Made by a program: the position numbers and the translations under genes. The notes below the pieces were generated by a model. The model was not told the origin of the DNA. It did no database searches and was given only the letters and a program-made list of their open reading frames with translations. Of a DNA stretch of 64,000 nt, positions 1-64,000 are shown piece by piece. Source of the stretch: Zhongshania marina (GTDB taxonomy: Bacteria; Pseudomonadota; Gammaproteobacteria; Pseudomonadales; Spongiibacteraceae); assembly GCF_002915595.1 (NCBI RefSeq), contig NZ_PQGG01000035.1, positions 62,001 to 126,000 of the forward strand, in the 5' to 3' direction. How positions within the stretch are numbered: position 1 is the first letter of the stretch; each line of letters begins with the position of its first letter.

Positions 1-1
1 T

Positions 2-85
2 GAATTAAGTGAACTATACGGCGAGCGCTTTGCGCCGCCGGCTTTGCTACTGAAAAAAGCTGCAGATGGTGAGTTGTTCGTTTAA
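2..85 (+). CDS. 3-hydroxyacyl-CoA dehydrogenase, C-terminal fragment
   Basis: Only the last 27 codons lie in the window, in the frame starting at base 2 and ending at TAA 83-85. The peptide has a Y-G-E-R-F-x-P-P-x-L-L-x-K-x-A pattern, which resembles the extreme C-terminus of FadB/PimF-type multifunctional 3-hydroxyacyl-CoA dehydrogenases (second 3HCDH_C domain). That assignment rests on this short motif and on the downstream acyl-CoA dehydrogenase genes, so it is tentative. If right, it supplies the hydration/second oxidation step that follows the dehydrogenases encoded next door. Confidence 0.55.
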   Translation, partial: ELSELYGERFAPPALLLKKAADGELFV

Positions 86-104
86 TTAGTAGTTCTATAA
101 CAAT

Positions 105-127
105 GGCGGTGGAAACTTTTCACCGCC
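105..127. promoter_or_regulatory. 23-bp near-perfect palindrome upstream of acyl-CoA dehydrogenase operon
   Basis: Two 11-base arms (105-115 and 117-127) match at 10 of 11 positions around a central C. The outer GGCGGTG/CACCGCC arms could form an RNA hairpin for the upstream gene, but no U-tract follows, so an operator for a fatty-acid regulator is equally plausible. It lies 78 bases before the start at 206. Function is not established from sequence. Confidence 0.4.
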
Positions 128-205
128 GCTATAAATAAAATAATGCCCAATATTTTTACCGATGCAATGCGTCGGTATTCCTCAAAAACCCGGAGTCCTA
201 TCGCT

Positions 206-1372
206 ATGTTGCCACGTAATTTTACTGAAGAACAAAATATGTTTCGCGCAGCTTATCGCAAATTTTTGGAGCAAGAAATTGCACCCAATATAGAGCGCTG
301 GCGCGAACAGGGAATTGTTGATCGCGATGCCTTTACCAAGGCTGGCGCGCAAGGATTCTTGATGATTTGGCCGGAGGAGCAATACGGCGGTATGGGCGAG
401 AAGGATTTTCGCTTTGAGCAAATTATTATCGAAGAAACCAGCCGCATTCACGGTGGCGATTGGGCGAATACTCTGCACAGTCGTTTAGTCGGTCCCTATA
501 TTGATCGTTTTGGGAATGACGAGCAGAAAGCGCGTTTTCTTCCTAAGTGCGCAAGTGGTGAAACGATACTCGCCATTGCAATGACAGAGCCTGATGCTGG
601 TTCAGACTTGGCCGGTATGCGCGCCAATGCGAAAGACATGGGCGATCACTGGCTGCTAAACGGTACGAAAACCTATATCACCAATGGTATTAATTCCGAT
701 GTGGTGATTGTGGCGGCGAAAACAGACCCAGAAAATAATCCCTATGCGGTTGGTCTGTTTTTAGTCGAGCGCGGCATGGAAGGTTTTGAGCGTGGCCGCA
801 ATCTTAAAAAAATGGGTATGAAGGCGCAGGATACCGCAGAGTTGTTTTTTAAAGATGTGCGTATTCCCAAGGAAAATGTTCTAGGTGATGCCACCAAAGG
901 CTTTATCTATTTGATGGAAGGTTTGGCTGAGGAGCGCTTAATTGGCGCCTGCGGCTTTCTTTCTGGCGCTCACCGCGCTTTTGAAGTCACCCGTGAATTT
1001 ACAATGGAACGTAAAGTATTTGGTAAGCCGCTGTCTAAAATGCAGAACACCGAATTTAAAATGGCCGATTTGCGTACAGAAATTGATGTTGCGCAGGCCT
1101 ATGTTGATCAGTGTGTTGCCGCTCACAATGCGGGCTTACTCACCTCTGAAGATGCCGCTAAAGCCAAACTCTATACCAGTGAGTTGCTGTGCAAAATGGT
1201 GGACGAAGGCGTTCAGCTTCACGGCGGTGCGGGTTTTATGGATGAGTATCCGATCAGTCGTATGTATACCGATGCACGTATTACACGGATATTTGCTGGC
1301 AGTTCAGAAATCATGAAATTAATTATTGGCCGAGATTTATATTCCGATAAATTCGTTTCATTTTTTGAATAA
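206..1372 (+). CDS. Acyl-CoA dehydrogenase (LCAD/IVD-like)
   Basis: FAD-dependent alpha,beta-dehydrogenation of an acyl-CoA thioester; cytosolic, electrons passing to ETF. The 388-residue product has the complete family architecture: N-terminal helical domain, FAD/substrate signature AMTEPDAGSD (125-134), beta domain, and C-terminal helices with R-K-x-F-G (269-273) and QLHGG (about 337). Glu243 in the AEERL motif lies at the spacing used for the catalytic base in LCAD and isovaleryl-CoA dehydrogenase. The MCAD-type C-terminal Glu is replaced in FAGSS. I chose ATG 206 because CGGAG lies 10 bases upstream and the family N-terminus begins there; an in-frame ATG at 143 has no Shine-Dalgarno sequence. 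It is first in a run of three dehydrogenases. Substrate unknown. Confidence 0.9.
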   Translation: MLPRNFTEEQNMFRAAYRKFLEQEIAPNIERWREQGIVDRDAFTKAGAQGFLMIWPEEQYGGMGEKDFRFEQIIIEETSRIHGGDWANTLHSRLVGPYIDRFGNDEQKARFLPKCASGETILAIAMTEPDAGSDLAGMRANAKDMGDHWLLNGTKTYITNGINSDVVIVAAKTDPENNPYAVGLFLVERGMEGFERGRNLKKMGMKAQDTAELFFKDVRIPKENVLGDATKGFIYLMEGLAEERLIGACGFLSGAHRAFEVTREFTMERKVFGKPLSKMQNTEFKMADLRTEIDVAQAYVDQCVAAHNAGLLTSEDAAKAKLYTSELLCKMVDEGVQLHGGAGFMDEYPISRMYTDARITRIFAGSSEIMKLIIGRDLYSDKFVSFFE

Positions 1373-1472
1373 TGTCTTAGTAAAAATTGCTAAGAGCCTT
1401 ATCTGTGCCAGCGGCGAGCTAGTCAAGCGCGTCGCTGTATAAACTGCACCCCAGACAAATAAGAGAGCGAGT

Positions 1473-2645
1473 ATGCATGCTAAATTTAGTCCTGAAGAAC
1501 TAGCCTTTCAGGAAGACGTTCGACGCTTTATGCGTGAAAACTTTACGCCGGAGCTTGCGGCCCGAATTCATCATCCCGATACTTTTCGCGATGCCAGTAT
1601 AGAGTGGCAAAAACTGTTGGACGATAAAGGCTGGGCGGCGAACGGCTGGCCAGTCGAGCACGGTGGTTGCGCTTGGAGCGCTACTCAAAAATATATTTAT
1701 ACGACTGAGCTGGCAGCTGCCGGTGCGCCAGATGTTGTGCCAATGGGTATAAAGATGGTTGCTCCTGTCTTGTATAGCTATGGCTCAGAAGAGCAAAAGC
1801 AGCGTTTTCTTCCCCCTACAAAATCTTCTGATATTTGGTGGTGCCAAGGTTATTCCGAGCCAGGAGCGGGGTCTGATTTAGCCGCCCTTCAAACGCGGGC
1901 GCTGCGCGATGGTGACGACTATATTATTGACGGCACCAAAATTTGGACGACCTATGCTCAGTATGCAGATTGGATTTTTTGTCTAGTCCGTACCGACAAT
2001 ACCGGCAAGCCTCAGCAGGGCATTAGCTTTTTGCTTATAGACATGAAAACCCCAGGCATCACTGTGTCGCCTATTATTTCTGTGGACGACGAACACCATC
2101 TCAATGAAGTGAATTTTGAGAATGTCAGAGTCCCTGTAGCTAATCGTATCGGTGAAGAGAACGAAGGTTGGACTTATGCCAAGGCGCTGCTGACCTATGA
2201 GCGCACGGCCCTGTCTGGGGTAGCTTATTGCAAACGGATATTAACCAATATTCGCAAACTGGCCAGCACAGCGGGGTTAAGTGGTGTTCGCTTAATTGAT
2301 GACAGTGATTTTAGAGCGCGCTTAGCCGACATTGAAATGGAGGTGATGGCACTGGAGTATTTAGAGCTTAGAGTATTGAGTGATATTGATAGCGGCGGGG
2401 CACCGGGTATGGAGTCTTCGCTTCTTAAATTAAAGGGCACCGAATTACAGCAAGCGGTGCAGACTTTGCAGTGGGATGTTGCAGCTGGTTTTGGTGGTGT
2501 ATTACCAGAGGTAGATGATGAACTCTGGGAGAGCGACGGCAATAGAGCCAGACGTGAATATATGTTTGGGCGCGCCTGCACCATCTTTGGCGGCAGCAAC
2601 GAAGTACAGCGCAACATCATCGCCAAGTTCGCACTCGGCCTATAG
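1473..2645 (+). CDS. Acyl-CoA dehydrogenase, PimC/FadE-like catalytic subunit candidate
   Basis: A 390-residue acyl-CoA dehydrogenase preceded by GAGAG. It carries the FAD signature GYSEPGAGSDLA (126-137) and a Y-E-R-T motif with Glu243, the position of the catalytic base in the FadE/PimC branch. The C-terminus has FGGSNEVQRN, typical of the fold. It is 20 bases upstream of a second, shorter dehydrogenase. This long/short adjacency resembles PimC-PimD and the mycobacterial FadE pairs that form alpha2beta2 heterotetramers acting on bulky acyl-CoAs (known of the family). That these two form such a complex is inference. Likely co-transcribed with its neighbours. Confidence 0.88.
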   Translation: MHAKFSPEELAFQEDVRRFMRENFTPELAARIHHPDTFRDASIEWQKLLDDKGWAANGWPVEHGGCAWSATQKYIYTTELAAAGAPDVVPMGIKMVAPVLYSYGSEEQKQRFLPPTKSSDIWWCQGYSEPGAGSDLAALQTRALRDGDDYIIDGTKIWTTYAQYADWIFCLVRTDNTGKPQQGISFLLIDMKTPGITVSPIISVDDEHHLNEVNFENVRVPVANRIGEENEGWTYAKALLTYERTALSGVAYCKRILTNIRKLASTAGLSGVRLIDDSDFRARLADIEMEVMALEYLELRVLSDIDSGGAPGMESSLLKLKGTELQQAVQTLQWDVAAGFGGVLPEVDDELWESDGNRARREYMFGRACTIFGGSNEVQRNIIAKFALGL

Positions 2646-2665
2646 TCGCTCTAGAGGATTAAATA

Positions 2666-3799
2666 ATGGATTTTTCATTAACAGAAGAACAAGTCATGCT
2701 GAAAGACAGCGTGGCAAAATTTCTTGCAGACAATTACGCAGCCGAGCAGCGCGAAGCGGTGCTTAAACAGGAGGCGGGCTTTAGTGCTAAGCATTGGGCT
2801 AGTTTTTCTGAGTTGGGTTGGTTGACCATCCCGTTTTCTGAGGATGTGGGCGGTTTTGGTGGCAATGTCGCAGATGTATCTGCGGTGATGGAAGAGTTCG
2901 GCAAAGTATTGGTGGTGGAGCCCTATTGGTCATCCATTGTGTTGGCCGGCCAACTGATAGCGCGCTGTACGAATGAAGCGCTTAAAAGTAGTGCAATGCC
3001 GCAGCTTATTTCCGGTGAGGCGCAGTATAGCTTTGCGTGGTTAGAGGCTCAGAGCTGTTTTTCACTTAGCTATGTCGGCGCGACGGCGACCAAGCAAGGT
3101 GATAGCTATTGCCTTAATGGTCAGAAAAATTTGGTTCTTAACGCCAACGCGAATTATTTTCTTATTGCAGCCCGTAGTAGTGGTGATGTGGCGAGCGAAT
3201 CTGGCATTAGCTTATTTGTGGTGGACGCGAACAATCCTGCCTTGAAGAAAGAGTCTGTTCGTCTAATTGATGGGCAGCTTGCTTGCAATATTGAATTTAG
3301 TGATCTGTTAATTAACCAAGATGACATGCTCACCGCCGAGGGCGAGGCGTATCCATTAATTGCCGAGGTGGTTGATGAAGCCTTGGTGGCGCTGTGTGCA
3401 GAAGCCGTTGGTGCAATGACTTATTTGTACAAGGCCACCGCAGAGTACGCCAATACCCGCAAGCAGTTTGGGGTGGCTATTGGTAGCTTCCAAGCGCTGC
3501 AGCATCGAATGGTCGATATGTTTATGGCAACAGAGCAGTGTAAGTCTCTGCTTGTTCGCGCCCAGTGTGCGATTTTGGATGGCAGCGTAGATCGTGCCCA
3601 AGACGTGGCGGTGCTCAAGGCTATGGTGGGTAAATACGGTCGTAAGGTGGCTGAAGAAGCAGTGCAGATTCACGGCGGTATGGGTGTAACAAATGAAATG
3701 CCGATTGGGCATTATTTAAAACGCCTGATGATGATTGATATGTATTTTGGTGGTTCAGACATCCATCGTCGCCGGTTTAGTGATATGCGATATCTATAA
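2666..3799 (+). CDS. Acyl-CoA dehydrogenase, PimD-like partner subunit candidate
   Basis: A 377-residue acyl-CoA dehydrogenase-fold protein, start ATG 2666 with AGAGGA just upstream. The RKQFG motif (265-269) and QIHGGMG near the C-terminus place it in the family. The usual T/S-E-P-x-A-G-S-D FAD signature is degenerate (about 125-135). Aligned on R-K-x-F-G, the catalytic-Glu position is Ala239, with a Glu one residue earlier. These departures suggest a structural or FAD-sharing partner of the preceding gene product rather than an autonomous enzyme, though that is inference. Followed after 48 bases by the acyl-CoA ligase. Confidence 0.82.
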   Translation: MDFSLTEEQVMLKDSVAKFLADNYAAEQREAVLKQEAGFSAKHWASFSELGWLTIPFSEDVGGFGGNVADVSAVMEEFGKVLVVEPYWSSIVLAGQLIARCTNEALKSSAMPQLISGEAQYSFAWLEAQSCFSLSYVGATATKQGDSYCLNGQKNLVLNANANYFLIAARSSGDVASESGISLFVVDANNPALKKESVRLIDGQLACNIEFSDLLINQDDMLTAEGEAYPLIAEVVDEALVALCAEAVGAMTYLYKATAEYANTRKQFGVAIGSFQALQHRMVDMFMATEQCKSLLVRAQCAILDGSVDRAQDVAVLKAMVGKYGRKVAEEAVQIHGGMGVTNEMPIGHYLKRLMMIDMYFGGSDIHRRRFSDMRYL

Positions 3800-3847
3800 A
3801 TTGTTTTGTTTTATTTTGGACAATAAATATAACAGTAGAGGAATGCT

Positions 3848-5401
3848 ATGAAACTTTTTAATAATTTAAACGACCACACCCAATTCCATGCGCGTATTCG
3901 TGGCGACATGATGATGGCCAGTGATAGTAAAAAGACTCTGAATTACGCCGAGGCCTGGGACTATATCAATGTGATTGCCGCGCATATTCAGTCTAGCGGA
4001 ATTGCGAAGGGTGATCGGGTGGCGATATTAGCCAAAAATTCCGTCGATAATCTGTGTGTCTTCCTCGCCTGTGCGCGTATAGGTGCAGTGGTGGTGGGTT
4101 TGAATTACCGTTTAGCGCTAGCCGAAGTCGAATTTATTGCCAGCAATGCCGACGTGCAGATGCTGTTTTTTGATCAAGAATTTGACGGCTTGCGCGGTGA
4201 GTATTTACGCGCAAAAAACTGTGTATGTATTGATAGTGATAGCAGCGCTCCACATCTGCCGAGCTGGTTGGAAAGTCCGGCGAGCTTGAATGAAGTGGAA
4301 ATAAACGGCGAGGATATTCTATTTCAAATGTATACCAGCGGCACCACGGGTTTACCTAAGGGCGTGCTTGTTAGCCATTACAATGTCTTAGCCAATACCT
4401 ATCAGGCGCCAATGACAACGGGCAAGGGCGGTCGCGTTGGTGAGCGTGGTTTGGTTATTGCGCCGACCTTCCACGCAGTGGGCTTAGTTGGTTCGCTGCT
4501 CGGTGTTATCTACGGCGGCTCCATGATTATTCACAGCGACTACGATCCGGTAGGTATGATTGAGACCCTCGCTAAAGAACACATTAGTACCGTGGCGGTG
4601 ATTCCGGTGATGTTGCAGTTCTCTTTGGCGATGGTACCCAATATCAAGGACTACGATTTCTCTGAGTTGCACACCATAAATTACGGTGCTTCGCCTATTT
4701 CAGAATCTTTGTTGCAGCAGTGTATGGATGCCTTCGGCTGTGATTTTGTGCAGGGCTATGGTCAGACCGAGTCGACAATGGCCTTGACCTTCCTCACGGC
4801 AGATGACCATAAAAAAGCCCTTGCTGGTCGCCCAGAATTGTTGCGCTCCTGCGGGCGGGCGGTGTTTGGCACCGATATTAAAATCGTCGGCAACGACGGG
4901 CAGGAATTACCACTAGGTGAGATCGGCGAGATCGTAGCCAAAGGCCCGCAGGTAATGCAGGGCTATTGGAAAAATCCAGAGGCTACCGCTAAGACGGTGG
5001 TTGACGGTTGGTTGCATACTGGTGATGCGGGTCGTATGGATGAAGAGGGTTACATCTATATTCAAGACCGCGTGAAAGACATGATCATTTCAGGTGGTGA
5101 GAATATTTATCCCGCAGAAATTGAAAATCACTTGATGTCACATGAGCAAATTCAAGACGTGGCGGTGATCGGTGTGCCAGATGCAAAGTGGGGAGAAGTG
5201 CCTCTTGCGGTGGTGGTGTCGGGTGGTCAGCCAGAGCTTGGCGCAGAGGAGCTCACCGAGTTTTGTCGCGGCAAATTAGCGGGGTACAAAATCCCTCGCA
5301 AAATTGAATACCTTGCAGCCCTGCCGCGTAACCCAACCGGTAAAGTTCTGAAGAAAGATATCCGAGTGATGATGGCAGAGAAGTATCCGCCAATATCTTA
5401 G
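3848..5401 (+). CDS. Class I adenylate-forming acyl-CoA ligase
   Basis: ATP-dependent activation of a carboxylic acid to its CoA thioester, the entry step for the dehydrogenases upstream. The 517-residue protein has the AMP-binding P-loop YTSGTTGLPKG (162-172), a G-Y-G-Q-T-E-S motif, the hinge/A8 region with D-R-x-K-D-M-I-I-S-G-G-E-N, and the C-terminal lysine in NPTGKVLKK. Start ATG 3848 follows AGAGGA. It is the last gene of the plus-strand catabolic operon; its stop is only 3 bases from the stop of the convergent LysR gene, with no obvious terminator between. Substrate chain type cannot be read from sequence. Confidence 0.9.
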   Translation: MKLFNNLNDHTQFHARIRGDMMMASDSKKTLNYAEAWDYINVIAAHIQSSGIAKGDRVAILAKNSVDNLCVFLACARIGAVVVGLNYRLALAEVEFIASNADVQMLFFDQEFDGLRGEYLRAKNCVCIDSDSSAPHLPSWLESPASLNEVEINGEDILFQMYTSGTTGLPKGVLVSHYNVLANTYQAPMTTGKGGRVGERGLVIAPTFHAVGLVGSLLGVIYGGSMIIHSDYDPVGMIETLAKEHISTVAVIPVMLQFSLAMVPNIKDYDFSELHTINYGASPISESLLQQCMDAFGCDFVQGYGQTESTMALTFLTADDHKKALAGRPELLRSCGRAVFGTDIKIVGNDGQELPLGEIGEIVAKGPQVMQGYWKNPEATAKTVVDGWLHTGDAGRMDEEGYIYIQDRVKDMIISGGENIYPAEIENHLMSHEQIQDVAVIGVPDAKWGEVPLAVVVSGGQPELGAEELTEFCRGKLAGYKIPRKIEYLAALPRNPTGKVLKKDIRVMMAEKYPPIS

Positions 5402-5404
5402 GGG

Positions 5405-6286
5405 CTAATCAGCTCGGCTACAGAGCTCTACCCAATATTCAACGGCGGCTTTTTTGTGCCGCTGCTTGGGTAGGGCAAAGTAGAAGGTTCGCGTCATATC
5501 GCGATTAGCAAGGGTGAGGGGAACAAGGTCGCCATTGCGAAAATCGTTTTGCAAAACCACCTTAGATAGGCAGCCAATTCCTAGGCCCGACTCCACTGCG
5601 CTTTTAATTGCCTCGTTGTGTTTGAATTCTCGGTAGATTTCAATATCGGGGAGTAGACCGGCAAGGGCGCGGTCAAAGGTGTGGCGGGCACCGGAATCTG
5701 GTTCACGTAAAATCCAGCGCGCCTCTTTAATGTCTTTGTCTTTTAATACGCCCTTCTTGGCCAAGGGATGTGATGCGCTGCAAAACACCACCAGCTCATC
5801 TTCTTTCCACGGAATGAGTTCTAGTTCGCGGTGCTGAACCTCCCGTTCAATCATGCCCACATCCACCTCGTAATTGAGTACTTTAGCGACGATGTCTGGG
5901 GTGTTGGCGGTGTCAAACTGCACATCTGCTTCGGGGTAATTGTTTAAATAATCTGCGAGATAGCGCACCACTAGGTGATTGCCGATGGTAAAACTGGCCC
6001 CAACCCGAAGATGGCCAATATCGGCGTGGCGGCGTAGAGCGTCATCAAATTGCTGGCAATGGGCGAATAAGGTTTCTGCTTCTTTGCGGAGGGTGTGGCC
6101 GATGGCATTTAGCTTTATCTTGTTGCCGTGGCGATCAAATAAATTAACCCCATATCTTTTCTCTAGGTTTTGCAGGGATGCACTGGCAGCGGATTGCGAA
6201 AGGCAAAGTTGATCTGCGGCCTTGGACACACTTTGGTGCTTGGCAACCGACAGAAAGATTTCCAGTTGGCGAATACTAAAATTCAT
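5405..6286 (-). CDS. LysR-family transcriptional regulator, YeiE-like
   Basis: A 293-residue LysR regulator. The N-terminal winged helix (residues 3-62, with SVSKAADQLCLSQSAASASL) is followed by a periplasmic-binding-like effector domain. Sequences such as ASFTIGN, EVDVGMIE and WILREPDSG resemble the YeiE/CbbR branch rather than CysB. I start at ATG 6286 because the DNA-binding domain begins there; the longer frame to 6472 would place 62 residues of non-homologous leader over the intergenic operator. It is divergent from cysC, so control of sulfate activation and of itself is likely. YeiE of enterobacteria is linked to sulfite metabolism, which fits but does not prove the role. Confidence 0.85.
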   Translation of the reverse strand: MNFSIRQLEIFLSVAKHQSVSKAADQLCLSQSAASASLQNLEKRYGVNLFDRHGNKIKLNAIGHTLRKEAETLFAHCQQFDDALRRHADIGHLRVGASFTIGNHLVVRYLADYLNNYPEADVQFDTANTPDIVAKVLNYEVDVGMIEREVQHRELELIPWKEDELVVFCSASHPLAKKGVLKDKDIKEARWILREPDSGARHTFDRALAGLLPDIEIYREFKHNEAIKSAVESGLGIGCLSKVVLQNDFRNGDLVPLTLANRDMTRTFYFALPKQRHKKAAVEYWVELCSRAD

Positions 6287-6334
6287 AAGACATATCTTCG
6301 TATTGGGTCTAGTTTCGGCACTCATCGCCGCCTT

Positions 6335-6361
6335 GTCAGTATCGATAAAATCGATACTGAC
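6335..6361. promoter_or_regulatory. LysR-type operator between lysR and cysC
   Basis: A perfect inverted repeat with 12-base arms (6335-6346, 6350-6361) around AAA. Its centre contains TCGATAAAATCGA, an exact T-N11-A LysR box. It sits 49 bases upstream of the regulator start and immediately precedes a TATAAT in the cysC direction, so it overlaps where the -35 would be. This is the geometry of an activator site that also allows autoregulation. Confidence 0.75.
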
Positions 6362-6367
6362 TATAAT
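6362..6367 (+). promoter_or_regulatory. Candidate -10 element of the cysC-sat promoter
   Basis: Exact TATAAT directly abutting the LysR palindrome. The hexamer 17 bases upstream (GTATCG) is far from TTGACA, as expected for an activator-dependent promoter. Transcription from about 6374 would give a leader of roughly 120 nt before cysC. Confidence 0.55.
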
Positions 6368-6495
6368 AATATCCCGTTTTACTTGTGATAAAAATGCTTT
6401 TAGTATGGCGGCCAGTTCTTGTACCGGCGGTTCTGAGTGAGCGGCCGGTGTCAGTGAAGGTATGTGATTCAATTTGTAGCCTTGGAGATGGATAA

Positions 6496-7107
6496 ATGAC
6501 CGACGTTAAAGCGACGAATGTATATTGGCACGACGGCGAAGTAAGCCGCGAAGACCGCAATAAGCTATTGAAGCAAAAGGGCGCGACCCTGTGGTTCACC
6601 GGCCTGTCTGGTAGCGGTAAGAGTACCGTTGCGGTTGCTTTGGAAAAGGCGCTGATGGAAAAGGGGCATCTTTGCTACCGTCTTGACGGCGACAATATCC
6701 GTCTGGGTATCAACAAAAACCTCGGTTTCAGTGCTGAAGACCGCACTGAAAACATCCGTCGTATTGGCGAAATTTCTAAATTATTCGTCGATACCGGCGT
6801 TATCGTGTTGTCGAGCTTTGTTAGCCCCTACCGCGCTGACCGCGATATCGTGCGTGAATTGCACGATGCCGGCGATATGGACTTCCTGGAAATTTTTGTA
6901 GACGTGCCATTAGACGTTGCAGAACAGCGCGACCCTAAAGGTCTGTACAAAAAAGCCCGTGCAGGCGAGATCAAAAACTTCACGGGTATTTCAGACCCAT
7001 ACGAAGCGCCGCTGAATGCTGAACTGGTATTGAATAGCCATGAGCAAAGCTTGGAAGAAGAAGTAGAGATTCTGCTGGCGATGATGAGCGAGCGCGGAAT
7101 TATTTAA
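6496..7107 (+). CDS. cysC: Adenylylsulfate (APS) kinase
   Basis: Phosphorylates adenosine 5'-phosphosulfate to PAPS in assimilatory sulfate activation; cytosolic. The 203-residue product has the P-loop GLSGSGKST (36-44), the D-G-D-N-I-R substrate motif, the S-S-F-V-S-P-Y-R segment containing the phosphorylated-intermediate serine, and the F-x-G-I-S-D-P-Y-E-A-P lid motif. Length and motifs fit stand-alone CysC rather than a CysNC fusion. ATG 6496 follows GGAG with normal spacing. It is followed after 109 bases by sat and is probably driven by the promoter at 6362. Confidence 0.95.
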   Translation: MTDVKATNVYWHDGEVSREDRNKLLKQKGATLWFTGLSGSGKSTVAVALEKALMEKGHLCYRLDGDNIRLGINKNLGFSAEDRTENIRRIGEISKLFVDTGVIVLSSFVSPYRADRDIVRELHDAGDMDFLEIFVDVPLDVAEQRDPKGLYKKARAGEIKNFTGISDPYEAPLNAELVLNSHEQSLEEEVEILLAMMSERGII

Positions 7108-7112
7108 ACCGT

Positions 7113-7191
7113 GACGGACGTCGGCGGTCAGACGTCTGACGCCCGCGCTGAATTTATGTTTTCGTCCGACGTCAGACACCCGACGTCCGAC
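7113..7191. repeat. Inverted-repeat element rich in GACGTC between cysC and sat
   Basis: Two 27-base arms (7113-7139 and 7165-7191) pair at 22 of 27 positions around a 25-base loop. Inside the left arm 7127-7140 is a perfect 14-base palindrome (GTCAGACGTCTGAC). GACGTC or close variants occur several times in the 79 bases. It looks like a small repetitive extragenic element or mRNA hairpin separating two co-directional genes; no U-tract follows, so simple termination is unlikely. Confidence 0.6.
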
Positions 7192-7216
7192 ACTTTAACT
7201 AACGGAGTTACCTACA

Positions 7217-8413
7217 ATGATCAAACCACATGGCGCCGACGAGCTTAGCCCATTATTCGTATCTGATGCTGAACAGCACAAAGCACTGACTGCCGAGGCA
7301 GAAACTCTGCCATCACTTCTCGTTAGCTCTGCTGCGGCAGCGAATGCAGTTATGTTGGGTGCAGGTTATTTCACCCCATTAAAAGGGTATATGAACCTAG
7401 CGGATTCTTTGGCGGTTGCTAAAGATCTTTGCACAACTGACGGTTTGTTTTGGCCTGTGCCTATCGTTAATCTGACTAAAGATGCGCAGGGCATTACTGC
7501 CGGTCAGCGTATTGCTTTGCGTGACCCGAATGTAGACGGCAATCCCGTTTTGGCGGTTATGGATGTTGAAGCGGTAGAAGCGGTTAGCGCTGAGCAAATC
7601 GATTTTATGGCCGAAAACATTTTCGGTACCTTGGATGATAAGCATCCAGGCGTGCAAACCTTTAAGAGCCAGGGCAATACCTTGTTGTCTGGCCCTATTC
7701 AGGTCTTGAACTTCTCTTACTTCCAGTCTGACTTCCCTGATACCTTCCGCACTGCAGTTCAAATTCGCGACGAGATTGCTGAGCGCGGCTGGGAAAAAGT
7801 GGTTGCCTTCCAAACCCGTAACCCAATGCATCGTGCCCACGAAGAGCTTTGCCGTATGGCAATGGAAGACCTCGGCACTGACGGTATATTGATTCACATG
7901 TTATTGGGTCAATTGAAGCCTGGCGATATTCCTGCTCACGTTCGCGATGCAGCAATCCGTAAAATGGTTGAAGTGTACTTCCCTAAAAACACAGTAATGA
8001 TCACTGGCTACGGCTTTGACATGCTATACGCGGGTCCACGCGAAGCGGTACTGCATGCCTTGTTCCGTCAAAACTGTGGCTGTACTCATCTGATCGTTGG
8101 TCGCGACCACGCTGGTGTGGGTGATTACTACGGCGGTTTTGACGCGCAGACAATCTTCGACGAAAAAGTGCCAGCAGGCGCAATGGACATTGAGATCTAC
8201 CGCGCAGACCACACTGCCTACTCGAAGAAACTGGATAAAGTTGTGATGATGCGTGATGCGCCAGATCACAGCAAAGAAGACTTCGTATTGCTGTCAGGCA
8301 CCAAAGTACGTGAAATGCTGGGCAATGGCATTGCGCCACCGCCAGAGTTTTCGCGCCCTGAAGTGGCTAAGATTTTGATGGACTACTATCAAATCGAAGA
8401 CGCAAAAGGTTAA
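7217..8413 (+). CDS. sat: Sulfate adenylyltransferase (single-chain ATP sulfurylase)
   Basis: Converts sulfate and ATP to APS and pyrophosphate. The 398-residue protein is the homo-oligomeric Sat/MET3 type, not the CysD-CysN type common in Gammaproteobacteria. The N-terminal PUA-like domain is followed by the catalytic domain with QTRNPMHRAHE (199-209, the QxRNP and HxxH nucleotide-binding motifs) and G-R-D-H-A-G (near 295). Start ATG 7217 follows ACGGAG. No APS-kinase domain is fused at the C-terminus, consistent with a separate cysC upstream. The gene ends in a strong terminator at 8453. Confidence 0.95.
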   Translation: MIKPHGADELSPLFVSDAEQHKALTAEAETLPSLLVSSAAAANAVMLGAGYFTPLKGYMNLADSLAVAKDLCTTDGLFWPVPIVNLTKDAQGITAGQRIALRDPNVDGNPVLAVMDVEAVEAVSAEQIDFMAENIFGTLDDKHPGVQTFKSQGNTLLSGPIQVLNFSYFQSDFPDTFRTAVQIRDEIAERGWEKVVAFQTRNPMHRAHEELCRMAMEDLGTDGILIHMLLGQLKPGDIPAHVRDAAIRKMVEVYFPKNTVMITGYGFDMLYAGPREAVLHALFRQNCGCTHLIVGRDHAGVGDYYGGFDAQTIFDEKVPAGAMDIEIYRADHTAYSKKLDKVVMMRDAPDHSKEDFVLLSGTKVREMLGNGIAPPPEFSRPEVAKILMDYYQIEDAKG

Positions 8414-8452
8414 GTTTAGATCGCCGTATTAATGTACGGCTAGCCTTTGAAG

Positions 8453-8482
8453 AACCGGAGCTAGATGGCTCCGGTTTTTTTT
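8453..8482 (+). terminator. Rho-independent terminator after sat
   Basis: Nine-base perfect stem AACCGGAGC (8453-8461) / GCTCCGGTT (8468-8476) followed by an uninterrupted T run. A second small hairpin (GCCGTA/TACGGC, 8423-8440) precedes it. The rest of 8483-8647 shows nothing I can name. Confidence 0.9.
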
Positions 8483-8647
8483 CGCCCCGAAAAAGTGATT
8501 GGCTTTTAATTAGCTTCTAATAGCAGCCCATAGAAATTGCGGCTGCTATAGGCAGCAATGCAATGTAATCAGTGATAGCATCGAGCTAATCGCGGCTTCG
8601 ATCACGCCGCCAAAAATGATAAGAATGGTCAATGTCGAGGGTTCAGT

Positions 8648-10807
8648 ATGAGTCTCAATACGCAGCATTACCGCACATGTAATTTATGTGAAGCCATGTG
8701 CGGCATTCAAATTACCGTCGAAGATGACAAAATCACCAGTATAAAGGGCGACGCTGAAGACAGTTTTAGCCGTGGTCATATTTGCCCAAAAGCGATTGCC
8801 TTAAAGGATTTATACGAAGATCCTGATCGCATCCGTACACCCATGGAGAGAGTGAACGGTCAGTGGCGTGAACTGACTTGGAAGGAGGCCTTCGACAAGG
8901 TTGCGTCACGTATTCAGGCGTTGCAGGCCGAGCATGGCAATGACGCCTTGGGGGTCTATCTTGGCAATCCCAATGTTCATAATACCGGCTCGTTATTAAT
9001 GAGCGGTGGTGTATTGCGGGCCTTAAAAACCAAGAATAAATTTTCTGCGACCTCGGTTGATCAGCTTCCCCACCATATTGTGTCGTGGAAATTGTTTGGC
9101 CATCAGCTGAGAATTCCTGTACCGGATATTGATCACACCGATCATTTCCTGATGTTTGGCGCCAACCCATTGGCCTCCAATGGCAGCATTATGAGCGTGG
9201 CAGATGTGAAGCAGCGGCTGAAAGATGTTCGCAAACGGGGCAAGCTTGTGGTGGTTGATCCGCGGCGCACGGCGACGGCAGAACAGGCAGATGCCCATCA
9301 CTTTATTCGTCCGGGTAGCGATGTTTTGGTACTGCTGGCCATGCTCAATGTGTTATTTGCCGAAGGCTTGGTTAGTACTGGTAATTTGGCAAAGCATTTA
9401 GATTTTGGCCCCATGAGCTTGGCGCAAAAATTCAATGATTTCAGCCCAGAGCGTGTGGCGCCATTAACCGGTATGTCGGCAGAACTTATTCGCAGTTTGG
9501 TTAGAGATTTTTGCGCTGCGAAGGCGCCGGTTTTGTATGGTCGTTTAGGCGTGTCGGTGCAGGAGTTCGGCACCCTGAGTCAGTATCTGATAATGCTATT
9601 TAATATCCTCACTGGCCGACTTGATAGTGTGGGTGGCTTGATGTTCACCAAACCCGCTGTCGATGTCTTGGCGCAAAGTGGTCGTGGCAATATGGGCCGT
9701 TTTCACAGCCGCGTGCGAGGCCTACCGGAGTTTAATGGCGAGTTGCCGGTTGCGGCCTTAGCAGAAGAAATTAGCACCGCTGGCGAAGGACAGATAAAAG
9801 GCATGTTGCTGATGGCCGGCAATCCTGTGCTTTCAACACCCAATGGCGAGCAGCTAGATCGCGCATTTAAAGATTTGGATTTGCTAGTCGCGATTGATTT
9901 TTATATTAATGAAAGTAGCCGACATGCCGATTTTATTCTGCCGCCGGTTAGCCCGCTTGAGCGGGAGCATTATGATGTGATTTTTAATGTATTAGCCGTG
10001 CGCAATAACGCCCGCTACGCCAAGGCCCTATTCCCAAGAAAAGCGGATGCCCGCCACGACTGGGAAATACTATTGAGTCTGCGTGACCGTCTGCAACCGG
10101 CCACTAGTGCAAAAGATAAATTGGGACGCTTATTATTGCGGTGTGCTGGGCCATCGGGTTTGTTGGCATTGCTATTAAGGCAGGGGCCTTATGGTGGCGG
10201 CTTAAATCTTTTGAAAGGTTTGTCTTTGAGTAAATTGAAGAAGTCGCCCCACGGCATTGATTTAGGTGCGCTTAAGCCCGCACTGCCAGCGGCTTTGTAC
10301 CACAAAGATAAGAAAATTCATTTAGAGTCCGATTTTTTTCTCAAGGATTTAGCGCGGGTAGCGGCGAAGTTTTTTAATACCGATAAAGCGCCGGATAAAT
10401 TTTTGCTGATCGGCCGCCGCGATGTGCGCAGTAATAACTCTTGGTTGCACAATAGTCAGCGCTTGGTAAAAGGAAAGTCGCGCTGCACGGCATTGATTAA
10501 CCCACTTGATGCACAGGCTTTAGCCATTGCCGAGGGCGATATGGTGCGGGTGAGTTCGAGGGTAGGTAGCGTTGAGCTAGCGGCGCAGATAAGCGATGAA
10601 ATGATGGCTGGCGTCATTAGTATTCCCCACGGCTGGGGACATAATCTTAGCGGTACCCAGTGGCAGACCGCAGAGGCCCACGCCGGTGTGAGTGTAAATG
10701 CTCTTACCGACGAAATGCAGATTGATGCCCTGTCTGGCAACGCGGTTTTGAATGGTGTGCCGGTGAGTTTGGAGCCTGTTAAAGCGGCCGCCGCGATTAG
10801 CGCTTAG
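8648..10807 (+). CDS. Molybdopterin-dependent oxidoreductase with [4Fe-4S] cluster
   Basis: A 719-residue member of the DMSO-reductase superfamily. Cys11, Cys14, Cys18 and Cys46 form the N-terminal 4Fe-4S motif (C-x2-C-x3-C-x27-C). Molybdopterin-binding domains follow, and the C-terminal dinucleotide-binding domain covers about 590-715 (LLIGRRDVRSNNSW onward). There is no Tat signal, so it should be cytosolic. The region that usually supplies the metal-ligating Cys/Sec (about 130-155, S-V-D-Q-x-P-H-H) contains no Cys. No electron-transfer subunit, FdhD or cofactor gene is adjacent. It may be an FdhF- or nitrate-reductase-like stand-alone enzyme; the substrate is unknown. GAGG before ATG 8648 supports the start. 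Confidence 0.85.
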   Translation: MSLNTQHYRTCNLCEAMCGIQITVEDDKITSIKGDAEDSFSRGHICPKAIALKDLYEDPDRIRTPMERVNGQWRELTWKEAFDKVASRIQALQAEHGNDALGVYLGNPNVHNTGSLLMSGGVLRALKTKNKFSATSVDQLPHHIVSWKLFGHQLRIPVPDIDHTDHFLMFGANPLASNGSIMSVADVKQRLKDVRKRGKLVVVDPRRTATAEQADAHHFIRPGSDVLVLLAMLNVLFAEGLVSTGNLAKHLDFGPMSLAQKFNDFSPERVAPLTGMSAELIRSLVRDFCAAKAPVLYGRLGVSVQEFGTLSQYLIMLFNILTGRLDSVGGLMFTKPAVDVLAQSGRGNMGRFHSRVRGLPEFNGELPVAALAEEISTAGEGQIKGMLLMAGNPVLSTPNGEQLDRAFKDLDLLVAIDFYINESSRHADFILPPVSPLEREHYDVIFNVLAVRNNARYAKALFPRKADARHDWEILLSLRDRLQPATSAKDKLGRLLLRCAGPSGLLALLLRQGPYGGGLNLLKGLSLSKLKKSPHGIDLGALKPALPAALYHKDKKIHLESDFFLKDLARVAAKFFNTDKAPDKFLLIGRRDVRSNNSWLHNSQRLVKGKSRCTALINPLDAQALAIAEGDMVRVSSRVGSVELAAQISDEMMAGVISIPHGWGHNLSGTQWQTAEAHAGVSVNALTDEMQIDALSGNAVLNGVPVSLEPVKAAAAISA

Positions 10808-10810
10808 TAC

Positions 10811-11062
10811 TTAGGGTTTGCGCGCTGGGCGCTGGCCGCGAATATACAGTGCTTCCACTTTTTGTCGCGCCCACGGGGTGCGGCGTAAAAACTTTAGGCT
10901 CGACGATACGCTGGGATTGTCGGTAAAACATTTAATTTTTACGCGGCGTCCCAGCTCTTCCCAGCCGAATTGGGCCTCTAGCCGAGTAATAATCATCTCT
11001 AGCGTTAGACCGTGTAGCGGATCTTTGGAGCCGGAAGAGGGCTTTGCGTCGTTAGACATCAT
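10811..11062 (-). CDS. VF530-family (DUF2132) small protein
   Basis: An 83-residue protein whose core ([38 protein letters not shown]) matches the VF530/DUF2132 family, small basic proteins of gammaproteobacteria of unknown role and suspected nucleic-acid binding. It overlaps the end of the upstream RRM gene by 11 bases, so the two are probably translationally coupled. It converges on the molybdopterin oxidoreductase with only 3 bases between stop codons. M1 or M2 could be the start. Confidence 0.8.
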
Positions 11063-11345
11063 CGTCGTCGCTAGCGGCTAGGTCATCACTATCTGTTGAT
11101 GCCACTGTAGGCTCTGCTCTCTTCACGCGGATTTTAAAGCCGGCAATGATCTTGCCGTTTAGATTTTGCATGGCGACCTTCGCTTCGCCAGCCTTGGGCA
11201 TATTGACAAAGCCGAAGCCCTTGGACAAATTTGCGTCTTCGTCTCTGACGAGGTTTAGGGATTGCACGCTACCGAAGGCTTCAAACAGGTCTAAGAGCTC
11301 GGCTTCAGTGGTGGTGCGGTTTAAATTGCGGATCAATAATTTCAT
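11052..11345 (-). CDS. Single-RRM RNA-binding protein
   Basis: A 97-residue protein consisting of one RNA-recognition motif. RNP2 is L-L-I-R-N-L (residues 3-8) and RNP1 is K-G-F-G-F-V-N-M (about 43-50). A short acidic Asp/Ser tail ([11 protein letters not shown]) follows. Such proteins bind single-stranded RNA and in some bacteria are cold-induced. The gene is first in a two-gene unit with the VF530 gene. Target RNA unknown. Confidence 0.88.
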
Positions 11346-11495
11346 GGGGCTGCCGTCTTAGTGATATGGCGTGGATTATAGCGGGAATAGATATTATCTT
11401 CGCCTGCTATCTTCGCCCGAAATGCCCTTGATGGCTGTTCGCGCTTGGCTAAATATCCTAACATCACGCACTCAGCCATTGCCGACAGAATTTTT

Positions 11496-12254
11496 GTGAC
11501 CGCAGCCTCTACTCCGCTCGTATTAAATACCACTAGCAGCAGTGCAGAATTGGCGCAGCGCTTGGGCCTGCGCTTGGTTGATGATTGGAGTGAGCAGGCA
11601 GATCAAGTGCATGTGTTTTATGAGGGCGATCGTCTAGTGATTGGTTTACCACCGGTGAACCGGGAACATCCCGTTGCGGTAGATTTTGAGTTGGCGTTAC
11701 GCAATCGTCATCCCGGAAAAGAACTGCTGATAAAGGCGGTAGGCGGTAGCCGCAACCGCGCCAGTGTCGTCGACGCTACGGCGGGGCTGGGGCGCGACAG
11801 CTTTTTAATGGCCAGTCACGGCTGCACCGTCACAATGTGTGAGCGTATGCCGGTGGTGGCAGCTTTATTGGCGGATGGCTTGCGCCGCGCCAAAGGCGCT
11901 GATGAGTGCTTTGAGATCGCCGAGCGAATGGGTTTACATCAGGGCAGCGCATTGGATTTTCTGACGGGCTTGGCGGAGGACGACTGCCCAGATGTGGTGT
12001 ACTTAGACCCCATGTTTCCGGTGTCGGGAAAGTCGGCGCTGGTAAAAAAAGAGATGCGTTTATTTCATTCTTTGGTGGGCTTGGATGAAGACAGCGACGC
12101 GCTGCTGGATGTAGCCTTGCAGCGCGCCCGTCATCGCGTGGTGGTTAAGCGCCCGCCTAAAGCGCCCTATTTAGCCGAGCGCAAACCGCAGTTATCTGTT
12201 GCGGGAAAAGCGGTGCGCTTCGACATTTACCCTTTAAAAGCCTTTGCCAAATAG
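11496..12254 (+). CDS. rsmJ: 16S rRNA (guanine1516-N2)-methyltransferase
   Basis: SAM-dependent methylation of G1516 in 16S rRNA. The protein has the RsmJ signatures V-V-D-A-T-A-G-L-G-R-D-S-F (SAM motif I), C-E-R-M-P-V-V-A-A-L-L, V-V-Y-L-D-P-M-F-P (catalytic motif IV) and K-S-A-L-V-K-K-E-M-R. The frame has no ATG near its start. I prefer GTG 11496, giving 252 residues, because the distance to the conserved GL motif then equals that in the 250-residue E. coli protein. A TTG at 11445 would add 17 residues. Neither has a clear Shine-Dalgarno sequence. Convergent with dapE. Confidence 0.88.
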   Translation: MTAASTPLVLNTTSSSAELAQRLGLRLVDDWSEQADQVHVFYEGDRLVIGLPPVNREHPVAVDFELALRNRHPGKELLIKAVGGSRNRASVVDATAGLGRDSFLMASHGCTVTMCERMPVVAALLADGLRRAKGADECFEIAERMGLHQGSALDFLTGLAEDDCPDVVYLDPMFPVSGKSALVKKEMRLFHSLVGLDEDSDALLDVALQRARHRVVVKRPPKAPYLAERKPQLSVAGKAVRFDIYPLKAFAK

Positions 12255-13498
<1,244 letters not shown>

Positions 13499-13552
13499 CT
13501 ATTCTAACAGAATCTAACAGCACTGACAGGCGCGAAAGACGGCTTGGCAAGG

Positions 13553-13589
13553 GAGTGACCGAAACACTCATTGTCAGCTCAATTGAGTG
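13553..13589. other. Overlapping hairpins in the dapE / acyl-CoA ligase divergent region
   Basis: GAGTG (13553-13557) can pair with CACTC (13565-13569), or the latter, within CACTCATTG (13565-13573), can pair with CAATTGAGTG (13580-13589). The two structures are mutually exclusive. The rest of the 279-base divergent region (13433-13711) has a short direct repeat TCTAACAG at about 13503 and 13513 and a TATAAA at 13678, but no promoter I would call firmly. Confidence 0.3.
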
Positions 13590-13711
13590 GAAATGTCATA
13601 GAGGGTGGGGCTTAGCTTGGCTATGATCTAAATCAAACTGCTAGTGTCAGCCGTATATTTTTTACTCAGGCGGCGTATATAAATACCATAACGATAATCA
13701 GAGGAAGGGCT

Positions 13712-15322
13712 ATGAGCATGGATTTGGACATCGCGGTGGCAGCCGCCGAATTCGATTTTGCAGATCAGGATATTCCCCAGCGCCTGCGTCATTGGGCGCG
13801 GGTAAAACCTGATCACCCCTTTATGATTTGGGAGCCGCGTTCCGGTGAAGACCGCCGCTGGAGCTACCAAGCTTTCGATGAGGAAACCGGCAAGATAGCA
13901 GCGGGTTTATACGCCAAGGGCGTGCGCAAACACGACAAGGTTATGATCCACGCCGAGAACTGCCCAGAGATGGTATTAGCGTGGTATGCCTGTGCCAAAA
14001 TCGGCGCTGTGGGTGTAACGACAAATACCCGCAGTGTGGGCGGCGAAATTGAATACTTTGCTCGTCACACTGAAGCGGTGGGGGCTATTACCCAACCCAA
14101 GTTTTTAGAGGAAGTGCGCAACAGCGCTACCGGCCTTAAATGGATTGTGGTGACTGACGATAATTCCGGCGAAGCCGCAGAGGAGTCAGTTAGCGGCGCT
14201 GATGCATTTAGTAGTCTTTACGGTGATGCAGACACATTGCCGGCGCGGCCAGCGGAGCCGATGTTGCCGGCGGGTATCATGTTTACCTCAGGTACAACGT
14301 CGCTGCCAAAAGCCGTTGTTCACACCCATGCCAATGCGCTGTGGTCCGGCAATATGGGTTCGCAAAGCATGGGTATGGATACCGACAGCGTGTATCTTGG
14401 CTTTTTGCCCTTCTTCCATGTAAATTGTCAAAGCTGGGCCTTTTGGGGTTCTCTTGGTGTTGGCGCTACAGCGGTGCTGCTACCCAAGTTTTCGGCGAGC
14501 CGATTCTGGAAAATCATAGAAAAGCACCAAGTCACTCACAGCTCGATGATTCCCTTTGTGTTTAAAGCCATTGGTATGCAAGCGGTGCCGGAAAATCACA
14601 GCTTGAAAGTGATGCCAATGGGGATTATTTGGAAGGAGATTGAAGGCTGGCTTAAGGCCAAGCCCTTTGCTAGCTGGGGGATGACGGAAACCGTTACCCA
14701 CGCCACCCGTTCTGATTTTGTTAGCGATTGGCCACAGGGTTCTATTGGTAAACCCACACCCGGTTATCATCTTGCGGTAGTTAATCCTGAAACTGGTGAA
14801 ATGTGTAAAAAAGGCGAAATTGGCGAGCTATGGGTGCAGGGCACACGCGGTGTAAATATCTTCCTTGAATACTATAAAAACGAGGAGGCGATGGCTAAGT
14901 CGTTTACGCCTAATGGCTGGTTTAAGACCGGCGATATGGTTAGCGTTGGCGATGAAGGTAATTTCTATTTCACCGACCGCGACAAAGACGCTCTTAAAGT
15001 TGGCGGCGAGAATGTGTCGGCCCGCCAAGTAGAAGAAGTGTGTATGCAGGTGCCAGGGGGCGGAGTAGGTGAAGTCGCCATCGTCGCGAAATCCCACGAC
15101 ATGTTGGATATGGTACCGGTGGCCTTTGTGATTAAAGGTTGGGGGGCACCAGAGGATGAAGCGGCATTTGGGCAGGCAATCATCGATCACTGCAAGGCTA
15201 ACCTTGCCGACTTTAAAGTGCCCCGTGCGGTGTATTTTGTTGAGGAATTCCCCCGCGCAACACTAGAGAAAGTGGCAAAAAATAAACTGCGGGAAATCGC
15301 CGACGAGATGCCGGCGGTATAA
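13712..15322 (+). CDS. Acyl-CoA synthetase, class I adenylate-forming (CaiC-like)
   Basis: A 536-residue acyl-CoA ligase. The P-loop is FTSGTTSLPKA (191-201), where the usual G-x-P-K-G is S-L-P-K-A. Also visible are S-W-G-M-T-E-T, F-T-D-R-D-K-D-A-L-K-V-G-G-E-N-V-S (hinge) and a C-terminal lysine in LEKVAKNKL. The order and the N-terminal AEFDFAD-like extension resemble crotonobetaine/carnitine- or medium-chain-type ligases. Start ATG 13712 follows AGAGGAAGG with good spacing. It is monocistronic, closed by a terminator at 15341. Substrate unknown; the altered P-loop residues are conservative enough that activity is expected. Confidence 0.88.
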   Translation: MSMDLDIAVAAAEFDFADQDIPQRLRHWARVKPDHPFMIWEPRSGEDRRWSYQAFDEETGKIAAGLYAKGVRKHDKVMIHAENCPEMVLAWYACAKIGAVGVTTNTRSVGGEIEYFARHTEAVGAITQPKFLEEVRNSATGLKWIVVTDDNSGEAAEESVSGADAFSSLYGDADTLPARPAEPMLPAGIMFTSGTTSLPKAVVHTHANALWSGNMGSQSMGMDTDSVYLGFLPFFHVNCQSWAFWGSLGVGATAVLLPKFSASRFWKIIEKHQVTHSSMIPFVFKAIGMQAVPENHSLKVMPMGIIWKEIEGWLKAKPFASWGMTETVTHATRSDFVSDWPQGSIGKPTPGYHLAVVNPETGEMCKKGEIGELWVQGTRGVNIFLEYYKNEEAMAKSFTPNGWFKTGDMVSVGDEGNFYFTDRDKDALKVGGENVSARQVEEVCMQVPGGGVGEVAIVAKSHDMLDMVPVAFVIKGWGAPEDEAAFGQAIIDHCKANLADFKVPRAVYFVEEFPRATLEKVAKNKLREIADEMPAV

Positions 15323-15340
15323 AGTTTAGCTAGTTTGAAT

Positions 15341-15364
15341 AAGGTCGCGAAAGCGGCCTTTTTT
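15341..15364 (+). terminator. Rho-independent terminator after acyl-CoA synthetase
   Basis: Stem AAGGTCGC / GCGGCCTT (one G-T pair) closed by a GAAA tetraloop and followed by a run of Ts. It begins 18 bases after the stop codon. Confidence 0.88.
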
Positions 15365-15508
15365 GTGCTTGTTAGAAATTAATAGCTATTTGCTGCTTTG
15401 TCATAAAAGCATCCTAATTTTGTCATCTGCGAGGTATAGCATTCCTGATGCTGAAAAGCGCTAGGCGCTGCGGCTTCCGATTATTAGATGAGCTAGAAGG
15501 GTTGTGAT

Positions 15509-15697
15509 ATGAATCGTTATATTAAGCAACATGGCACCTACTCCAACTTGCATCAGCAGCACGTCAGAGCTGAAATATCTCGCCAGATCGACGATTTTTT
15601 AAACAAGGGTGGCAAAATAGAAAAGTTGAACGGCCCTGAGTTTCAACCGCACCGCGCTGTGCGTATAACAAATGCGATGATCACCGAAGCGCTATAA
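15509..15697 (+). CDS. Small hypothetical protein (62 aa)
   Basis: A 62-residue, basic, soluble protein preceded by AGAAGGG at good distance from ATG 15509. It contains a helix-like central stretch with R-x-E-I-S-R-Q-I-D-D-F-L-N-K-G-G-K-I-E-K. The F-L-x-x-G-G-x-I motif also occurs in small phage and chromosomal regulator-type proteins, but I do not recognise the family. It stands alone between a terminator (15341) and a hairpin (15708). Codon use looks like that of its neighbours, so I accept it as real. Confidence 0.6.
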   Translation: MNRYIKQHGTYSNLHQQHVRAEISRQIDDFLNKGGKIEKLNGPEFQPHRAVRITNAMITEAL

Positions 15698-15707
15698 ATA
15701 TTATTGA

Positions 15708-15744
15708 AAGTGGCATATCACTAATACGGCGTGCTATGCCACTT
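15708..15744. terminator. Hairpin between convergent small ORF and MAPEG gene
   Basis: Perfect 10-base arms AAGTGGCATA (15708-15717) / TATGCCACTT (15735-15744) with a 17-base loop, in the 59-base gap between two convergent genes. A bidirectional terminator is likely by position, but neither side has a strong T run. Confidence 0.5.
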
Positions 15745-15756
15745 ACTACGATTTAA

Positions 15757-16185
15757 CTACATTAAAATAATCATTGCCGCGTTGATCGCCATAATAAGCA
15801 GGGCGATAGATGTGAGCAGGAAGATAGTAAACCGCAGCATTACTTTGTTGATGGTTGCCTGTACTAGGCTATGCAAAACACGGCCGCCAACATAACACCA
15901 CGCCAGAATAAGATTGAGCCCCTCACCGCCGCCCACTAAGGCTAGTAATAAAGCCGTCGCGTAAAAAATGGTTGGTTGCTCTAGCAGGTGATTGTAGTTG
16001 TCTGCCTTCCACTGGGTTTTTGCTGGTAACTTTAGCGCGAGTTCACTGGTGCGTTCACCGGCTTCGGGCTTTAATTTTAATTTTGCAATCATGGGCAGGC
16101 GAACAAGCGCCATCCAAAATAGCATCACAAAGGTCCACAAAATAAGAGTAATGACCGGCGTTAATATGGGGGAATGTTGTAGCAT
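15757..16185 (-). CDS. MAPEG-family membrane protein
   Basis: A 142-residue protein with four hydrophobic segments (about 8-30, 71-90, 92-110, 115-140) and the loop motif A-D-N-Y-N-H-L-L-E-Q-P-T-I-F-Y, characteristic of the MAPEG superfamily (membrane-associated proteins in eicosanoid and glutathione metabolism). Bacterial members are inner-membrane proteins, some with glutathione transferase or peroxidase activity; most are uncharacterised. Start ATG 16185 is preceded on the minus strand by AAGGAGA. Monocistronic. Confidence 0.85.
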   Translation of the reverse strand: MLQHSPILTPVITLILWTFVMLFWMALVRLPMIAKLKLKPEAGERTSELALKLPAKTQWKADNYNHLLEQPTIFYATALLLALVGGGEGLNLILAWCYVGGRVLHSLVQATINKVMLRFTIFLLTSIALLIMAINAAMIILM

Positions 16186-16284
16186 GCAAATATCTCCTTA
16201 TTGTTGTTGGGCACTATTATCTAGATAGTTAATAGCGAATGCCATCGCTTATTTTGGTGAGCGAGATTGTTTAGCTGATGTTAG

Positions 16285-16569
16285 TTAATTGATGGCTTCC
16301 GGTGTGTAGCAAATTTGCTTGGCTTGGATGTCGATGCCTGCGCTACGCAATTGGTCTTGTATTAGTGAATTCAATGGTGTGTTCTGAATGGCCTCTGCTA
16401 AGAACTCTGGCTGAAATGCGCAGCGTACGTTTAAGCTACTGGGGAAGCGCTTGTAGTCAACGGTGTGGGTTAGCCATAAGAAACCTTGGGTATGCTCCAA
16501 GGCATAGTCGCAGACCTCTGTGAGGTGTAGGCGGATTGCATTGTCTAATTTTTTATCACTTTTGCGCAT
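16285..16569 (-). CDS. Conserved hypothetical protein (often labelled Fis-family)
   Basis: A 94-residue protein starting MRKSDKKLDNAIR with the segment G-F-L-W-L-T-H-T-V-D-Y-x-x-F-P-x-S-L. This matches a small conserved pseudomonad family that databases often call a Fis-family transcriptional regulator, although I see no Fis helix-turn-helix. Function is therefore unassigned. Start ATG 16569 is unambiguous. It is separated from MAPEG by 99 bases on the same strand. Confidence 0.7.
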   Translation of the reverse strand: MRKSDKKLDNAIRLHLTEVCDYALEHTQGFLWLTHTVDYKRFPSSLNVRCAFQPEFLAEAIQNTPLNSLIQDQLRSAGIDIQAKQICYTPEAIN

Positions 16570-16742
16570 AGGATGTGGTTATGGCTCGGGTGTCATGGCT
16601 GGTGGAGTTTACGTGGCCTATAGTGCGGGGGCAATGATGCGGTCTGCTAGCATTTTAAACGAGAATCAATTGCACTTTTAGCATCTATAAAGGTCATATT
16701 GAATTGGACGCTATACACATGAACTGAAACTAGGGGCGAATA

Positions 16743-17042
16743 ATGAAAACGACAATAGTGATGTTTGCGATTGTGCTGCTGTTTGGCACTGTTGGTGTGT
16801 TTGCCAAGCCCCCCAATGGTGAGCTACCGAGAGGTTTGCAGAAAAAAGTTGCCGAAGGTCAGCAGCTGCCCCCAGGTTGGCAAAAAAAGTTGATGGTTGG
16901 CCATCGCTTGGAACCCAATATATACGCACACGGTCGCGTTATTGTGCCAGTGGATGATCGCGGTCATATTATTGTTATGGTAGAGGACCGCCGTTTGCGT
17001 TTAGTGCAAGCTACATTGGAAATTATTGAGATACTGAATTAG
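16743..17042 (+). CDS. Secreted RcnB/CigR-like protein
   Basis: A 99-residue protein with a signal peptide (residues 1-21, cut after VFA). The body carries L-P-R-G-L-Q-K-K and L-P-P-G-W-Q-K-K motifs and a short beta-rich C-terminal half (V-I-V-P-V-D-D-R-G-H-I-I-V). The tandem L-P-x-G-x-Q-K-K pattern is typical of periplasmic RcnB and CigR relatives, whose roles range from metal homeostasis to virulence repression. Precise function here is unknown. ATG 16743 follows AGGGGCG. VOC gene follows after 14 bases, so the two may be co-transcribed. Confidence 0.7.
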   Translation: MKTTIVMFAIVLLFGTVGVFAKPPNGELPRGLQKKVAEGQQLPPGWQKKLMVGHRLEPNIYAHGRVIVPVDDRGHIIVMVEDRRLRLVQATLEIIEILN

Positions 17043-17056
17043 GTGGGGGCTTATTC

Positions 17057-17419
17057 ATGAATATTCATGGCAAGATAAATTATATTGAATTACCCGCTGC
17101 CGATATCGACGCGGTAAAGGCCTTTTTTATAAAGGCTTTTGGCTGGTCATTTACCGACTATGGCGCAGATTACACCGCGTTCTCTGACGAAGGTTTAGAC
17201 GGCGGCTTTTATCGTGCGGAAATGTCTTCAACGACAGCTAGTGGCGCTGCCTTGGTGGTGTTTTATAGCGAGAAACTTGAAGAAACTCGCAATACCGTGG
17301 TGTATTCCGGTGGGACGATTCTGAAGGAAATATATGACTTCCCCGGCGGTCGCCGCTTTCATTTTGCAGACCCTAATGGCAATGAGTTTGCCGTATGGTC
17401 TGAGCCATTAGAGACCTAA
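17057..17419 (+). CDS. VOC-family protein (glyoxalase/bleomycin-resistance fold)
   Basis: A 120-residue single VOC module: I-N-Y-I-E-L-P-A-A-D-I at the N-terminus, F-x-x-A-F-G-W-x-F-T-D-Y, and the C-terminal F-A-D-P-N-G-N-E-F-A-V-W. Members use a divalent metal held by His/Glu from paired modules; this type is commonly annotated as a glyoxalase-like protein without known substrate. ATG 17057 follows AGGTGGGGG. Its stop codon overlaps that of the convergent sterol-desaturase-like gene by 4 bases. Confidence 0.85.
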   Translation: MNIHGKINYIELPAADIDAVKAFFIKAFGWSFTDYGADYTAFSDEGLDGGFYRAEMSSTTASGAALVVFYSEKLEETRNTVVYSGGTILKEIYDFPGGRRFHFADPNGNEFAVWSEPLET

Positions 17420-18312
17420 ATTTTCTCTGCTGTTGGCGACCCAGTTTTTACATGACTTGGGTCGCCATACTGCTCATCTGCCCATTCAGGGTGTTTGTAG
17501 AGAATACGTAAATCCTTGTGCCGCCATACGTCCTGCGCCAATTCCGTCCAGCCGTGAAGTTGTAGATAGAGTGGGTTGTAGGGTTTTGCGGGCATGTGGG
17601 TGACGCCGTATTTAATTTCGCCGGCTTCATCCTCGTCTCTAAATGTGCCGAATAATTTATCCCAAAAAATAAAAATACCGCCAAAGTTACGATCAATTTG
17701 CGCCGCATTACTGCCGTGGTGAACGCGGTGATGGGATGGGGTATTCATGATTTTTTCTAAAACACCCAGCTTGCGGATTTGCTCAGTATGAAGAAAAAAT
17801 TGGTAAACCAGATTTCCCTCTATGGCTAGTAATACCCAGTTTTTGTCAAAGCCGACCAGCGCGGCGGGTATCCACCAAAGCACCCAGCTACCCGAAAAAG
17901 CAAAGGTGAAGTTTTGGCGTAGCGCAGTAGAAAAATTCATATGTTCTGAGGAGTGGTGGGTGATATGACCGCTCCAAAACCAACGCACTTTGTGCATCAT
18001 GTAGTGATTAATGTAAAAGCAAAAATCAATGAATACGATTAAGGCGAGAATGCTTAATAGCGATGCGGCGGGATTCCATTGCAGGCCGAATTGGTAAACC
18101 CACAGATAAAAGGCTTGTATAAAAAGTGCTACCGCAATGCCATCAACTATTTTATACGAAAAGCCGGCGGCTAAATTCGCCACGGTTTCCCTTGGGTGAT
18201 AAACCCCTGTTTTGCCGCTGCGGCGAGTGTAAAGGTACTCGGCACCAATAGCGGCGAGAAAAACCGCACCAAAGGCGGTGACAAAAAAGAGGGCGTGGAG
18301 AACGTCTTGCAC
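17416..18312 (-). CDS. Sterol desaturase / fatty acid hydroxylase family protein
   Basis: A 298-residue integral membrane di-iron enzyme. Four or more hydrophobic segments surround the three histidine clusters: H-Y-M-M-H, H-I-T-H-H-S-S-E-H and H-H-R-V-H-H-G-S-N. The family includes C-4 and C-5 sterol oxidases and alkylglycerol monooxygenase-like enzymes that hydroxylate or desaturate lipids with O2. The bacterial substrate is unknown. It is divergent from the AraC-type regulator at 18451, which may control it. Confidence 0.88.
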   Translation of the reverse strand: MQDVLHALFFVTAFGAVFLAAIGAEYLYTRRSGKTGVYHPRETVANLAAGFSYKIVDGIAVALFIQAFYLWVYQFGLQWNPAASLLSILALIVFIDFCFYINHYMMHKVRWFWSGHITHHSSEHMNFSTALRQNFTFAFSGSWVLWWIPAALVGFDKNWVLLAIEGNLVYQFFLHTEQIRKLGVLEKIMNTPSHHRVHHGSNAAQIDRNFGGIFIFWDKLFGTFRDEDEAGEIKYGVTHMPAKPYNPLYLQLHGWTELAQDVWRHKDLRILYKHPEWADEQYGDPSHVKTGSPTAEKI

Positions 18313-18373
18313 GTGTAAGCCTCATTTGTGGTTATTCAGTGTTTATATCATAGTAGTTTACTCACAAACATAA

Positions 18374-18424
18374 TTGACTTAACTAGCCATATTTTTGACA
18401 TTTCCTGCCATCATTGTAATGATG
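18374..18424. promoter_or_regulatory. Candidate AraC-type sites in the desaturase/araC intergenic region
   Basis: TTGAC occurs at 18374 and again at 18395, exactly 21 bases (two helical turns) apart, the arrangement of AraC-family direct-repeat sites. Just downstream, CATCATT-GT-AATGATG (18409-18424) is a perfect inverted repeat. TTGACA at 18395 could also be a -35 element for the regulator, but the -10 (TAATGA) is poor. Confidence 0.35.
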
Positions 18425-18450
18425 AACTTTGAAAGCTAGAGGGGCGAAGA

Positions 18451-19440
18451 GTGCTTGCACAGCTACAAGTTAGCGGGGATCTGGCAGGTTTGCTGCGGGA
18501 CTATCTGCAGGAGCAGGGTGATATCCATTGTGAACTGTATACGCGACTGCAGTCATTTAGCGCGAGTAGCCGCATGAGTTTTGGCCAGTGGTGGGATTTA
18601 CTCGACAGGCTGCAGGCACGCTTCCCCAATCGCATGGTGGGGCTTGAACTAGGGCAGCGGGTGCGGCCCTCTCACTTAGGCGTCATTGGCTATTTAACGC
18701 TGGCAAGCGACACGGTTGCAGATGCCTTGGCGGCGTTTCAGCGCTATCAGCGCCTGCTTCACGACGGTGATAAAGCGGCAATGCAGCTCAATGATGGGGT
18801 AATGACCCTGTATTGGAGTCGCGACTATGGTCCTTCGTCTAGGTTATCTGATGAGGTTTTAGTGGCGGGGCTGTTAAATTTTATAAGGGTGATGACTGCT
18901 CGACCCAGCTTGGCAGCCATGCAGGTCGATTTTACCTTTGCGGCCCCCGCAGATATAAACCCGTATCAAGCAGTTTTCGCGTCGCCGGTGCTATTTTCCC
19001 AAGCCTATACGGCCTTACATTTTCCCGTGTCATATTTGGAGTTGCCGGTCAGCAATAGCGATCCGACTTTGCGTGAGCTATTAGAACGACAGGCGCAGGC
19101 GTCGATTGCGGTTTTACCGCAAGACGAGAATTTTAGTCACGCGCTGCGCGGCGCATTGCTGAGGGGTTTGCAAAGTGGCCGAACAGGCTCATCTGCCATT
19201 GCGGCTATGTTGAATATGTCAGAGAGGACGCTGTTTCGGCGTTTGCAGGATCAGGGGCTTAATTTCAAGCAGTTGCAGTCACAGATTCGTATGCAGCTCG
19301 CGCGGGAATACTTAGCTGATGCACGTCTAACCCAGAGTGAGATTGCCTTATTGCTCGGATACTCAGAGCAAAGCGCCTTTAATCGCGCGTTTAAACGTGA
19401 GACGGGGATGACGCCCCGTCAATTTCAACTAACGACTTAA
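18451..19440 (+). CDS. AraC-family transcriptional regulator
   Basis: A 329-residue regulator with an N-terminal arabinose-operon-binding-like domain (G-Q-W-W-D-L and G-x-x-G-Y-L-T-L-A-S-D-T-V region, typical of OruR/ArgR-like AraC members). The C-terminal double helix-turn-helix is at about 225-325, with M-L-N-M-S-E-R-T-L-F-R-R-L and A-L-L-L-G-Y-S-E-Q-S-A-F-N-R-A-F-K-R. GTG 18451 is the start, supported by AGAGGGGCG 6-10 bases upstream. Divergent from the sterol-desaturase-like gene, its likely target; effector unknown. Confidence 0.88.
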   Translation: MLAQLQVSGDLAGLLRDYLQEQGDIHCELYTRLQSFSASSRMSFGQWWDLLDRLQARFPNRMVGLELGQRVRPSHLGVIGYLTLASDTVADALAAFQRYQRLLHDGDKAAMQLNDGVMTLYWSRDYGPSSRLSDEVLVAGLLNFIRVMTARPSLAAMQVDFTFAAPADINPYQAVFASPVLFSQAYTALHFPVSYLELPVSNSDPTLRELLERQAQASIAVLPQDENFSHALRGALLRGLQSGRTGSSAIAAMLNMSERTLFRRLQDQGLNFKQLQSQIRMQLAREYLADARLTQSEIALLLGYSEQSAFNRAFKRETGMTPRQFQLTT

Positions 19441-19448
19441 ACTCTCCA

Positions 19449-19901
19449 TTACTTTTCAATCGCTGCATTGAACTGTGCTCGCAGTGATTCGATGCGCTGG
19501 CGATTTACGTCGAAATCATAGTATCCAGTCCGTGATGAGCTGCGCACATCGACCCTGTTCTGCGCTTTGGAATACACCAACTCGATGTCGTCTTTGAAAC
19601 GCATGATGGCGCTGGTGGCGACGGCGTGAAGATAGTTGTCGCGCTTTGTTGCAAGGTCAGTGCGGGGCATTGCGAGCAATAATTGCTGCAGTCGCAACCA
19701 GTCAGCCTCAGATTGCACGCTAATTGGTGCAATGTATTTATCGCTGCCTTGTTCAAGACTAGAAACGCAGTGCGGCGCAGAGGGGCAGGCTTGCAAGATT
19801 CCCTTGTGGTCGCTGTGTTGCGGTGTACTGCAGGCGCTGAGTAAGCTAGTACTAAGAACGAGCGCGGTGAGATACAAGAAAAATCGAGTCATTGTCGTCA
19901 T
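19449..19901 (-). CDS. DUF1499 lipoprotein
   Basis: A 150-residue protein with a lipoprotein signal (hydrophobic residues 6-22, lipobox L-L-S-A-C, modified Cys about 24). The DUF1499 core follows: C-P-S-A-P-H-C-V-S-S, F-x-D-D-I-E-L-V-Y and V-D-V-R-S-S-S-R-T-G-Y-Y-D. It is probably anchored to a membrane, facing the periplasm. Family function unknown. ATG 19901 has AGAGG upstream. Convergent with the AraC gene, 8 bases between stops. Confidence 0.85.
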   Translation of the reverse strand: MTTMTRFFLYLTALVLSTSLLSACSTPQHSDHKGILQACPSAPHCVSSLEQGSDKYIAPISVQSEADWLRLQQLLLAMPRTDLATKRDNYLHAVATSAIMRFKDDIELVYSKAQNRVDVRSSSRTGYYDFDVNRQRIESLRAQFNAAIEK

Positions 19902-20006
19902 ATTGACCTCTAGTAGTCGGTATTGCGAATTGATTCTTACGCATGTAATCGATTATTGGAGTCTGGAACGCTAGCATTTTTTATCTTTATGCCGAATTTC
20001 CCTCAC

Positions 20007-20024
20007 TTTGCATAATATTGTCAC
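20007..20024 (+). promoter_or_regulatory. Weak candidate Pho box upstream of ppk2
   Basis: TTTGCAT-AATA-TTGTCAC resembles two PhoB half sites with the correct 4-base spacer (about 10 of 14 matches to CTGTCAT/CTGTCAY; the second half is good, the first poor). It ends 47 bases before the ppk2 start, almost the same distance as the better Pho box of the nearby phosphate operon. TAAGCT lies at the canonical -10 spacing but matches poorly. Confidence 0.35.
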
Positions 20025-20071
20025 ACATGCGCCATAAGCTGAGCTAAGGGCCAATACTGCGGAGCGCCGAC

Positions 20072-20992
20072 ATGAACTTAGATGAGAGTATGGTAATGGA
20101 GCGAATCAAAGACGATTTGCTCGACAGCTACGACGAAGAATTAGAACTGGAATGGGAAGACCATTTTGAAGAGGATGCGGGCACAGATGATGCTGCGCCA
20201 ACTGAGCGGGAAGAGCGCCGCCTAGCGCGCCGCCGGTATTTTAAAGAATTATTTCGTCTGCAAACCGAGTTGGTAAAATTGCAAGATTGGGTGGCGGACA
20301 GCGGCCACAAAGTCGTGGTGATATTTGAAGGCCGCGATGCGGCGGGCAAGGGCGGGGTGATCAAGCGTATTACCCAGCGTTTAAACCCTCGTATTTGCCG
20401 TATTGCGGCGCTTCCTGCGCCTAATGAGCGCGAGCGCACCCAGTGGTATTTTCAGCGCTATGTATCGCATCTACCCGCGGCGGGCGAAATCGTTTTGTTT
20501 GACCGCAGCTGGTATAACCGCGCCGGTGTGGAGCGGGTGATGGGCTTTTGTACCGACGATGAATACCGCGAGTTTTTTCACACCGTGCCAGATTTCGAGC
20601 GCATGTTGTCGCGCTCTGGTATTCAAGTCATTAAATATTGGTTTTCTATCTCTGATGAAGAGCAGTACTCGCGATTTTTAAGTCGTGTGCATGACCCGCT
20701 AAAACAGTGGAAACTGAGTCCTATGGATTTGGAGTCCCGCCGTCGCTGGGAGCAGTACACCAAGGCCAAGGAGATTATGTTGGAGCGCACTCATATCGAC
20801 GAGGCGCCCTGGTGGGTGGTTGAGGCGGTAAATAAAAAGAAAGCGCGTTTAAATTGTATTAGCCATTTACTAAGCCAAATTCCCTATCAAGAAGTGAAAC
20901 GTCCTTTGATAGACTTACCGGCCCGCGAAAATAATGCAGACTATGTACGTCAGCCGGTTCCAAAGGAAATGTTCATTCCCGAGATATATTGA
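20072..20992 (+). CDS. ppk2: Polyphosphate kinase 2
   Basis: Transfers phosphate between polyphosphate and nucleoside diphosphates; cytosolic. The 306-residue one-domain PPK2 has Walker A FEGRDAAGKGG (85-95), Walker B / lid region F-D-R-S-W-Y-N-R-A-G-V-E-R-V-M-G-F, and the S-I-S-D-E-E-Q segment. An acidic N-terminal extension of about 40 residues precedes the catalytic domain. GGAG precedes ATG 20072. The gene converges on a PstS-like gene, and a shared terminator region (21007-21119) lies between. The phosphate context supports a role in polyP use or storage under phosphate stress. Confidence 0.92.
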   Translation: MNLDESMVMERIKDDLLDSYDEELELEWEDHFEEDAGTDDAAPTEREERRLARRRYFKELFRLQTELVKLQDWVADSGHKVVVIFEGRDAAGKGGVIKRITQRLNPRICRIAALPAPNERERTQWYFQRYVSHLPAAGEIVLFDRSWYNRAGVERVMGFCTDDEYREFFHTVPDFERMLSRSGIQVIKYWFSISDEEQYSRFLSRVHDPLKQWKLSPMDLESRRRWEQYTKAKEIMLERTHIDEAPWWVVEAVNKKKARLNCISHLLSQIPYQEVKRPLIDLPARENNADYVRQPVPKEMFIPEIY

Positions 20993-21006
20993 TTTTCTTT
21001 CTAAAG

Positions 21007-21042
21007 AAACGCGGCGTTGGCAGAGATGCCAACGCTGCGTTT
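21007..21042 (+). terminator. Hairpin after ppk2
   Basis: Sixteen-base arms AAACGCGGCGTTGGCA (21007-21022) and its near-exact complement (21027-21042, one G-T pair) with a GAGA loop, starting 14 bases after the ppk2 stop. The trailing T stretch is short (TTTATT), so termination efficiency is uncertain. Confidence 0.65.
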
Positions 21043-21077
21043 ATTGATACGGGTAATATTATTTTAAAAACTATTTT

Positions 21078-21119
21078 AAAAAGCAGACGTTGAGCACAGC
21101 GGCTCGTCATCTGCTTTTT
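21078..21119. terminator. Bidirectional terminator between ppk2 and pstS-like gene
   Basis: AAAAAGCAGA (21078-21087) pairs with TCTGCTTTTT (21110-21119), and an inner stem GAGC/GCTC (21092-21095 / 21102-21105) extends it. The A-rich and T-rich flanks give a U-tract in both directions. It lies 4 bases from the minus-strand gene's stop. Confidence 0.8.
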
Positions 21120-21123
21120 GTTA

Positions 21124-22089
21124 TTAGTTTAATTTGTTGAGTGTGCGCTGGTATTGGGTGTCGTCGAGTGGCATATAACCAGTGAAGTGAATCCAGCTAG
21201 GCAGCCGCTGATAATAATCTTGTAAAAAGGGCTTTAGCTGTTTCTTATTACTAAGAGAGGCCGTGTTGATATATAAATACAAGGGCCTTGTCAGCGGTGT
21301 ATAGCTACCGTCTTTTACTGTTGCCAAGCTGGGATAAATGGCTTCATTGCTTGCGTTGCGCAGGGGCAAAAGTTTTAGTTCGTTCCAGTGGCGGTGATAA
21401 GCGCCGATGCCAAAGAAACCAATGGCATTAACATCGTCGGCGATACTGTTGGCTAAGAATTCCTCGTCTTCGCTTGCGGTGTAGTCATGGCGACTACTGC
21501 GGACTTGCCCTACGATTTCTTGGGTAAAATAATCGTAGGTGCCAGAATTTTTGCCGCGTCCGTAAAGCGCGATCGCTTGGTCCGGCCAGTTGTCACGGAT
21601 GTCCTTCCAAGTTTTAACATTAGCTTCTGCTGATGGCCGCCACAGTTTATTTAATTCCATAACGCTAATACTGTCTGCCCACTTATTTTTAGGATTGACG
21701 ACAATCGCAATAGAATCCATTGCAAGTGGTAGCGCCAAATACTCAATGTTATTGTTTTTACAGTCGGCGGTTTCGGCCGCGCTCATTGCGCGGGACGCAT
21801 TGCTAATATCGCTTTTGCCTTTGCAGAACAAAAGGAAGCCGGCGGTGGTGCCGGAAAAACTAGTTCGAATATCCGCATTGTCGTTTTTTTGCATATAGCG
21901 ACGGGCAGCTTCTTTGGTAATGGGGAAGACTGTGCTTGAGCCGTCGGCAATGATAGTGTCTTGAGTGATGGGACGTTCGCCAGCGGCTTTGTCATTGCAA
22001 CCGGTGAGGCCGGTGATCAGAAAGGCCGATGCTGCTAGGAAGCCAAAACGCCAAATTAGTTTGCTATAAGCCACGGTAGCCGTTTTCAT
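21124..22089 (-). CDS. PstS-like phosphate-binding lipoprotein
   Basis: A 321-residue solute-binding protein of the PstS/SphX type. The signal has lipobox L-T-G-C (Cys about 31), followed by A-D-G-S-S-T-V-F-P-I-T (phosphate loop), T-S-F-S-G-T-T-A-G-F, S-N-A-S-R-A-M and G-R-G-K-N-S-G-T-Y-D-Y-F. These residues line the phosphate site in PstS. No pstCAB permease genes are adjacent. Instead it is the last gene of an operon with an Na/Pi cotransporter, its ATG overlapping the stop of the small coiled-coil gene (TAATG). GGAG lies 7 bases before the start. It may deliver phosphate to, or sense it for, that system. Confidence 0.85.
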   Translation of the reverse strand: MKTATVAYSKLIWRFGFLAASAFLITGLTGCNDKAAGERPITQDTIIADGSSTVFPITKEAARRYMQKNDNADIRTSFSGTTAGFLLFCKGKSDISNASRAMSAAETADCKNNNIEYLALPLAMDSIAIVVNPKNKWADSISVMELNKLWRPSAEANVKTWKDIRDNWPDQAIALYGRGKNSGTYDYFTQEIVGQVRSSRHDYTASEDEEFLANSIADDVNAIGFFGIGAYHRHWNELKLLPLRNASNEAIYPSLATVKDGSYTPLTRPLYLYINTASLSNKKQLKPFLQDYYQRLPSWIHFTGYMPLDDTQYQRTLNKLN

Positions 22090-22304
22090 TATAAGCTCCA
22101 GTCCCGTTTTAATTCCTGCCAGAAAAGCTTTAGGCTGCTGAGTTTGGTGTCGACCGCATTCATGTATTCGTCGAGGTGGTCCAGGGTGTCGTGCTGGGCG
22201 CGTTCGAGCTTTTTAGTTTCCATAAGCTGGTGCTCAAGTTCATCAATAGCTACCCGCAGTTCTTTGATGCGCGCTTCGGTTTCGCGGTGTGAATAGTTCG
22301 GCAT
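22089..22304 (-). CDS. Small coiled-coil protein (SlyX-like size)
   Basis: A 71-residue, highly charged, all-helical protein. The heptad-like segment runs from about residue 8 to 60 (E-A-R-I-K-E-L-R-V-A-I-D-E-L-E-H-Q-L) with no signal or membrane segment. It resembles SlyX-type coiled coils in size but I cannot assign it. It lies 11 bases after the Na/Pi cotransporter and overlaps the PstS-like start by one base, so it is part of that transcript. Confidence 0.75.
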   Translation of the reverse strand: MPNYSHRETEARIKELRVAIDELEHQLMETKKLERAQHDTLDHLDEYMNAVDTKLSSLKLFWQELKRDWSL

Positions 22305-22315
22305 AGCTAGGGTCC

Positions 22316-23476
22316 TTACAGTTGCGTGGCGCTGATTAAGATTAATGGCAGGGCGAAGAATACCCCGCCGATATACGCCAACACGTACAGCTTATTACGT
22401 TGGGCGAGTTCGGCTAGTTTTGTTGCGATCATGGGTGGTATGCCGCGCAAAAACGGCAGTAAATAAATGATGGCGATACCGAAAACATTAAAAAATAAAT
22501 GCACTAGGGCGATTTGCATTGCCAGTATGGCGGTTGGCCCGCTGATAGCAGTAGCGGCCAATAAAGCAGTAATACAGGTGCCAATATTGGTGCCTAGGGT
22601 AAAGGGATAAACTTGTTTGAGGTTAAATACCCCTGAACCAGCCAGTGGCACAATGAGCGATGTGGTGGTGGATGACGATTGCACGAGTACGGTAATGGTC
22701 ATGCCCGACGCCATCCCAGAGATGGGGCCGCGACCAATGCTGCGGTGCATGATGTCTTTGGCGCGGCCGACCATCACCGTTCGCAATACTTTACCGATGG
22801 CGGAAACCACAAAAAGAATCATGGCAACGCCAATGACGATTAAACTCACCCCCATCCAGATTTTGTTTGGCAGCCAACTTACCGCACCACCTAACAGATC
22901 GGATGCTGGGGACAGCGCCATTTTCATTACGTTCATGCTTTTCATGTCGACGCCGGTGTCGCTAGCGACAAAGCCGGCAAGTGCTTCTGCGGTGTGTTGC
23001 AGCGGGCTAAAGGCAATTTCCAGTGGTAGTAATATAAATACCGCAAGAATATTAAAGGCGTCGTGGACGGTGGCAGCAGAGAAGGCGCGGCGGAACTTTT
23101 CACCATTGCGAACATGGCCCAAGCTGACAATGGTGCTGGTTAGCGAGGTACCAATATTGGCCCCCATAATCAGCGGAATCGCGATGTTTATGGGTAGGCC
23201 GCCTGCGACCATGCCGACGATAATAGAGGTGACGGTGCTTGAACTTTGAATTAAGGCGGTGGCGCAAAGGCCAATCATCAGGCCTATAAAGGGATTGGTT
23301 GCAAAGGCAAATAATTCTTTGGCGTTATTGCCGGTGGCCATTTTAAAGCCGTCGCCAATAGCGCCGACCGCAGCCAATAATAGATAAATGAGCGTGACAA
23401 CCAGAACCCAAGATAACCATTGCGAGCTTGCTGGCTTTTCTGCGTCAGCGGGTAAGCTCGAAGCGTGAGTGCTCAT
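22316..23476 (-). CDS. Na/Pi cotransporter family protein (NptA/PNaS type)
   Basis: Inner-membrane sodium-dependent phosphate transporter, 386 residues, with about nine hydrophobic segments. It has the two inverted Q-S-S-S repeats of the PNaS family: A-L-I-Q-S-S-S-T-V-T-S and V-L-V-Q-S-S-S-T-T-T-S. G-A-N-I-G-T-S and G-T-N-I-G-T-C repeat motifs are also present. The C-terminal PhoU-like domain of longer relatives is absent. AGAGGA lies 7 bases upstream of ATG 23476, and a Pho box and -10 lie further upstream. First gene of the operon with the coiled-coil and PstS-like genes. Confidence 0.92.
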   Translation of the reverse strand: MSTHASSLPADAEKPASSQWLSWVLVVTLIYLLLAAVGAIGDGFKMATGNNAKELFAFATNPFIGLMIGLCATALIQSSSTVTSIIVGMVAGGLPINIAIPLIMGANIGTSLTSTIVSLGHVRNGEKFRRAFSAATVHDAFNILAVFILLPLEIAFSPLQHTAEALAGFVASDTGVDMKSMNVMKMALSPASDLLGGAVSWLPNKIWMGVSLIVIGVAMILFVVSAIGKVLRTVMVGRAKDIMHRSIGRGPISGMASGMTITVLVQSSSTTTSLIVPLAGSGVFNLKQVYPFTLGTNIGTCITALLAATAISGPTAILAMQIALVHLFFNVFGIAIIYLLPFLRGIPPMIATKLAELAQRNKLYVLAYIGGVFFALPLILISATQL

Positions 23477-23507
23477 GCATCTATCCTCTGTTAATTGTGA
23501 GGACTAA

Positions 23508-23541
23508 ATACTATGGGAGCATTGTGACAAAGGTGTGTCAG
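23508..23541 (-). promoter_or_regulatory. Pho box and -10 of the Na/Pi cotransporter operon
   Basis: On the minus strand 23541-23524 reads CTGACAC-ACCT-TTGTCAC, two PhoB half sites (5/7 and 6/7 matches) with the exact 4-base spacer. A -10-like TAGTAT (23513-23508) follows after 10 bases, the spacing found in E. coli phoA and pstS. The box lies 48 bases upstream of the start codon. PhoB control is a strong inference. Confidence 0.65.
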
Positions 23542-23602
23542 GGGCGCTGCAAGCGGGCTATGCCGCTGTCGCGGTGCGAGGCTGCGGCGTTTTATGAAGG
23601 AC

Positions 23603-24139
23603 TTAGCAGTGCTCGGTCAGTTTGATTTCAAGATTGTTTTCCGTATCAGAAACCCACACTGAGTCCTCATCTATAGTGCATTGCAAACGCATGGTGCGTT
23701 GCGCGATGTCTTTCAGAGCTGTGGAGTCTTCAATACTGACTTCAAAAATTTTTACATTGCTGTGTTGGCTTATTTTATTGCGGTTTTCCTCCCACCACAT
23801 TTGTGCAGTGCGGCCGCCATAAATAAAAATAATGACTTGCTTGGCGATAGCGCGGGCTTTGCGCACACGTTTTTCGCTGGGTAGACCCATTTCAATCCAA
23901 AGGTCGATTTCGCCGGTGAGGGACTTTTGCCATAGATCGGGCTCCTCATCGGTGCTAAGGCCCTTGGTGAATTCCAAGTGTTCGTCAGCATATAAAGCGA
24001 AGGCGAGGATGCGCAACATCATCCGCTCGTCGGTCTCGGATGGGTGGCGAGCAACGGTAAATTGATGGCGCTGATAGTAATGGCGACGCAGGTCGCTAAC
24101 GTCGAGGGTGGTTTTAAATAGCGTTGCGTTCAAAGCCAT
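23603..24139 (-). CDS. yaeQ: YaeQ family protein
   Basis: A 178-residue YaeQ protein with the PD-(D/E)xK nuclease-like fold known for the family. Visible conserved segments are H-P-S-E-T-D-E-R-M-M-L-R, G-E-I-D-L-W-I-E-M-G-L-P and K-A-R-A-I-A-K-Q-V. No nuclease activity has been established for YaeQ; E. coli YaeQ was once proposed to act in transcription antitermination. The gene lies 56 bases downstream of the YqaA gene on the same strand and could be read from that operon. Confidence 0.9.
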   Translation of the reverse strand: MALNATLFKTTLDVSDLRRHYYQRHQFTVARHPSETDERMMLRILAFALYADEHLEFTKGLSTDEEPDLWQKSLTGEIDLWIEMGLPSEKRVRKARAIAKQVIIFIYGGRTAQMWWEENRNKISQHSNVKIFEVSIEDSTALKDIAQRTMRLQCTIDEDSVWVSDTENNLEIKLTEHC

Positions 24140-24195
24140 ATTGGAATTCGCTTGAGCTGGGGGAGCGCTATTGTACGCGTATATTGTCTTGGAGT

Positions 24196-24621
24196 TTACA
24201 GCGCATTTACACCGCCAATCACAAGGGCGTAACGCAGCCCTTTACCGATTCCAACCAAGATAAAAAATGGTGTGGCTGGTATACGCATAATACCGCCAAC
24301 CACGGTGAGGGCATCTCCGCCGATAGGCATCCACGACATGAGCAGTGTCCATTTTCCGTAGCGCTTAAACCAGTTCTGGGCGCGGAGTAGGTCAGACTTG
24401 CGCGCGGGGAACCAGCGGCGGTCTGAATATTGGCTGAGCTTCATGCCCATCCACCAATTTACCCCTGCGCCAAGGGTATTGCCGGCGGTGGCCGCGAGCC
24501 ACAGCCACTTAGTGTCGAGGCCGGCGTTGAGTTGGGCGATCAGTAAAATTTCTGAATAAAACGGCAGCAATGTGGCAGCGCCAAATGCGGTGACGAACAT
24601 GAGTAGGTATTGGCTAATCAC
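24196..24621 (-). CDS. YqaA-family inner-membrane protein (DedA/SNARE-associated-like)
   Basis: A 141-residue membrane protein with A-A-T-L-L-P-F-Y-S-E near the N-terminus, G-N-T-L-G-A-G-V-N-W-W-M-G, W-F-K-R-Y-G-K-W-T-L-L-x-S-W-M-P and G-K-G-L-R-Y, all features of YqaA, a short relative of DedA lipid-scramblase-like proteins. It starts at GTG 24621, overlapping the TGA of the upstream amidotransferase gene (GTGA). An internal ATG at 24600 is less likely. Last of the four tightly coupled genes 27362-24196. Confidence 0.88.
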   Translation of the reverse strand: MISQYLLMFVTAFGAATLLPFYSEILLIAQLNAGLDTKWLWLAATAGNTLGAGVNWWMGMKLSQYSDRRWFPARKSDLLRAQNWFKRYGKWTLLMSWMPIGGDALTVVGGIMRIPATPFFILVGIGKGLRYALVIGGVNAL

Positions 24622-25283
24622 TGCATCGCACTCGCAACAAGGTGTTTAAAAATATGCAGTTGGCGGGCCTGAAAGGGTAGGTATTCCGGGTGCCATTGTA
24701 CGCCGATGCGAAAGCGATGCTTGGGGGTTTCTACTGCTTGAATAATATTGTCAGCGTCCCGTCCTGCTATGTGCAGGCCCTCGCCCAGTTTATGAATGGC
24801 TTGATGATGCAGGCTATTGATATGGCAGTGTTCGCTTCCCAATATTTTGTATAGCGCGCTGTGCGGGTCTACCGTCAAAGTTTTGCGGGGTATGAGCATA
24901 CGTTTATTTGAAGTTAGACGGCGGTGCTCGCGTAAATCAGTGTGCAGCGTACCGCCGAGTACAACATTTAGTAATTGCGCGCCTCGGCATATTCCCAAAA
25001 TAGGTAGGTCTTTAGCCAGGCTGTGCTCTAGCGCCATCATTTCAAAGCGGTCGCGTTCGCGATTAATCGGCGCCGTTTCTGGGGCATCCGGTAAATATAA
25101 GCGTTGGTCAATATCATCGCCACCGCTGATGATAATACCGTCGAGTTGATCTGGAATAACGCAGCGCTGTGGCGTAAGGCGATGGGCAACTGCACCGCAG
25201 CGCCACAGGGCCCAGCGTATAAACCACCACGCCAGTGGCAATTTGGTATCGTCGCCGGTCACGCCAATTAAGGGTTTGTTCAC
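24618..25283 (-). CDS. Class I glutamine amidotransferase-like peptidase (C26 / PuuD-like)
   Basis: A 221-residue C26-family hydrolase of the type that cleaves gamma-glutamyl amides. Cys99 in G-I-C-R-G-A-Q, His198 and Glu200 in W-H-P-E form the triad, and the oxyanion strand reads I-I-S-G-G-D-D-I. I start at GTG 25283: GGAG lies 6 bases upstream and GTGA overlaps the stop of the amidoligase gene. A longer frame to 25379 would overlap that gene by 100 bases. Pairing of such a GATase with a GS-like amidoligase is a known conserved linkage; the enzyme could remove or recycle the product the ligase makes. Substrate unknown. Confidence 0.85.
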   Translation of the reverse strand: MNKPLIGVTGDDTKLPLAWWFIRWALWRCGAVAHRLTPQRCVIPDQLDGIIISGGDDIDQRLYLPDAPETAPINRERDRFEMMALEHSLAKDLPILGICRGAQLLNVVLGGTLHTDLREHRRLTSNKRMLIPRKTLTVDPHSALYKILGSEHCHINSLHHQAIHKLGEGLHIAGRDADNIIQAVETPKHRFRIGVQWHPEYLPFQARQLHIFKHLVASAMQ

Positions 25284-26296
25284 AGCAACTCCGGAATTAA
25301 CCAGCGGCTTACGCTGTTTGCCCAGTTGGTAAATAAATTGGCGGTGGGATTGTCGAGGTATTTGCGATAACCGCGGCACACCATGTCGAGGCGGCGTTTA
25401 TCCATTGCCAAATTATCGACTTGAAGCCAGTCGCGGTAAGGGTGGATTAGCCCCCACTGCGGGTCGTCGATAAGACTGTTCGGAAGACGGTAATGCAGCG
25501 TTGGCCGCGCTTTGACGCGGTCGTCACTTACGGTGCGGCGCAGGCGCTCGTCGTCGATGTGTGAGAATAGCGGCAGCATGTCTAATGCGCGGTTGCGGGT
25601 TGGGTTGTACTCTAAATAATCGTCGATGAGTTGATTGATATCTGGGGCGTAATCCTCCCTCAATAATAGGCGAACATAGTCTTTTCCAAAGGGATCGACG
25701 TAGGAGGTGAGGCGACGGCTAAAGTCCACATCGCAGCGCATTTTTAACCAGTCGTATAGGCATAAAAATGCCCGTAGATAGTCGCGTATGGTGTCGGCAC
25801 TACAGTCGGGCATTTCGGGATTTAATTGCAATCCAAACGCATTTTTTGCCGAGGCGTGGGTGCCCTGGGCGTCCGAGTCGCGGAGTTTTTGAAACAGGGT
25901 TTCCAGTTGCCACAACTCATCCATTGCGATTGGTGGCGCCACGACTTCAAAGGGCACCAGTTGCTTGGCGATGGCACCAACAATGGCTTCGGCCAGTTCT
26001 TCTAAGTCGTTATTGTCTGCGGATTCGCGACGCTCGCGGCTGATGCGCTTGATGTAGGAGAAGTCGAGCTCAACGCCAAATTTACCTAAGGAGGTATCAA
26101 CGACATTGATTTCATAGTCAGATACCGCGTCGGCTTTGCCGCCGTAAAGCGAAATAATGGTGTCGACGATATCGCTAATTTCCATGCCGGTGAATTCAAT
26201 TTCTACCCCCAGCCGCCGCACCTTGCTTTCAGCAGTTTTACTGTGCTGCGGCAGTGGCCACAGCGACTTGCGATATTGATCTAGGGAATTATTCAT
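25280..26296 (-). CDS. GS-like amidoligase (Amidoligase_2)
   Basis: Predicted ATP-dependent amide-bond ligase related to glutamine synthetase and gamma-glutamylcysteine ligase. The 338-residue protein has G-V-E-I-E-F (30-35, metal-binding Glu pair), F-G-V-E-L-D-F (73-79), F-E-V-V-A-P-P (116-122) and N-A-F-G-L-Q-L-N-P-E (152-161), the marks of the PF12224 family. ATG 26296 has GGAGA 7 bases upstream and overlaps the end of the upstream permease gene by 8 bases; an ATG at 26320 lacks such a site. The stop overlaps the amidotransferase start. The products of this family are unknown; small peptides or modified metabolites have been proposed. Confidence 0.87.
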   Translation of the reverse strand: MNNSLDQYRKSLWPLPQHSKTAESKVRRLGVEIEFTGMEISDIVDTIISLYGGKADAVSDYEINVVDTSLGKFGVELDFSYIKRISRERRESADNNDLEELAEAIVGAIAKQLVPFEVVAPPIAMDELWQLETLFQKLRDSDAQGTHASAKNAFGLQLNPEMPDCSADTIRDYLRAFLCLYDWLKMRCDVDFSRRLTSYVDPFGKDYVRLLLREDYAPDINQLIDDYLEYNPTRNRALDMLPLFSHIDDERLRRTVSDDRVKARPTLHYRLPNSLIDDPQWGLIHPYRDWLQVDNLAMDKRRLDMVCRGYRKYLDNPTANLFTNWANSVSRWLIPELL

Positions 26297-27362
26297 TGCT
26301 ATCTCCAATGATATGAGCAAGGGGTAATAGGCGCTCGGTGTGTTGGCAAACTACCTGAAATAAGGTGAGTAGGGGCACGGCAAGTAAAACTCCCGGTGCA
26401 CCCCATAACCAGCCCCAGAAAAATATCCATAAAAACACCACGATGGGGTTTAGGCTAAATCGTAAGCCGTGAACAAAGGGGTCGATAAATTGACCGGTGA
26501 AGGCGGTAAATAGTCCGTATGAAAGCGGCGCGGCAATAATGGCGGCGGGGTTGCTATAGCTTACCGCACTGACGATGGTAAATAATATGAGGGTGATGCT
26601 CACGCCGAGATAGGGAATATAGCGCAGCAATGCCGCGACTGCGCCCCACAGCGCGGGGTCGGGAAAGTCCGCGAGCCAAAGCCCAAGGGCGGTTACCGCC
26701 CCCACTGAGATATTGACCGCTGTAATAGTTAATAGATAGCGGGACATCTGCGTTTGTGCCAGTTCGGCAATGCGCGTCACTACGGCTTTATCGCGCTGGG
26801 TGGGCAGGCTATGGATGAAACGCTTCATGAGCGCCTCGCCGGAGGTTAATAAGAAAAACAGCAGAATAATGCTAAGGGTGCCGTAAACACCGAAGTTTTT
26901 GGCAATTTCTCCTAGCTCTGAACGCCAGCCCGCGTCAGCAATAACGACCTGAGTTAATTGCGGGTCACTGGGGCTGGCACTGAATTCTTTTGCGAGGGAG
27001 TCGATACTGCGGCTGGCGGCGTCGACATTATCATTATCGCTATTGACGTTGCCGAGTTGGTCGCGCAGTACCTCCACGGCCTCAGGCACCCGTTGCAACC
27101 ACTCACTGGCGGGGGAGGCCAATGCATAGACGCTCCCGGTAATAGCGCTTAAGCCTAGGGTCATAATAATGATTGCAGCGATGCTGCGGGGCAGGCCTAT
27201 TTTTTGTAAGCGGCTGACGGCGGGCGCGAGTAACAGCGCGAAGATAAGCGCCAGTGTAATCGGAAGCATCACGTCTCGGGCGACTTGCAGGGTGTAAAGC
27301 ACGGCAAGTATGGCAATAATTTTAATGGCCCAGTCGGACTTGTTAGGTAGGTTTGTATCCAT
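26289..27362 (-). CDS. AI-2E / PerM-family permease
   Basis: A 357-residue integral membrane protein with about seven to eight hydrophobic segments and the family's long cytosolic/periplasmic insert (about 85-155). Conserved stretches include A-L-I-F-A-L-L-L-A-P, L-R-Y-I-P-Y-L-G-V, and near the C-terminus G-x-P-G-V-L-L-A-V-P-L. Members export autoinducer-2 or act as Na+/H+ antiporters or general permeases, so substrate cannot be inferred. It heads the operon with the amidoligase, GATase and YqaA genes (8- and 4-base overlaps), suggesting it moves a metabolite of that pathway. Confidence 0.88.
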   Translation of the reverse strand: MDTNLPNKSDWAIKIIAILAVLYTLQVARDVMLPITLALIFALLLAPAVSRLQKIGLPRSIAAIIIMTLGLSAITGSVYALASPASEWLQRVPEAVEVLRDQLGNVNSDNDNVDAASRSIDSLAKEFSASPSDPQLTQVVIADAGWRSELGEIAKNFGVYGTLSIILLFFLLTSGEALMKRFIHSLPTQRDKAVVTRIAELAQTQMSRYLLTITAVNISVGAVTALGLWLADFPDPALWGAVAALLRYIPYLGVSITLILFTIVSAVSYSNPAAIIAAPLSYGLFTAFTGQFIDPFVHGLRFSLNPIVVFLWIFFWGWLWGAPGVLLAVPLLTLFQVVCQHTERLLPLAHIIGDSNE

Positions 27363-27603
27363 TGTTTTGTCTTTTTTGAGTGAGCGTGGCTACCGTGTTT
27401 TTTAAAAGCTAAGCCGGCGGCTGAGTGTCTTAAGTGTAGCGGCGGATTATTGCTTACTGCTTACGTCCGTCTCGCAGATTCGGTTTTGCGCGCCAGTCTC
27501 GCTATGTGTTGGTTTCTGTTCGGCGGTGTTTATTGGCTTGTGTTCGCGGCAACAGCGCCGGTTTACGAAACTGATGTCGATGAGCTGTGTAAAACACAAA
27601 GGC

Positions 27604-27789
27604 CTAGCTTCGTTCACGGGGGCCGGTAAACCACCATATTACGAGACCGATGAAGGGAAGGAATAAAATGAGGACGATCCAAAGTAGCTTGGTCGTTGAG
27701 GTTTCGCGACTTTGCACAATATTAAGAATGGCCCAAATATCGGCAATAAATATAAGAAATCCTAATACGCCGCTTATGTGAAACTCCAT
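27604..27789 (-). CDS. PLDc_N-domain small membrane protein
   Basis: A 61-residue protein with two hydrophobic helices (about 7-26 and 36-55) and the P-F-I-G-L-V-I-W-W-F-T-G-P-R motif. This is the N-terminal membrane domain found on cardiolipin synthases, here without a phospholipase domain. AGGAG precedes ATG 27789 by 7 bases. Such stand-alone proteins are common; role unknown. The 241-base region between it and the permease gene shows only an unconvincing 41-codon plus-strand frame. Confidence 0.8.
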   Translation of the reverse strand: MEFHISGVLGFLIFIADIWAILNIVQSRETSTTKLLWIVLILFLPFIGLVIWWFTGPRERS

Positions 27790-27897
27790 GTCACGCTCCT
27801 GATAAATCTGTTCCTCAGCTGCAAAAACATGCCAAGGTGTTTAATTCATTCAGTTTATAGAGTAGTTGAGCGGCGAGGAGTTCACCAATAATGGGGT

Positions 27898-27921
27898 TAG
27901 GCCCCTAGAGCACGGGGCCTA
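27898..27921 (-). terminator. Hairpin downstream of dapD
   Basis: Perfect 8-base arms TAGGCCCC / GGGGCCTA (27898-27905 / 27914-27921), 17 bases after the dapD stop on the minus strand. No T run follows, so it may be a transcript-end hairpin rather than an efficient intrinsic terminator. Confidence 0.45.
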
Positions 27922-27937
27922 TATCAGGACAAATGGC

Positions 27938-28972
27938 TTAGTTGTGGGCGTGCAGCATCTCGTTTAGCGCAATGGCTGACTTATTCGTTAATACTTCAAT
28001 AGCGCCATTTTTAGAGTTGCGACGGAATAACAGGTCAGACTGTCCAGACAGTTCGCGGGCCTTGCTGGTGCCGGCAATTGCGCCGTCAGCGTCGATCATT
28101 GTCACTACTGATCCTGCGGTAATGTAGAGACCCGCTTCGATGGTACAGCGGTCGCCCAGTGGTATGCCCACGCCCGCATTGGCGCCGATCAAACACTCTT
28201 TGCCGACAGAAATAATAATATTGTTGCCGCCAGACAGCGTGCCCATTGTTGAGCAGCCGCCGCCTAGGTCTGAGCCTGAGCCGACCATTACGCCAGCAGA
28301 AATGCGGCCTTCAATCATGCCTGGGCCTTCGGTGCCGGCATTAAAGTTAACAAAGCCTTCGTGCATGATGGTGGTGCCTTCGCCAAGGTAGGCACCTAAA
28401 CGCACTCTTGCGGTGTGGGCAATACGAACCCCAGTAGGGACCACGTAGTTGGTCATTTTGGGGAATTTATCCACCGACATCACTTCTAGCATTTCGCCGT
28501 TGAGGCGGGCTTGTAGCTGACGCTCGGCGAGCTCGCTAATATCAACAGCGCCTTGGTTTGTCCACGCGACATTTGGCAGCGCGCCGAACAAGCCGGTCAA
28601 GTTGATGCTTTGGGGTTTAACAAGGCGATGTGAGAGAAGGTGGAGTTTCAAATAACCTTCCGGCACTGAGCCTGGTGCATCGTCACTGCTTAACAGGGTG
28701 ACGACTAAGGCTTGATTGCCACTGGCGAGTTTTGCTGCGGTTGCGGCTTGCGCGCTGTCGGCGGCCGAGATCGCTTCGGCAATCTGCGCCATTTGCTCAC
28801 TGCTTACGGCGATGGCGGTATTGCCTTGCAGTGGAGCAAGGACCGACTGCACCGCTTCGACTAGCTCAGCTGATGGATTAAGCAGCGGGCTTGGGTAGAA
28901 GGTGTCTAGCCATTCGCCTTTGTTGTTTTGAGTGCCGAGGCCAAGGCCGAATGCGAAAGATGTTTGAGTCAT
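27938..28972 (-). CDS. dapD: Tetrahydrodipicolinate N-succinyltransferase
   Basis: Succinylates 2,3,4,5-tetrahydrodipicolinate in lysine/DAP synthesis. The 344-residue length equals the Pseudomonas-type enzyme, longer than the 274-residue E. coli form. A left-handed beta-helix of hexapeptide repeats (about 185-310, e.g. G-E-G-T-T-I-M-H-E-G and G-N-N-I-I-I-S-V-G-K-E) forms the catalytic trimer. The N-terminal domain is the extended type. Last gene of the map-glnD-dapC-nth-spx-dapD cluster on the minus strand. Confidence 0.95.
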   Translation of the reverse strand: MTQTSFAFGLGLGTQNNKGEWLDTFYPSPLLNPSAELVEAVQSVLAPLQGNTAIAVSSEQMAQIAEAISAADSAQAATAAKLASGNQALVVTLLSSDDAPGSVPEGYLKLHLLSHRLVKPQSINLTGLFGALPNVAWTNQGAVDISELAERQLQARLNGEMLEVMSVDKFPKMTNYVVPTGVRIAHTARVRLGAYLGEGTTIMHEGFVNFNAGTEGPGMIEGRISAGVMVGSGSDLGGGCSTMGTLSGGNNIIISVGKECLIGANAGVGIPLGDRCTIEAGLYITAGSVVTMIDADGAIAGTSKARELSGQSDLLFRRNSKNGAIEVLTNKSAIALNEMLHAHN

Positions 28973-28993
28973 TGTTGCGTCTCTTTGGATGAT

Positions 28994-29353
28994 TTAAAGG
29001 GTGTGTTGCGCGAATAGCGCTTGATAGTCGGCGGCTTTAAACCCGAGGTGCAGGGTGCTACCGGTGTCGAGTAGGGGGCGTTTCATTAGCGTTGGGTGCT
29101 CTAGTAGCAATGGTACAGCGCTGCTGGGATTCAGTGAGTCGCGCTGCTCTGCAGGCAGCTGCTTCCAGGTGGTGCTGCGCTTATTGACTACGGCATCTAG
29201 GCCTAGCTGATCTAGCCAATTAGTTAGCTGCTCGGCGTTGAGCGGGGTGTCGCGAACATCTTGGAATGCAAAATCAATATTATGTTGTTCAAGCCAGCGT
29301 CTGGCGGCGCGAACGGTATCGCAGTTCTTGATGCCGTAGAGTGTTGTGCTCAT
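28994..29353 (-). CDS. Spx/MgsR (ArsC-like, YffB) family protein
   Basis: A 119-residue thioredoxin-fold protein. Y-G-I-K-N-C-D-T-V-R-A-A-R-R-W-L places the active Cys at residue 10, and the R-P-L-L-D-T-G motif of the ArsC/Spx family follows. It is usually annotated as an arsenate reductase-like protein, but YffB types prefer glutathione chemistry and physiological function is unclear. ATG 29353 has AAGAGA upstream and begins at the family start; the longer frame to 29419 is unlikely. Position between dapC and dapD is conserved in pseudomonads. Confidence 0.87.
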   Translation of the reverse strand: MSTTLYGIKNCDTVRAARRWLEQHNIDFAFQDVRDTPLNAEQLTNWLDQLGLDAVVNKRSTTWKQLPAEQRDSLNPSSAVPLLLEHPTLMKRPLLDTGSTLHLGFKAADYQALFAQHTL

Positions 29354-29456
29354 GGAAATTCTCTTATTGCGAACAAGGGTTGAAAGCTCGGCCCTTAAGG
29401 ATAACAAATTCTCCGGCATGGATCACGGCGGCAAGTGCTGTCATACCAGAGAGTCG

Positions 29457-30110
29457 CTAGGGCTTATGAACCTGTTTGGGCTTTCTTCTGCGCGGATAAC
29501 AGGTGGTGCATATTTCACAGACCGTGCCGTCGCAGCCTCTGGCGCTGCAGAACTCGCGACCGTAAAAAATGATCTGCAGGTGCAGGGCATTCCATTTTTC
29601 TTTAGGGAAGAGGGATTTTAAGTCCTTTTCGGTCTGCACAACATTTTTGCCGGTGGTAAGCCCCCAGCGTTGAGCTAGGCGGTGAATATGGGTATCTACC
29701 GGAAAAGCAGGTACCCCAAAGGCTTGGGCCATTACCACGCTGGCTGTTTTGTGGCCAACGCCCGGCAGTGTCTCTAGCGCTGCCATGTCTTGGGGGACGA
29801 CCCCATTGTATTTTTCTACCAAAATTTCTGACAGTCGTTTTATGGCGCTGGATTTTTGCGGCGACAAACCACAGGGGCGAATAATGGCGCGGATTATTTC
29901 CACGTTTTGCTTGGCCATATCAAAGGGATTGTCGGCCAGCTCAAATAGCGCGGGGGTGATTTGATTGACCCGCGCGTCGGTGCATTGGGCAGAAAGTAAT
30001 ACCGCGACCAATAAGGTGTAGGGGTCTTTGTGGTCTAGCGGTACTGGCTGTGTGGGGTAGAGTTCCTGCAGGCGCTCAGCAATATAGGCAGCGCGTTCTT
30101 TTTTTAGCAT
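29457..30110 (-). CDS. nth: Endonuclease III-family DNA glycosylase/AP lyase
   Basis: Base-excision repair of oxidised pyrimidines. The 217-residue HhH-GPD protein has L-P-G-V-G-H-K-T-A-S (helix-hairpin-helix with catalytic Lys) and V-D-T-H-I-H-R (catalytic Asp). The C-terminal cluster has Cys188, 193, 198, 201 and 204, whose spacing (x4, x4, x2, x2) differs from the canonical C-x6-C-x2-C-x5-C iron-sulfur loop. It overlaps the end of dapC by 7 bases. It may be a divergent branch of the Nth family rather than the usual gammaproteobacterial nth. Confidence 0.87.
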   Translation of the reverse strand: MLKKERAAYIAERLQELYPTQPVPLDHKDPYTLLVAVLLSAQCTDARVNQITPALFELADNPFDMAKQNVEIIRAIIRPCGLSPQKSSAIKRLSEILVEKYNGVVPQDMAALETLPGVGHKTASVVMAQAFGVPAFPVDTHIHRLAQRWGLTTGKNVVQTEKDLKSLFPKEKWNALHLQIIFYGREFCSARGCDGTVCEICTTCYPRRRKPKQVHKP

Positions 30111-31324
30111 TGGCCTTGGTCACCTGTCGCTTGCTTGTTCAGGCTTTGCACATAGGCTTTTATGCGCCGCGCGCCCTCTGCACATTGCTCTGCTTCGGCA
30201 ACGAGGGCCATACGCACATAGTTTGCACCGGGGTTATAGCCGGCAATCTCCCGCGATAAATAACTGCCGGGCAGCACAGTAACGTGCTGTTGGGCAAACA
30301 GGCCACGGGCAAATTCCGTGTCGGCTATTGGGGTTTTTGCCCACAAGTAAAACGATGCATCCGGTAGGCTGACGTCGAGGCAGCCGTCGAGAATATCGAG
30401 TACTTCACCGAATTTTTTTCGGTAGAGGTCTCTGTTGGCAACAACATGGCTTTCGTCATTCCAGGCCGCCACACTGGCTAACTGATGTTGAATTGGCATG
30501 GCGCAGCCGTGGTAGGTGCGATAGAGCAGAAAATCTTTGAGAATTGCCGCGTCGCCGGCAACAAAGCCAGAGCGCAAGCCCGGTAGATTTGAACGCTTTG
30601 ATAAGCTGTGAAACACCACGCAGCGCTGAAAGTCATTGCGGCCCATTTCGGCGCAGGCTTGAAGCAGCCCCGCTGGCGGATTCGCTTCGTCAAAATACAG
30701 CTCTGAATAGCACTCATCACTGGCAATAACAAAGTCGTAGCGATCGGCCAAGGCAATTAATTTTTGTAGTTGCTCGCTGCTCATCACTGCGCCACTGGGA
30801 TTGCCCGGTGTGCAGATAAATAACAGTTGGCAGCGCTGCCAGACCTCCTCACTGACGGCGTCAAAATCGGGGATGAATCCGTTTTCGGGGTGGCAGGCTA
30901 AGAATTCTGGTTTTGCGCCGGCAAGCAGGGCTGCGCCCTCATAAATTTGGTAAAAGGGGTTGGGGCTACAGACCAGCGCATCGGGGCCGGCGTTGACCAC
31001 GGTTTGGGCAAAGGCGAATAAGGCTTCCCGTGTGCCGTTGACGGGGAGAACTTGGGTTTCGGCATCTAGCCCATTTAGTTGAAAGCGTCGACAGGCCCAC
31101 TCAGAAATAGCCTGTCGTAATTGGGGAATACCTTTGGTGGTGGGGTAATTGCTTAATTTGTCTAAGTTTTGCGTAATCGCGGCGCTAACAAACTCGGGAG
31201 ATTGATGCTTTGGTTCGCCGATGGACAGGGCAATCGCAGGCAGCGACGGTGCGTTTATCCCTTTAAATAAGGCGTTTAACTTTTCGAAGGGGTAGGCCTG
31301 TAGAGAATTTAAGTGCTGATTCAT
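30104..31324 (-). CDS. dapC: Succinyldiaminopimelate transaminase
   Basis: PLP-dependent class I/II aminotransferase of 406 residues, converting N-succinyl-2-amino-6-ketopimelate to N-succinyl-LL-DAP. Key features are S-L-S-K-R-S-N-L-P-G-L-R-S-G (PLP lysine), C-T-P-G-N-P-S-G-A (cofactor/substrate loop) and A-S-D-E-C-Y-S-E-L-Y (PLP Asp and Tyr). Its start overlaps the glnD stop by 4 bases. The context with dapD two genes downstream supports DapC over other aminotransferases. Confidence 0.92.
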   Translation of the reverse strand: MNQHLNSLQAYPFEKLNALFKGINAPSLPAIALSIGEPKHQSPEFVSAAITQNLDKLSNYPTTKGIPQLRQAISEWACRRFQLNGLDAETQVLPVNGTREALFAFAQTVVNAGPDALVCSPNPFYQIYEGAALLAGAKPEFLACHPENGFIPDFDAVSEEVWQRCQLLFICTPGNPSGAVMSSEQLQKLIALADRYDFVIASDECYSELYFDEANPPAGLLQACAEMGRNDFQRCVVFHSLSKRSNLPGLRSGFVAGDAAILKDFLLYRTYHGCAMPIQHQLASVAAWNDESHVVANRDLYRKKFGEVLDILDGCLDVSLPDASFYLWAKTPIADTEFARGLFAQQHVTVLPGSYLSREIAGYNPGANYVRMALVAEAEQCAEGARRIKAYVQSLNKQATGDQGQC

Positions 31325-33975
31325 AGGGTTTTACTATTTGCCTTTTCATCGAGTTCGCGACAGATCGCCTGCTGAATTTCTTCGCAAAGCTTGGCGTCGT
31401 CTATCGGGCGTTGATTTTCGTCAGTAATGAAAAATACGTCTTCCACCCGCTCGCCGAGGGTCGCGATTTTGGCGTTCTGAAGTTGTATATGGTACTGGTT
31501 GAAAATACGCGCTAAACGCGCCAGCAAACCTGGGCGGTCGGGGGTAATAACCTCTAGTACCGTTTGGCCTTTGTTGAGGTCAGTGGTCATGCTGGTTCGG
31601 GTCGGTGTTGAGAACAGGCGCATTTGACGTGGCGTGCGGCGACTGACCGCTGAAAAGCGTTCGGGGTGCTCAAGGTGCTCGCGCATAAATTCAATAATAT
31701 GGGCAATGCGGCTTGGGTTGTCGCCAATGGATTCGCCGTCTGCGCCCAGCACGTAGAATGTATCTAGGGTGTAGCCGGTGCCGCTATTGTAGATGCGGGC
31801 GTCTTGAATACTTAGGTCGAGTTGTTCCATGGCCTCAGCGAGTAGCGCAAACAAGCCCACCCTGGCGCGGGTGTGCACGAAGATTTGGCTGACGCCGGCA
31901 TGGTCAAGCAGGCCGCCTTCTTTCACCAATACAACGGTGGCATTGGCCTTGACGCGATTGGCGATGGCGCGGGTATGCCAAACGATGTCGTCAATTTGCT
32001 CGCGGATGAAATAGTCTTCGCCGGTGTCTGCCCAGAGGGCGCGAATTTCAGTCTCGGTAAAGCCGTAGTCCTCTAGCTTTTCTATAGCGCCGAGTTGGGT
32101 TTCGGCAATCCATTCTTGCTTATCAATGGGGTTCTCTAAGCCGCGACGAAGAGCGCGGCGAGTTTCTGCGTAGAGCTGGCGCATTAGGGAGGCGCGCCAC
32201 GATGTCCACAATGTGGGATTAGTGGCGTTGATGTCGGCAACCGTGAGGCAGAAGAGATAGTCGAGATGCTGAATGTCGCCCATTGTGAGGGCGAAGTCGC
32301 GAATAACCTCGGGGTCTTGGATGTCTTTGCGCTGAGATACAGAGGACATCTCAAGATGCTTTTCGACCAGCCATGATACTAGGTTCCCGTCGCGTTTGTT
32401 CAGACCTAATTGCTCGCAAAATTCCCGTGCATCTACGGCACCTAGGCTGGAGTGGTCGCCACCTCGGCCTTTGGCGATGTCGTGAAACAAGCCCGCTAAA
32501 TACAAAAGTTCTGGCTTGGGTAGACGCTGCATTATCCGGCACGCCATCGGGTATTTTTCAACCATGCTTGGATAGCGGAAGCGGCTGATATTTTTAATCA
32601 GCTCTAGGGTGTGGGCGTCGACGGAATATATATGGAATAAGTCGTGCTGCATTTGGCCGACAATACCGGCAAAGGCGGGAATAAATTTGTCGAGGATGCC
32701 AAAGCGTTTCATGCGACGTAAATTAAGCGCTACCCGTTGGGGAGAGCGCAGCAGCTCTAAGAAATAGCGCTTGTTTTTAGGGTCGGCGCGAAAGCGGTCA
32801 TCAATTAAGTGGTGAGATTTGCGGATAAGGCGAATTGTGCTGGCTCTCACCCCGTCGATGGCGTTATTGCTCGCCATCAGGACAAAGATTTCCATTAGTG
32901 CCGACGGCGTTTTGTTAAACACTTTGGCATTGCATACTTCTATATGGCCGTTGCGGACGCGGAAGCGGTTGTTAATTTCGAAGACGGTTTCTGCCTCGCA
33001 GGCGCGCAGAATGGTTTCGTCAAAGTGTTGCATCAACACGTCATTCAGCTCGCCAAGGTGCATTACCCAGCGGTAGTACTGCTGCATAAATTGCTCAACG
33101 GCGAGTTTGCCATCGCCGTCGGTAAAGCCAAATTGCTCAGCTAGTGTTCGCTGGTGGTCAAATAGTAGGCGGTCTTCTTCGCGGCCGGCTAATAAGTGCA
33201 GGGCGAAACGCATCTTCCATAAAAAGTCTTGGCCCTCTTTTAAGGTTGCCAGTTCTTCTTCGTTAAGGAATTGGCGCTCAACTAATTCGTCGATGGATTG
33301 GGCGCCAAAATGGCGTTTAACCACCCAGCCAATCATTTGAATATCGCGTAGGCCGCCGGGTGAGCTTTTAATATTAGGCTCTAGATTGTATTCCGAGTTG
33401 GCAAATTTGCGGTGGCGGGATATTTGTTCATCCCATTTTGCGCGGAAAAAGTCGCTGCTTGGCCAGATGTTCTCAGGGCCAACCCTTGTCATTAGTTCAG
33501 TGTGCAAATTAGTATTGCCCGCCAAGGTCCGCGATTCCATCAAGTTGGTAGCGACGGTAATGTCTTCTTCGGCGGTTTTTGTACATTCGCTGAGGCTGCG
33601 AACGCTATGGCCTATTTCTAGATTGATATCCCAAAGTAGGGTAATGAGGTTTTCGATATTTTCGCGATAGTCGTGACTGTTGTCGCTGGTCAATATCAGT
33701 AGGTCGATGTCTGAGTAGGGGTGTAATTCCCCGCGGCCATAACCACCAACAGCGATTAGAGCGATGTCGTCGCCCCACTGATAGCTTTGCCAAATACCTT
33801 GCAATAGTTCGTCAATGCGCTGGGAGCGCAGGGTGACTAATGAGCGAATATCTTCATTGGCCTCAAACCGCGTCTTTAGGTCAGATGCCAGCGTTTTTAA
33901 GTAGTTTTTGTAGGTCTTTATCGCCTGACCGGGCTGGGGCAGCGCGTGGATATCCGGTAGTGCAGATTGACTCAT
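31321..33975 (-). CDS. glnD: Bifunctional PII uridylyltransferase/uridylyl-removing enzyme
   Basis: Senses glutamine and (de)uridylylates the PII proteins GlnB/GlnK. The 884-residue product has, in order, a nucleotidyltransferase domain with GGYGRGELHPYSDIDLLIL (77-95), a GlnD PII-uridylyltransferase helical domain, an HD domain with H-D-I-A-K-G-R-G-G-D-H-S, and two C-terminal ACT domains that bind glutamine (the last from about 805). Start ATG 33975 abuts the map stop directly. Full-length and apparently intact. Confidence 0.96.
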   Translation of the reverse strand: MSQSALPDIHALPQPGQAIKTYKNYLKTLASDLKTRFEANEDIRSLVTLRSQRIDELLQGIWQSYQWGDDIALIAVGGYGRGELHPYSDIDLLILTSDNSHDYRENIENLITLLWDINLEIGHSVRSLSECTKTAEEDITVATNLMESRTLAGNTNLHTELMTRVGPENIWPSSDFFRAKWDEQISRHRKFANSEYNLEPNIKSSPGGLRDIQMIGWVVKRHFGAQSIDELVERQFLNEEELATLKEGQDFLWKMRFALHLLAGREEDRLLFDHQRTLAEQFGFTDGDGKLAVEQFMQQYYRWVMHLGELNDVLMQHFDETILRACEAETVFEINNRFRVRNGHIEVCNAKVFNKTPSALMEIFVLMASNNAIDGVRASTIRLIRKSHHLIDDRFRADPKNKRYFLELLRSPQRVALNLRRMKRFGILDKFIPAFAGIVGQMQHDLFHIYSVDAHTLELIKNISRFRYPSMVEKYPMACRIMQRLPKPELLYLAGLFHDIAKGRGGDHSSLGAVDAREFCEQLGLNKRDGNLVSWLVEKHLEMSSVSQRKDIQDPEVIRDFALTMGDIQHLDYLFCLTVADINATNPTLWTSWRASLMRQLYAETRRALRRGLENPIDKQEWIAETQLGAIEKLEDYGFTETEIRALWADTGEDYFIREQIDDIVWHTRAIANRVKANATVVLVKEGGLLDHAGVSQIFVHTRARVGLFALLAEAMEQLDLSIQDARIYNSGTGYTLDTFYVLGADGESIGDNPSRIAHIIEFMREHLEHPERFSAVSRRTPRQMRLFSTPTRTSMTTDLNKGQTVLEVITPDRPGLLARLARIFNQYHIQLQNAKIATLGERVEDVFFITDENQRPIDDAKLCEEIQQAICRELDEKANSKTL

Positions 33976-34770
33976 TTATAGCTCTCGGTAAAAAGGTTCG
34001 TCTGGGCGAGCGGTGAGTACTTCGACACCGTCGGCGGTCACCGCCATGGTGTGTTCCCATTGCGCGGATAAGCGGCGGTCGCGGGTGGTGACCGTCCAGC
34101 CATCTTTGGTGTTTAGCTTGGTTTGTTTTTTACCGGCGTTGATCATGGGTTCTATGGTGAAGGTCATGCCTTCTTTTAATACTAAATCGTTGCGGCGGTT
34201 ATAGCCTTCACCGTAGTGAAGAACTTGTGGGTCTTCATGAAAGACGAGGCCGATACCGTGGCCGCAGTATTCTTCTACCACGCTGTAGTGTTTGCCCCGT
34301 GCGTGTTTGGCGATTACCGTGCCAATCTCGCTCAAGGTGCAGCCTGGTTTAACCAGTGCAATAGCCTGATATAGGCATTCTTGAGTGACTTCGCACAGGC
34401 GCTTGGCGTGTTCGGGGACGTTGCCAACGTAATACATGCGATTGGTGTCGCCGTGCCAGCCGTCTTTTATCACGGTGACGTCAATATTCAGGATGTCGCC
34501 ATCTTTCAGAATTTTTTTGTCGGAGGGAATGCCGTGGCAAATCACTTCGTTGACCGAGGTGCATATAGACTTGGGAAAGCCATTGTAGTTTAAGGGAGCA
34601 GGGATGGCGTTCTGCACATTGACTATATAGTCGTGACAAATCTTATCGAGCTCGCCGGTACTGATACCTGGCTTGACGTAGGGGGTGATCATTTCAAGAA
34701 CGTCTGCGGCGAGTCGGCCGGCGACCCGCATGGCGGCAATTTGTTCAGGCGTTTTAATGCTTACATTCAT
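33976..34770 (-). CDS. map: Methionine aminopeptidase, type I
   Basis: Removes the initiator methionine from nascent proteins. The 264-residue length equals E. coli Map. Metal ligands lie in N-I-D-V-T-V-I-K-D-G-W-H-G-D-T-N, G-H-G-I-G-L-V-F-H-E, T-F-T-I-E-P-M and Q-W-E-H-T-M. I start at ATG 34770, where the family N-terminus (I-K-T-P-E-Q-I) begins; the longer frame to 34851 adds 27 unrelated residues. It is divergent from rpsB, the classic proteobacterial arrangement, and heads the glnD-dap cluster. Confidence 0.95.
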   Translation of the reverse strand: MNVSIKTPEQIAAMRVAGRLAADVLEMITPYVKPGISTGELDKICHDYIVNVQNAIPAPLNYNGFPKSICTSVNEVICHGIPSDKKILKDGDILNIDVTVIKDGWHGDTNRMYYVGNVPEHAKRLCEVTQECLYQAIALVKPGCTLSEIGTVIAKHARGKHYSVVEEYCGHGIGLVFHEDPQVLHYGEGYNRRNDLVLKEGMTFTIEPMINAGKKQTKLNTKDGWTVTTRDRRLSAQWEHTMAVTADGVEVLTARPDEPFYREL

Positions 34771-34912
34771 AGGGCTGTACCGGTGCGCGGCTTCATTTGG
34801 CGATTCAAAGCCGGCTATTGTAAACCATCGCTTTATGGGTAGCGAAGGCATCGCAGAATTTTAGCGTCAAAAGCGGTTTCTACTTTATGTGATTAGGGCT
34901 CTGTGGTATAAA

Positions 34913-35056
34913 TACGCGCCCCAATAATGGCTCGAGCTATTATTGGATTAATGACGCGCAGGAATCGGCACGTAATCCCGGGTGCTTCAACGTGAGTTGG
35001 GGTTGGGTTATGGGATCTCTGCAAGTTTGTAACCCGATGTTTATTAAGGAAATATC
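34913..35056 (+). promoter_or_regulatory. rpsB promoter/leader region
   Basis: The long leader contains a hairpin GGGTTA (35005-35010) / TAACCC (35030-35035) just upstream of the AAGGA ribosome-binding site at about 35046. In gammaproteobacteria the rpsB leader binds S2 to autoregulate rpsB-tsf; the position fits but the conserved fold was not verified. TATAAA at 34907-34912 is a possible -10 with no good -35. Confidence 0.4.
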
Positions 35057-35803
35057 ATGTCTCATGTAAGTATGCGTGAAATGCTGCAAGCCGGCGTTCA
35101 CTTTGGTCACCAGACTCGTTACTGGAATCCAAAAATGGCTCCTTTCATTTTTGGTGCGCGTAACAAGATCCACATTATCAACCTCGAGCACACTGTTCCA
35201 GCAATGAACAATGCGCTGGATGCCATTGCTAAAATGGCAGCAAATAAGAACAAAATCCTGTTTGTTGGTACTAAACGTGCTGCAAGCAAGATTATTGGCG
35301 AGCAAGCTGCCCGTGCCGGTATGCCTTTTGTAAGCCACCGTTGGTTGGGCGGCATGCTCACTAACTACAAAACTATTCGTCAGTCTGTACGTCGCCTGCG
35401 TGAGTTAGAAGCGCAAAGCCAAGACGGTACTTTTGACAAATTGACCAAAAAAGAAGCGTTGATGCGTCGCCGTGATATGGAGAAGTTAGAGCGCTCTATT
35501 GGCGGTATTAAAGACATGTCTGGTCTGCCTGATGCATTGTTCGTTATCGACGTAGATCACGAGCGTATTGCTATTCAAGAAGCCAACAAGCTGGGTATTC
35601 CAGTGTTTGGTATTGTTGATACAAACAGCAACCCAGATGGCGTTGATTTTGTTATTCCTGGTAACGATGACGCAATTCGCGCCATTAAGTTGTACGTTAC
35701 TGCTGTTGCTGATGTGGCTATTAACGCTGCCGCAAACGACGTTGTTGCTAAAGACGAGTTTGTTGAAGTAGCTGCACCAGAAGGCGAAAGCGCCGCCGAG
35801 TAA
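35057..35803 (+). CDS. rpsB: 30S ribosomal protein S2
   Basis: Structural protein of the small subunit, 248 residues, full length. The start [19 protein letters not shown] and the segments [10 protein letters not shown] and D-T-N-S-N-P are diagnostic of S2. The C-terminal tail is acidic (E-G-E-S-A-A-E). AAGGAAATATC precedes ATG 35057. A strong terminator follows, partly separating it from tsf. Confidence 0.98.
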
Positions 35804-35825
35804 TTTGGCCGCCAAGCAGTCTGCG

Positions 35826-35850
35826 AAAGGGGGCACGGCCCCCTTTTTTT
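35826..35850 (+). terminator. Terminator/attenuator between rpsB and tsf
   Basis: AAAGGGGGC / GCCCCCTTT stem with an ACG loop and seven Ts at 35844-35850. A textbook intrinsic terminator, so tsf either depends on read-through or has its own promoter in the 223 bases that follow. Confidence 0.92.
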
Positions 35851-36073
35851 GGATATTGACTGAGCAGATGCATTATTTTCGTGTCTGATCTCAAACTTGA
35901 ATTAACACACTTAAGGAGGCTATGGATAAGTAGGGTATTTCTACTCTGATCACATGGTGTCGCGCAAGAATTGCAGCTTACGTTTCGTAGCTAAGGTTCG
36001 CGCACGAAGCTGTCGCAGAGGGGAAATAGATACTTGTGCAGAAGCGCCTTGATGTAATTAAGAGGATTTTAGG
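35851..36073 (+). promoter_or_regulatory. tsf upstream region
   Basis: No gene. Contains TTGACT (35856) and TTGAAT (35897) as possible -35 elements without good -10 partners. AAGGAGG at 35913-35919 stands 2 bases before a four-codon frame ATG GAT AAG TAG, too close for normal initiation. Small hairpins occur at about 35972-35990 and 35998-36009. The tsf ribosome-binding site AAGAGGA lies at about 36060. Promoter presence is likely by logic but not located. Confidence 0.3.
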
Positions 36074-36937
36074 ATGGCTGTAACAGCATCAATGGTTAAA
36101 GAACTACGTGATCGTACTGGCCTTGGCATGATGGAGTGCAAAAAAGCACTGAACGACGCGAACGGCGACATCGATTTGGCGATTGAAGAAATGCGCAAGT
36201 CTAGCGGTATGAAGGCGGCTAAAAAAGCTGGTCGTACTGCGGCAGACGGTGTAGTTAGCACTAAAGTTGCTGAAGATGGCAGCTATGGCGTTGTTGTTGA
36301 AGTTAATAGCGAAACCGACTTCGTTGCGCGTGATGCTGGCTTCTTAGCATTTGTTGCCCAGGTTGTTGATAAAGCCTTCGCAACCAAAGCAGCTGACGTG
36401 GCTGAGTTGATGAGCGGCGAGTTGGAATCTGCTCGTGAGGCTCTGGTTCAAAAAATTGGTGAGAACATCTCTGTTCGCCGTACTTTAGTTGTTAGCGCTG
36501 AAAATGGCGTTGTAGACAGCTATGTGCATTCTAATAATCGCATTGCGGTTTTGGTTGCGCTGAAAGGTGGCGATGCAGAGCTGGCCCGCGATGTTGCTAT
36601 GCACGTTGCAGCAACAAACCCACGTGTTGCCAAATCTGAGGATATGCCAGAAGAAGAGATCGCGAAAGAGCGCGAAATTTTCACTGCTCAAGCTGCTGAA
36701 AGTGGCAAGCCAGCTGAAATTATCGAGAAGATGATTGACGGCCGGATTCGCAAGTTCCTGTCTGAAAACTCATTGGTTGATCAGCCTTTTGTTAAGGATC
36801 CTGAGTTGTCAGTGGGCAAATTACTGAAGGGTGGCAATGCTGACATTCAGTCTTTCGTTCGCTTTGAAGTGGGTGAAGGTATCGAGAAAGAAGAAGTAGA
36901 CTTTGCCGCCGAGGTGGCTGCTCAGCTGAAAGGCTAA
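36074..36937 (+). CDS. tsf: Elongation factor Ts
   Basis: Nucleotide exchange factor for EF-Tu. The 287-residue protein has the UBA-like N-terminal domain with [16 protein letters not shown], the T-D-F-V-A-R core motif that inserts into EF-Tu, and dimerisation and C-terminal modules. Length is normal for the family. A terminator follows at 36950 before pyrH. Confidence 0.98.
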
Positions 36938-36949
36938 GCCACTAAGTTA

Positions 36950-36972
36950 GCGGGGCCTGCGGGCCCCGCTTT
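36950..36972 (+). terminator. Terminator after tsf
   Basis: GCGGGGCC (36950-36957) / GGCCCCGC (36962-36969) with a 4-base loop, followed by TTTA. GC-rich stem with a short T run, so probably partial. Confidence 0.75.
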
Positions 36973-37028
36973 ACTTTAGGCGATATGCAGGTGTCTTTAA
37001 AATATCGTGTAATGTGGTGGGGTAAAAA

Positions 37029-37790
37029 ATGTCTAGCCAAAGTCGGGATAAGAAATACAAGCGCATACTGCTTAAATTAAGCGGTGAGGCTTTGATGGGA
37101 AGCCTGGGATTCGGTATTGATCCTAAAGTGTTGGACCGCATGGCGCTTGAAGTTGGTCAGTTGGTCGGCATTGGCGTGCAGGTTGGTTTGGTTGTTGGTG
37201 GCGGTAATTTATTCCGCGGCGCAGCGCTGCAAGCAGCGGGCTTGGATCGTGTTACTGGCGATCATATGGGCATGTTGGCGACCGTGATGAATGCTTTGGC
37301 ACTTCGCGATGCGCTAGAACGTAGTAATATAAAATCTTCGGTAATGTCTTCAATTCCTATGAGTGGGGTTGTTGATCATTATGACCGCCGTAAGGCGATC
37401 CGTTTGTTGTCGCGTGGTGAGGTAGTGATTTTTGCCGCGGGCACGGGCAATCCGTTTTTTACAACCGACTCTGCAGCGTGCTTGCGCGGTATTGAGGTTG
37501 ATGCGGACTTGGTATTAAAAGCAACTAAGGTAGACGGTGTTTATAGCGCAGATCCGATGCGCGATCCCGACGCGGTGAAGTATGATTACCTTAGTTACGA
37601 TGAAGTGTTAGATAAAAAGCTAGAAGTTATGGATTTGACGGCGATATGCCTATGTCGAGACCATAATATGCCGCTGCGAGTGTTTGCTATGGAGCAGCAG
37701 GGAGCTTTATTGAATATAGTGGTGGGTGGCGAAGAGGGTACTCTGGTTGGCGCCGCCGCAACGCGCGAGGAGAAACGCCGTGATAAATGA
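37029..37790 (+). CDS. pyrH: Uridylate kinase
   Basis: UMP to UDP phosphorylation, the amino-acid-kinase-fold enzyme specific to bacteria, allosterically controlled by GTP and UTP. The 253-residue protein has K-L-S-G-E-A-L-M-G near the N-terminus, [21 protein letters not shown] and [12 protein letters not shown]. The frr start overlaps its last 11 bases, giving translational coupling. Confidence 0.97.
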
Positions 37791-38337
37791 TTTAAAGGAT
37801 GACGCTAGACAGCGTATGGCCAAGACCATAGAGGCCTTAGGCACTAATTTTAATAAAATTCGCACCGGTCGCGCACACCCTAGCTTGCTAGATGGTCTGC
37901 GGGTTTCTTATTACGGCACCGACACGCCGCTGTCGCAATTGGCAAATATCGGTGTTGAAGATGCCAGAACATTGACGGTGACGCCGTGGGAAAAGAACAT
38001 TGTTCCCGATGTTGAAAAAGCCATTATGAAGTCAGATTTGGGTCTTAACCCAAGTACGGCGGGCAGCGTAATACGTATCCCGATGCCCATGCTGACGGAA
38101 GAAACTCGCAAGGGCTATATTAAGCAAGCCCGCCAAGAGGCTGAGAGTGCGCGAGTATCAATTCGCAATGCGCGCCGTGATGTACTGTCTGATTTGAAAG
38201 ATTTGCTGAAAGAGAAAGAAATCAGCGAAGACGAAGAGCGTCGCGCGCAGGACGAAGTGCAGAAAATCACTGATCAGTATATTGCTGAGGTCGATAAATC
38301 ACTGGTGGCAAAAGAAGCCGACCTGATGGAAATTTGA
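37780..38337 (+). CDS. frr: Ribosome recycling factor
   Basis: Releases ribosomes from mRNA after termination together with EF-G. The 185 residues match E. coli in length, with [18 protein letters not shown] and [15 protein letters not shown]. The start is GTG 37780, with GAGGAG upstream, overlapping the end of pyrH; an upstream in-frame start at 37726 would give 18 extra residues inside pyrH and is rejected. Confidence 0.97.
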
Positions 38338-38357
38338 CGGCGAGCTGACGTGCTTCA

Positions 38358-39116
38358 ATGGCAGTAACAACGCGGGACCCCGCGCCTAATAGTGTTCCTC
38401 GACATGTTGCCATCATTATGGATGGCAACAATCGCTGGGCTAAACAACACGGTTTAAAATCCTCTGCTGGCCACCGCGCTGGTGTTGAGGTGATACGTCC
38501 CCTGTTAAAGCAAACCCGCGAGCGCGGCGTTGAAATTGTCACGCTGTTTGCCTTTTCCAGTGAAAATTGGCAGCGTCCGACGCTAGAGGTTCAAGCCTTG
38601 ATGCGGCTGTTTTCTAGTTATCTTGACAGCGAAACTAAACAGTTACATACCGATGGCGTACGTATGCGCTTTATTGGCGAGCGCAGCCAATTTTCGTCTG
38701 CCCTGCGCAAGCAGATGGATTATAGCGAGCAATTAACGCGATTTAACCGCGATACCCAGCTGGTCATTGCGGTTGATTATGGCGGGCAGTGGGATATCGT
38801 TAGTGCTGCTAAAGTACTCGCAGAAAAGGTAAAAGCAGGGGAGTTGACGAGCGATGAGTTCACGGTGGAGTTGTTCGATAGCCACCTAGCCCTCGCGGAC
38901 GTTCCTAAGCCTGATCTCTGTATCCGCACAGCGGGCGAGCAGCGGATTAGTAATTTTTTACTTTGGCAGCTCGCCTATAGCGAATTGTATTTTACAGACT
39001 GCTTTTGGCCAGATTTTGATGCTCAAGAGTTGGATAAGGCGCTTGACGCCTATGCGCGTCGAGACCGTCGGTTTGGTGGTCGAGAAAACGATAATAATGG
39101 CGAAGCGCCGGACTAG
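38358..39116 (+). CDS. uppS: Undecaprenyl diphosphate synthase
   Basis: Cis-prenyltransferase making the C55 lipid carrier for peptidoglycan and O-antigen. The 252-residue protein has M-D-G-N-N-R-W-A (21-28, catalytic Asp22 and diphosphate-binding Arg), the F-A-F-S-S-E-N-W region, and the C-terminal R-I-S-N-F-L-L-W-Q and Y-S-E-L-Y-F-T-D motifs. Located 20 bases after frr and 12 before cdsA in the conserved frr-uppS-cdsA-dxr order. Confidence 0.97.
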   Translation: MAVTTRDPAPNSVPRHVAIIMDGNNRWAKQHGLKSSAGHRAGVEVIRPLLKQTRERGVEIVTLFAFSSENWQRPTLEVQALMRLFSSYLDSETKQLHTDGVRMRFIGERSQFSSALRKQMDYSEQLTRFNRDTQLVIAVDYGGQWDIVSAAKVLAEKVKAGELTSDEFTVELFDSHLALADVPKPDLCIRTAGEQRISNFLLWQLAYSELYFTDCFWPDFDAQELDKALDAYARRDRRFGGRENDNNGEAPD

Positions 39117-39128
39117 GGGAGTCAGTTT

Positions 39129-39977
39129 ATGTTGAAGCAGCGAATCATCACTGCGGTGGTGATTGTTTTGGCCCTATTGGCTGCGCTTGCCTACCTTTCT
39201 ATGCCGGTTTTATCGGTGGTGTTTGGTCTTATCGTCTTGCTCGCCGCTTGGGAGTGGTCAGATCTTAGTGGGCTTTCGAGCAAGGTTTCTAGAATTAGCT
39301 ATGTGTTGGTATGCGCGGCCTTAATGGCGGCGGCAGCATGGAAAACAAATTTATTCGCCGGTGTTGATCAGTCTGAAGTGAAGGAGATCGTGATTGCCGC
39401 CAGTCTCTGGTGGGCTATCGCGCTGCTTTGGGTTAAGTCCTATCCATTAAGCGCGGGGCTCTGGGGCTCGCTGTGGATGCGGGGCTTAATCGGCATGCTG
39501 GTATTGGTGCCGGCGTGGCTAGCGCTTTGTTATTTGCGTAGCTTAGAGGGCGGCGTATGGTTGATTTTGTCGGTCATTGCGCTTGTTGCCTCTGCAGATA
39601 TTGGTGCTTACTTTGTTGGTCGTGCCTTCGGTAAAGCCAAGCTTGCCCCTGAGGTGAGTCCAGGTAAGTCTTGGGCGGGATTCTGGGGCGGTTTAGCGTC
39701 TACCGTTTTATTGGCGACAATTTTGTGGGTTTTATTGGCCAAGGTGTCGCCCGGCGCCATTCCTACAGGATTGTTGCCTTTGCTTTGCCTTGTGACGGTA
39801 ACGGTATTGGCTTCGGTTTTGGGGGATTTGCTGGAAAGTATGGTCAAGCGTCACCGCGGCATTAAGGATAGTGGGCAACTTTTGCCTGGGCATGGCGGTA
39901 TTATGGATCGTATAGACAGTATTACCGCCGCGGCGCCGGTATTTGCTTTAGGTTTAATGGCAACGGGATGGGTGTAA
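39129..39977 (+). CDS. cdsA: Phosphatidate cytidylyltransferase
   Basis: Inner-membrane enzyme making CDP-diacylglycerol from phosphatidate and CTP. It has 282 residues with about eight hydrophobic segments. The C-terminal half carries [24 protein letters not shown] and the family signature K-D-S-G[14 protein letters not shown]. Its TAA overlaps the dxr ATG. Confidence 0.96.
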
Positions 39978-41170
39978 TGCAGTCGGTCACTGTGTTGGGG
40001 TCTACCGGCTCCATTGGCGTTAGCACCCTAGATGTATTGGCGCGTCACCCTGAGCGATACAGGGTCTATGCGTTAACGGCAAACCACAGCGTGGATGCCC
40101 TGTTTAATCAAATAGAAGTTTTTTCACCCCGTTATGCGGTATTGGCAGACGCCACGCTCGCGCAGGCGTTTGCTGTTCGTCTCGCTGAAGAGGGTCTAAA
40201 GACCGAAGTATTGAGTGGTAATGCTGGCCTGTGCGCAGTAGCGCGGGAGGCGGATGTCACGATGGCGGCGATTGTTGGTGCGGCTGGCTTGATGCCAACA
40301 ATGGCGGCGGTTGAGGCGGGCAAGAAGGTCTTGCTGGCCAATAAGGAAGCCTTGGTAATGGCGGGGCCTCTGTTTATGGATGCGGTAGAGCGTCATGGTG
40401 CGACTTTGTTGCCCATAGACAGCGAGCATAACGCCATATTTCAATGCCTTCCGAACTGCAGTCAGACTGATGGGCGCAAGGAAAATCCATTTTCTAATGG
40501 TGTTCAGCGAATTTTACTGACTGGCTCAGGTGGGCCATTTCGGACAACGCCGTTAGATCAGTTAAGTGACGTTAGCCCAGATCAAGCCTGTGCACACCCT
40601 AATTGGTCTATGGGGCGTAAAATCTCGGTCGATTCCGCAACCATGATGAATAAAGGCTTAGAGCTTATTGAGGCCTGCTGGCTTTTTCACACCGATGCAT
40701 CGAAAATAGATATCGTCGTTCATCCTCAGAGTGTTATTCACTCTATGGTTGAGTATATTGACGGCTCGGTATTGGCACAGCTTGGAAACCCCGATATGCG
40801 AACGCCTATCGCTCATGCATTGGCGTGGCCAGAGCGTATCGCATCGGGAGTTGGTGCTTTGGATATCATTATGCAAGCGCGCTTGGATTTTGAAGCACCA
40901 GACGAGCAGCGTTTCCCTTGTTTGCGGCTGGCGCGTGAAGCGGCGAAACGGGGCGGAACCGCACCAGCGGTATTGAATGCTGCTAATGAGTTGGCGGTGG
41001 AAGCGTTTTTAGACGGTCGCCTAGGTTTTATCGATATCGCGACGGTGATCGAAGAAGTGATGCACAAGGTAGAGATTGTTGAACCGCAATCGTTAGCGGA
41101 TGTCCAACAAGCGGATAATGAATCTCGACGTTGCGCGATGGAAATAATTTCCTATAAAACATCGACTTAA
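39977..41170 (+). CDS. dxr: 1-deoxy-D-xylulose 5-phosphate reductoisomerase
   Basis: First committed step of the MEP isoprenoid pathway, DXP to MEP with NADPH. G-S-T-G-S-I-G (8-14) is the nucleotide-binding loop, with [21 protein letters not shown] and [10 protein letters not shown] as catalytic/substrate motifs. I start at ATG 39977, overlapping the cdsA stop (TAATG), which gives the same N-terminus as E. coli Dxr and 397 residues. ATG 39968 adds three residues and cannot be excluded. Confidence 0.96.
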
Positions 41171-41238
41171 TGAAATTTTAAAAGGCTTTTGAGCAGTCGT
41201 TATTTACTGGGCTGCTTGGCGCGATAGGGCAAAAAAAC

Positions 41239-42597
41239 GTGCTAGATATGTTGCAAACAATTGTGGTGACACTGCTAACCCTCGCTATTTTGGTGGCGGT
41301 GCATGAATTCGGCCATTTTTGGGTTGCGAGGCGCTGTGGCGTTAAGGTTTTGCGCTTTTCGATTGGCTTTGGCAAACCTCTGCTGTCGTGGTCTGACCGC
41401 AGCGGAACCGAATATGTGGTCGCCGGTATTCCTCTGGGTGGCTACGTTAAAATGTTAGACGAGCGTGAGGGCCCTGTTCCCGACGAGTTAGTGGAGCAGG
41501 CGTTTAATCGTGCATCGCCCCGTTCACGCATTGCCATTGCCGCGGCCGGACCACTGGCAAATATTGTTTTGGCGGTGTTTGTCTATTGGCTGGTTTTTCT
41601 GAATGGCGTCAGTGGTGTTGCTCCTGTTGTTTCTAAGGTGGACGTTGGATCATTGGCTGAGCAAGCTGGTATAACCGCTGGTCAGGAGTTTTTAACCGTT
41701 GATGGTGAGCCTACGCCAACCTGGGAAGCGCTCCAGATGCAGCTTTTAGAGCGCATAGGTGAAAATGGCGAAGTACATTTTACGATGCGTTCGGCGGATA
41801 CTGACGTGGTGACGGAAAATGTCGTGACCTTGAGCGACTGGATGCACGATATTGAAGAGCCCAATCCGGTTCGTGAGCTAGGCGTGACCTTATTTGTGCC
41901 TGAAGTAGTGCCGAAAATAGAAACCGTGGTAGCCGGCAGTCCGGCGCAACTTGGCGGTATGCAGACCGGTGATTTGGTCGTGGCTGCGGATGGTCAGTCT
42001 ATGGGCACTTGGCAGGAGTGGGTGGAATATGTTCGCCAGCGACCTGAAGAGTCGGTTTCAGTGCTGGTTGAGCGTGATAATCGACAGCTTATTTTAAACA
42101 TTACCCCTGAGCGCAAACTGGACGATGAGTCCCATGCCTATGGTTATGTTGGCGTGGGTGTTGCTATGCCGGCATGGCCTGAGTCGATGCAGCGCACTAT
42201 GCAATATGGTGTTGTTGGCGCAGCGGTTGCAGCAGTTGACAAAACCTGGAAGATGAGCGCCTTCACTTTATCGTCAATAAAAAAGATGTTGATGGGCTTG
42301 TTGTCACCGAAAAACTTGAGTGGGCCGATAACCATTGCTAAAGTGGCGAGCTCTTCGGTGCAGTACGGATTTTTTGCCTGGCTGACATTTTTGGCATTGT
42401 TGAGTATCAGTCTAGCTGTTTTGAATTTATTACCGATTCCCGTATTAGATGGCGGGCATATTGTCTACGCTCTGGTAGAGTGGGCGACCGGTAAGCCTGT
42501 GGCAGAGCAGGTGCAGGTCTGGGCTAATCAGCTGGGCTTGGTGTTAGTGGTATTTGTGATGGTTTTTGCTTTATATAACGATGTGTTGCGCCTTTAG
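41239..42597 (+). CDS. rseP: RIP metalloprotease RseP
   Basis: Inner-membrane site-2 protease that cleaves RseA to release sigma-E and clears remnant signal peptides. The 452-residue protein has the zinc motif H-E-F-G-H (22-26), two central PDZ domains (about 110-310) and L-N-L-L-P-I-P-V-L-D-G-G-H near the C-terminus. GTG 41239 is chosen: it gives 21 residues before HEFGH, exactly as in E. coli. ATG 41248 is an alternative. Lies between dxr and bamA as usual. Confidence 0.95.
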   Translation: MLDMLQTIVVTLLTLAILVAVHEFGHFWVARRCGVKVLRFSIGFGKPLLSWSDRSGTEYVVAGIPLGGYVKMLDEREGPVPDELVEQAFNRASPRSRIAIAAAGPLANIVLAVFVYWLVFLNGVSGVAPVVSKVDVGSLAEQAGITAGQEFLTVDGEPTPTWEALQMQLLERIGENGEVHFTMRSADTDVVTENVVTLSDWMHDIEEPNPVRELGVTLFVPEVVPKIETVVAGSPAQLGGMQTGDLVVAADGQSMGTWQEWVEYVRQRPEESVSVLVERDNRQLILNITPERKLDDESHAYGYVGVGVAMPAWPESMQRTMQYGVVGAAVAAVDKTWKMSAFTLSSIKKMLMGLLSPKNLSGPITIAKVASSSVQYGFFAWLTFLALLSISLAVLNLLPIPVLDGGHIVYALVEWATGKPVAEQVQVWANQLGLVLVVFVMVFALYNDVLRL

Positions 42598-42687
42598 TCT
42601 TTAAGACGATGCAATGCTTTTAATCTTACACAGTGGCAGCGCCGGTTTTATTTGGTGTCGGCCCAGAGCCTTGGTTTTTAGCTGTTG

Positions 42688-45276
42688 ATGAAACGCTTTT
42701 TAGCTCTTAGTTTTTTCCTACTGTCGATGAGCATGCACGCTCTCGGCCAAAATTCACTGCCGATCTCAGATATCCGCGTAGAAGGTTTACAGCGTATATC
42801 GTCTGAAACGGTGTTCTCGGCACTGCCGATAAGTATTGGTGACCAAGTGAGTAGTCGCTCGGTGGCCAATGCGTCTAAGGCCCTGTTCGGTACAGGTAAC
42901 TTCGACGATATTCAAATTGGTATGGACGGCGACGTCCTTGTTATACGGGTGGTTGAGCGTCCCGCGATTAGCGCGATCAACTTGGAAGGTAATAAGGCCT
43001 TGGCGACTGAAGCGCTGCTTGATGGTCTTAAGAATGCTGGTTTGGCTGAAGGGCAGGTGTTTAAACGCTCGACCCTTGACGGCATGAAAATGGAGCTGAC
43101 ACGGCAATATGTGTCGCAGGGCCGTTATGACGCGAGCATCGAAACAGATGTCGTGGCTGAGCCTCGCAACCGCGTGTCAATCAGCATCAATATTGATGAA
43201 GGCAGTAATGCAACTATTGAGCACATCAATATTGTGGGTAATACCGTCTATGACGATGACACCCTGCTGGATCTATTTGAGTTAAAAACCGGTGGTTTCT
43301 TTTCATTCTTTAGCAGCAGTAATAAGTATTCGCGTGAGAAGTTAAAAGGCGATTTAGAAAAGCTAAATTCTTATTATCTTGATCGCGGTTACCTGCTTTT
43401 TAATTCCGACTCTGTTCAGGTTGCGATAAGCCCGAATCGCAAATCGGTATATATTACTGTGAACGTAATTGAAGGTGATAAGTACACGGTAAGTAACGCC
43501 GAGCTCTCAGGCGACTTAGTGCTGCCAGAAGACGATTTGAAGCGCTTTGTATTAGTGCAGAAGGGACAGGTGTTTTCTCAGGCGCTAGTAACGAGTACTG
43601 AGGAGTTTATTACCAAGCGTTTAGGTAATGAAGGCTATAACTTCGCCAAGGTTCGCGGAATTCCAGAGCGCAACGAAGAAGATAAAACCGTAGATCTAAA
43701 GTTCTTTATTGATCCAGGTAAGCGTACATATGTGCGACGCATAGACTTTGAAGGTAATGCGCGGACTTCAGACGAAGTGCTGCGTCGCGAAATGCGCCAA
43801 ATTGAAAGTGCGCCGGCATCTGCAGATAAAATTGAGTTGTCGCGAATTCGTTTAGAGCGCCTAGGTTATTTTAAAGAGGCCAAGGTCGACACCCTCGAAG
43901 TCCCTGGCACAGACGATCTTATAGACCTGCGCTACTCTGTTGAAGAGCAAAGCTCCGGTAGCTTGGGTGCTAGCGTTGGTTTCTCGCAGGATAGTGGTCT
44001 ATTGTTGAGCGCCAATATTCAGCAAAATAATTTCTTTGGTACGGGTAAGCAGGTTGGCTTTGGTGTGTCGCGCAGTGACTTTGCCACCAGTGCTAATTTC
44101 AGTTATCTCGATCCGTATTTTACGGAAGATGGCGTAAGCAGAGGTTTCTCGGTTTTTTACCGCACCACTGATTACGAAGAAATCAACGTCGCTAGTTATA
44201 CCTCGGATACTTACGGTACAAGCGTTAACTTCGGTTATCCAATATCGGAAACTGAGCGCTTGGGCTTTGATCTTGGCTTTAATAGAACATCTATCGAGGC
44301 GGGCGTTAGCGCGGTAAAAGAAATTAAAAGTAGCCCACGTATATTAGATGCAATCGATAATTATTTTATTAGCCGTCTTGATTCAGCAACGGGTACTTAT
44401 ACGGCGGCAGAAGTGCTTGAGGATATCAGCAATCTACCCGAAACAGCCTTGGTTGATAGTGGAGAAGAAGGCTTTTTGGATAAATATGGCGATGAGTTTG
44501 ATAACTTTACCGCCGGTATCTCGTGGCGCCAATCTACTTTGAATAGAGGCCTTTTAGCGACACGCGGTGCCTCGCAGTCGCTGTCTTTAGAGGTAGCGGT
44601 GCCAGGCTCCGATCTTGAATACTATAAATTAGGATATGAAGGACAGATTTACCTCCCGATTAGCAATAGCTTCACCTTGCGGTTTAGAACTGAACTTGGT
44701 TATGGCGATGGTTATGGCGAGCTAGAAAATCTGCCGTTCTATGAAAACTTCTATGCCGGTGGTTTTGGTTCGGTGCGGGGCTATAAGGCTAATACTCTAG
44801 GCCCACGTAGCTCGGATGCTGATATTTATCGTATTAGCCAGGCGGCGACTGCGATTGATGCCTCGGGTAATGCCTTGGCTCTGTCTGCACAGGGCGCCTA
44901 TGTTTTGGATCCGGTAACTGGGCAATTGGTGGTGGATAGTTCCAGTAGCTTTAGACGTGACCCTGACCCCTTCGGTGGCAACGTCTTAGTAGAAGGTAGT
45001 ATCGAATTATTATTCCCGCTTCCTTTTGTGAAAGATCAGCGCTCTGTACGCAGCGGTTTCTTCTTTGACGCGGGGAATGTATTCAGCACTGAATGTAGCA
45101 CAACGCAGTTGAATTGCTCTAAGCCAGATGCTTCGAATTTACGTATGTCTGTTGGTGTTGGGGCGACGTGGATTACCGGTTTTGGGCCGCTGACGTTTAG
45201 TCTTGGTAGGGCCTTGAATGCGGAACGGATAGATGAAACTGAGATATTCCAGTTCTCATTGGGACGTAGTTTCTAA
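42688..45276 (+). CDS. bamA: Outer membrane protein assembly factor BamA
   Basis: Core of the BAM complex that folds beta-barrel proteins into the outer membrane. The 862-residue protein has a signal peptide (1-21), five POTRA domains (about 25-425) and a 16-strand barrel ending in F-S-L-G-R-S-F with the terminal Phe. The loop-6 motif V-R-G-Y is present in G-G-F-G-S-V-R-G-Y. It is about 50 residues longer than E. coli BamA, due to acidic insertions in two barrel loops (around residues 545-605 and 715-760). ATG 42688 is chosen over the preceding TTG 42685. Confidence 0.95.
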   Translation: MKRFLALSFFLLSMSMHALGQNSLPISDIRVEGLQRISSETVFSALPISIGDQVSSRSVANASKALFGTGNFDDIQIGMDGDVLVIRVVERPAISAINLEGNKALATEALLDGLKNAGLAEGQVFKRSTLDGMKMELTRQYVSQGRYDASIETDVVAEPRNRVSISINIDEGSNATIEHINIVGNTVYDDDTLLDLFELKTGGFFSFFSSSNKYSREKLKGDLEKLNSYYLDRGYLLFNSDSVQVAISPNRKSVYITVNVIEGDKYTVSNAELSGDLVLPEDDLKRFVLVQKGQVFSQALVTSTEEFITKRLGNEGYNFAKVRGIPERNEEDKTVDLKFFIDPGKRTYVRRIDFEGNARTSDEVLRREMRQIESAPASADKIELSRIRLERLGYFKEAKVDTLEVPGTDDLIDLRYSVEEQSSGSLGASVGFSQDSGLLLSANIQQNNFFGTGKQVGFGVSRSDFATSANFSYLDPYFTEDGVSRGFSVFYRTTDYEEINVASYTSDTYGTSVNFGYPISETERLGFDLGFNRTSIEAGVSAVKEIKSSPRILDAIDNYFISRLDSATGTYTAAEVLEDISNLPETALVDSGEEGFLDKYGDEFDNFTAGISWRQSTLNRGLLATRGASQSLSLEVAVPGSDLEYYKLGYEGQIYLPISNSFTLRFRTELGYGDGYGELENLPFYENFYAGGFGSVRGYKANTLGPRSSDADIYRISQAATAIDASGNALALSAQGAYVLDPVTGQLVVDSSSSFRRDPDPFGGNVLVEGSIELLFPLPFVKDQRSVRSGFFFDAGNVFSTECSTTQLNCSKPDASNLRMSVGVGATWITGFGPLTFSLGRALNAERIDETEIFQFSLGRSF

Positions 45277-45327
45277 TTTAAATTTAGGTTTTTAATTTAG
45301 TTGCACAATAATCAGCAGGAGTTGTAT

Positions 45328-45837
45328 ATGAAGTTTTCTAAGTTAATCGCGGCAACAGTGATGGTGTTTTGGGCTTGCGGCGCTATGGCCGAAGGTCGTA
45401 TTGCTGTATTTGATGTAGAAGCCGCGGTGTTGAATACGGAAGTAGCGAAAAAGCGATTGACCGCTATGCGTAATCAATCTGAGTACAAAAAGAATGTTGC
45501 AGAGCTGGAAGCATTAAAGAAAAATTACGACAAGCAAGTTGAGCAGTTTCAGCGTGATTTCGATATTTTGAGCGCAGAACAGCGTCAAGCAACTAAAAAT
45601 AAAATTGATTCAGCCCGTGAAGATGGCGAGCATTTGGCACGTAAAATTGAAGCGGCTAATCAGCAAGAAGCCCAGTCAATTCTTCAAGAGCTTGGCCCTA
45701 AACTGCAAAAAATTCTGCCAGATTTAATTAAGGCAGAGAACATCGGTTTGTTATTGCCACGCAAGCAAGTTCTTCACGCTGATGCCACTTTTGACATTAC
45801 TGCAAAAGTGGCTGATAAGTTGAACCAAGCGAAGTAA
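45328..45837 (+). CDS. skp: Periplasmic chaperone Skp (OmpH family)
   Basis: Trimeric periplasmic chaperone carrying unfolded outer-membrane proteins to BAM. It has 169 residues with a signal peptide (1-20, cut after A-M-A), the R-I-A-V-F-D-V-E-A-A-V-L start of the trimer body, and long charged coiled-coil tentacle helices (about 45-125). AGGAG lies 7 bases before ATG 45328; a start at 45301 is rejected. The stop overlaps lpxD by one base. Confidence 0.92.
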   Translation: MKFSKLIAATVMVFWACGAMAEGRIAVFDVEAAVLNTEVAKKRLTAMRNQSEYKKNVAELEALKKNYDKQVEQFQRDFDILSAEQRQATKNKIDSAREDGEHLARKIEAANQQEAQSILQELGPKLQKILPDLIKAENIGLLLPRKQVLHADATFDITAKVADKLNQAK

Positions 45838-46880
45838 TGTCTGCACAAAAAACGTTCAGCCTTGCTGAAGTTGCGGCCGCTCTTGGACTTGAGTTCAAAG
45901 GGCGGCCTGACACGGTTTTAGCGGGGATGGCACCCCTAAGCTCAGCGGGGCCAGAACATTTAAGTTTTTTGTCCAATATAAAGTTCAAATCTACTCTTCA
46001 AAGCACCATGGCTGGAGCGGTGATTCTTCACCCCAATATGGCGGTGGACTATACCGGTAACTGCTTGCTTACGGATCAGCCGTACTTGCTGTACGCCCGT
46101 GCTAGTGCTTTGTTTGACCCCTTTGTTAAACCTCGTGCAGGTGTGCACCCAAGCGCGGTTGTCGTGGCTGAGAATATTCACAGCTCGGTATCAATCGGTG
46201 CAAATTGTGTCGTCGAGGAAGGCGTAGAAATCGGTGAGGGAACCGTCATTGCGCCGGGGGTGGTAATTGGTCGCGGTAGCTGTATCGGCAAATATTGCTA
46301 TATCCACGCTAATGTAACGATCTACCATGGAGTGAATATTGGTGATGAATGCATTGTTCATTCCGGCGTAGTCATCGGTGGTGATGGTTTTGGATTTGCG
46401 CCAGGGCCAAATGGTTGGGAGAAAATCCACCAGTTAGGTGGGGTGAAAATCGGGAATAAGGTTGAGGTTGGTGCAAACTCTAGCATTGATCGCGGTGCTT
46501 TAGATGATACTGTTATTGGCAATGGTGTTATTCTCGACGATCAAACCATGATTGCCCACAACGTCGTTATCGGTGACGGCACTGCAATGGCCGGTTGCTG
46601 CCAAGTGGCGGGAAGTACTGTTATTGGTAAAAATTGTACTCTGGCGGGTAACGTTGGAGTGGTTGGGCATATTACAATTGCCGACAATGTACACATTACC
46701 GCGCGATGCATGGTAACTAAGTCAATATTACAGCCGGGATCATACTCTGGTACGTTCGGAGTCGCGGAATCTACCGAATGGCGAAAAAACGCTGCGCGAT
46801 TTAGCAAGCTCGATGAGCTCTACCGGCGTGTGGCATTCTTAGAAAAGCAATTAAAGACTAAAGATGAGGGTGAAGGCTGA
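45837..46880 (+). CDS. lpxD: UDP-3-O-(3-hydroxyacyl)glucosamine N-acyltransferase
   Basis: Third step of lipid A synthesis, N-acylation of UDP-3-O-acylglucosamine using hydroxyacyl-ACP. The 347-residue protein has an N-terminal uridine-binding domain (1-100) and a left-handed beta-helix of hexapeptide repeats (about 105-290). The catalytic His lies in Q-T-M-I-A-H-N-V, and a C-terminal helix (E-W-R-K-N-A-A-R) binds ACP. Starts at ATG 45837 within the skp stop. Confidence 0.96.
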   Translation: MSAQKTFSLAEVAAALGLEFKGRPDTVLAGMAPLSSAGPEHLSFLSNIKFKSTLQSTMAGAVILHPNMAVDYTGNCLLTDQPYLLYARASALFDPFVKPRAGVHPSAVVVAENIHSSVSIGANCVVEEGVEIGEGTVIAPGVVIGRGSCIGKYCYIHANVTIYHGVNIGDECIVHSGVVIGGDGFGFAPGPNGWEKIHQLGGVKIGNKVEVGANSSIDRGALDDTVIGNGVILDDQTMIAHNVVIGDGTAMAGCCQVAGSTVIGKNCTLAGNVGVVGHITIADNVHITARCMVTKSILQPGSYSGTFGVAESTEWRKNAARFSKLDELYRRVAFLEKQLKTKDEGEG

Positions 46881-46883
46881 GAC

Positions 46884-47324
46884 ATGCTGATGGACATAAA
46901 TGAAATAAAGGAATACCTGCCGCAACGCTATCCATTTTTATTAGTTGATCGCGTACTGGAATTAACGCTTGGCGAATCAATTGTCGCGATAAAAAATGTC
47001 ACCGGAAACGAAAATCATTTTAACGGTCATTTCCCAGGCTTACCCATCATGCCTGGCGTATTGATTATCGAGGCAATGGCGCAAGCTGCGGGTATTTTAG
47101 GCTTTAAGACCCTAGATAAAAAGCCTTCGGAAGGTTCTATCTATATGTTTGCGGGTGTCGATAATGCCCGTTTTAAACGCCAAGTAGTGCCGGGTGACCA
47201 ATTAATATTAAAGGCGCAATACGTCTCTGATAAAAAGGGTTTGTGGAAATTTGATTGCCAAGCTTATGTTGAAGATAAACTGGCTTGCTCGGCAACAATT
47301 TTGTGTATTGATCGGCAGCGTTGA
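46884..47324 (+). CDS. fabZ: 3-hydroxyacyl-ACP dehydratase FabZ
   Basis: Hot-dog-fold dehydratase of fatty acid elongation. The 146-residue product has [13 protein letters not shown], catalytic His in N-G-H-F-P-G-x-P-I-M-P-G-V and the Glu in I-E-A-M-A-Q. GAAGG precedes ATG 46884. The lpxD-fabZ-lpxA order couples fatty-acid and lipid A flux, since both draw on hydroxyacyl-ACP. Overlaps lpxA by 4 bases. Confidence 0.97.
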
Positions 47325-48124
47325 TAGTGACAGATAATATCCATCCTACGGCAATGGTTGATCCCCGCGCGATAATCGATCCGAGCGCGGTGATTGGTGC
47401 TGGTGTAAAGATCGGTCCTTGGACTATGGTCGGTGCCGACGTCGAAATTGGCGAAGGCTGCGATATTCGCTCCCACGTTGTGCTGATGGGTCCAACAAAG
47501 CTCGGTAAGAATAATCGTATTTATCAATTCTCAACCGTTGGCGATGATACTCCTGATCTAAAATACAAGGGTGAGCCCACTGAGCTAATCATTGGCGATG
47601 ATAATGTGATTCGCGAAGGGGTGACGATTCATCGTGGCACCATTCAAGATCGCGGCAAGACAATTATTGGCGACAAAAATTTGCTGATGGCGTATGTGCA
47701 TGTCGGTCACGATTCTGTTATCGGCAGCAATTGCATACTCGTTAATAATGCGGCGCTTGCGGGTCATGTTGTGGTTGGCGACTGGGCCATACTGAGTGGA
47801 TTTACCTTGGTGCATCAGTTTTGTCATATTGGTGCCCATAGTTTCGCTGGCTTTGGTTGCGGTATAAGCAAAGATGTTCCGGCTTACGTTACGGTAAGTG
47901 GCACCCCAGCAGAAGCTAAGACAATCAATAGCGAAGGTTTAAAAAGACGCGGTTTTAGCCCAGAGAGCATTGCCGCTATTCGCCGTGGCTATAAAATTAT
48001 CTACCGTCAGAATAATACCGTCGAAGAAGCCCTGCAGGCATTGGCACCTATTGCTGCGGAGTTTCCCGAGGTGCAATTACTGGCGGACTCATTGAAACAA
48101 TCTCAGCGCGGTATAGTGCGTTAA
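47321..48124 (+). CDS. lpxA: UDP-N-acetylglucosamine acyltransferase
   Basis: First lipid A step, transferring 3-hydroxyacyl from ACP to UDP-GlcNAc. The 267-residue beta-helix protein has [26 protein letters not shown], and the catalytic His in M-A-Y-V-H-V-G-H-D. The chain-length-ruler segment and C-terminal helices are intact. Start is TTG 47321 or GTG 47327; both overlap or abut the fabZ TGA and neither has a clear ribosome-binding site, so the exact start is open. Confidence 0.95.
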
Positions 48125-48158
48125 TTTACACCACTCGGCCGCGACAAATGGCTATTTT

Positions 48159-49310
48159 ATGACTGCAATGCGAATCGGTATTATCGCTGGAGAGGCCTCC
48201 GGCGATATTTTGGGCGCTGATTTAATTCGCGCCATTAAGCAACGCTATCCTGATGCGGAGTTCGAAGGAGTCGGCGGGCCACTGATGATTGAGCAGGGCT
48301 GTCGTAGCCTGTGCGAAATGGATCGTCTGTCGGTGATGGGGATTGTAGAACCCCTAAAGCGTCTGCCTGAGTTGCTTCGTTTGCGGCGTTTATTAAAGTC
48401 ACATTTTCTAAGCTGGCAACCGGCGATTGTTATTGGAATTGATTCCCCTGACTTTAATTTAAATATCGAGCTATTTCTGCGTCAGCGCGGAATTAAAACG
48501 CTTCATTATGTCAGTCCATCAGTGTGGGCTTGGCGGCAAGGTCGAGTGAAAAAAATCGCCAAAGCGGTAGATCACATGCTGACCTTGTTCCCCTTCGAAG
48601 AGCATTTTTATCAAGAACATGGTGTGCCGGTGACCTGTGTTGGTCATCCCTTGGCAGATCAGATTTCTATGGAAGATCAGCGTGCCGTGGCACGTACAGA
48701 GCTGGATGTTGAGGACGGCCATCCTGTGCTGGCTATTTTACCTGGCAGTCGCGGCGGCGAAGTTGCTCAACTAATCGCTCCTTTCCTTCATACCGCCCAG
48801 TGGTTGCGACGTGCTCAGCCAAATATCGAATTTTTAATCCCAGCGGCAAACTTGGAACGTAAGCAGCAAATCTTGCAGGCTATCGCCGCGCTATCTCGTG
48901 ATTTGCCGGTGCGGGTTGTACTTGGTCAATCGCGAACGGTGATGGCGGCATCCGATGTTGTTTTAATGGCGTCGGGCACCACCAGCCTTGAGGCCTTGTT
49001 ATTACAGAGGCCGATGGTAGTTGCTTATCGTTTTGGTAAATGGTCGTATAAATTATTATCTCGCTTGGTGAAAACGCCGTTTTTCTCTTTGCCTAATTTA
49101 TTAGCCCAGCGAGCTTTGGTGCCTGAATTACTGCAAGACGAGGTTTGTGCAGAGGTCATTGGTCCGTTGCTGCTAGAGCAGTTAAATAATGCGAATCATC
49201 GTGAGGCCTTAATTTCGGAATTCCAGACTATTCATCGACAATTGGCGAAAGAGGCGAGTGAGCGCGCCGCAGACGTCGTGTTGCAGTGTGCGGGAGTAGC
49301 GCATGCCTGA
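48159..49310 (+). CDS. lpxB: Lipid-A-disaccharide synthase
   Basis: GT19 glycosyltransferase joining UDP-diacylglucosamine and lipid X at the inner membrane. The 383-residue protein has [11 protein letters not shown] near the start, [23 protein letters not shown] and S-G-T-T-S-L-E motifs. Its last 8 bases overlap rnhB. Complete. Confidence 0.96.
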
Positions 49311-49914
49311 GATCGATGACTTATTTGCTGAGTTTGATGTCCCGCTATTAACGGCCGGAGTTGATGAAGTTGGTCGCGGCCCTTTGTGCGGAGATGTTGT
49401 AACGGCAGCGGTGATTCTTGATCCTAATAATCCAATTGCCGGTTTGAATGATTCTAAAAAACTAACGGAAAAACGTCGCGAAGCGCTGTATCTTGAAATA
49501 AAAGAAAAGGCCTTGAGTTTTTGTATAGCAAGGGCGTCGGTCGCAGAAATCGACGAATTAAATATTTTGCAAGCCAGCCTGCTGGCAATGCATCGCGCCG
49601 TTGCGGGATTGAGTGTGCAGCCTGAGTTCGTACTGGTTGATGGTAATCGCGTGCCCAATTGGCCCTACCGCGCGCAAGCGGTGGTGAAGGGCGATAGTCG
49701 GGTGCCTGCCATTGCCGCCGCGTCCATATTGGCCAAGGTAACTCGAGATAGAGAAATGGCTGAGTTCGATACTGTTTATCCTGGCTACGGTATGGCGGGG
49801 CACAAAGGGTATCCAACCAAAGTGCATTTAGAGGCTTTAAAGCAGCTGGGAATTACACCGATTCACCGACGTAGCTACGCACCGGTACGTGCGATAGTGG
49901 AGGCGGAATCATGA
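49303..49914 (+). CDS. rnhB: Ribonuclease HII
   Basis: Cleaves RNA in RNA-DNA hybrids and at misincorporated ribonucleotides. The 203-residue type 2 RNase H has the D-E-V-G-R-G motif (21-26), [13 protein letters not shown] and [10 protein letters not shown] containing the remaining acidic ligands. ATG 49303 overlaps lpxB, and the stop overlaps the dnaE start by 4 bases. Confidence 0.95.
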
Positions 49915-52900
49915 TCTCAGATCAATTTGTTCATCTGCGGGTGCACTCCGAATACTCTCTAGTAGATGGTTTAGTTCGAGTTAAAGCGCTGGCAAAGCGA
50001 GTTGCCGAGTTAAATATGCCGGCGGTGGCGCTTACCGATCTAAATAATTTTTATGCACTGATAAAGTTTCAAAAAGCGGCAACCGGCGCGGGAATTAAAC
50101 CAATATTTGGCAGCGATTTATTGGTTCGCGATGACGATGACCCGGATCAAACCAGCGTACTTTGTCTGTTGGCGCAGAATCAAACGGGCTACCGTAATCT
50201 TACCGAATTGATGTCTCGGGCGTATTTGGAAGGTCAGTATCTCGGTCGCGCCTATGTAAAGCGCAGCTGGATCGAACAAGCGAATGAAGGGCTTATTGCC
50301 TTGTCTGGCGGCCGTGAAGGCGATGTAGGTCAATTATTGTTGAGTGGTAAGCACGATCTTGCTTCTGTGAGTTTGGCTCGCTGGCTCGGTGTTTTTCCTG
50401 ATCGTTTTTATATTGAATTACAGCGCACTGGTCGTCAGAACGAAGATGAATATTTGCACGCTGCGGTTGCTTTGGCAGAGCAGGCTGATTGCCCGGTTGT
50501 GGCGACTAACGATGTTCGGTTTTTAGATTCCGATGAGTTTGACGCGCACGAAGCGCGGGTATGTATTCGCGATGGTCGGGTTTTAGACGATCCACGGCGG
50601 CCACGAAATTATAGCGAGCAGCAGTGCCTGCGCAGTGCCGAAGAAATGCAGGCACTCTTTGCTGATATTCCAGAGGCTTTACAGAACAGTGTAGAAATCG
50701 CAAAGCGCTGCAACCTCACTATCCAGCTTGGTACTTACTACCTTCCAGAATACCCCATCCCTGATGGGCTGACTCAGGAGCAGTTTTTTCGCGACCTTTG
50801 TCACAAGGGCTTGGATGAACGGTTAGAATTTTTATTTGATAGCAGTTCTGCTGATTTTGCCGCGTATCAAACAGAATATCGTGAGCGTTTGGATTTTGAA
50901 TTAAACGTCATCCTCCAAATGGGATTCCCCGGCTATTTCTTAATCGTAATGGATTTCATTCAGTGGGCTAAGGATCATGGCATTCCCGTTGGCCCTGGTC
51001 GGGGTTCGGGCGCCGGCTCCCTTGTTGCTTACGCTTTAAAAATTACTGACCTTGACCCCATTCAGTACGACTTACTTTTCGAGCGGTTTTTGAATCCCGA
51101 GCGGGTATCGATGCCCGATTTTGACGTCGACTTTTGTATGGATGGGCGCGATCGGGTTATTAACTACGTTGCCGATAATTACGGCCGCGATGCGGTTAGT
51201 CAAATTATTACCTTCGGCACTATGGCTGCAAAAGCGGTGGTGCGGGATGTCGCCCGAGTGCAGGGCAAGGCCTATGGTCTTGCCGACAAATTGTCAAAAA
51301 TGATTCCCTTTGAAGTGGGGATGACCCTCGCTAAGGCCTATGAACAGGAAGAGGTTCTCAGGGAGTTTCTCGCCAATGACGAGGCCGCCCAAGAAATTTG
51401 GGATATGGCCGTGCAACTTGAAGGGGTTGTGCGCGGCGTGGGTAAACATGCCGGTGGTGTGGTTATTGCCCCCTCAAAGCTGACTGATTTTTCACCCTTG
51501 TATTGTGACGATACTGGCGGTGGGTTGGTTACTCAGTTTGATAAAAGTGATGTTGAGGAGGCGGGTTTAGTTAAGTTCGACTTCTTGGGGCTGCGAACGC
51601 TCACCATCATTGATTGGGCGCTGAAAATAATCAATGCACAACGCGCTAAAGTGAACGAAGAGCCATTGGATATTATGGCAATTCCACTTCAAGATCGCGC
51701 TACGTTTGATTTGTTAAAACGAGCGGAAACCACGGCGGTGTTTCAGCTTGAATCCCGTGGCATGAAAGACTTGATAAAGCGTCTATTGCCAGACTGCTTT
51801 GAGGATATCATCGCATTGGTGGCCTTGTTCCGACCCGGCCCGCTGCAGTCGGGTATGGTTGATGACTTTATAAACCGTAAGCACGGCCGGGCTGAGTTGG
51901 CGTATCCGCATCCTCAATATCAGCACGATTGTTTGAAACCAGTCTTAGGGCCGACCTACGGTATTATTTTGTACCAAGAACAGGTTATGCAGATCGCCCA
52001 AGAAATGGGGGGCTACACCCTTGGGGGCGCAGATCTATTGCGACGTGCTATGGGTAAGAAAAAGCCTGAAGAGATGGAAAAGCAGCGGGTGCTATTTCAG
52101 GCAGGTGCGGTTGAAAAGGGCTTTGCCGAAGATCTTGCATCGAACATCTTTGATTTGATGGAAAAATTCGCGGGCTACGGTTTTAACAAATCTCACTCCG
52201 CGGCTTACGCGCTGGTCTCTTATCAAACCGCTTGGTTGAAAACCCATTACCCTGCGCCGTTTATGGCGGCGGTAATGAGTTCGGAATTAGATAATACCGA
52301 CAAGATCGTTATTTTCATCGAAGAATGTCGGGACATGAAGCTGGACTATAAATTGCCTTCGGTCAATGAAGGCGAGTATATGTTCACCGTCAATGATCGC
52401 GGCCAAATCGTGTACGGCTTAGGTGCCATAAAGGGCTTGGGCGAAGGCCCAGTTGAAAACATCATTGCGGCGCGCAATGCTGGTGGCCCATTTAAAAACT
52501 TATTTGAGTTTTGTGAGCGCACCGACCCGCGCAAAGTTAATAAGCGCGCAATTGAAGCACTTATTCGCTCTGGCGCTTTTGATGATTTAGGTGAAGATCG
52601 CGCTATCTTAATGGCGGCAATGCCCGAGGCAGTGCAGGCCGCAGAGCAATCCGCTAAAAACACTGAAAGCGGTATGACAGATTTGTTTGGCGAGACCTTG
52701 GCGGTTGATACCCGCGACGTGTACGCGCCCTTCCAAAATGTACGCAGATGGACCAGCAAGGAGCGTTTGCAGGGCGAGAAAGAAACTCTGGGCTTGTACG
52801 TTACGGGACACCCAATCGATGATTACGAGTCTGAGCTGCGGCGCTTTGTACCTAAAAAGATTGTTGATCTCAATCCAGAAAAACATCCGCAAACCATTGC

Positions 52901-53393
52901 TGGCTTGGTAATGAGTATGCGGACGATGAAAAATAAGCGCGGCGATACAATGGCATTTGTGTTGTTAGATGATCGCAGCGCCCGTATAGAAGTCGCTTTG
53001 TTTAGCGACGCTTACGACGAATGTCGTGAGAAGCTGGTGAAAGACACGGTGATTGTCGTTGAGGGGGTGTGTAGCAACGACGAGTACAGCGGTGGTAAAA
53101 AAATGCGGGTTAAATCGGTGCGTAGCATTGCCGAGGCCCGAGACCAGAATGCAAAAGAATTACAGATAAGCGTGACGGCTAAGACCCTCGAAAATGATGG
53201 CTTGGATCGTCTTAAAGGTGCGCTGCATATAGCAAAGGGTGGGCGTTGTCCGGTGGTGATTGACTACCAGAGACCCGAAGGTAAAGGTAGAATCCGTTTG
53301 GGTGAAAATTGGCGAATCCTGCCAAACGATGAGGTATTACTGCGATTGCGTGACGAGTGTGGCGTAAATAACGTGGTGATCAATTACGATTAA
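49911..53393 (+). CDS. dnaE: DNA polymerase III subunit alpha
   Basis: Replicative polymerase catalytic subunit, 1160 residues, full length. Domains are an N-terminal PHP domain (1-about 270), palm with P-D-F-D-V-D-F (around 401-407, catalytic acidic residues), thumb and fingers ([17 protein letters not shown]), a helix-hairpin-helix region and an OB fold (about 990-1070). ATG 49911 overlaps the rnhB stop. Typical gammaproteobacterial DnaE1. Confidence 0.97.
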
Positions 53394-53478
53394 CGTATAA
53401 TCAACATCATGAATGGGCCCATTTATTTGCGTAAAAAGTGGGTGTTTCCGGAATTTGACGAGCGAATAATACAGAGCA

Positions 53479-54429
53479 ATGAATCCGAATTATCTTGATT
53501 TTGAACAACCTATTGCTGAGCTGGAAGCCAAAATCGAAGAGCTGCAGCTAGTCGGGAGCGACAACGACCTCAATATCAATGAGGAAATTACCAAGCTGCG
53601 CGAGAAAAGCAGCAAGCTGACAGAGAAGATATTTTCTAATTTAACGCCGTGGAATGTCGTTAAAATCGCTCGGCATCCAATGCGGCCGTATACCCTAGAT
53701 TATATTCGCCGTATTTTTACTGATTTTGATGAATTACATGGCGATCGTCATTTTGGCGATGATGCCGCAATTGTGGCGGGCATTGGCAAGTTGAACGGCA
53801 AGCCGGTTATGGTTATTGGTCAAGAGAAAGGCCGTGGTGTTACCGAAAAGGTAAAACGTAATTTTGGTATGCCAAAGCCTGAAGGTTACCGCAAGGCGTT
53901 GCGCCTGATGGAAATGGCAGAGCGCTATAATTTACCAATTGTTACCTTAATTGACACACCTGGTGCGTATCCGGGTATTGATAGTGAAGAGCGTGGTATT
54001 AGTGAGGCGATTGCGCAAAACCTTGCGGTGATGTCACGCCTAAAAACGCCGATAGTCTGTGTCGTTATTGGTGAGGGAAGTTCGGGCGGCGCGCTTGGCA
54101 TCGGTGTGGGTGATCACATTGCAATGCTGCAATACTCGACCTATTTTGTTATCTCGCCAGAAGGCTGTGCAAACATTATTTGGAAAAGTTCTGAGTTTGC
54201 ACCGGATGCTGCGGAAGCAATGGGTTTGACCTCCACCGTGTTAGAGGAGTTGGGCATTGTTGATGCGACTATCCCCGAGCCTCAAGGCGGAGCGCACCGC
54301 GATATCGATTTGAGTGCGGCACGGGTTCGTGATCATATCGCCGCGCAAATTACACGTTTGCAGGGCTTGTCTGAGAAGGAACTGCTAGACACGCGCTATG
54401 AGCGTTTAATGTCTTACGGCGTTAGCTAG
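53479..54429 (+). CDS. accA: Acetyl-CoA carboxylase carboxyltransferase subunit alpha
   Basis: With AccD forms the carboxyltransferase producing malonyl-CoA. The 316-residue protein starts [12 protein letters not shown] and has the helical N-terminal region, then the crotonase-like core with H-G-D-R-x-F-G-D-D, G-Q-E-K-G-R and [13 protein letters not shown]. Lies after dnaE with an 85-base gap that contains a 12-base palindrome but no clear terminator. Confidence 0.97.
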
Positions 54430-54481
54430 GCTGCTCGTTTAAGTCCCGCTAATTCGCTATATATGGGGTGCGGAGCTTTTT

Positions 54482-55813
54482 ATGGCGCAACTGCTGTCCC
54501 ATCTTTCAGTCGCGTTGGCCCCTTATCTTGGGCGCCGACGCTGGCATGTCGCTTATAGCGGCGGCCTCGATTCCCGCGTTTTACTCCACCTTGTTTGGCT
54601 TATGCGTCAGCGTGCTTTTGCTGCTGGCGAGTCATTCCCTGAAGTATGTGCTGTTCATGTAAATCATCAATTGCAGTCTGGCGCCGATGCTTGGGCAGGG
54701 CAATGCCAGGCGATTTGCAGCCAGTACAATATTCCTTTTGAGTGCCATAGGGTAACTATTCAAGGCAGTCGGCAGGGTATTGAGAGTCTCGCTAGAACCG
54801 CGAGATATGAGGTGTTTGAGGCCGTAGTAGAGCACGATGACGCAATGTTGTTGGCCCATCATCAGGATGATCAGGCGGAAACATTTTTACTGCGTTTAAT
54901 GCGCGGGGCAGGGCTGGCGGGTTTGGCGGCTATGCCTGCGGCGCGTAACTTAGGTCGCGGTGAATTATTTAGGCCAATGCTAAACCTCAGTCGCGCAGAG
55001 CTTGAGGCTTACGCTGAGGAGCACCGTCTCGAGTGGATTGAGGACCCCAGTAATGGCAATACGCAATACCGACGTAATTTTCTTCGCCACCATGTCATGC
55101 CAGTGTTGGCTGAGAGGTGGCCAAACTATAGAAATAGCATTGCTGCTGCAGCGGAATTGCAGGCAGAGGCGTCGGAGCTGCTGGGCTCTTACCTGAGTGC
55201 GGACCTTAAAAAAATGACTGCTGCTGATGGGGCTCTTGATCTAAATGCCTTGCGGGGCATAGAGCCTATTCGCCAGCGCGCGCTACTTCGCCATTTTATT
55301 TTTACGCAGTTTGGGCAGCGCATAGACAGGGCGCAAAGCTATGAGCTTGTCGAGCAATTTTTGGCGTCTAGCGGTGACAGTCAGCCAGTGTTCTCCTTAG
55401 CTGGGGGTGTCACCTTGCGGGTATTTAAAGGACGTCTTTACTGCGATGAAAGCCCTGTAAATAAGGCCTTCGATTCTGGCCTAGTTCTAAATTGGGATAC
55501 TGGGCATGCATGCCACATTGAGGGGCTTGGTCAGCTTAGCGCGCAGGCTGGTGGTCGATTCGCGCCGCAAGGAGAGCTCACTGTGCGCTTTCGGCGCGGT
55601 GGCGAGCGGTGTCGGCTTGCAGGACATGGCCATAGCAAGTCCCTAAAAAAACTACTTCAGGAATGGGGTATCCCGCCTTGGCAGCGTGATCGCCTGCCTT
55701 TGATTTATTGCGGTGATGAAATAGCCGCGATTGCAGATATGGCTATTTGCGAAGGCTATCAGCTGCCAGATGGCGAGGCCGGTATACAGCTGCAATGGGT
55801 TTGGAGCCGCTGA
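54482..55813 (+). CDS. tilS: tRNA(Ile)-lysidine synthetase
   Basis: ATP-dependent modification of C34 in tRNA-Ile(CAU) to lysidine, needed to read AUA codons. The 443-residue N-type PP-loop ATPase has Y-S-G-G-L-D-S-R (25-32), H-H-Q-D-D-Q-A-E-T motif II and the TilS C-terminal domains (H-I-x-G-L-G region and F-R-R-G-G-E-R-C-R-L). GGAG precedes ATG 54482. Complete. Confidence 0.95.
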   Translation: MAQLLSHLSVALAPYLGRRRWHVAYSGGLDSRVLLHLVWLMRQRAFAAGESFPEVCAVHVNHQLQSGADAWAGQCQAICSQYNIPFECHRVTIQGSRQGIESLARTARYEVFEAVVEHDDAMLLAHHQDDQAETFLLRLMRGAGLAGLAAMPAARNLGRGELFRPMLNLSRAELEAYAEEHRLEWIEDPSNGNTQYRRNFLRHHVMPVLAERWPNYRNSIAAAAELQAEASELLGSYLSADLKKMTAADGALDLNALRGIEPIRQRALLRHFIFTQFGQRIDRAQSYELVEQFLASSGDSQPVFSLAGGVTLRVFKGRLYCDESPVNKAFDSGLVLNWDTGHACHIEGLGQLSAQAGGRFAPQGELTVRFRRGGERCRLAGHGHSKSLKKLLQEWGIPPWQRDRLPLIYCGDEIAAIADMAICEGYQLPDGEAGIQLQWVWSR

Positions 55814-55865
55814 CCTAGCCTAAGGCTTCTGGTAGAATGCGCGGCTCCTAAAAAGAGCCGTGACT

Positions 55866-56678
55866 ATGAGTTCGCAGAATTTGAGCCCGCAAGATACCCC
55901 CGCAAGCCCCTTGGGCAATATTCGCATTGTGCTGGTGAACACCTCCCACCCGGGAAATATCGGTGCTGTGGCGCGGGCCATGAAGAATATGTGCCTGTCG
56001 CAGTTGTATTTGGTTGAGCCTAAGAAGTATCCCCATGATGAAGCGACATGGCGCGCCGCGAGCGCTGGGGACGTTTTAGATTCGGCCATTGTTTGCGAAA
56101 CACTCGCTGATGCTATTGCAGGTTGCCAGCTCGTTATTGGCACCAGTGCCCGCGAGCGCACAGTGCCTTGGCCCTTGTTGGATCCGCGTCACTGTATGGA
56201 GCGAGCGTACAAAGAGGCGGAAGCAAATCATAAAGTAGCGGTGGTCTTTGGTCGCGAGGATCGCGGATTAACGAATGAGGAATTGCATCGCTGTAATTTG
56301 CACGTGCATATTCCGGCCAACCCAGATTACAGCTCTTTAAATATCGCAATGGCGGTGCAGGTGTTGAGCTACGAGTTGCGGATGGCGCAGTTGAGCGAGG
56401 AGCTAAGCAGCAACGACATGGCAGATTGGGATGTGCCGGTTGCTGGCGCGGACGAGCTAGAGCGCTATTTGATTCACCTAGAGGAAACGCTGCGGGATAT
56501 TAATTTTTTGCGGCCAGAGGCACCTAAAAAACTCATGACTCGCCTGCGACGTCTATATCAGCGGACCCGCTTGGATGAGATGGAGGTGAATATTCTGCGG
56601 GGCATTCTCACCTCTACCCAATATTGGGTGCGTAAAGCCAAGTCGAAAGATGGCGATAGCGGCGACGAGTCTCTATAA
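55866..56678 (+). CDS. trmJ: tRNA (cytidine/uridine-32 2'-O)-methyltransferase TrmJ
   Basis: SPOUT methyltransferase acting on ribose of tRNA position 32. The 270-residue product has N-T-S-H-P-G-N-I-G-A-V-A-R-A-M-K (SAM/knot region), G-T-S-A-R-E-R, F-G-R-E-D-R-G-L-T-N-E-E and Y-S-S-L-N-I-A-M-A-V-Q-V-L, then the C-terminal extension of TrmJ. ATG 55866 has AAAGAG 8 bases upstream; GTG 55860 is an alternative. Sits before iscR as in pseudomonads, but without cysE between. Confidence 0.94.
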   Translation: MSSQNLSPQDTPASPLGNIRIVLVNTSHPGNIGAVARAMKNMCLSQLYLVEPKKYPHDEATWRAASAGDVLDSAIVCETLADAIAGCQLVIGTSARERTVPWPLLDPRHCMERAYKEAEANHKVAVVFGREDRGLTNEELHRCNLHVHIPANPDYSSLNIAMAVQVLSYELRMAQLSEELSSNDMADWDVPVAGADELERYLIHLEETLRDINFLRPEAPKKLMTRLRRLYQRTRLDEMEVNILRGILTSTQYWVRKAKSKDGDSGDESL

Positions 56679-56723
56679 TTCGTCGCCGCTGCTGGTTTAA
56701 ATCCTACTAAAACCATCGGGTAT

Positions 56724-56756
56724 AAAGTTGACTGTTTTGCTAGGTTATTGCATAAT
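56724..56756 (+). promoter_or_regulatory. iscR promoter with candidate type 1 IscR site
   Basis: TTGACT (56728-56733) and CATAAT (56751-56756) are separated by 17 bases, a near-consensus sigma-70 promoter. Positions 56724-56748 match the type 1 IscR consensus at about 20 of 25 bases, with a good left half (GTTGACT) and degenerate right half. The overlap with the -35 and spacer fits [2Fe-2S]-IscR autorepression. Confidence 0.65.
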
Positions 56757-56784
56757 TGAACCGTAGAAAAACGTAGGTGAGCTT

Positions 56785-57261
56785 ATGCGACTAACGACAA
56801 AAGGCCGTTACGCAGTGACAGCCATGTTAGATTTGGCGCTGTACGGCGACCGAGGGCCCATCAGTTTAGCCGATGTGTCTGGGCGGCAGGATATTTCGCT
56901 GTCTTATTTAGAGCAGCTATTTGCTAAGCTGCGGCGCAAAGATTTGGTATGCAGTATTCGCGGCCCAGGTGGTGGTTATCGTTTGAGTCGCCCCAGCGAG
57001 ACTATTTTTGTCGCTGAAATTATTGATGCGGTGGACGAGCGGGTAGACGCTACCGGCTGTGCAGGTAGTAGTGATTGTCAGGACGGGCAAACCTGTCTGA
57101 CTCATAATTTGTGGTCTGATCTGAGTGATCAGATTCACCATTTTCTAAGTGACATCAGTTTGGCTAGTTTGGTTGAGCGGCGTGATGTTCAAAATGTTTC
57201 GGCGCGCCAGTTACAGCGGGCGCGCAACACGCAGTCGATTATTTTAACTGCGGTAGATTAG
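56785..57261 (+). CDS. iscR: Fe-S cluster-sensing regulator IscR
   Basis: Rrf2-family regulator of Fe-S biogenesis. The 158-residue protein has the N-terminal winged helix ([16 protein letters not shown]) and cluster ligands Cys92, Cys98, Cys104 and His107, identical in position to E. coli. ATG 56785 follows TAGGTGA. First gene of the isc operon and likely autorepressor at 56724. Confidence 0.97.
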
Positions 57262-57301
57262 TGTATTTCTCAGCTGCGGCTGGGAATTTGGAGAACAGTT
57301 T

Positions 57302-58516
57302 ATGCAATTGCCGATTTATTTGGATTACTCCGCAACGACGCCGGTTGATCCCCGCGTTGCAGAGAAAATGATGGCCTGCCTGACCACTGAAGGTGTGTTT
57401 GGCAATCCGGCTTCGCGCTCTCATTTGTTTGGCTGGAAGGCAGAAGAGGCGGTAGAGAATGCTCGTCGCCAGGTTGCTGACTTACTGAATGCTGACCCGC
57501 GCGAAATTGTGTGGACTTCTGGTGCTACAGAATCAAACAACCTTGCTATTAAGGGTGCGGCGCACTTTTATAGCAAAAAAGGTAAGCATGTAATTACCTC
57601 AAAAATTGAACACAAAGCGGTGTTAGATACCTGTCGTCAGCTTGAGCGCGAAGGCTTTGAAGTGACGTATCTTGATCCCACTGATAAAGGTCTTATTACG
57701 CCAGAAGCAATTGCTGCCGCTCTGCGCGAAGACACCGTAGTGGTTAGCATCATGCATGCGAACAATGAGATCGGCACCATTAACGATATCGCCGGTATTG
57801 GTGAAGTATGTCGCGCTAATGGTGTTGTTTTTCATGTGGACGCTGCGCAAACCGCCGGCAAAATCACTATAGACATGGAGGCAATGAAGGTTGATTTGCT
57901 GTCTATGTCGGCTCACAAAATGTATGGCCCCAAAGGGGTTGGCGCCTTGTACGTGCGCCGTAAGCCGCGTATCCGCCTAGAGGCGCAAATGCACGGTGGT
58001 GGTCATGAGCGCGGTATGCGTTCTGGTACTTTACCAACTCATCAGATTGTAGGTATGGGTGCAGCCTGTGAGATTGCGCGCGAAGAAATGGCAAAGGATG
58101 CGGCGCATTCATTGGCTTTGCGTAATCAGTTTTGGGATGGTTTAAAAGACATCGAACAGGTGCATGTGAATGGCGATTTTGAGCAGCGCTTGCCAGGTAA
58201 CCTGAATGTAAGTTTGGCTTATGTTGAGGGCGAATCTTTGATTATGTCCTTAAAAGATTTGGCAGTGTCATCAGGGTCTGCCTGTACCTCTGCCAGCTTG
58301 GAGCCGTCTTATGTGCTGCGTGCCCTTGGTCTTAATGATGAGCTGGCGCATAGCTCTCTGCGTTTTTCTTTTGGGCGGTTTACTACCCCAGAAGAAGTGG
58401 ATTACGCCATTAAGCAAGTGCGTGGTGCAGTGGATAAATTGCGAGAATTGTCACCGTTGTGGGATATGTACAAAGACGGTGTGGACTTAGACAGTATTGA
58501 ATGGGCTGCTCATTAA
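57302..58516 (+). CDS. iscS: Cysteine desulfurase IscS
   Basis: PLP enzyme that supplies sulfur from L-cysteine for Fe-S clusters and tRNA thiolation. The 404-residue product has PLP-Lys206 in [10 protein letters not shown] and catalytic Cys328 in S-S-G-S-A-C-T-S-A, both numbered as in E. coli. Starts directly [14 protein letters not shown]. The gene lies 40 bases after iscR. Confidence 0.97.
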
Positions 58517-58542
58517 GTAGCTCAGCGCGAGAGGACGATATC

Positions 58543-58929
58543 ATGGCATATAGCGAAAAAGTACTTGATCACTACGAGAATCCGCGCAACGTCGGTAAGT
58601 TTGACGACAGCGCTGATGAAATCGGCACGGGTATGGTTGGTGCGCCGGCTTGCGGCGACGTCATGCGCCTACAAATCAAGGTGAATGAGCAGGGCATTAT
58701 TGAAGATGCTAAGTTTAAAACCTATGGCTGTGGCTCTGCTATTGCCTCAAGCTCGCTATTAACTGAGTGGGTTAAGGGCAAGACCTTGGAAGAGGCCGAG
58801 CACATTAAAAACACCGAGATCGCACAGGAATTGGCTCTGCCACCAGTGAAGATTCACTGCTCTGTATTGGCTGAGGATGCGATCAAAGCCGCGGTATCAG
58901 ACTACCGTAAGAAAAAAGCTGCGTCTTAA
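58543..58929 (+). CDS. iscU: Fe-S cluster scaffold IscU
   Basis: Scaffold on which [2Fe-2S] clusters are built and from which HscA/HscB release them. The 128-residue protein has ligands Cys37, Cys63 and Cys106 and the HscA-recognition motif L-P-P-V-K (99-103). ATG 58543, after GAGAGGACG, gives the conserved M-A-Y-S-E-K-V start; a frame beginning inside iscS at 58501 is rejected. Confidence 0.97.
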   Translation: MAYSEKVLDHYENPRNVGKFDDSADEIGTGMVGAPACGDVMRLQIKVNEQGIIEDAKFKTYGCGSAIASSSLLTEWVKGKTLEEAEHIKNTEIAQELALPPVKIHCSVLAEDAIKAAVSDYRKKKAAS

Positions 58930-58950
58930 GTCGCGGCGGGAGAGGAATAG

Positions 58951-59274
58951 ATGCCAGTTTCAGTTAGCAGTGCGGCGGCAGGTCATATTAAGCGGCAGTT
59001 AGAGGGTCGTGGTCGCGGCTTGGGCATTCGTATTGGCGTGCGGACATCGGGCTGCTCCGGTATGGCCTATGTGCTGGAATTTGTTGATGAGCCACAGGCT
59101 GAAGATCAGGTTTTTGAGCGTGATGGGGCGTCGGTCTATATCGATCCTAAGAGTATGGTGTATTTAGATGGCACCGAATTAGACTTCGTTAAAGAAGGAT
59201 TAAACGAAGGTCTAAAATTTAATAACCCCAATGTGTCGGCTGAATGTGGCTGCGGTGAGAGCTTCACCGTCTAG
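58951..59274 (+). CDS. iscA: Iron-sulfur cluster assembly protein IscA
   Basis: A-type carrier passing Fe-S clusters to targets. 107 residues with Cys35 (T-S-G-C-S-G-M-A-Y), Cys99 and Cys101 (E-C-G-C-G-E-S-F), the three family ligands. AGAGGAA precedes ATG 58951. Position between iscU and hscB is canonical. Confidence 0.96.
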
Positions 59275-59300
59275 CGGCCCTGCCGGCCGGCCATAATGCT

Positions 59301-59840
59301 ATGTCAGAATTTAATCCTCGGGAAAACTACTTCGCTCTGCTGGCTGTGCCGCAGAGTTATGAGGTAAACCAGTCTGATTTAACCCGTCGTTATCGTGAGC
59401 TTCAACAAAGCGCTCACCCAGATCGTTTTGCTGGTGCTAGCGAGCGGGAACGTCTACACGCAGTTCAATATTCATCGCAAATTAACGAGGCATACGAAAC
59501 CCTCGTGTCACCGACGCGCCGCGCGGCGTATTTGCTAAAATTGGCCGGTGTAGATAGCGATATGTCTTCTACCACTTTTCAAGACCCCGAATTTTTAATG
59601 CAGCAAATGCAGCTTCGCGAGGAGCTTTCTGAATTGCAGGATGCCAGCGATCCAGAGTCGGCATTAGATCGCTTTTATCAAGATTTGGATGGCGCTGCGA
59701 ATCAGCAAAAGTCGATATTTTCAAAGGCCTATGCACAGCAACAATTTGATGAGGCATTGGCGAGCTACGCTAAATTGCAGTTTTTGGAAAAGCTGCGCAG
59801 CGAAGCTGAATTGAAAGAAAGTGAATTACTCGATTATTAG
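59301..59840 (+). CDS. hscB: J-domain co-chaperone HscB
   Basis: Type III J-protein that brings IscU to HscA and stimulates its ATPase. The 179-residue product has a J domain (about 7-75) with the H-P-D motif at 39-41 (H-P-D-R-F) and a C-terminal three-helix bundle. A normal-length, intact gene in the operon. Confidence 0.95.
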
Positions 59841-59878
59841 AAAGACGATTGTTATCGTCGGGAGCCCGAACACCGCTT

Positions 59879-61735
59879 ATGTTGATGCAAATTTCAGAGC
59901 CAGGACAAACCCCCGAGCCGCACCAGCGTAAGTTGGCGGTAGGTATTGACCTGGGCACTACCAACTCGCTGGTAGCGACTGTTCGTAATGGCAGCTCGCA
60001 AACATTGGCGGATCTCGACGGAAAGCATCTTTTACCGTCTGTGGTGTATTACGGTGAAGACGCAAGTATCAACGTCGGTGAGCAGGCCTTAGCGAAGGCA
60101 AGTGGTGATCCTCGAAATACGCTATTGTCGGTAAAGCGTTTGATGGGGCGTTCTTATGCCGACGTTGTTGGTGAAGAAAACGTCATAAAATCGCCCTATG
60201 AGTTACTGGATTTAGGGCAGGATATGGTGAAGCTTCGCACCCGAGCGGGGGATCTTTCGCCCGTGCAGGTGTCTTCTGAAATTCTAAAGGCCCTAGGTCA
60301 GCGCGCTGAGGAAACCCTTGGCGGTGAACTTACCGGTGTGGTCATTACGGTTCCTGCGTACTTTGATGACGCTCAGCGTCAGGCCACAAAAGATGCCGCA
60401 AAAATTGCCGGTTTAAATGTGTTGCGCCTATTAAATGAGCCAACCGCCGCTGCGGTTGCCTACGGTCTTGATCAGCAGGACGAAGTTGCGATCGCAGTAT
60501 TTGATCTGGGTGGCGGCACCTTTGATGTATCCGTGCTTCAGCTCACCAAAGGCGTGTTTGAGGTGCTTTCAACCGGTGGCGATTCTGCCCTCGGTGGCGA
60601 TGACTTTGATCATGCCATCGCACAGTGGTTTGTGGCAGAGAACAATATTGCCAGCTTGGATATGTTTCAACAGCGCAGTTTGTTAACGGCGGCCCGTCAG
60701 GCCAAAGAGACGCTGTCCACCGAGGCCGAGGTGCTAGTGAGCTTGGGCGATTTAAATGCAAAGCTGACTCGGCGGCAATTTAATGATTTGGTCGACCCTC
60801 TAATTGATAAGGCTATTCGGGCTTGTAAGCGAGCTTTGCGCGACGCGAAATTGCGCAATAATGATATTCATAATGTGGTGATGGTCGGTGGATCAACCCG
60901 TGTTCCACGTGTTCGCGAAAGGGTAGCGGAATGGTTTGGTCGCGAGCCCTTGGTTGATTTAGATCCTGATAAAGTCGTTGCACTGGGTGCGGCCCTGCAG
61001 GCAGATCAGTTAGTGGGAAATCGCAGCGGCGACGAAATGCTGTTGTTGGATGTCATTCCCTTATCGCTGGGTCTGGAGACAATGGGAGGCTTGACGGAGA
61101 AAGTCATTCATCGCAATACCACTATTCCCGTGGCAATGGCGCAGGAATTTACTACGTTTAAAGACGGTCAAACTGGCATGACAATTCATGTTGTGCAGGG
61201 TGAGCGTGAATTAGTTGAAGATTGCCGCTCCTTGGCGCGCTTTGAATTGCAAGGTATTCCGCCTATGGTGGCGGGTGCTGCGCGGATTAAGGTCACATTT
61301 CAGGTAGATGCAGATGGTCTTCTGCGGGTCAGCGCTCGGGAGGAAAGTACCGGATCGGAAAGCCGTATAGAGGTTAAACCCGCCTACGGTCTGAGTGATA
61401 CCGATATCGCCGATATGCTTCAGCAGTCTTGGGCTTCAGCGCTTGATGATAAAGAAGCAAGAGCCCTGCGCGAGCAGCAAGTAGAGGCAGAGGCCCTATT
61501 GCAGGCCTTGTCAGCAGCCATGCTGCAAGATGGCGAAGCCATGTTAAGTGAGCTTGAGCAGCGCGAATTGCTGGCCAAGATGGAAGCGCTTCATCACGAG
61601 CGAGAGCATGGCACAGCGGCAAGTATTGCCAAGCATATAGAAATAGTGGGCAAGGGCAGCGAAGTCTTTGCCGAACGTCGAATGGACGCCAGTATTAATC
61701 AAGCACTCGCCGGTCGGCGGGTGGATGAAATTTAA
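59879..61735 (+). CDS. hscA: Hsp70-class chaperone HscA
   Basis: Hsp70 specialised for Fe-S cluster transfer from IscU. The 618-residue protein has [10 protein letters not shown] (phosphate 1), [13 protein letters not shown] (phosphate 2), the [11 protein letters not shown] adenosine motif, and a substrate domain from about 385. I start at ATG 59879, which gives the M-L-M-Q-I-S-E-P start of E. coli HscA; the longer frame from TTG 59849 is rejected. Ribosome-binding GGGAG is somewhat distant, so ATG 59885 is also possible. Confidence 0.95.
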
Positions 61736-61745
61736 GGAAGCCGGA

Positions 61746-62084
61746 ATGCCACGCATTGTAGTATTACCCCATGAAGCACTTTGCCCAGAGGGCGAAGTGT
61801 TAGATGCCGCGTCAGGCGAGACGGTATGTGACGTCATGTTGGCGAACGGTATCGACATCGAGCATGCCTGCGAGAAATCCTGTGCCTGCACCACCTGTCA
61901 TATCATCGTCCGTGAAGGTTTTCAGTCTTTGGAAGAGGCTGATGAACTAGAGGAAGATATGCTGGATAAGGCCTGGGGGCTTGAGCCAGAGTCGCGTTTG
62001 AGCTGCCAAGCTGTGGTTGGCGATACAGATTTGGTTGTGGAAGTGCCGCGATACACCATTAATATGGTGTCTGAGCGCCATTAA
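61746..62084 (+). CDS. fdx: ISC-type [2Fe-2S] ferredoxin
   Basis: Electron donor in Fe-S assembly. 112 residues with cluster ligands Cys42, Cys48, Cys51 and Cys87, the same numbers as in E. coli Fdx. AAGGA upstream of ATG 61746 supports the start; the longer frame from 61668 lies inside hscA. Placed 10 bases after hscA. Confidence 0.96.
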   Translation: MPRIVVLPHEALCPEGEVLDAASGETVCDVMLANGIDIEHACEKSCACTTCHIIVREGFQSLEEADELEEDMLDKAWGLEPESRLSCQAVVGDTDLVVEVPRYTINMVSERH

Positions 62085-62117
62085 TCACTGGATTTTGAAC
62101 AGATAAGGTGTATTGAA

Positions 62118-62318
62118 ATGGGCCTGAAATGGACAGATGTATTGGATATTGGTATTGAACTTGCCGATAAATTCCCTGATGTTGACCCAATACATATTAA
62201 TTTTGTGGATTTGCGCGACAAAGTTATGGGCTTGGATGACTTTGACGACGACCCCAAGCGTTGCGGCGAAAAGATCCTTGAGGCAATACAGGCCGCATGG
62301 ATAGAAGAGCAGGACTAA
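62118..62318 (+). CDS. iscX: Fe-S assembly protein IscX
   Basis: A 66-residue acidic protein that binds IscS and modulates cluster assembly, proposed as an iron-dependent regulator. Conserved features are L-K-W-T-D-V-L-D-I-G, P-D-V-D-P and L-D-D-F-D-D-D-P-K-R-C-G-E. Last gene of the isc operon; the hairpin at 62329 follows. Confidence 0.94.
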   Translation: MGLKWTDVLDIGIELADKFPDVDPIHINFVDLRDKVMGLDDFDDDPKRCGEKILEAIQAAWIEEQD

Positions 62319-62328
62319 ATTAGCAATT

Positions 62329-62359
62329 AGCGGCGTTTCCACCCTATTGAATCGCCGCT
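62329..62359 (+). terminator. Weak hairpin after iscX
   Basis: AGCGGCG (62329-62335) / CGCCGCT (62353-62359) with a 17-base loop, 11 bases after the iscX stop. No T run, so it is only a possible end of the isc transcript. Confidence 0.4.
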
Positions 62360-62448
62360 CTTACGGTGAAATGCGTAGATTTGCCGAAACACCGGCCATA
62401 ACTCGCTGTCATAGACTGTCTCGCGTACCTATTTGCTGGTAATACGCG

Positions 62449-62454
62449 TATAAT
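62449..62454 (+). promoter_or_regulatory. Candidate -10 of ndk promoter
   Basis: Exact TATAAT 72 bases upstream of the ndk start, in the 207-base gap after iscX. No consensus -35 at 16-18 bases upstream, so the promoter is only tentative. Confidence 0.35.
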
Positions 62455-62525
62455 TCGACGATTTTTCGTGACGGGCAATTTCGTTTGCTCGGATTGTTTT
62501 GTTTTACTTTTTTGGAGAAAAACCG

Positions 62526-62954
62526 ATGGGCGTTCAACGCACCCTTTCCATTGTTAAGCCAGACGCTGTTAGTAAAAACGTTGTTGGTGAAATTTACAGC
62601 CGTTTTGAAAAAGCCGGCCTGCGCATTATTGCTGCAAAAATGCTGCGTTTAAGCCGCGAACAGGCTGAAGGTTTTTATGCTGAGCATAAAGGTCGTCCGT
62701 TCTTCCCAGCTTTGGTTGACTTCATGACCTCTGGCCCTGTGACTGTACAGGTGTTGGAAGGCGAAGGCGCTGTATTGCAAAACCGTGAACTGATGGGCGC
62801 AACTAACCCAAAAGAAGCGGCTGCCGGCACTATTCGTGCGGATTTTGCTGAATCAATCGACGCTAATGCGGTTCACGGTTCAGACTCAGAAGAATCAGCG
62901 GCACGTGAAATTGCCTTCTTTTTCTCAACCAGTGAGCTGTGCGAACGCGTTTAA
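62526..62954 (+). CDS. ndk: Nucleoside diphosphate kinase
   Basis: Equilibrates nucleoside triphosphates through a phosphohistidine. The 142-residue protein has [10 protein letters not shown], the R-A-D-F segment and the catalytic His in [12 protein letters not shown] lies 8 bases before ATG 62526; a frame beginning at 62499 is rejected. Sits between iscX and rlmN as in Pseudomonas. Confidence 0.97.
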
Positions 62955-62978
62955 TCACGTTTGCGCTCATTGCGGGGC

Positions 62979-64000
62979 ATGAAAATGGAAACACCAACAG
63001 CGGTAGTTCAGCAGATGAAAGTAAATTTGCTCGGCATGTCGCGCAAAAAAATGGAAGAATATCTCACTTCTATTGGTGAAAAGCCTTTTCGTGCCCAACA
63101 GATCCTCAAGTGGATACACCACTCGGGGGTCGACAATTTTGATGAGATGACCAATCTCGGCAAGCCCCTGCGAGCAAAGCTTCAGGAGCTTGCCGAAATT
63201 CGTCCTCCGACCGTGGTCAAGCAGCTAGACTCCATTGATGGCACCCGCAAATGGGCGGTCGAAGTCGGTGGTAATAATCTGGTTGAGACAGTGTTAATTC
63301 CCGACGGACAGCGCGGCACGCTTTGTGTATCTTCCCAAGTAGGCTGTAGCTTAGACTGTAGTTTTTGCGCGACCGGCAAACAGGGTTTTATGCGTGATCT
63401 GACCGCGTCTGAAATTATTGGCCAAGTGTGGTTGGCGATTAAATCCTACGACGGCTTTAATTCCGGTAACAAGCGTATCGTGACCAATGTCGTCATGATG
63501 GGCATGGGTGAGCCGCTATTAAATTTCGACAATGTTGTTGAAGCAATGAGTTTGATGCTGGATGACTTTGGCTACGGCTTGTCAAAGCGACGCGTCACCC
63601 TGAGTACATCCGGTGTGGTGCCGATGTTGGATAAGCTTGGGGATATTTCCACCGTCTCCTTAGCCATCTCGCTGCATGCGCCCAATGACGAGCTTCGCAA
63701 TCAATTAGTACCGATTAACAAGAAATACCCCATAGCGGTATTGCTTGAGGCTTGTCAGCGTTATTTGGACAAGCAAGAAGATACTCATCGTGTGGTGACA
63801 ATCGAGTACACCTTGATTGCCGGTGTGAATGACAGTCTTGATCACGCCAAAGAATTAGCCGAGGTTTTGCGTAATTTACCCTGTAAAATTAATTTGATTC
63901 CCTTCAATCCATTTTCGCTGTCAAATTACGCGCGGCCCAGTAAAAATGCGATTAATCGGTTTTGGCTAGCCCTAACGGAAGCCGGCTACGTGACAACCGT
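62979..64000 (+). CDS. rlmN: 23S rRNA (A2503-C2)/tRNA (A37-C2)-methyltransferase RlmN, 3' end cut by window
   Basis: Radical-SAM methyltransferase forming m2A in 23S rRNA and some tRNAs. 340 codons are present and the frame is still open at the window end. The cluster motif C-S-L-D-C-S-F-C is at 123-130, followed by G-M-G-E-P-L-L-N and S-T-S-G-V-V-P, and the I-P-F-N-P-F segment is near the end. The final catalytic Cys may lie beyond the window. ATG 62979 or ATG 62985 is the start; GCGGGG lies upstream. Confidence 0.94.

Follow-up and report, generated by a model that had tools for sequence, protein, structure and literature searches.

Four closely packed minus-strand genes of Zhongshania marina, found within the 64,000-nucleotide stretch analysed here (the window), raise the question of what an amidoligase makes when it shares a gene block with a hydrolase and two membrane proteins. 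The consecutive genes overlap by 8, 4 and 4 bases, the latter two at GTGA junctions, and both this layout and the family assignments, as proposed in a first-pass annotation, agree with the coordinates and with Pfam (Table 1). The residues singled out there are likewise conserved: E32 and E34 (of the GVEIEF motif), E117, N159 and E161 are invariant in 26/26 aligned amidoligases, as are Cys99, His198 and Glu200 in 25/25 aligned hydrolases. A promoter and terminator scan of the block gave fewer sites than shuffled sequence and hence no usable signal, and PADLOC returned no match for any of the four proteins. In two other loci (L008 and L091) an MgtC-family gene, in place of the PLDc_N gene, precedes the permease.

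Table 1. The gene block and its flanking genes, in window coordinates
Feature	Position	Strand	Remarks
61-aa PLDc_N small membrane protein	27604-27789	-	between dapD and permease; outside system
AI-2E/PerM-type permease (PF01594)	26289-27362	-	ATG start, 357 aa; operon partner at family level
PF12224 amidoligase, GS-like fold (predicted)	25280-26296	-	ATG start, 338 aa; start 8 bases within permease gene
PF07722 C26 class-I GATase-like hydrolase, Cys99/His198/Glu200	24618-25283	-	GTG start in GTGA overlap, 221 aa
YqaA / COG1238-type DedA (VTT) membrane protein	24196-24621	-	GTG start in GTGA overlap, 141 aa
yaeQ	23603-24139	-	56 bases downstream of yqaA; constant neighbour in Spongiibacteraceae only; outside system

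The amidoligase matches Amidoligase_2 with 206.5 bits (Pfam cut-off 22), residues 26–291 covering positions 2–244 of the 245 in the profile. Its AF2 model (pLDDT 88.3) aligned by VIA-align to glutamine synthetases with Z-scores up to 12.8 (rmsd 3.5, 217 aligned), and the first Foldseek rows were YbdK and plant glutamate-cysteine ligase (E ~0.01, TM ~0.3); the modelled structure is thus a GS-like carboxylate-amine ligase fold. A sequence search against solved structures found nothing significant, nor did the amidoligase profile significantly match the single sequences of YbdK, PuuA or GshA, so that specificity for glutamate has to be argued from the neighbouring genes and the fold. No product of any bacterial PF12224 ligase was found in our literature search.

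The hydrolase scores 162.7 bits against Peptidase_C26 and 56 bits against GATase, both above the curated Pfam cut-offs. Its nearest solved chains are Lin1909 and PuuD, and it shares 30% identity with the PuuD of E. coli across 174 columns; it is not a PuuD equivalog, its 72.6 bits falling short of the 266 required. The class-I GATase fold with its Cys-His-Glu triad, the weak matches of the hydrolase to the GATase domains of GMP and CTP synthases, and the overlapping genes, which suggest a complex, would all suit a glutamine-dependent amidating enzyme, in which the C26 protein acts as a glutaminase feeding ammonia to the amidoligase for amidation, at the membrane, of a carboxylate, much as MurT/GatD act on lipid II. 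We consider this unlikely, as the C26 score (163 bits) lies far over that for GATase, and related loci place beside the ligase enzymes that are not usual ammonia donors (see below). Moreover, no ORF in the ligase neighbourhoods matched both the ligase and hydrolase profiles, and hence there is no fusion of the two among them.

The pairing of ligase and hydrolase, put forward in the first-pass annotation, extends well beyond this genome. Among 244 genomes of the order, 60 carry both, four the ligase only, one the hydrolase only and 179 neither (raw counts, kinship ignored), so that the two occur almost only jointly; the counts for ligase, hydrolase, yqaA and anchored cyclotransferase were taken as covering this one set. 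The hydrolase does not adjoin the ligase in six genomes of the order, two of which (G385 and G441) have a family-grade hydrolase elsewhere. In the neighbourhood table used for the wider comparison, eight duplicate Spongiibacteraceae loci and 16/18 family loci were dropped, as were L049 and L065, which the family profile did not match; the table is still partly redundant, since L011 and L147, equal in length and with the same neighbours, seem to be a single contig. The remaining genes that recur around the ligase, among them GGDEF, ABC, mechanosensitive channel and lyase genes in an annotated sample, were treated as general genome background.

Two kinds of gamma-glutamyl-cleaving enzyme also recur beside the ligase. 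A membrane-anchored gamma-glutamylcyclotransferase (GGACT) is encoded directly upstream of it in L164–L166, where there is no adjacent hydrolase, and divergently from it in L144, while a gamma-glutamyltranspeptidase (GGT) gene overlaps the ligase gene in L135 and L169. The GGACT assignments are well above the PF06094 cut-off of 22.8 bits (46.3 in L166, 47.2 in L026 and 50.9 in L144), and the motifs FVYGTL and LDxYE were both found by script in 16/18 copies, the FGTL of the other two being seen by eye. Each of the 18 copies inspected (17 from the genomes counted below, and that of L026) carries an N-terminal anchor, with charges of the N-in type (in two copies judged by eye), and by predicted topology the enzyme domain would lie in the periplasm. 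Anchored GGACT occurs in 18 of the 244 genomes, every one of which has the ligase (G354 having a weak partial match only, and kinship being ignored); seven of the 18 belong to one family, f4. Most of the strong anchored-GGACT genes (13/17) lie away from the ligase, with neighbours that give no hint and a context common mainly within f4. On the ligase tree the GGACT count comprises 62 rows, with G292 and G275 entered as absent by assumption. Together, the GGACT and GGT contexts lend support, at the level of sequence, to the earlier guess of a glutamyl amide.

The PuuD-like hydrolase also brings to mind amine catabolism of the Puu type, in which glutamylation would be followed by oxidation by unlinked enzymes and release by the C26 protein, the permease and YqaA importing the amine. 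On one alphaproteobacterial plasmid, genes for an aldehyde dehydrogenase and an amino-acid ABC binding protein lie upstream of the ligase and hydrolase, and PuuC-like aldehyde dehydrogenases were found in L149, L060 and L052. These three are, however, the only such cases in the stretches retrieved for 121 ligase loci, in which a PuuB-like oxidase gave a single weak match (26 bits, L167), and a purely cytoplasmic route does not fit a periplasm-facing GGACT; this reading is therefore quite unlikely.

The case for a membrane connection differs between the two membrane proteins. The permease (151.7 bits against AI-2E_transport, PF01594; cut-off 34.3) adjoins the ligase in 18 of the 19 ligase genomes of the Spongiibacteraceae, and in G276 it has shrunk to a 43-residue remnant. 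Outside the family it lies by the ligase in just two more loci (L055 and L149), at 29–30% identity, which makes the link a weak one there. YqaA (48.3 bits against VTT_dom, cut-off 33.9) is encoded no more than 2.5 kb from the ligase in 28/64 ligase genomes of the order, representing 11/20 families, and the ligase tree, which holds 79 of 128 loci with the ligase (119 and nine from two neighbourhood sets), implies 15 or more changes in this linkage. Both Spongiibacteraceae members without the ligase (G287 and G274) also lack YqaA and the permease ortholog. YqaA is not an obligatory partner: a further 24 of the 64 ligase genomes carry yqaA elsewhere, it is missing at this threshold in 12, and 71/180 ligase-free genomes of the order have it. 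A survey of neighbourhoods had been named in the first-pass annotation as able to refute the linkage of both genes to the pair; the YqaA link survives it, whereas that of the permease holds within the Spongiibacteraceae and is largely refuted elsewhere.

In E. coli, gshA lies directly downstream of yqaA, which at first seemed a second case of YqaA with a glutamyl ligase. This is not a general pattern, as gshA was matched in none of 38 yqaA stretches of the order unlinked to the amidoligase (17 from ligase genomes, one from G418 and 20 from ligase-free genomes, a part of all yqaA found). The same stretches gave no GGT, GGACT or permease match, and the hydrolase in one (G418). An MCP-domain cluster recurs in nine of them, across several families, and was taken for a widespread class of gene; a RecQ gene recurs in four, all of family f205, and was taken for family synteny.

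The reading towards which we lean, with some reserve, is an inner-membrane-coupled gamma-glutamyl-amide ligase/hydrolase module. The PF12224 enzyme would use ATP to link an amine to glutamate, or to a glutamyl compound, through the gamma-carboxyl group, and the C26 cysteine hydrolase, by analogy with its family, would split the amide in the cytoplasm. YqaA, joined in the Spongiibacteraceae by the permease, may transport either the product or the amine through the inner membrane, as their linkage hints. In other lineages the anchored GGACT or a secreted GGT could remove the glutamyl group at the outer side of that membrane, a step for which domain, anchor and co-occurrence are the basis. The glutamyl group would thus be put on to mask or carry the amine and then taken off. 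The comparison of genomes suggests a small, little-known pathway that acts on glutamyl-amine compounds both inside and outside the cell membrane. More speculative, and doubtful as it stands, is a complete transmembrane cycle, with the COG1238 DedA protein carrying or flipping a gamma-glutamylated amine made by the ligase, perhaps an aminolipid, to be deglutamylated by the C26 enzyme inside and by GGACT or GGT outside. If correct, it would be the first pathway role for both this DedA subfamily and the periplasmic cyclotransferase subfamily. With these links, the ligase product and COG1238 DedA function become testable together: the bond is narrowed down to a gamma-glutamyl one, the membrane is indicated as the site, and there are partner genes and genomes to examine, among them that of Dinoroseobacter shibae.

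The YqaA protein, 40% identical to its E. coli namesake, falls within a DedA subfamily (COG1238) to which a 2023 survey assigned no function, although in a number of Pseudomonas species its members reportedly are essential; the passages of that survey on the subfamily make no mention of a ligase link, unlike the arrangement described here (PMC10127716). No paper naming an amidoligase together with DedA or YqaA was found in our literature search.

Phage PF12224 clusters provide another comparison, for which published predictions envisage that a glutamyl peptide is made, or a protein or a ribosomal peptide modified, and papers on prophages discuss cell walls modified by peptide linkage, or the modification of cell-wall receptors (PMC11253131, PMC11318856). 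The phage-like locus L049, in which PF12224 is accompanied by GGACT and a GATase of class II, resembles the present system in placing the ligase beside a gamma-glutamyl-cleaving enzyme; it differs in its GATase class, in a GGACT with no evident anchor (by eye) and in having no adjoining YqaA within the listed stretch. In an annotated phage collection the amidoligase found no match, and in PHROGs the hydrolase alone was matched among ligase, hydrolase and YqaA. A peptide or protein substrate seems improbable here, no recurrent small gene appearing among neighbourhood ORFs, listed from 60 aa upwards, which makes this a weak argument.

In PuuA/PuuD, EgtA/EgtC, BtrJ/BtrG and IpuC/IpuF, a ligase adds a glutamyl group and a hydrolase removes it. 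As the proposed module would ligate and later remove glutamyl, its pair would work like PuuA/PuuD or EgtA/EgtC. The PuuA/PuuD gamma-glutamyl-putrescine pathway of E. coli is similar in joining a GS-fold ligase to a C26 gamma-glutamyl hydrolase, but the ligase described here is not detectably PuuA by sequence, and its operon has membrane partners in place of any linked oxidase or dehydrogenase, so that the block is not a member of the Puu pathway. EgtA/EgtC, BtrJ/BtrG and IpuC/IpuF share the putting on and taking off of glutamyl, but with ligase and hydrolase families other than these. A further parallel is the pairing of Amidoligase_2 (PF12224) with a class-I GATase-like peptidase, reportedly described by Iyer and colleagues in 2009, which has the same two families, adjacent and co-oriented. 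The pair itself is therefore already known; the loci compared here have, besides, the recurrent third gene YqaA, the permease of the Spongiibacteraceae, and the anchored GGACT and GGT alternatives.

The permease, amidoligase, hydrolase and YqaA genes are joined by overlaps of 8, 4 and 4 bases, with yaeQ as the downstream neighbour, and dapD and a small PLDc_N gene on the upstream side. The latter (window 27604-27789) encodes a 61-aa membrane protein and sits between dapD and the permease gene. Two other loci carry an MgtC-family gene immediately before the permease (L008:4490-4942 and L091:3349-3831), which is absent from that position in the window. The nearest genus is Zhongshania, the ligases of four of its records being 93–95% identical to that of the window.

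Genes of the operon in the window
Feature	Position	Strand	Identified by
PF01594 permease	26289-27362	minus	Pfam
PF12224 amidoligase	25280-26296	minus	Pfam
PF07722 C26 hydrolase, GTG start	24618-25283	minus	Pfam
YqaA-type VTT protein, GTG start	24196-24621	minus	Pfam

PF12224, matched once in the window's genome, is near-universal within the Spongiibacteraceae (19/21 genomes) and scattered outside the family, occurring in 64/244 genomes of the order, 17/274 of the class sample and 22/349 of the phylum sample, and in none of the 14 control genomes. An AlphaFold2 model of the ligase, built with 26 aligned relatives, reached a pLDDT of 88.3. Foldseek ranked YbdK, plant glutamate-cysteine ligase and glutamine synthetase first, with E ~0.01 and TM ~0.3 for the leading match, and VIA-align superposed the model on glutamine synthetases over 217 residues (rmsd 3.5, Z up to 12.8). 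E32 and E34 (of GVEIEF), E117, N159 and E161 are invariant in all 26 aligned ligases, and sequence comparison with YbdK, PuuA and GshA found no link to any of the three.

The pairing of PF12224 with a GATase reportedly goes back to Iyer and colleagues in 2009. On its sequence the window's partner is a C26 enzyme (Pfam 163 bits, versus 56 for GATase). The closest solved chains are Lin1909, a ‘probable glutamine amidotransferase’ and PuuD; E. coli PuuD is 30% identical in a profile alignment, and the PuuD equivalog cut-off is missed by far. A profile search of the order's 244 genomes at E 1e-40 found the hydrolase in 61, of which 60 have the ligase, and four ligase genomes lacked it. The single exception, G418, has a hydrolase missing its first ~50 residues, followed by yqaA (L214:3409-4418), and no ligase match in the stretch, and looks like a decaying copy; an oleate-hydratase-like gene, named by eye, lies upstream. 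A plasmid-borne ligase-hydrolase pair occurs on pDSHI02 of Dinoroseobacter shibae (L271; DSHI_RS19780/19775), its ligase 31% identical to the window's.

In 87 of 95 ligase loci, with family duplicates mostly removed, the stretch that was clustered contained the hydrolase. The other eight are L031, a fragment at a contig end; L064, where the ligase is a second copy; L149, L170 and L177, which have ligase and yqaA, the first also with the permease; and L164-L166, where a GGACT-domain gene lies immediately upstream of the ligase on the same strand (L166 identified by Pfam, all three positions taken from a PF06094 search). A GGACT gene also adjoins the ligase divergently in L144 (Pfam 50.9 bits) and lies ~3 kb away in L026, and in L135 and L169 a GGT gene, identified by Pfam and by profile, respectively, shares 4 bases with the start of the ligase gene. 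One starred clade, with nine ligases, holds L144, L164-L166, L135 and L169. A check of the six genomes of the order with no hydrolase beside the ligase found a family-grade one elsewhere in G385 and G441 (264 and 245 bits), distant hydrolases only in G362, G338 and G299 (116–136 bits), and no match above 27 bits in G487; on these scores, the hydrolase is clearly replaced in G487, probably in G362, and not in G441. The ligase on Azospirillum argentinense plasmid NZ_CP007795.1 (L269) likewise has no adjoining hydrolase, and genes for an undecaprenyl-diphosphate phosphatase and another DedA protein lie 2-3 kb downstream.

A subfamily profile built from five GGACT proteins matched 18 of the order's 244 genomes, all 18 of which have the ligase (Fisher p 5e-12, kinship between genomes ignored). 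Seventeen matches, in six families, have E < 1e-40, and that in G354 is weak and partial (52 bits). The gene adjoins the ligase in only 4/18 genomes, so linkage alone cannot explain the co-occurrence. In family f4, GGACT is present in 7/7 ligase genomes, and the profile matched neither of two members outside the ligase genome list, G272 and G460. A ligase-linked yqaA occurs in G354 but in none of the 17 strong GGACT genomes. All 18 GGACT copies examined for topology (from 17 of these genomes, plus L026) have an N-terminal hydrophobic anchor with basic residues commoner before than after it (L164 and L258 read by eye), and the enzyme domain is therefore predicted to be periplasmic. The two GGT proteins have signal-like N-terminal stretches, as judged by eye. 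Passages of PMC11253131 and PMC11318856 describe prophage amidoligases near a cyclotransferase. Phage-like L049 is a locus of this type: PF12224, a class-II GATase (PF13522) and GGACT (PF06094) are close together (4365-7190), adjoined by a large, by eye structural-looking ORF.

The stretches clustered for the 95 ligase loci contain yqaA in 34 and the permease in five. Of the order's 64 ligase genomes, 28 (from 11/20 families) have yqaA no more than 2.5 kb from the ligase, 24 carry it elsewhere and 12 lack it at the threshold used; it is also present in 71/180 genomes without the ligase. On the ligase tree (79 rows; 28/76 inner branches starred), linked yqaA requires a minimum of 15 changes and the permease three. 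Thirty-eight ligase-free yqaA stretches contained no gshA, GGT, GGACT or permease match, and the hydrolase only in G418; the commonest other neighbour was an MCP-domain cluster (9/38). In E. coli K-12, yqaA precedes gshA by 72 bases, the two genes sharing a strand (L181, record 2814883-2816940). The two family members without a ligase, G287 and G274, also lack yqaA and a permease ortholog (best match 23–24% identity), and G274 lacks the hydrolase at E 1e-40. Within the family the permease adjoins the ligase in 18/19 ligase genomes; it seems dispensable, since G276 (assembly 70% complete) keeps an intact ligase beside a 43-residue permease remnant (L087:5695-5823). The literature search did not find ‘amidoligase’ together with ‘DedA’ or ‘YqaA’. 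In the passages available, PMC10127716 treats COG1238 as lacking an assigned function and undecaprenyl phosphate flipping as unlikely, and PMC8679861 links indium resistance with a YqaA protein.

Set beside the observed order and families of the genes, their co-occurrence and joint absence, and the predicted fold and anchor, is a scheme in which the ligase would γ-glutamylate an amine at the expense of ATP, the C26 hydrolase would cleave the glutamyl group inside the cell, an anchored GGACT or a GGT would do so outside, and YqaA or the permease may move the compound. Catabolism by a route of the Puu type is less probable, because PuuC-like genes occur in only 3/121 ligase loci and a weak PuuB-like gene in one. 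L149, L060 and L052 have a PuuC-like aldehyde dehydrogenase a few kb from the ligase (214–266 bits to E. coli PuuC), and L267 (CP049031.1) has genes for an aldehyde dehydrogenase and an amino-acid ABC binding protein upstream of the ligase-hydrolase pair. Operons that unite a ligase and a hydrolase have precedents in pathways where glutamyl serves as a temporary mask for an amine.
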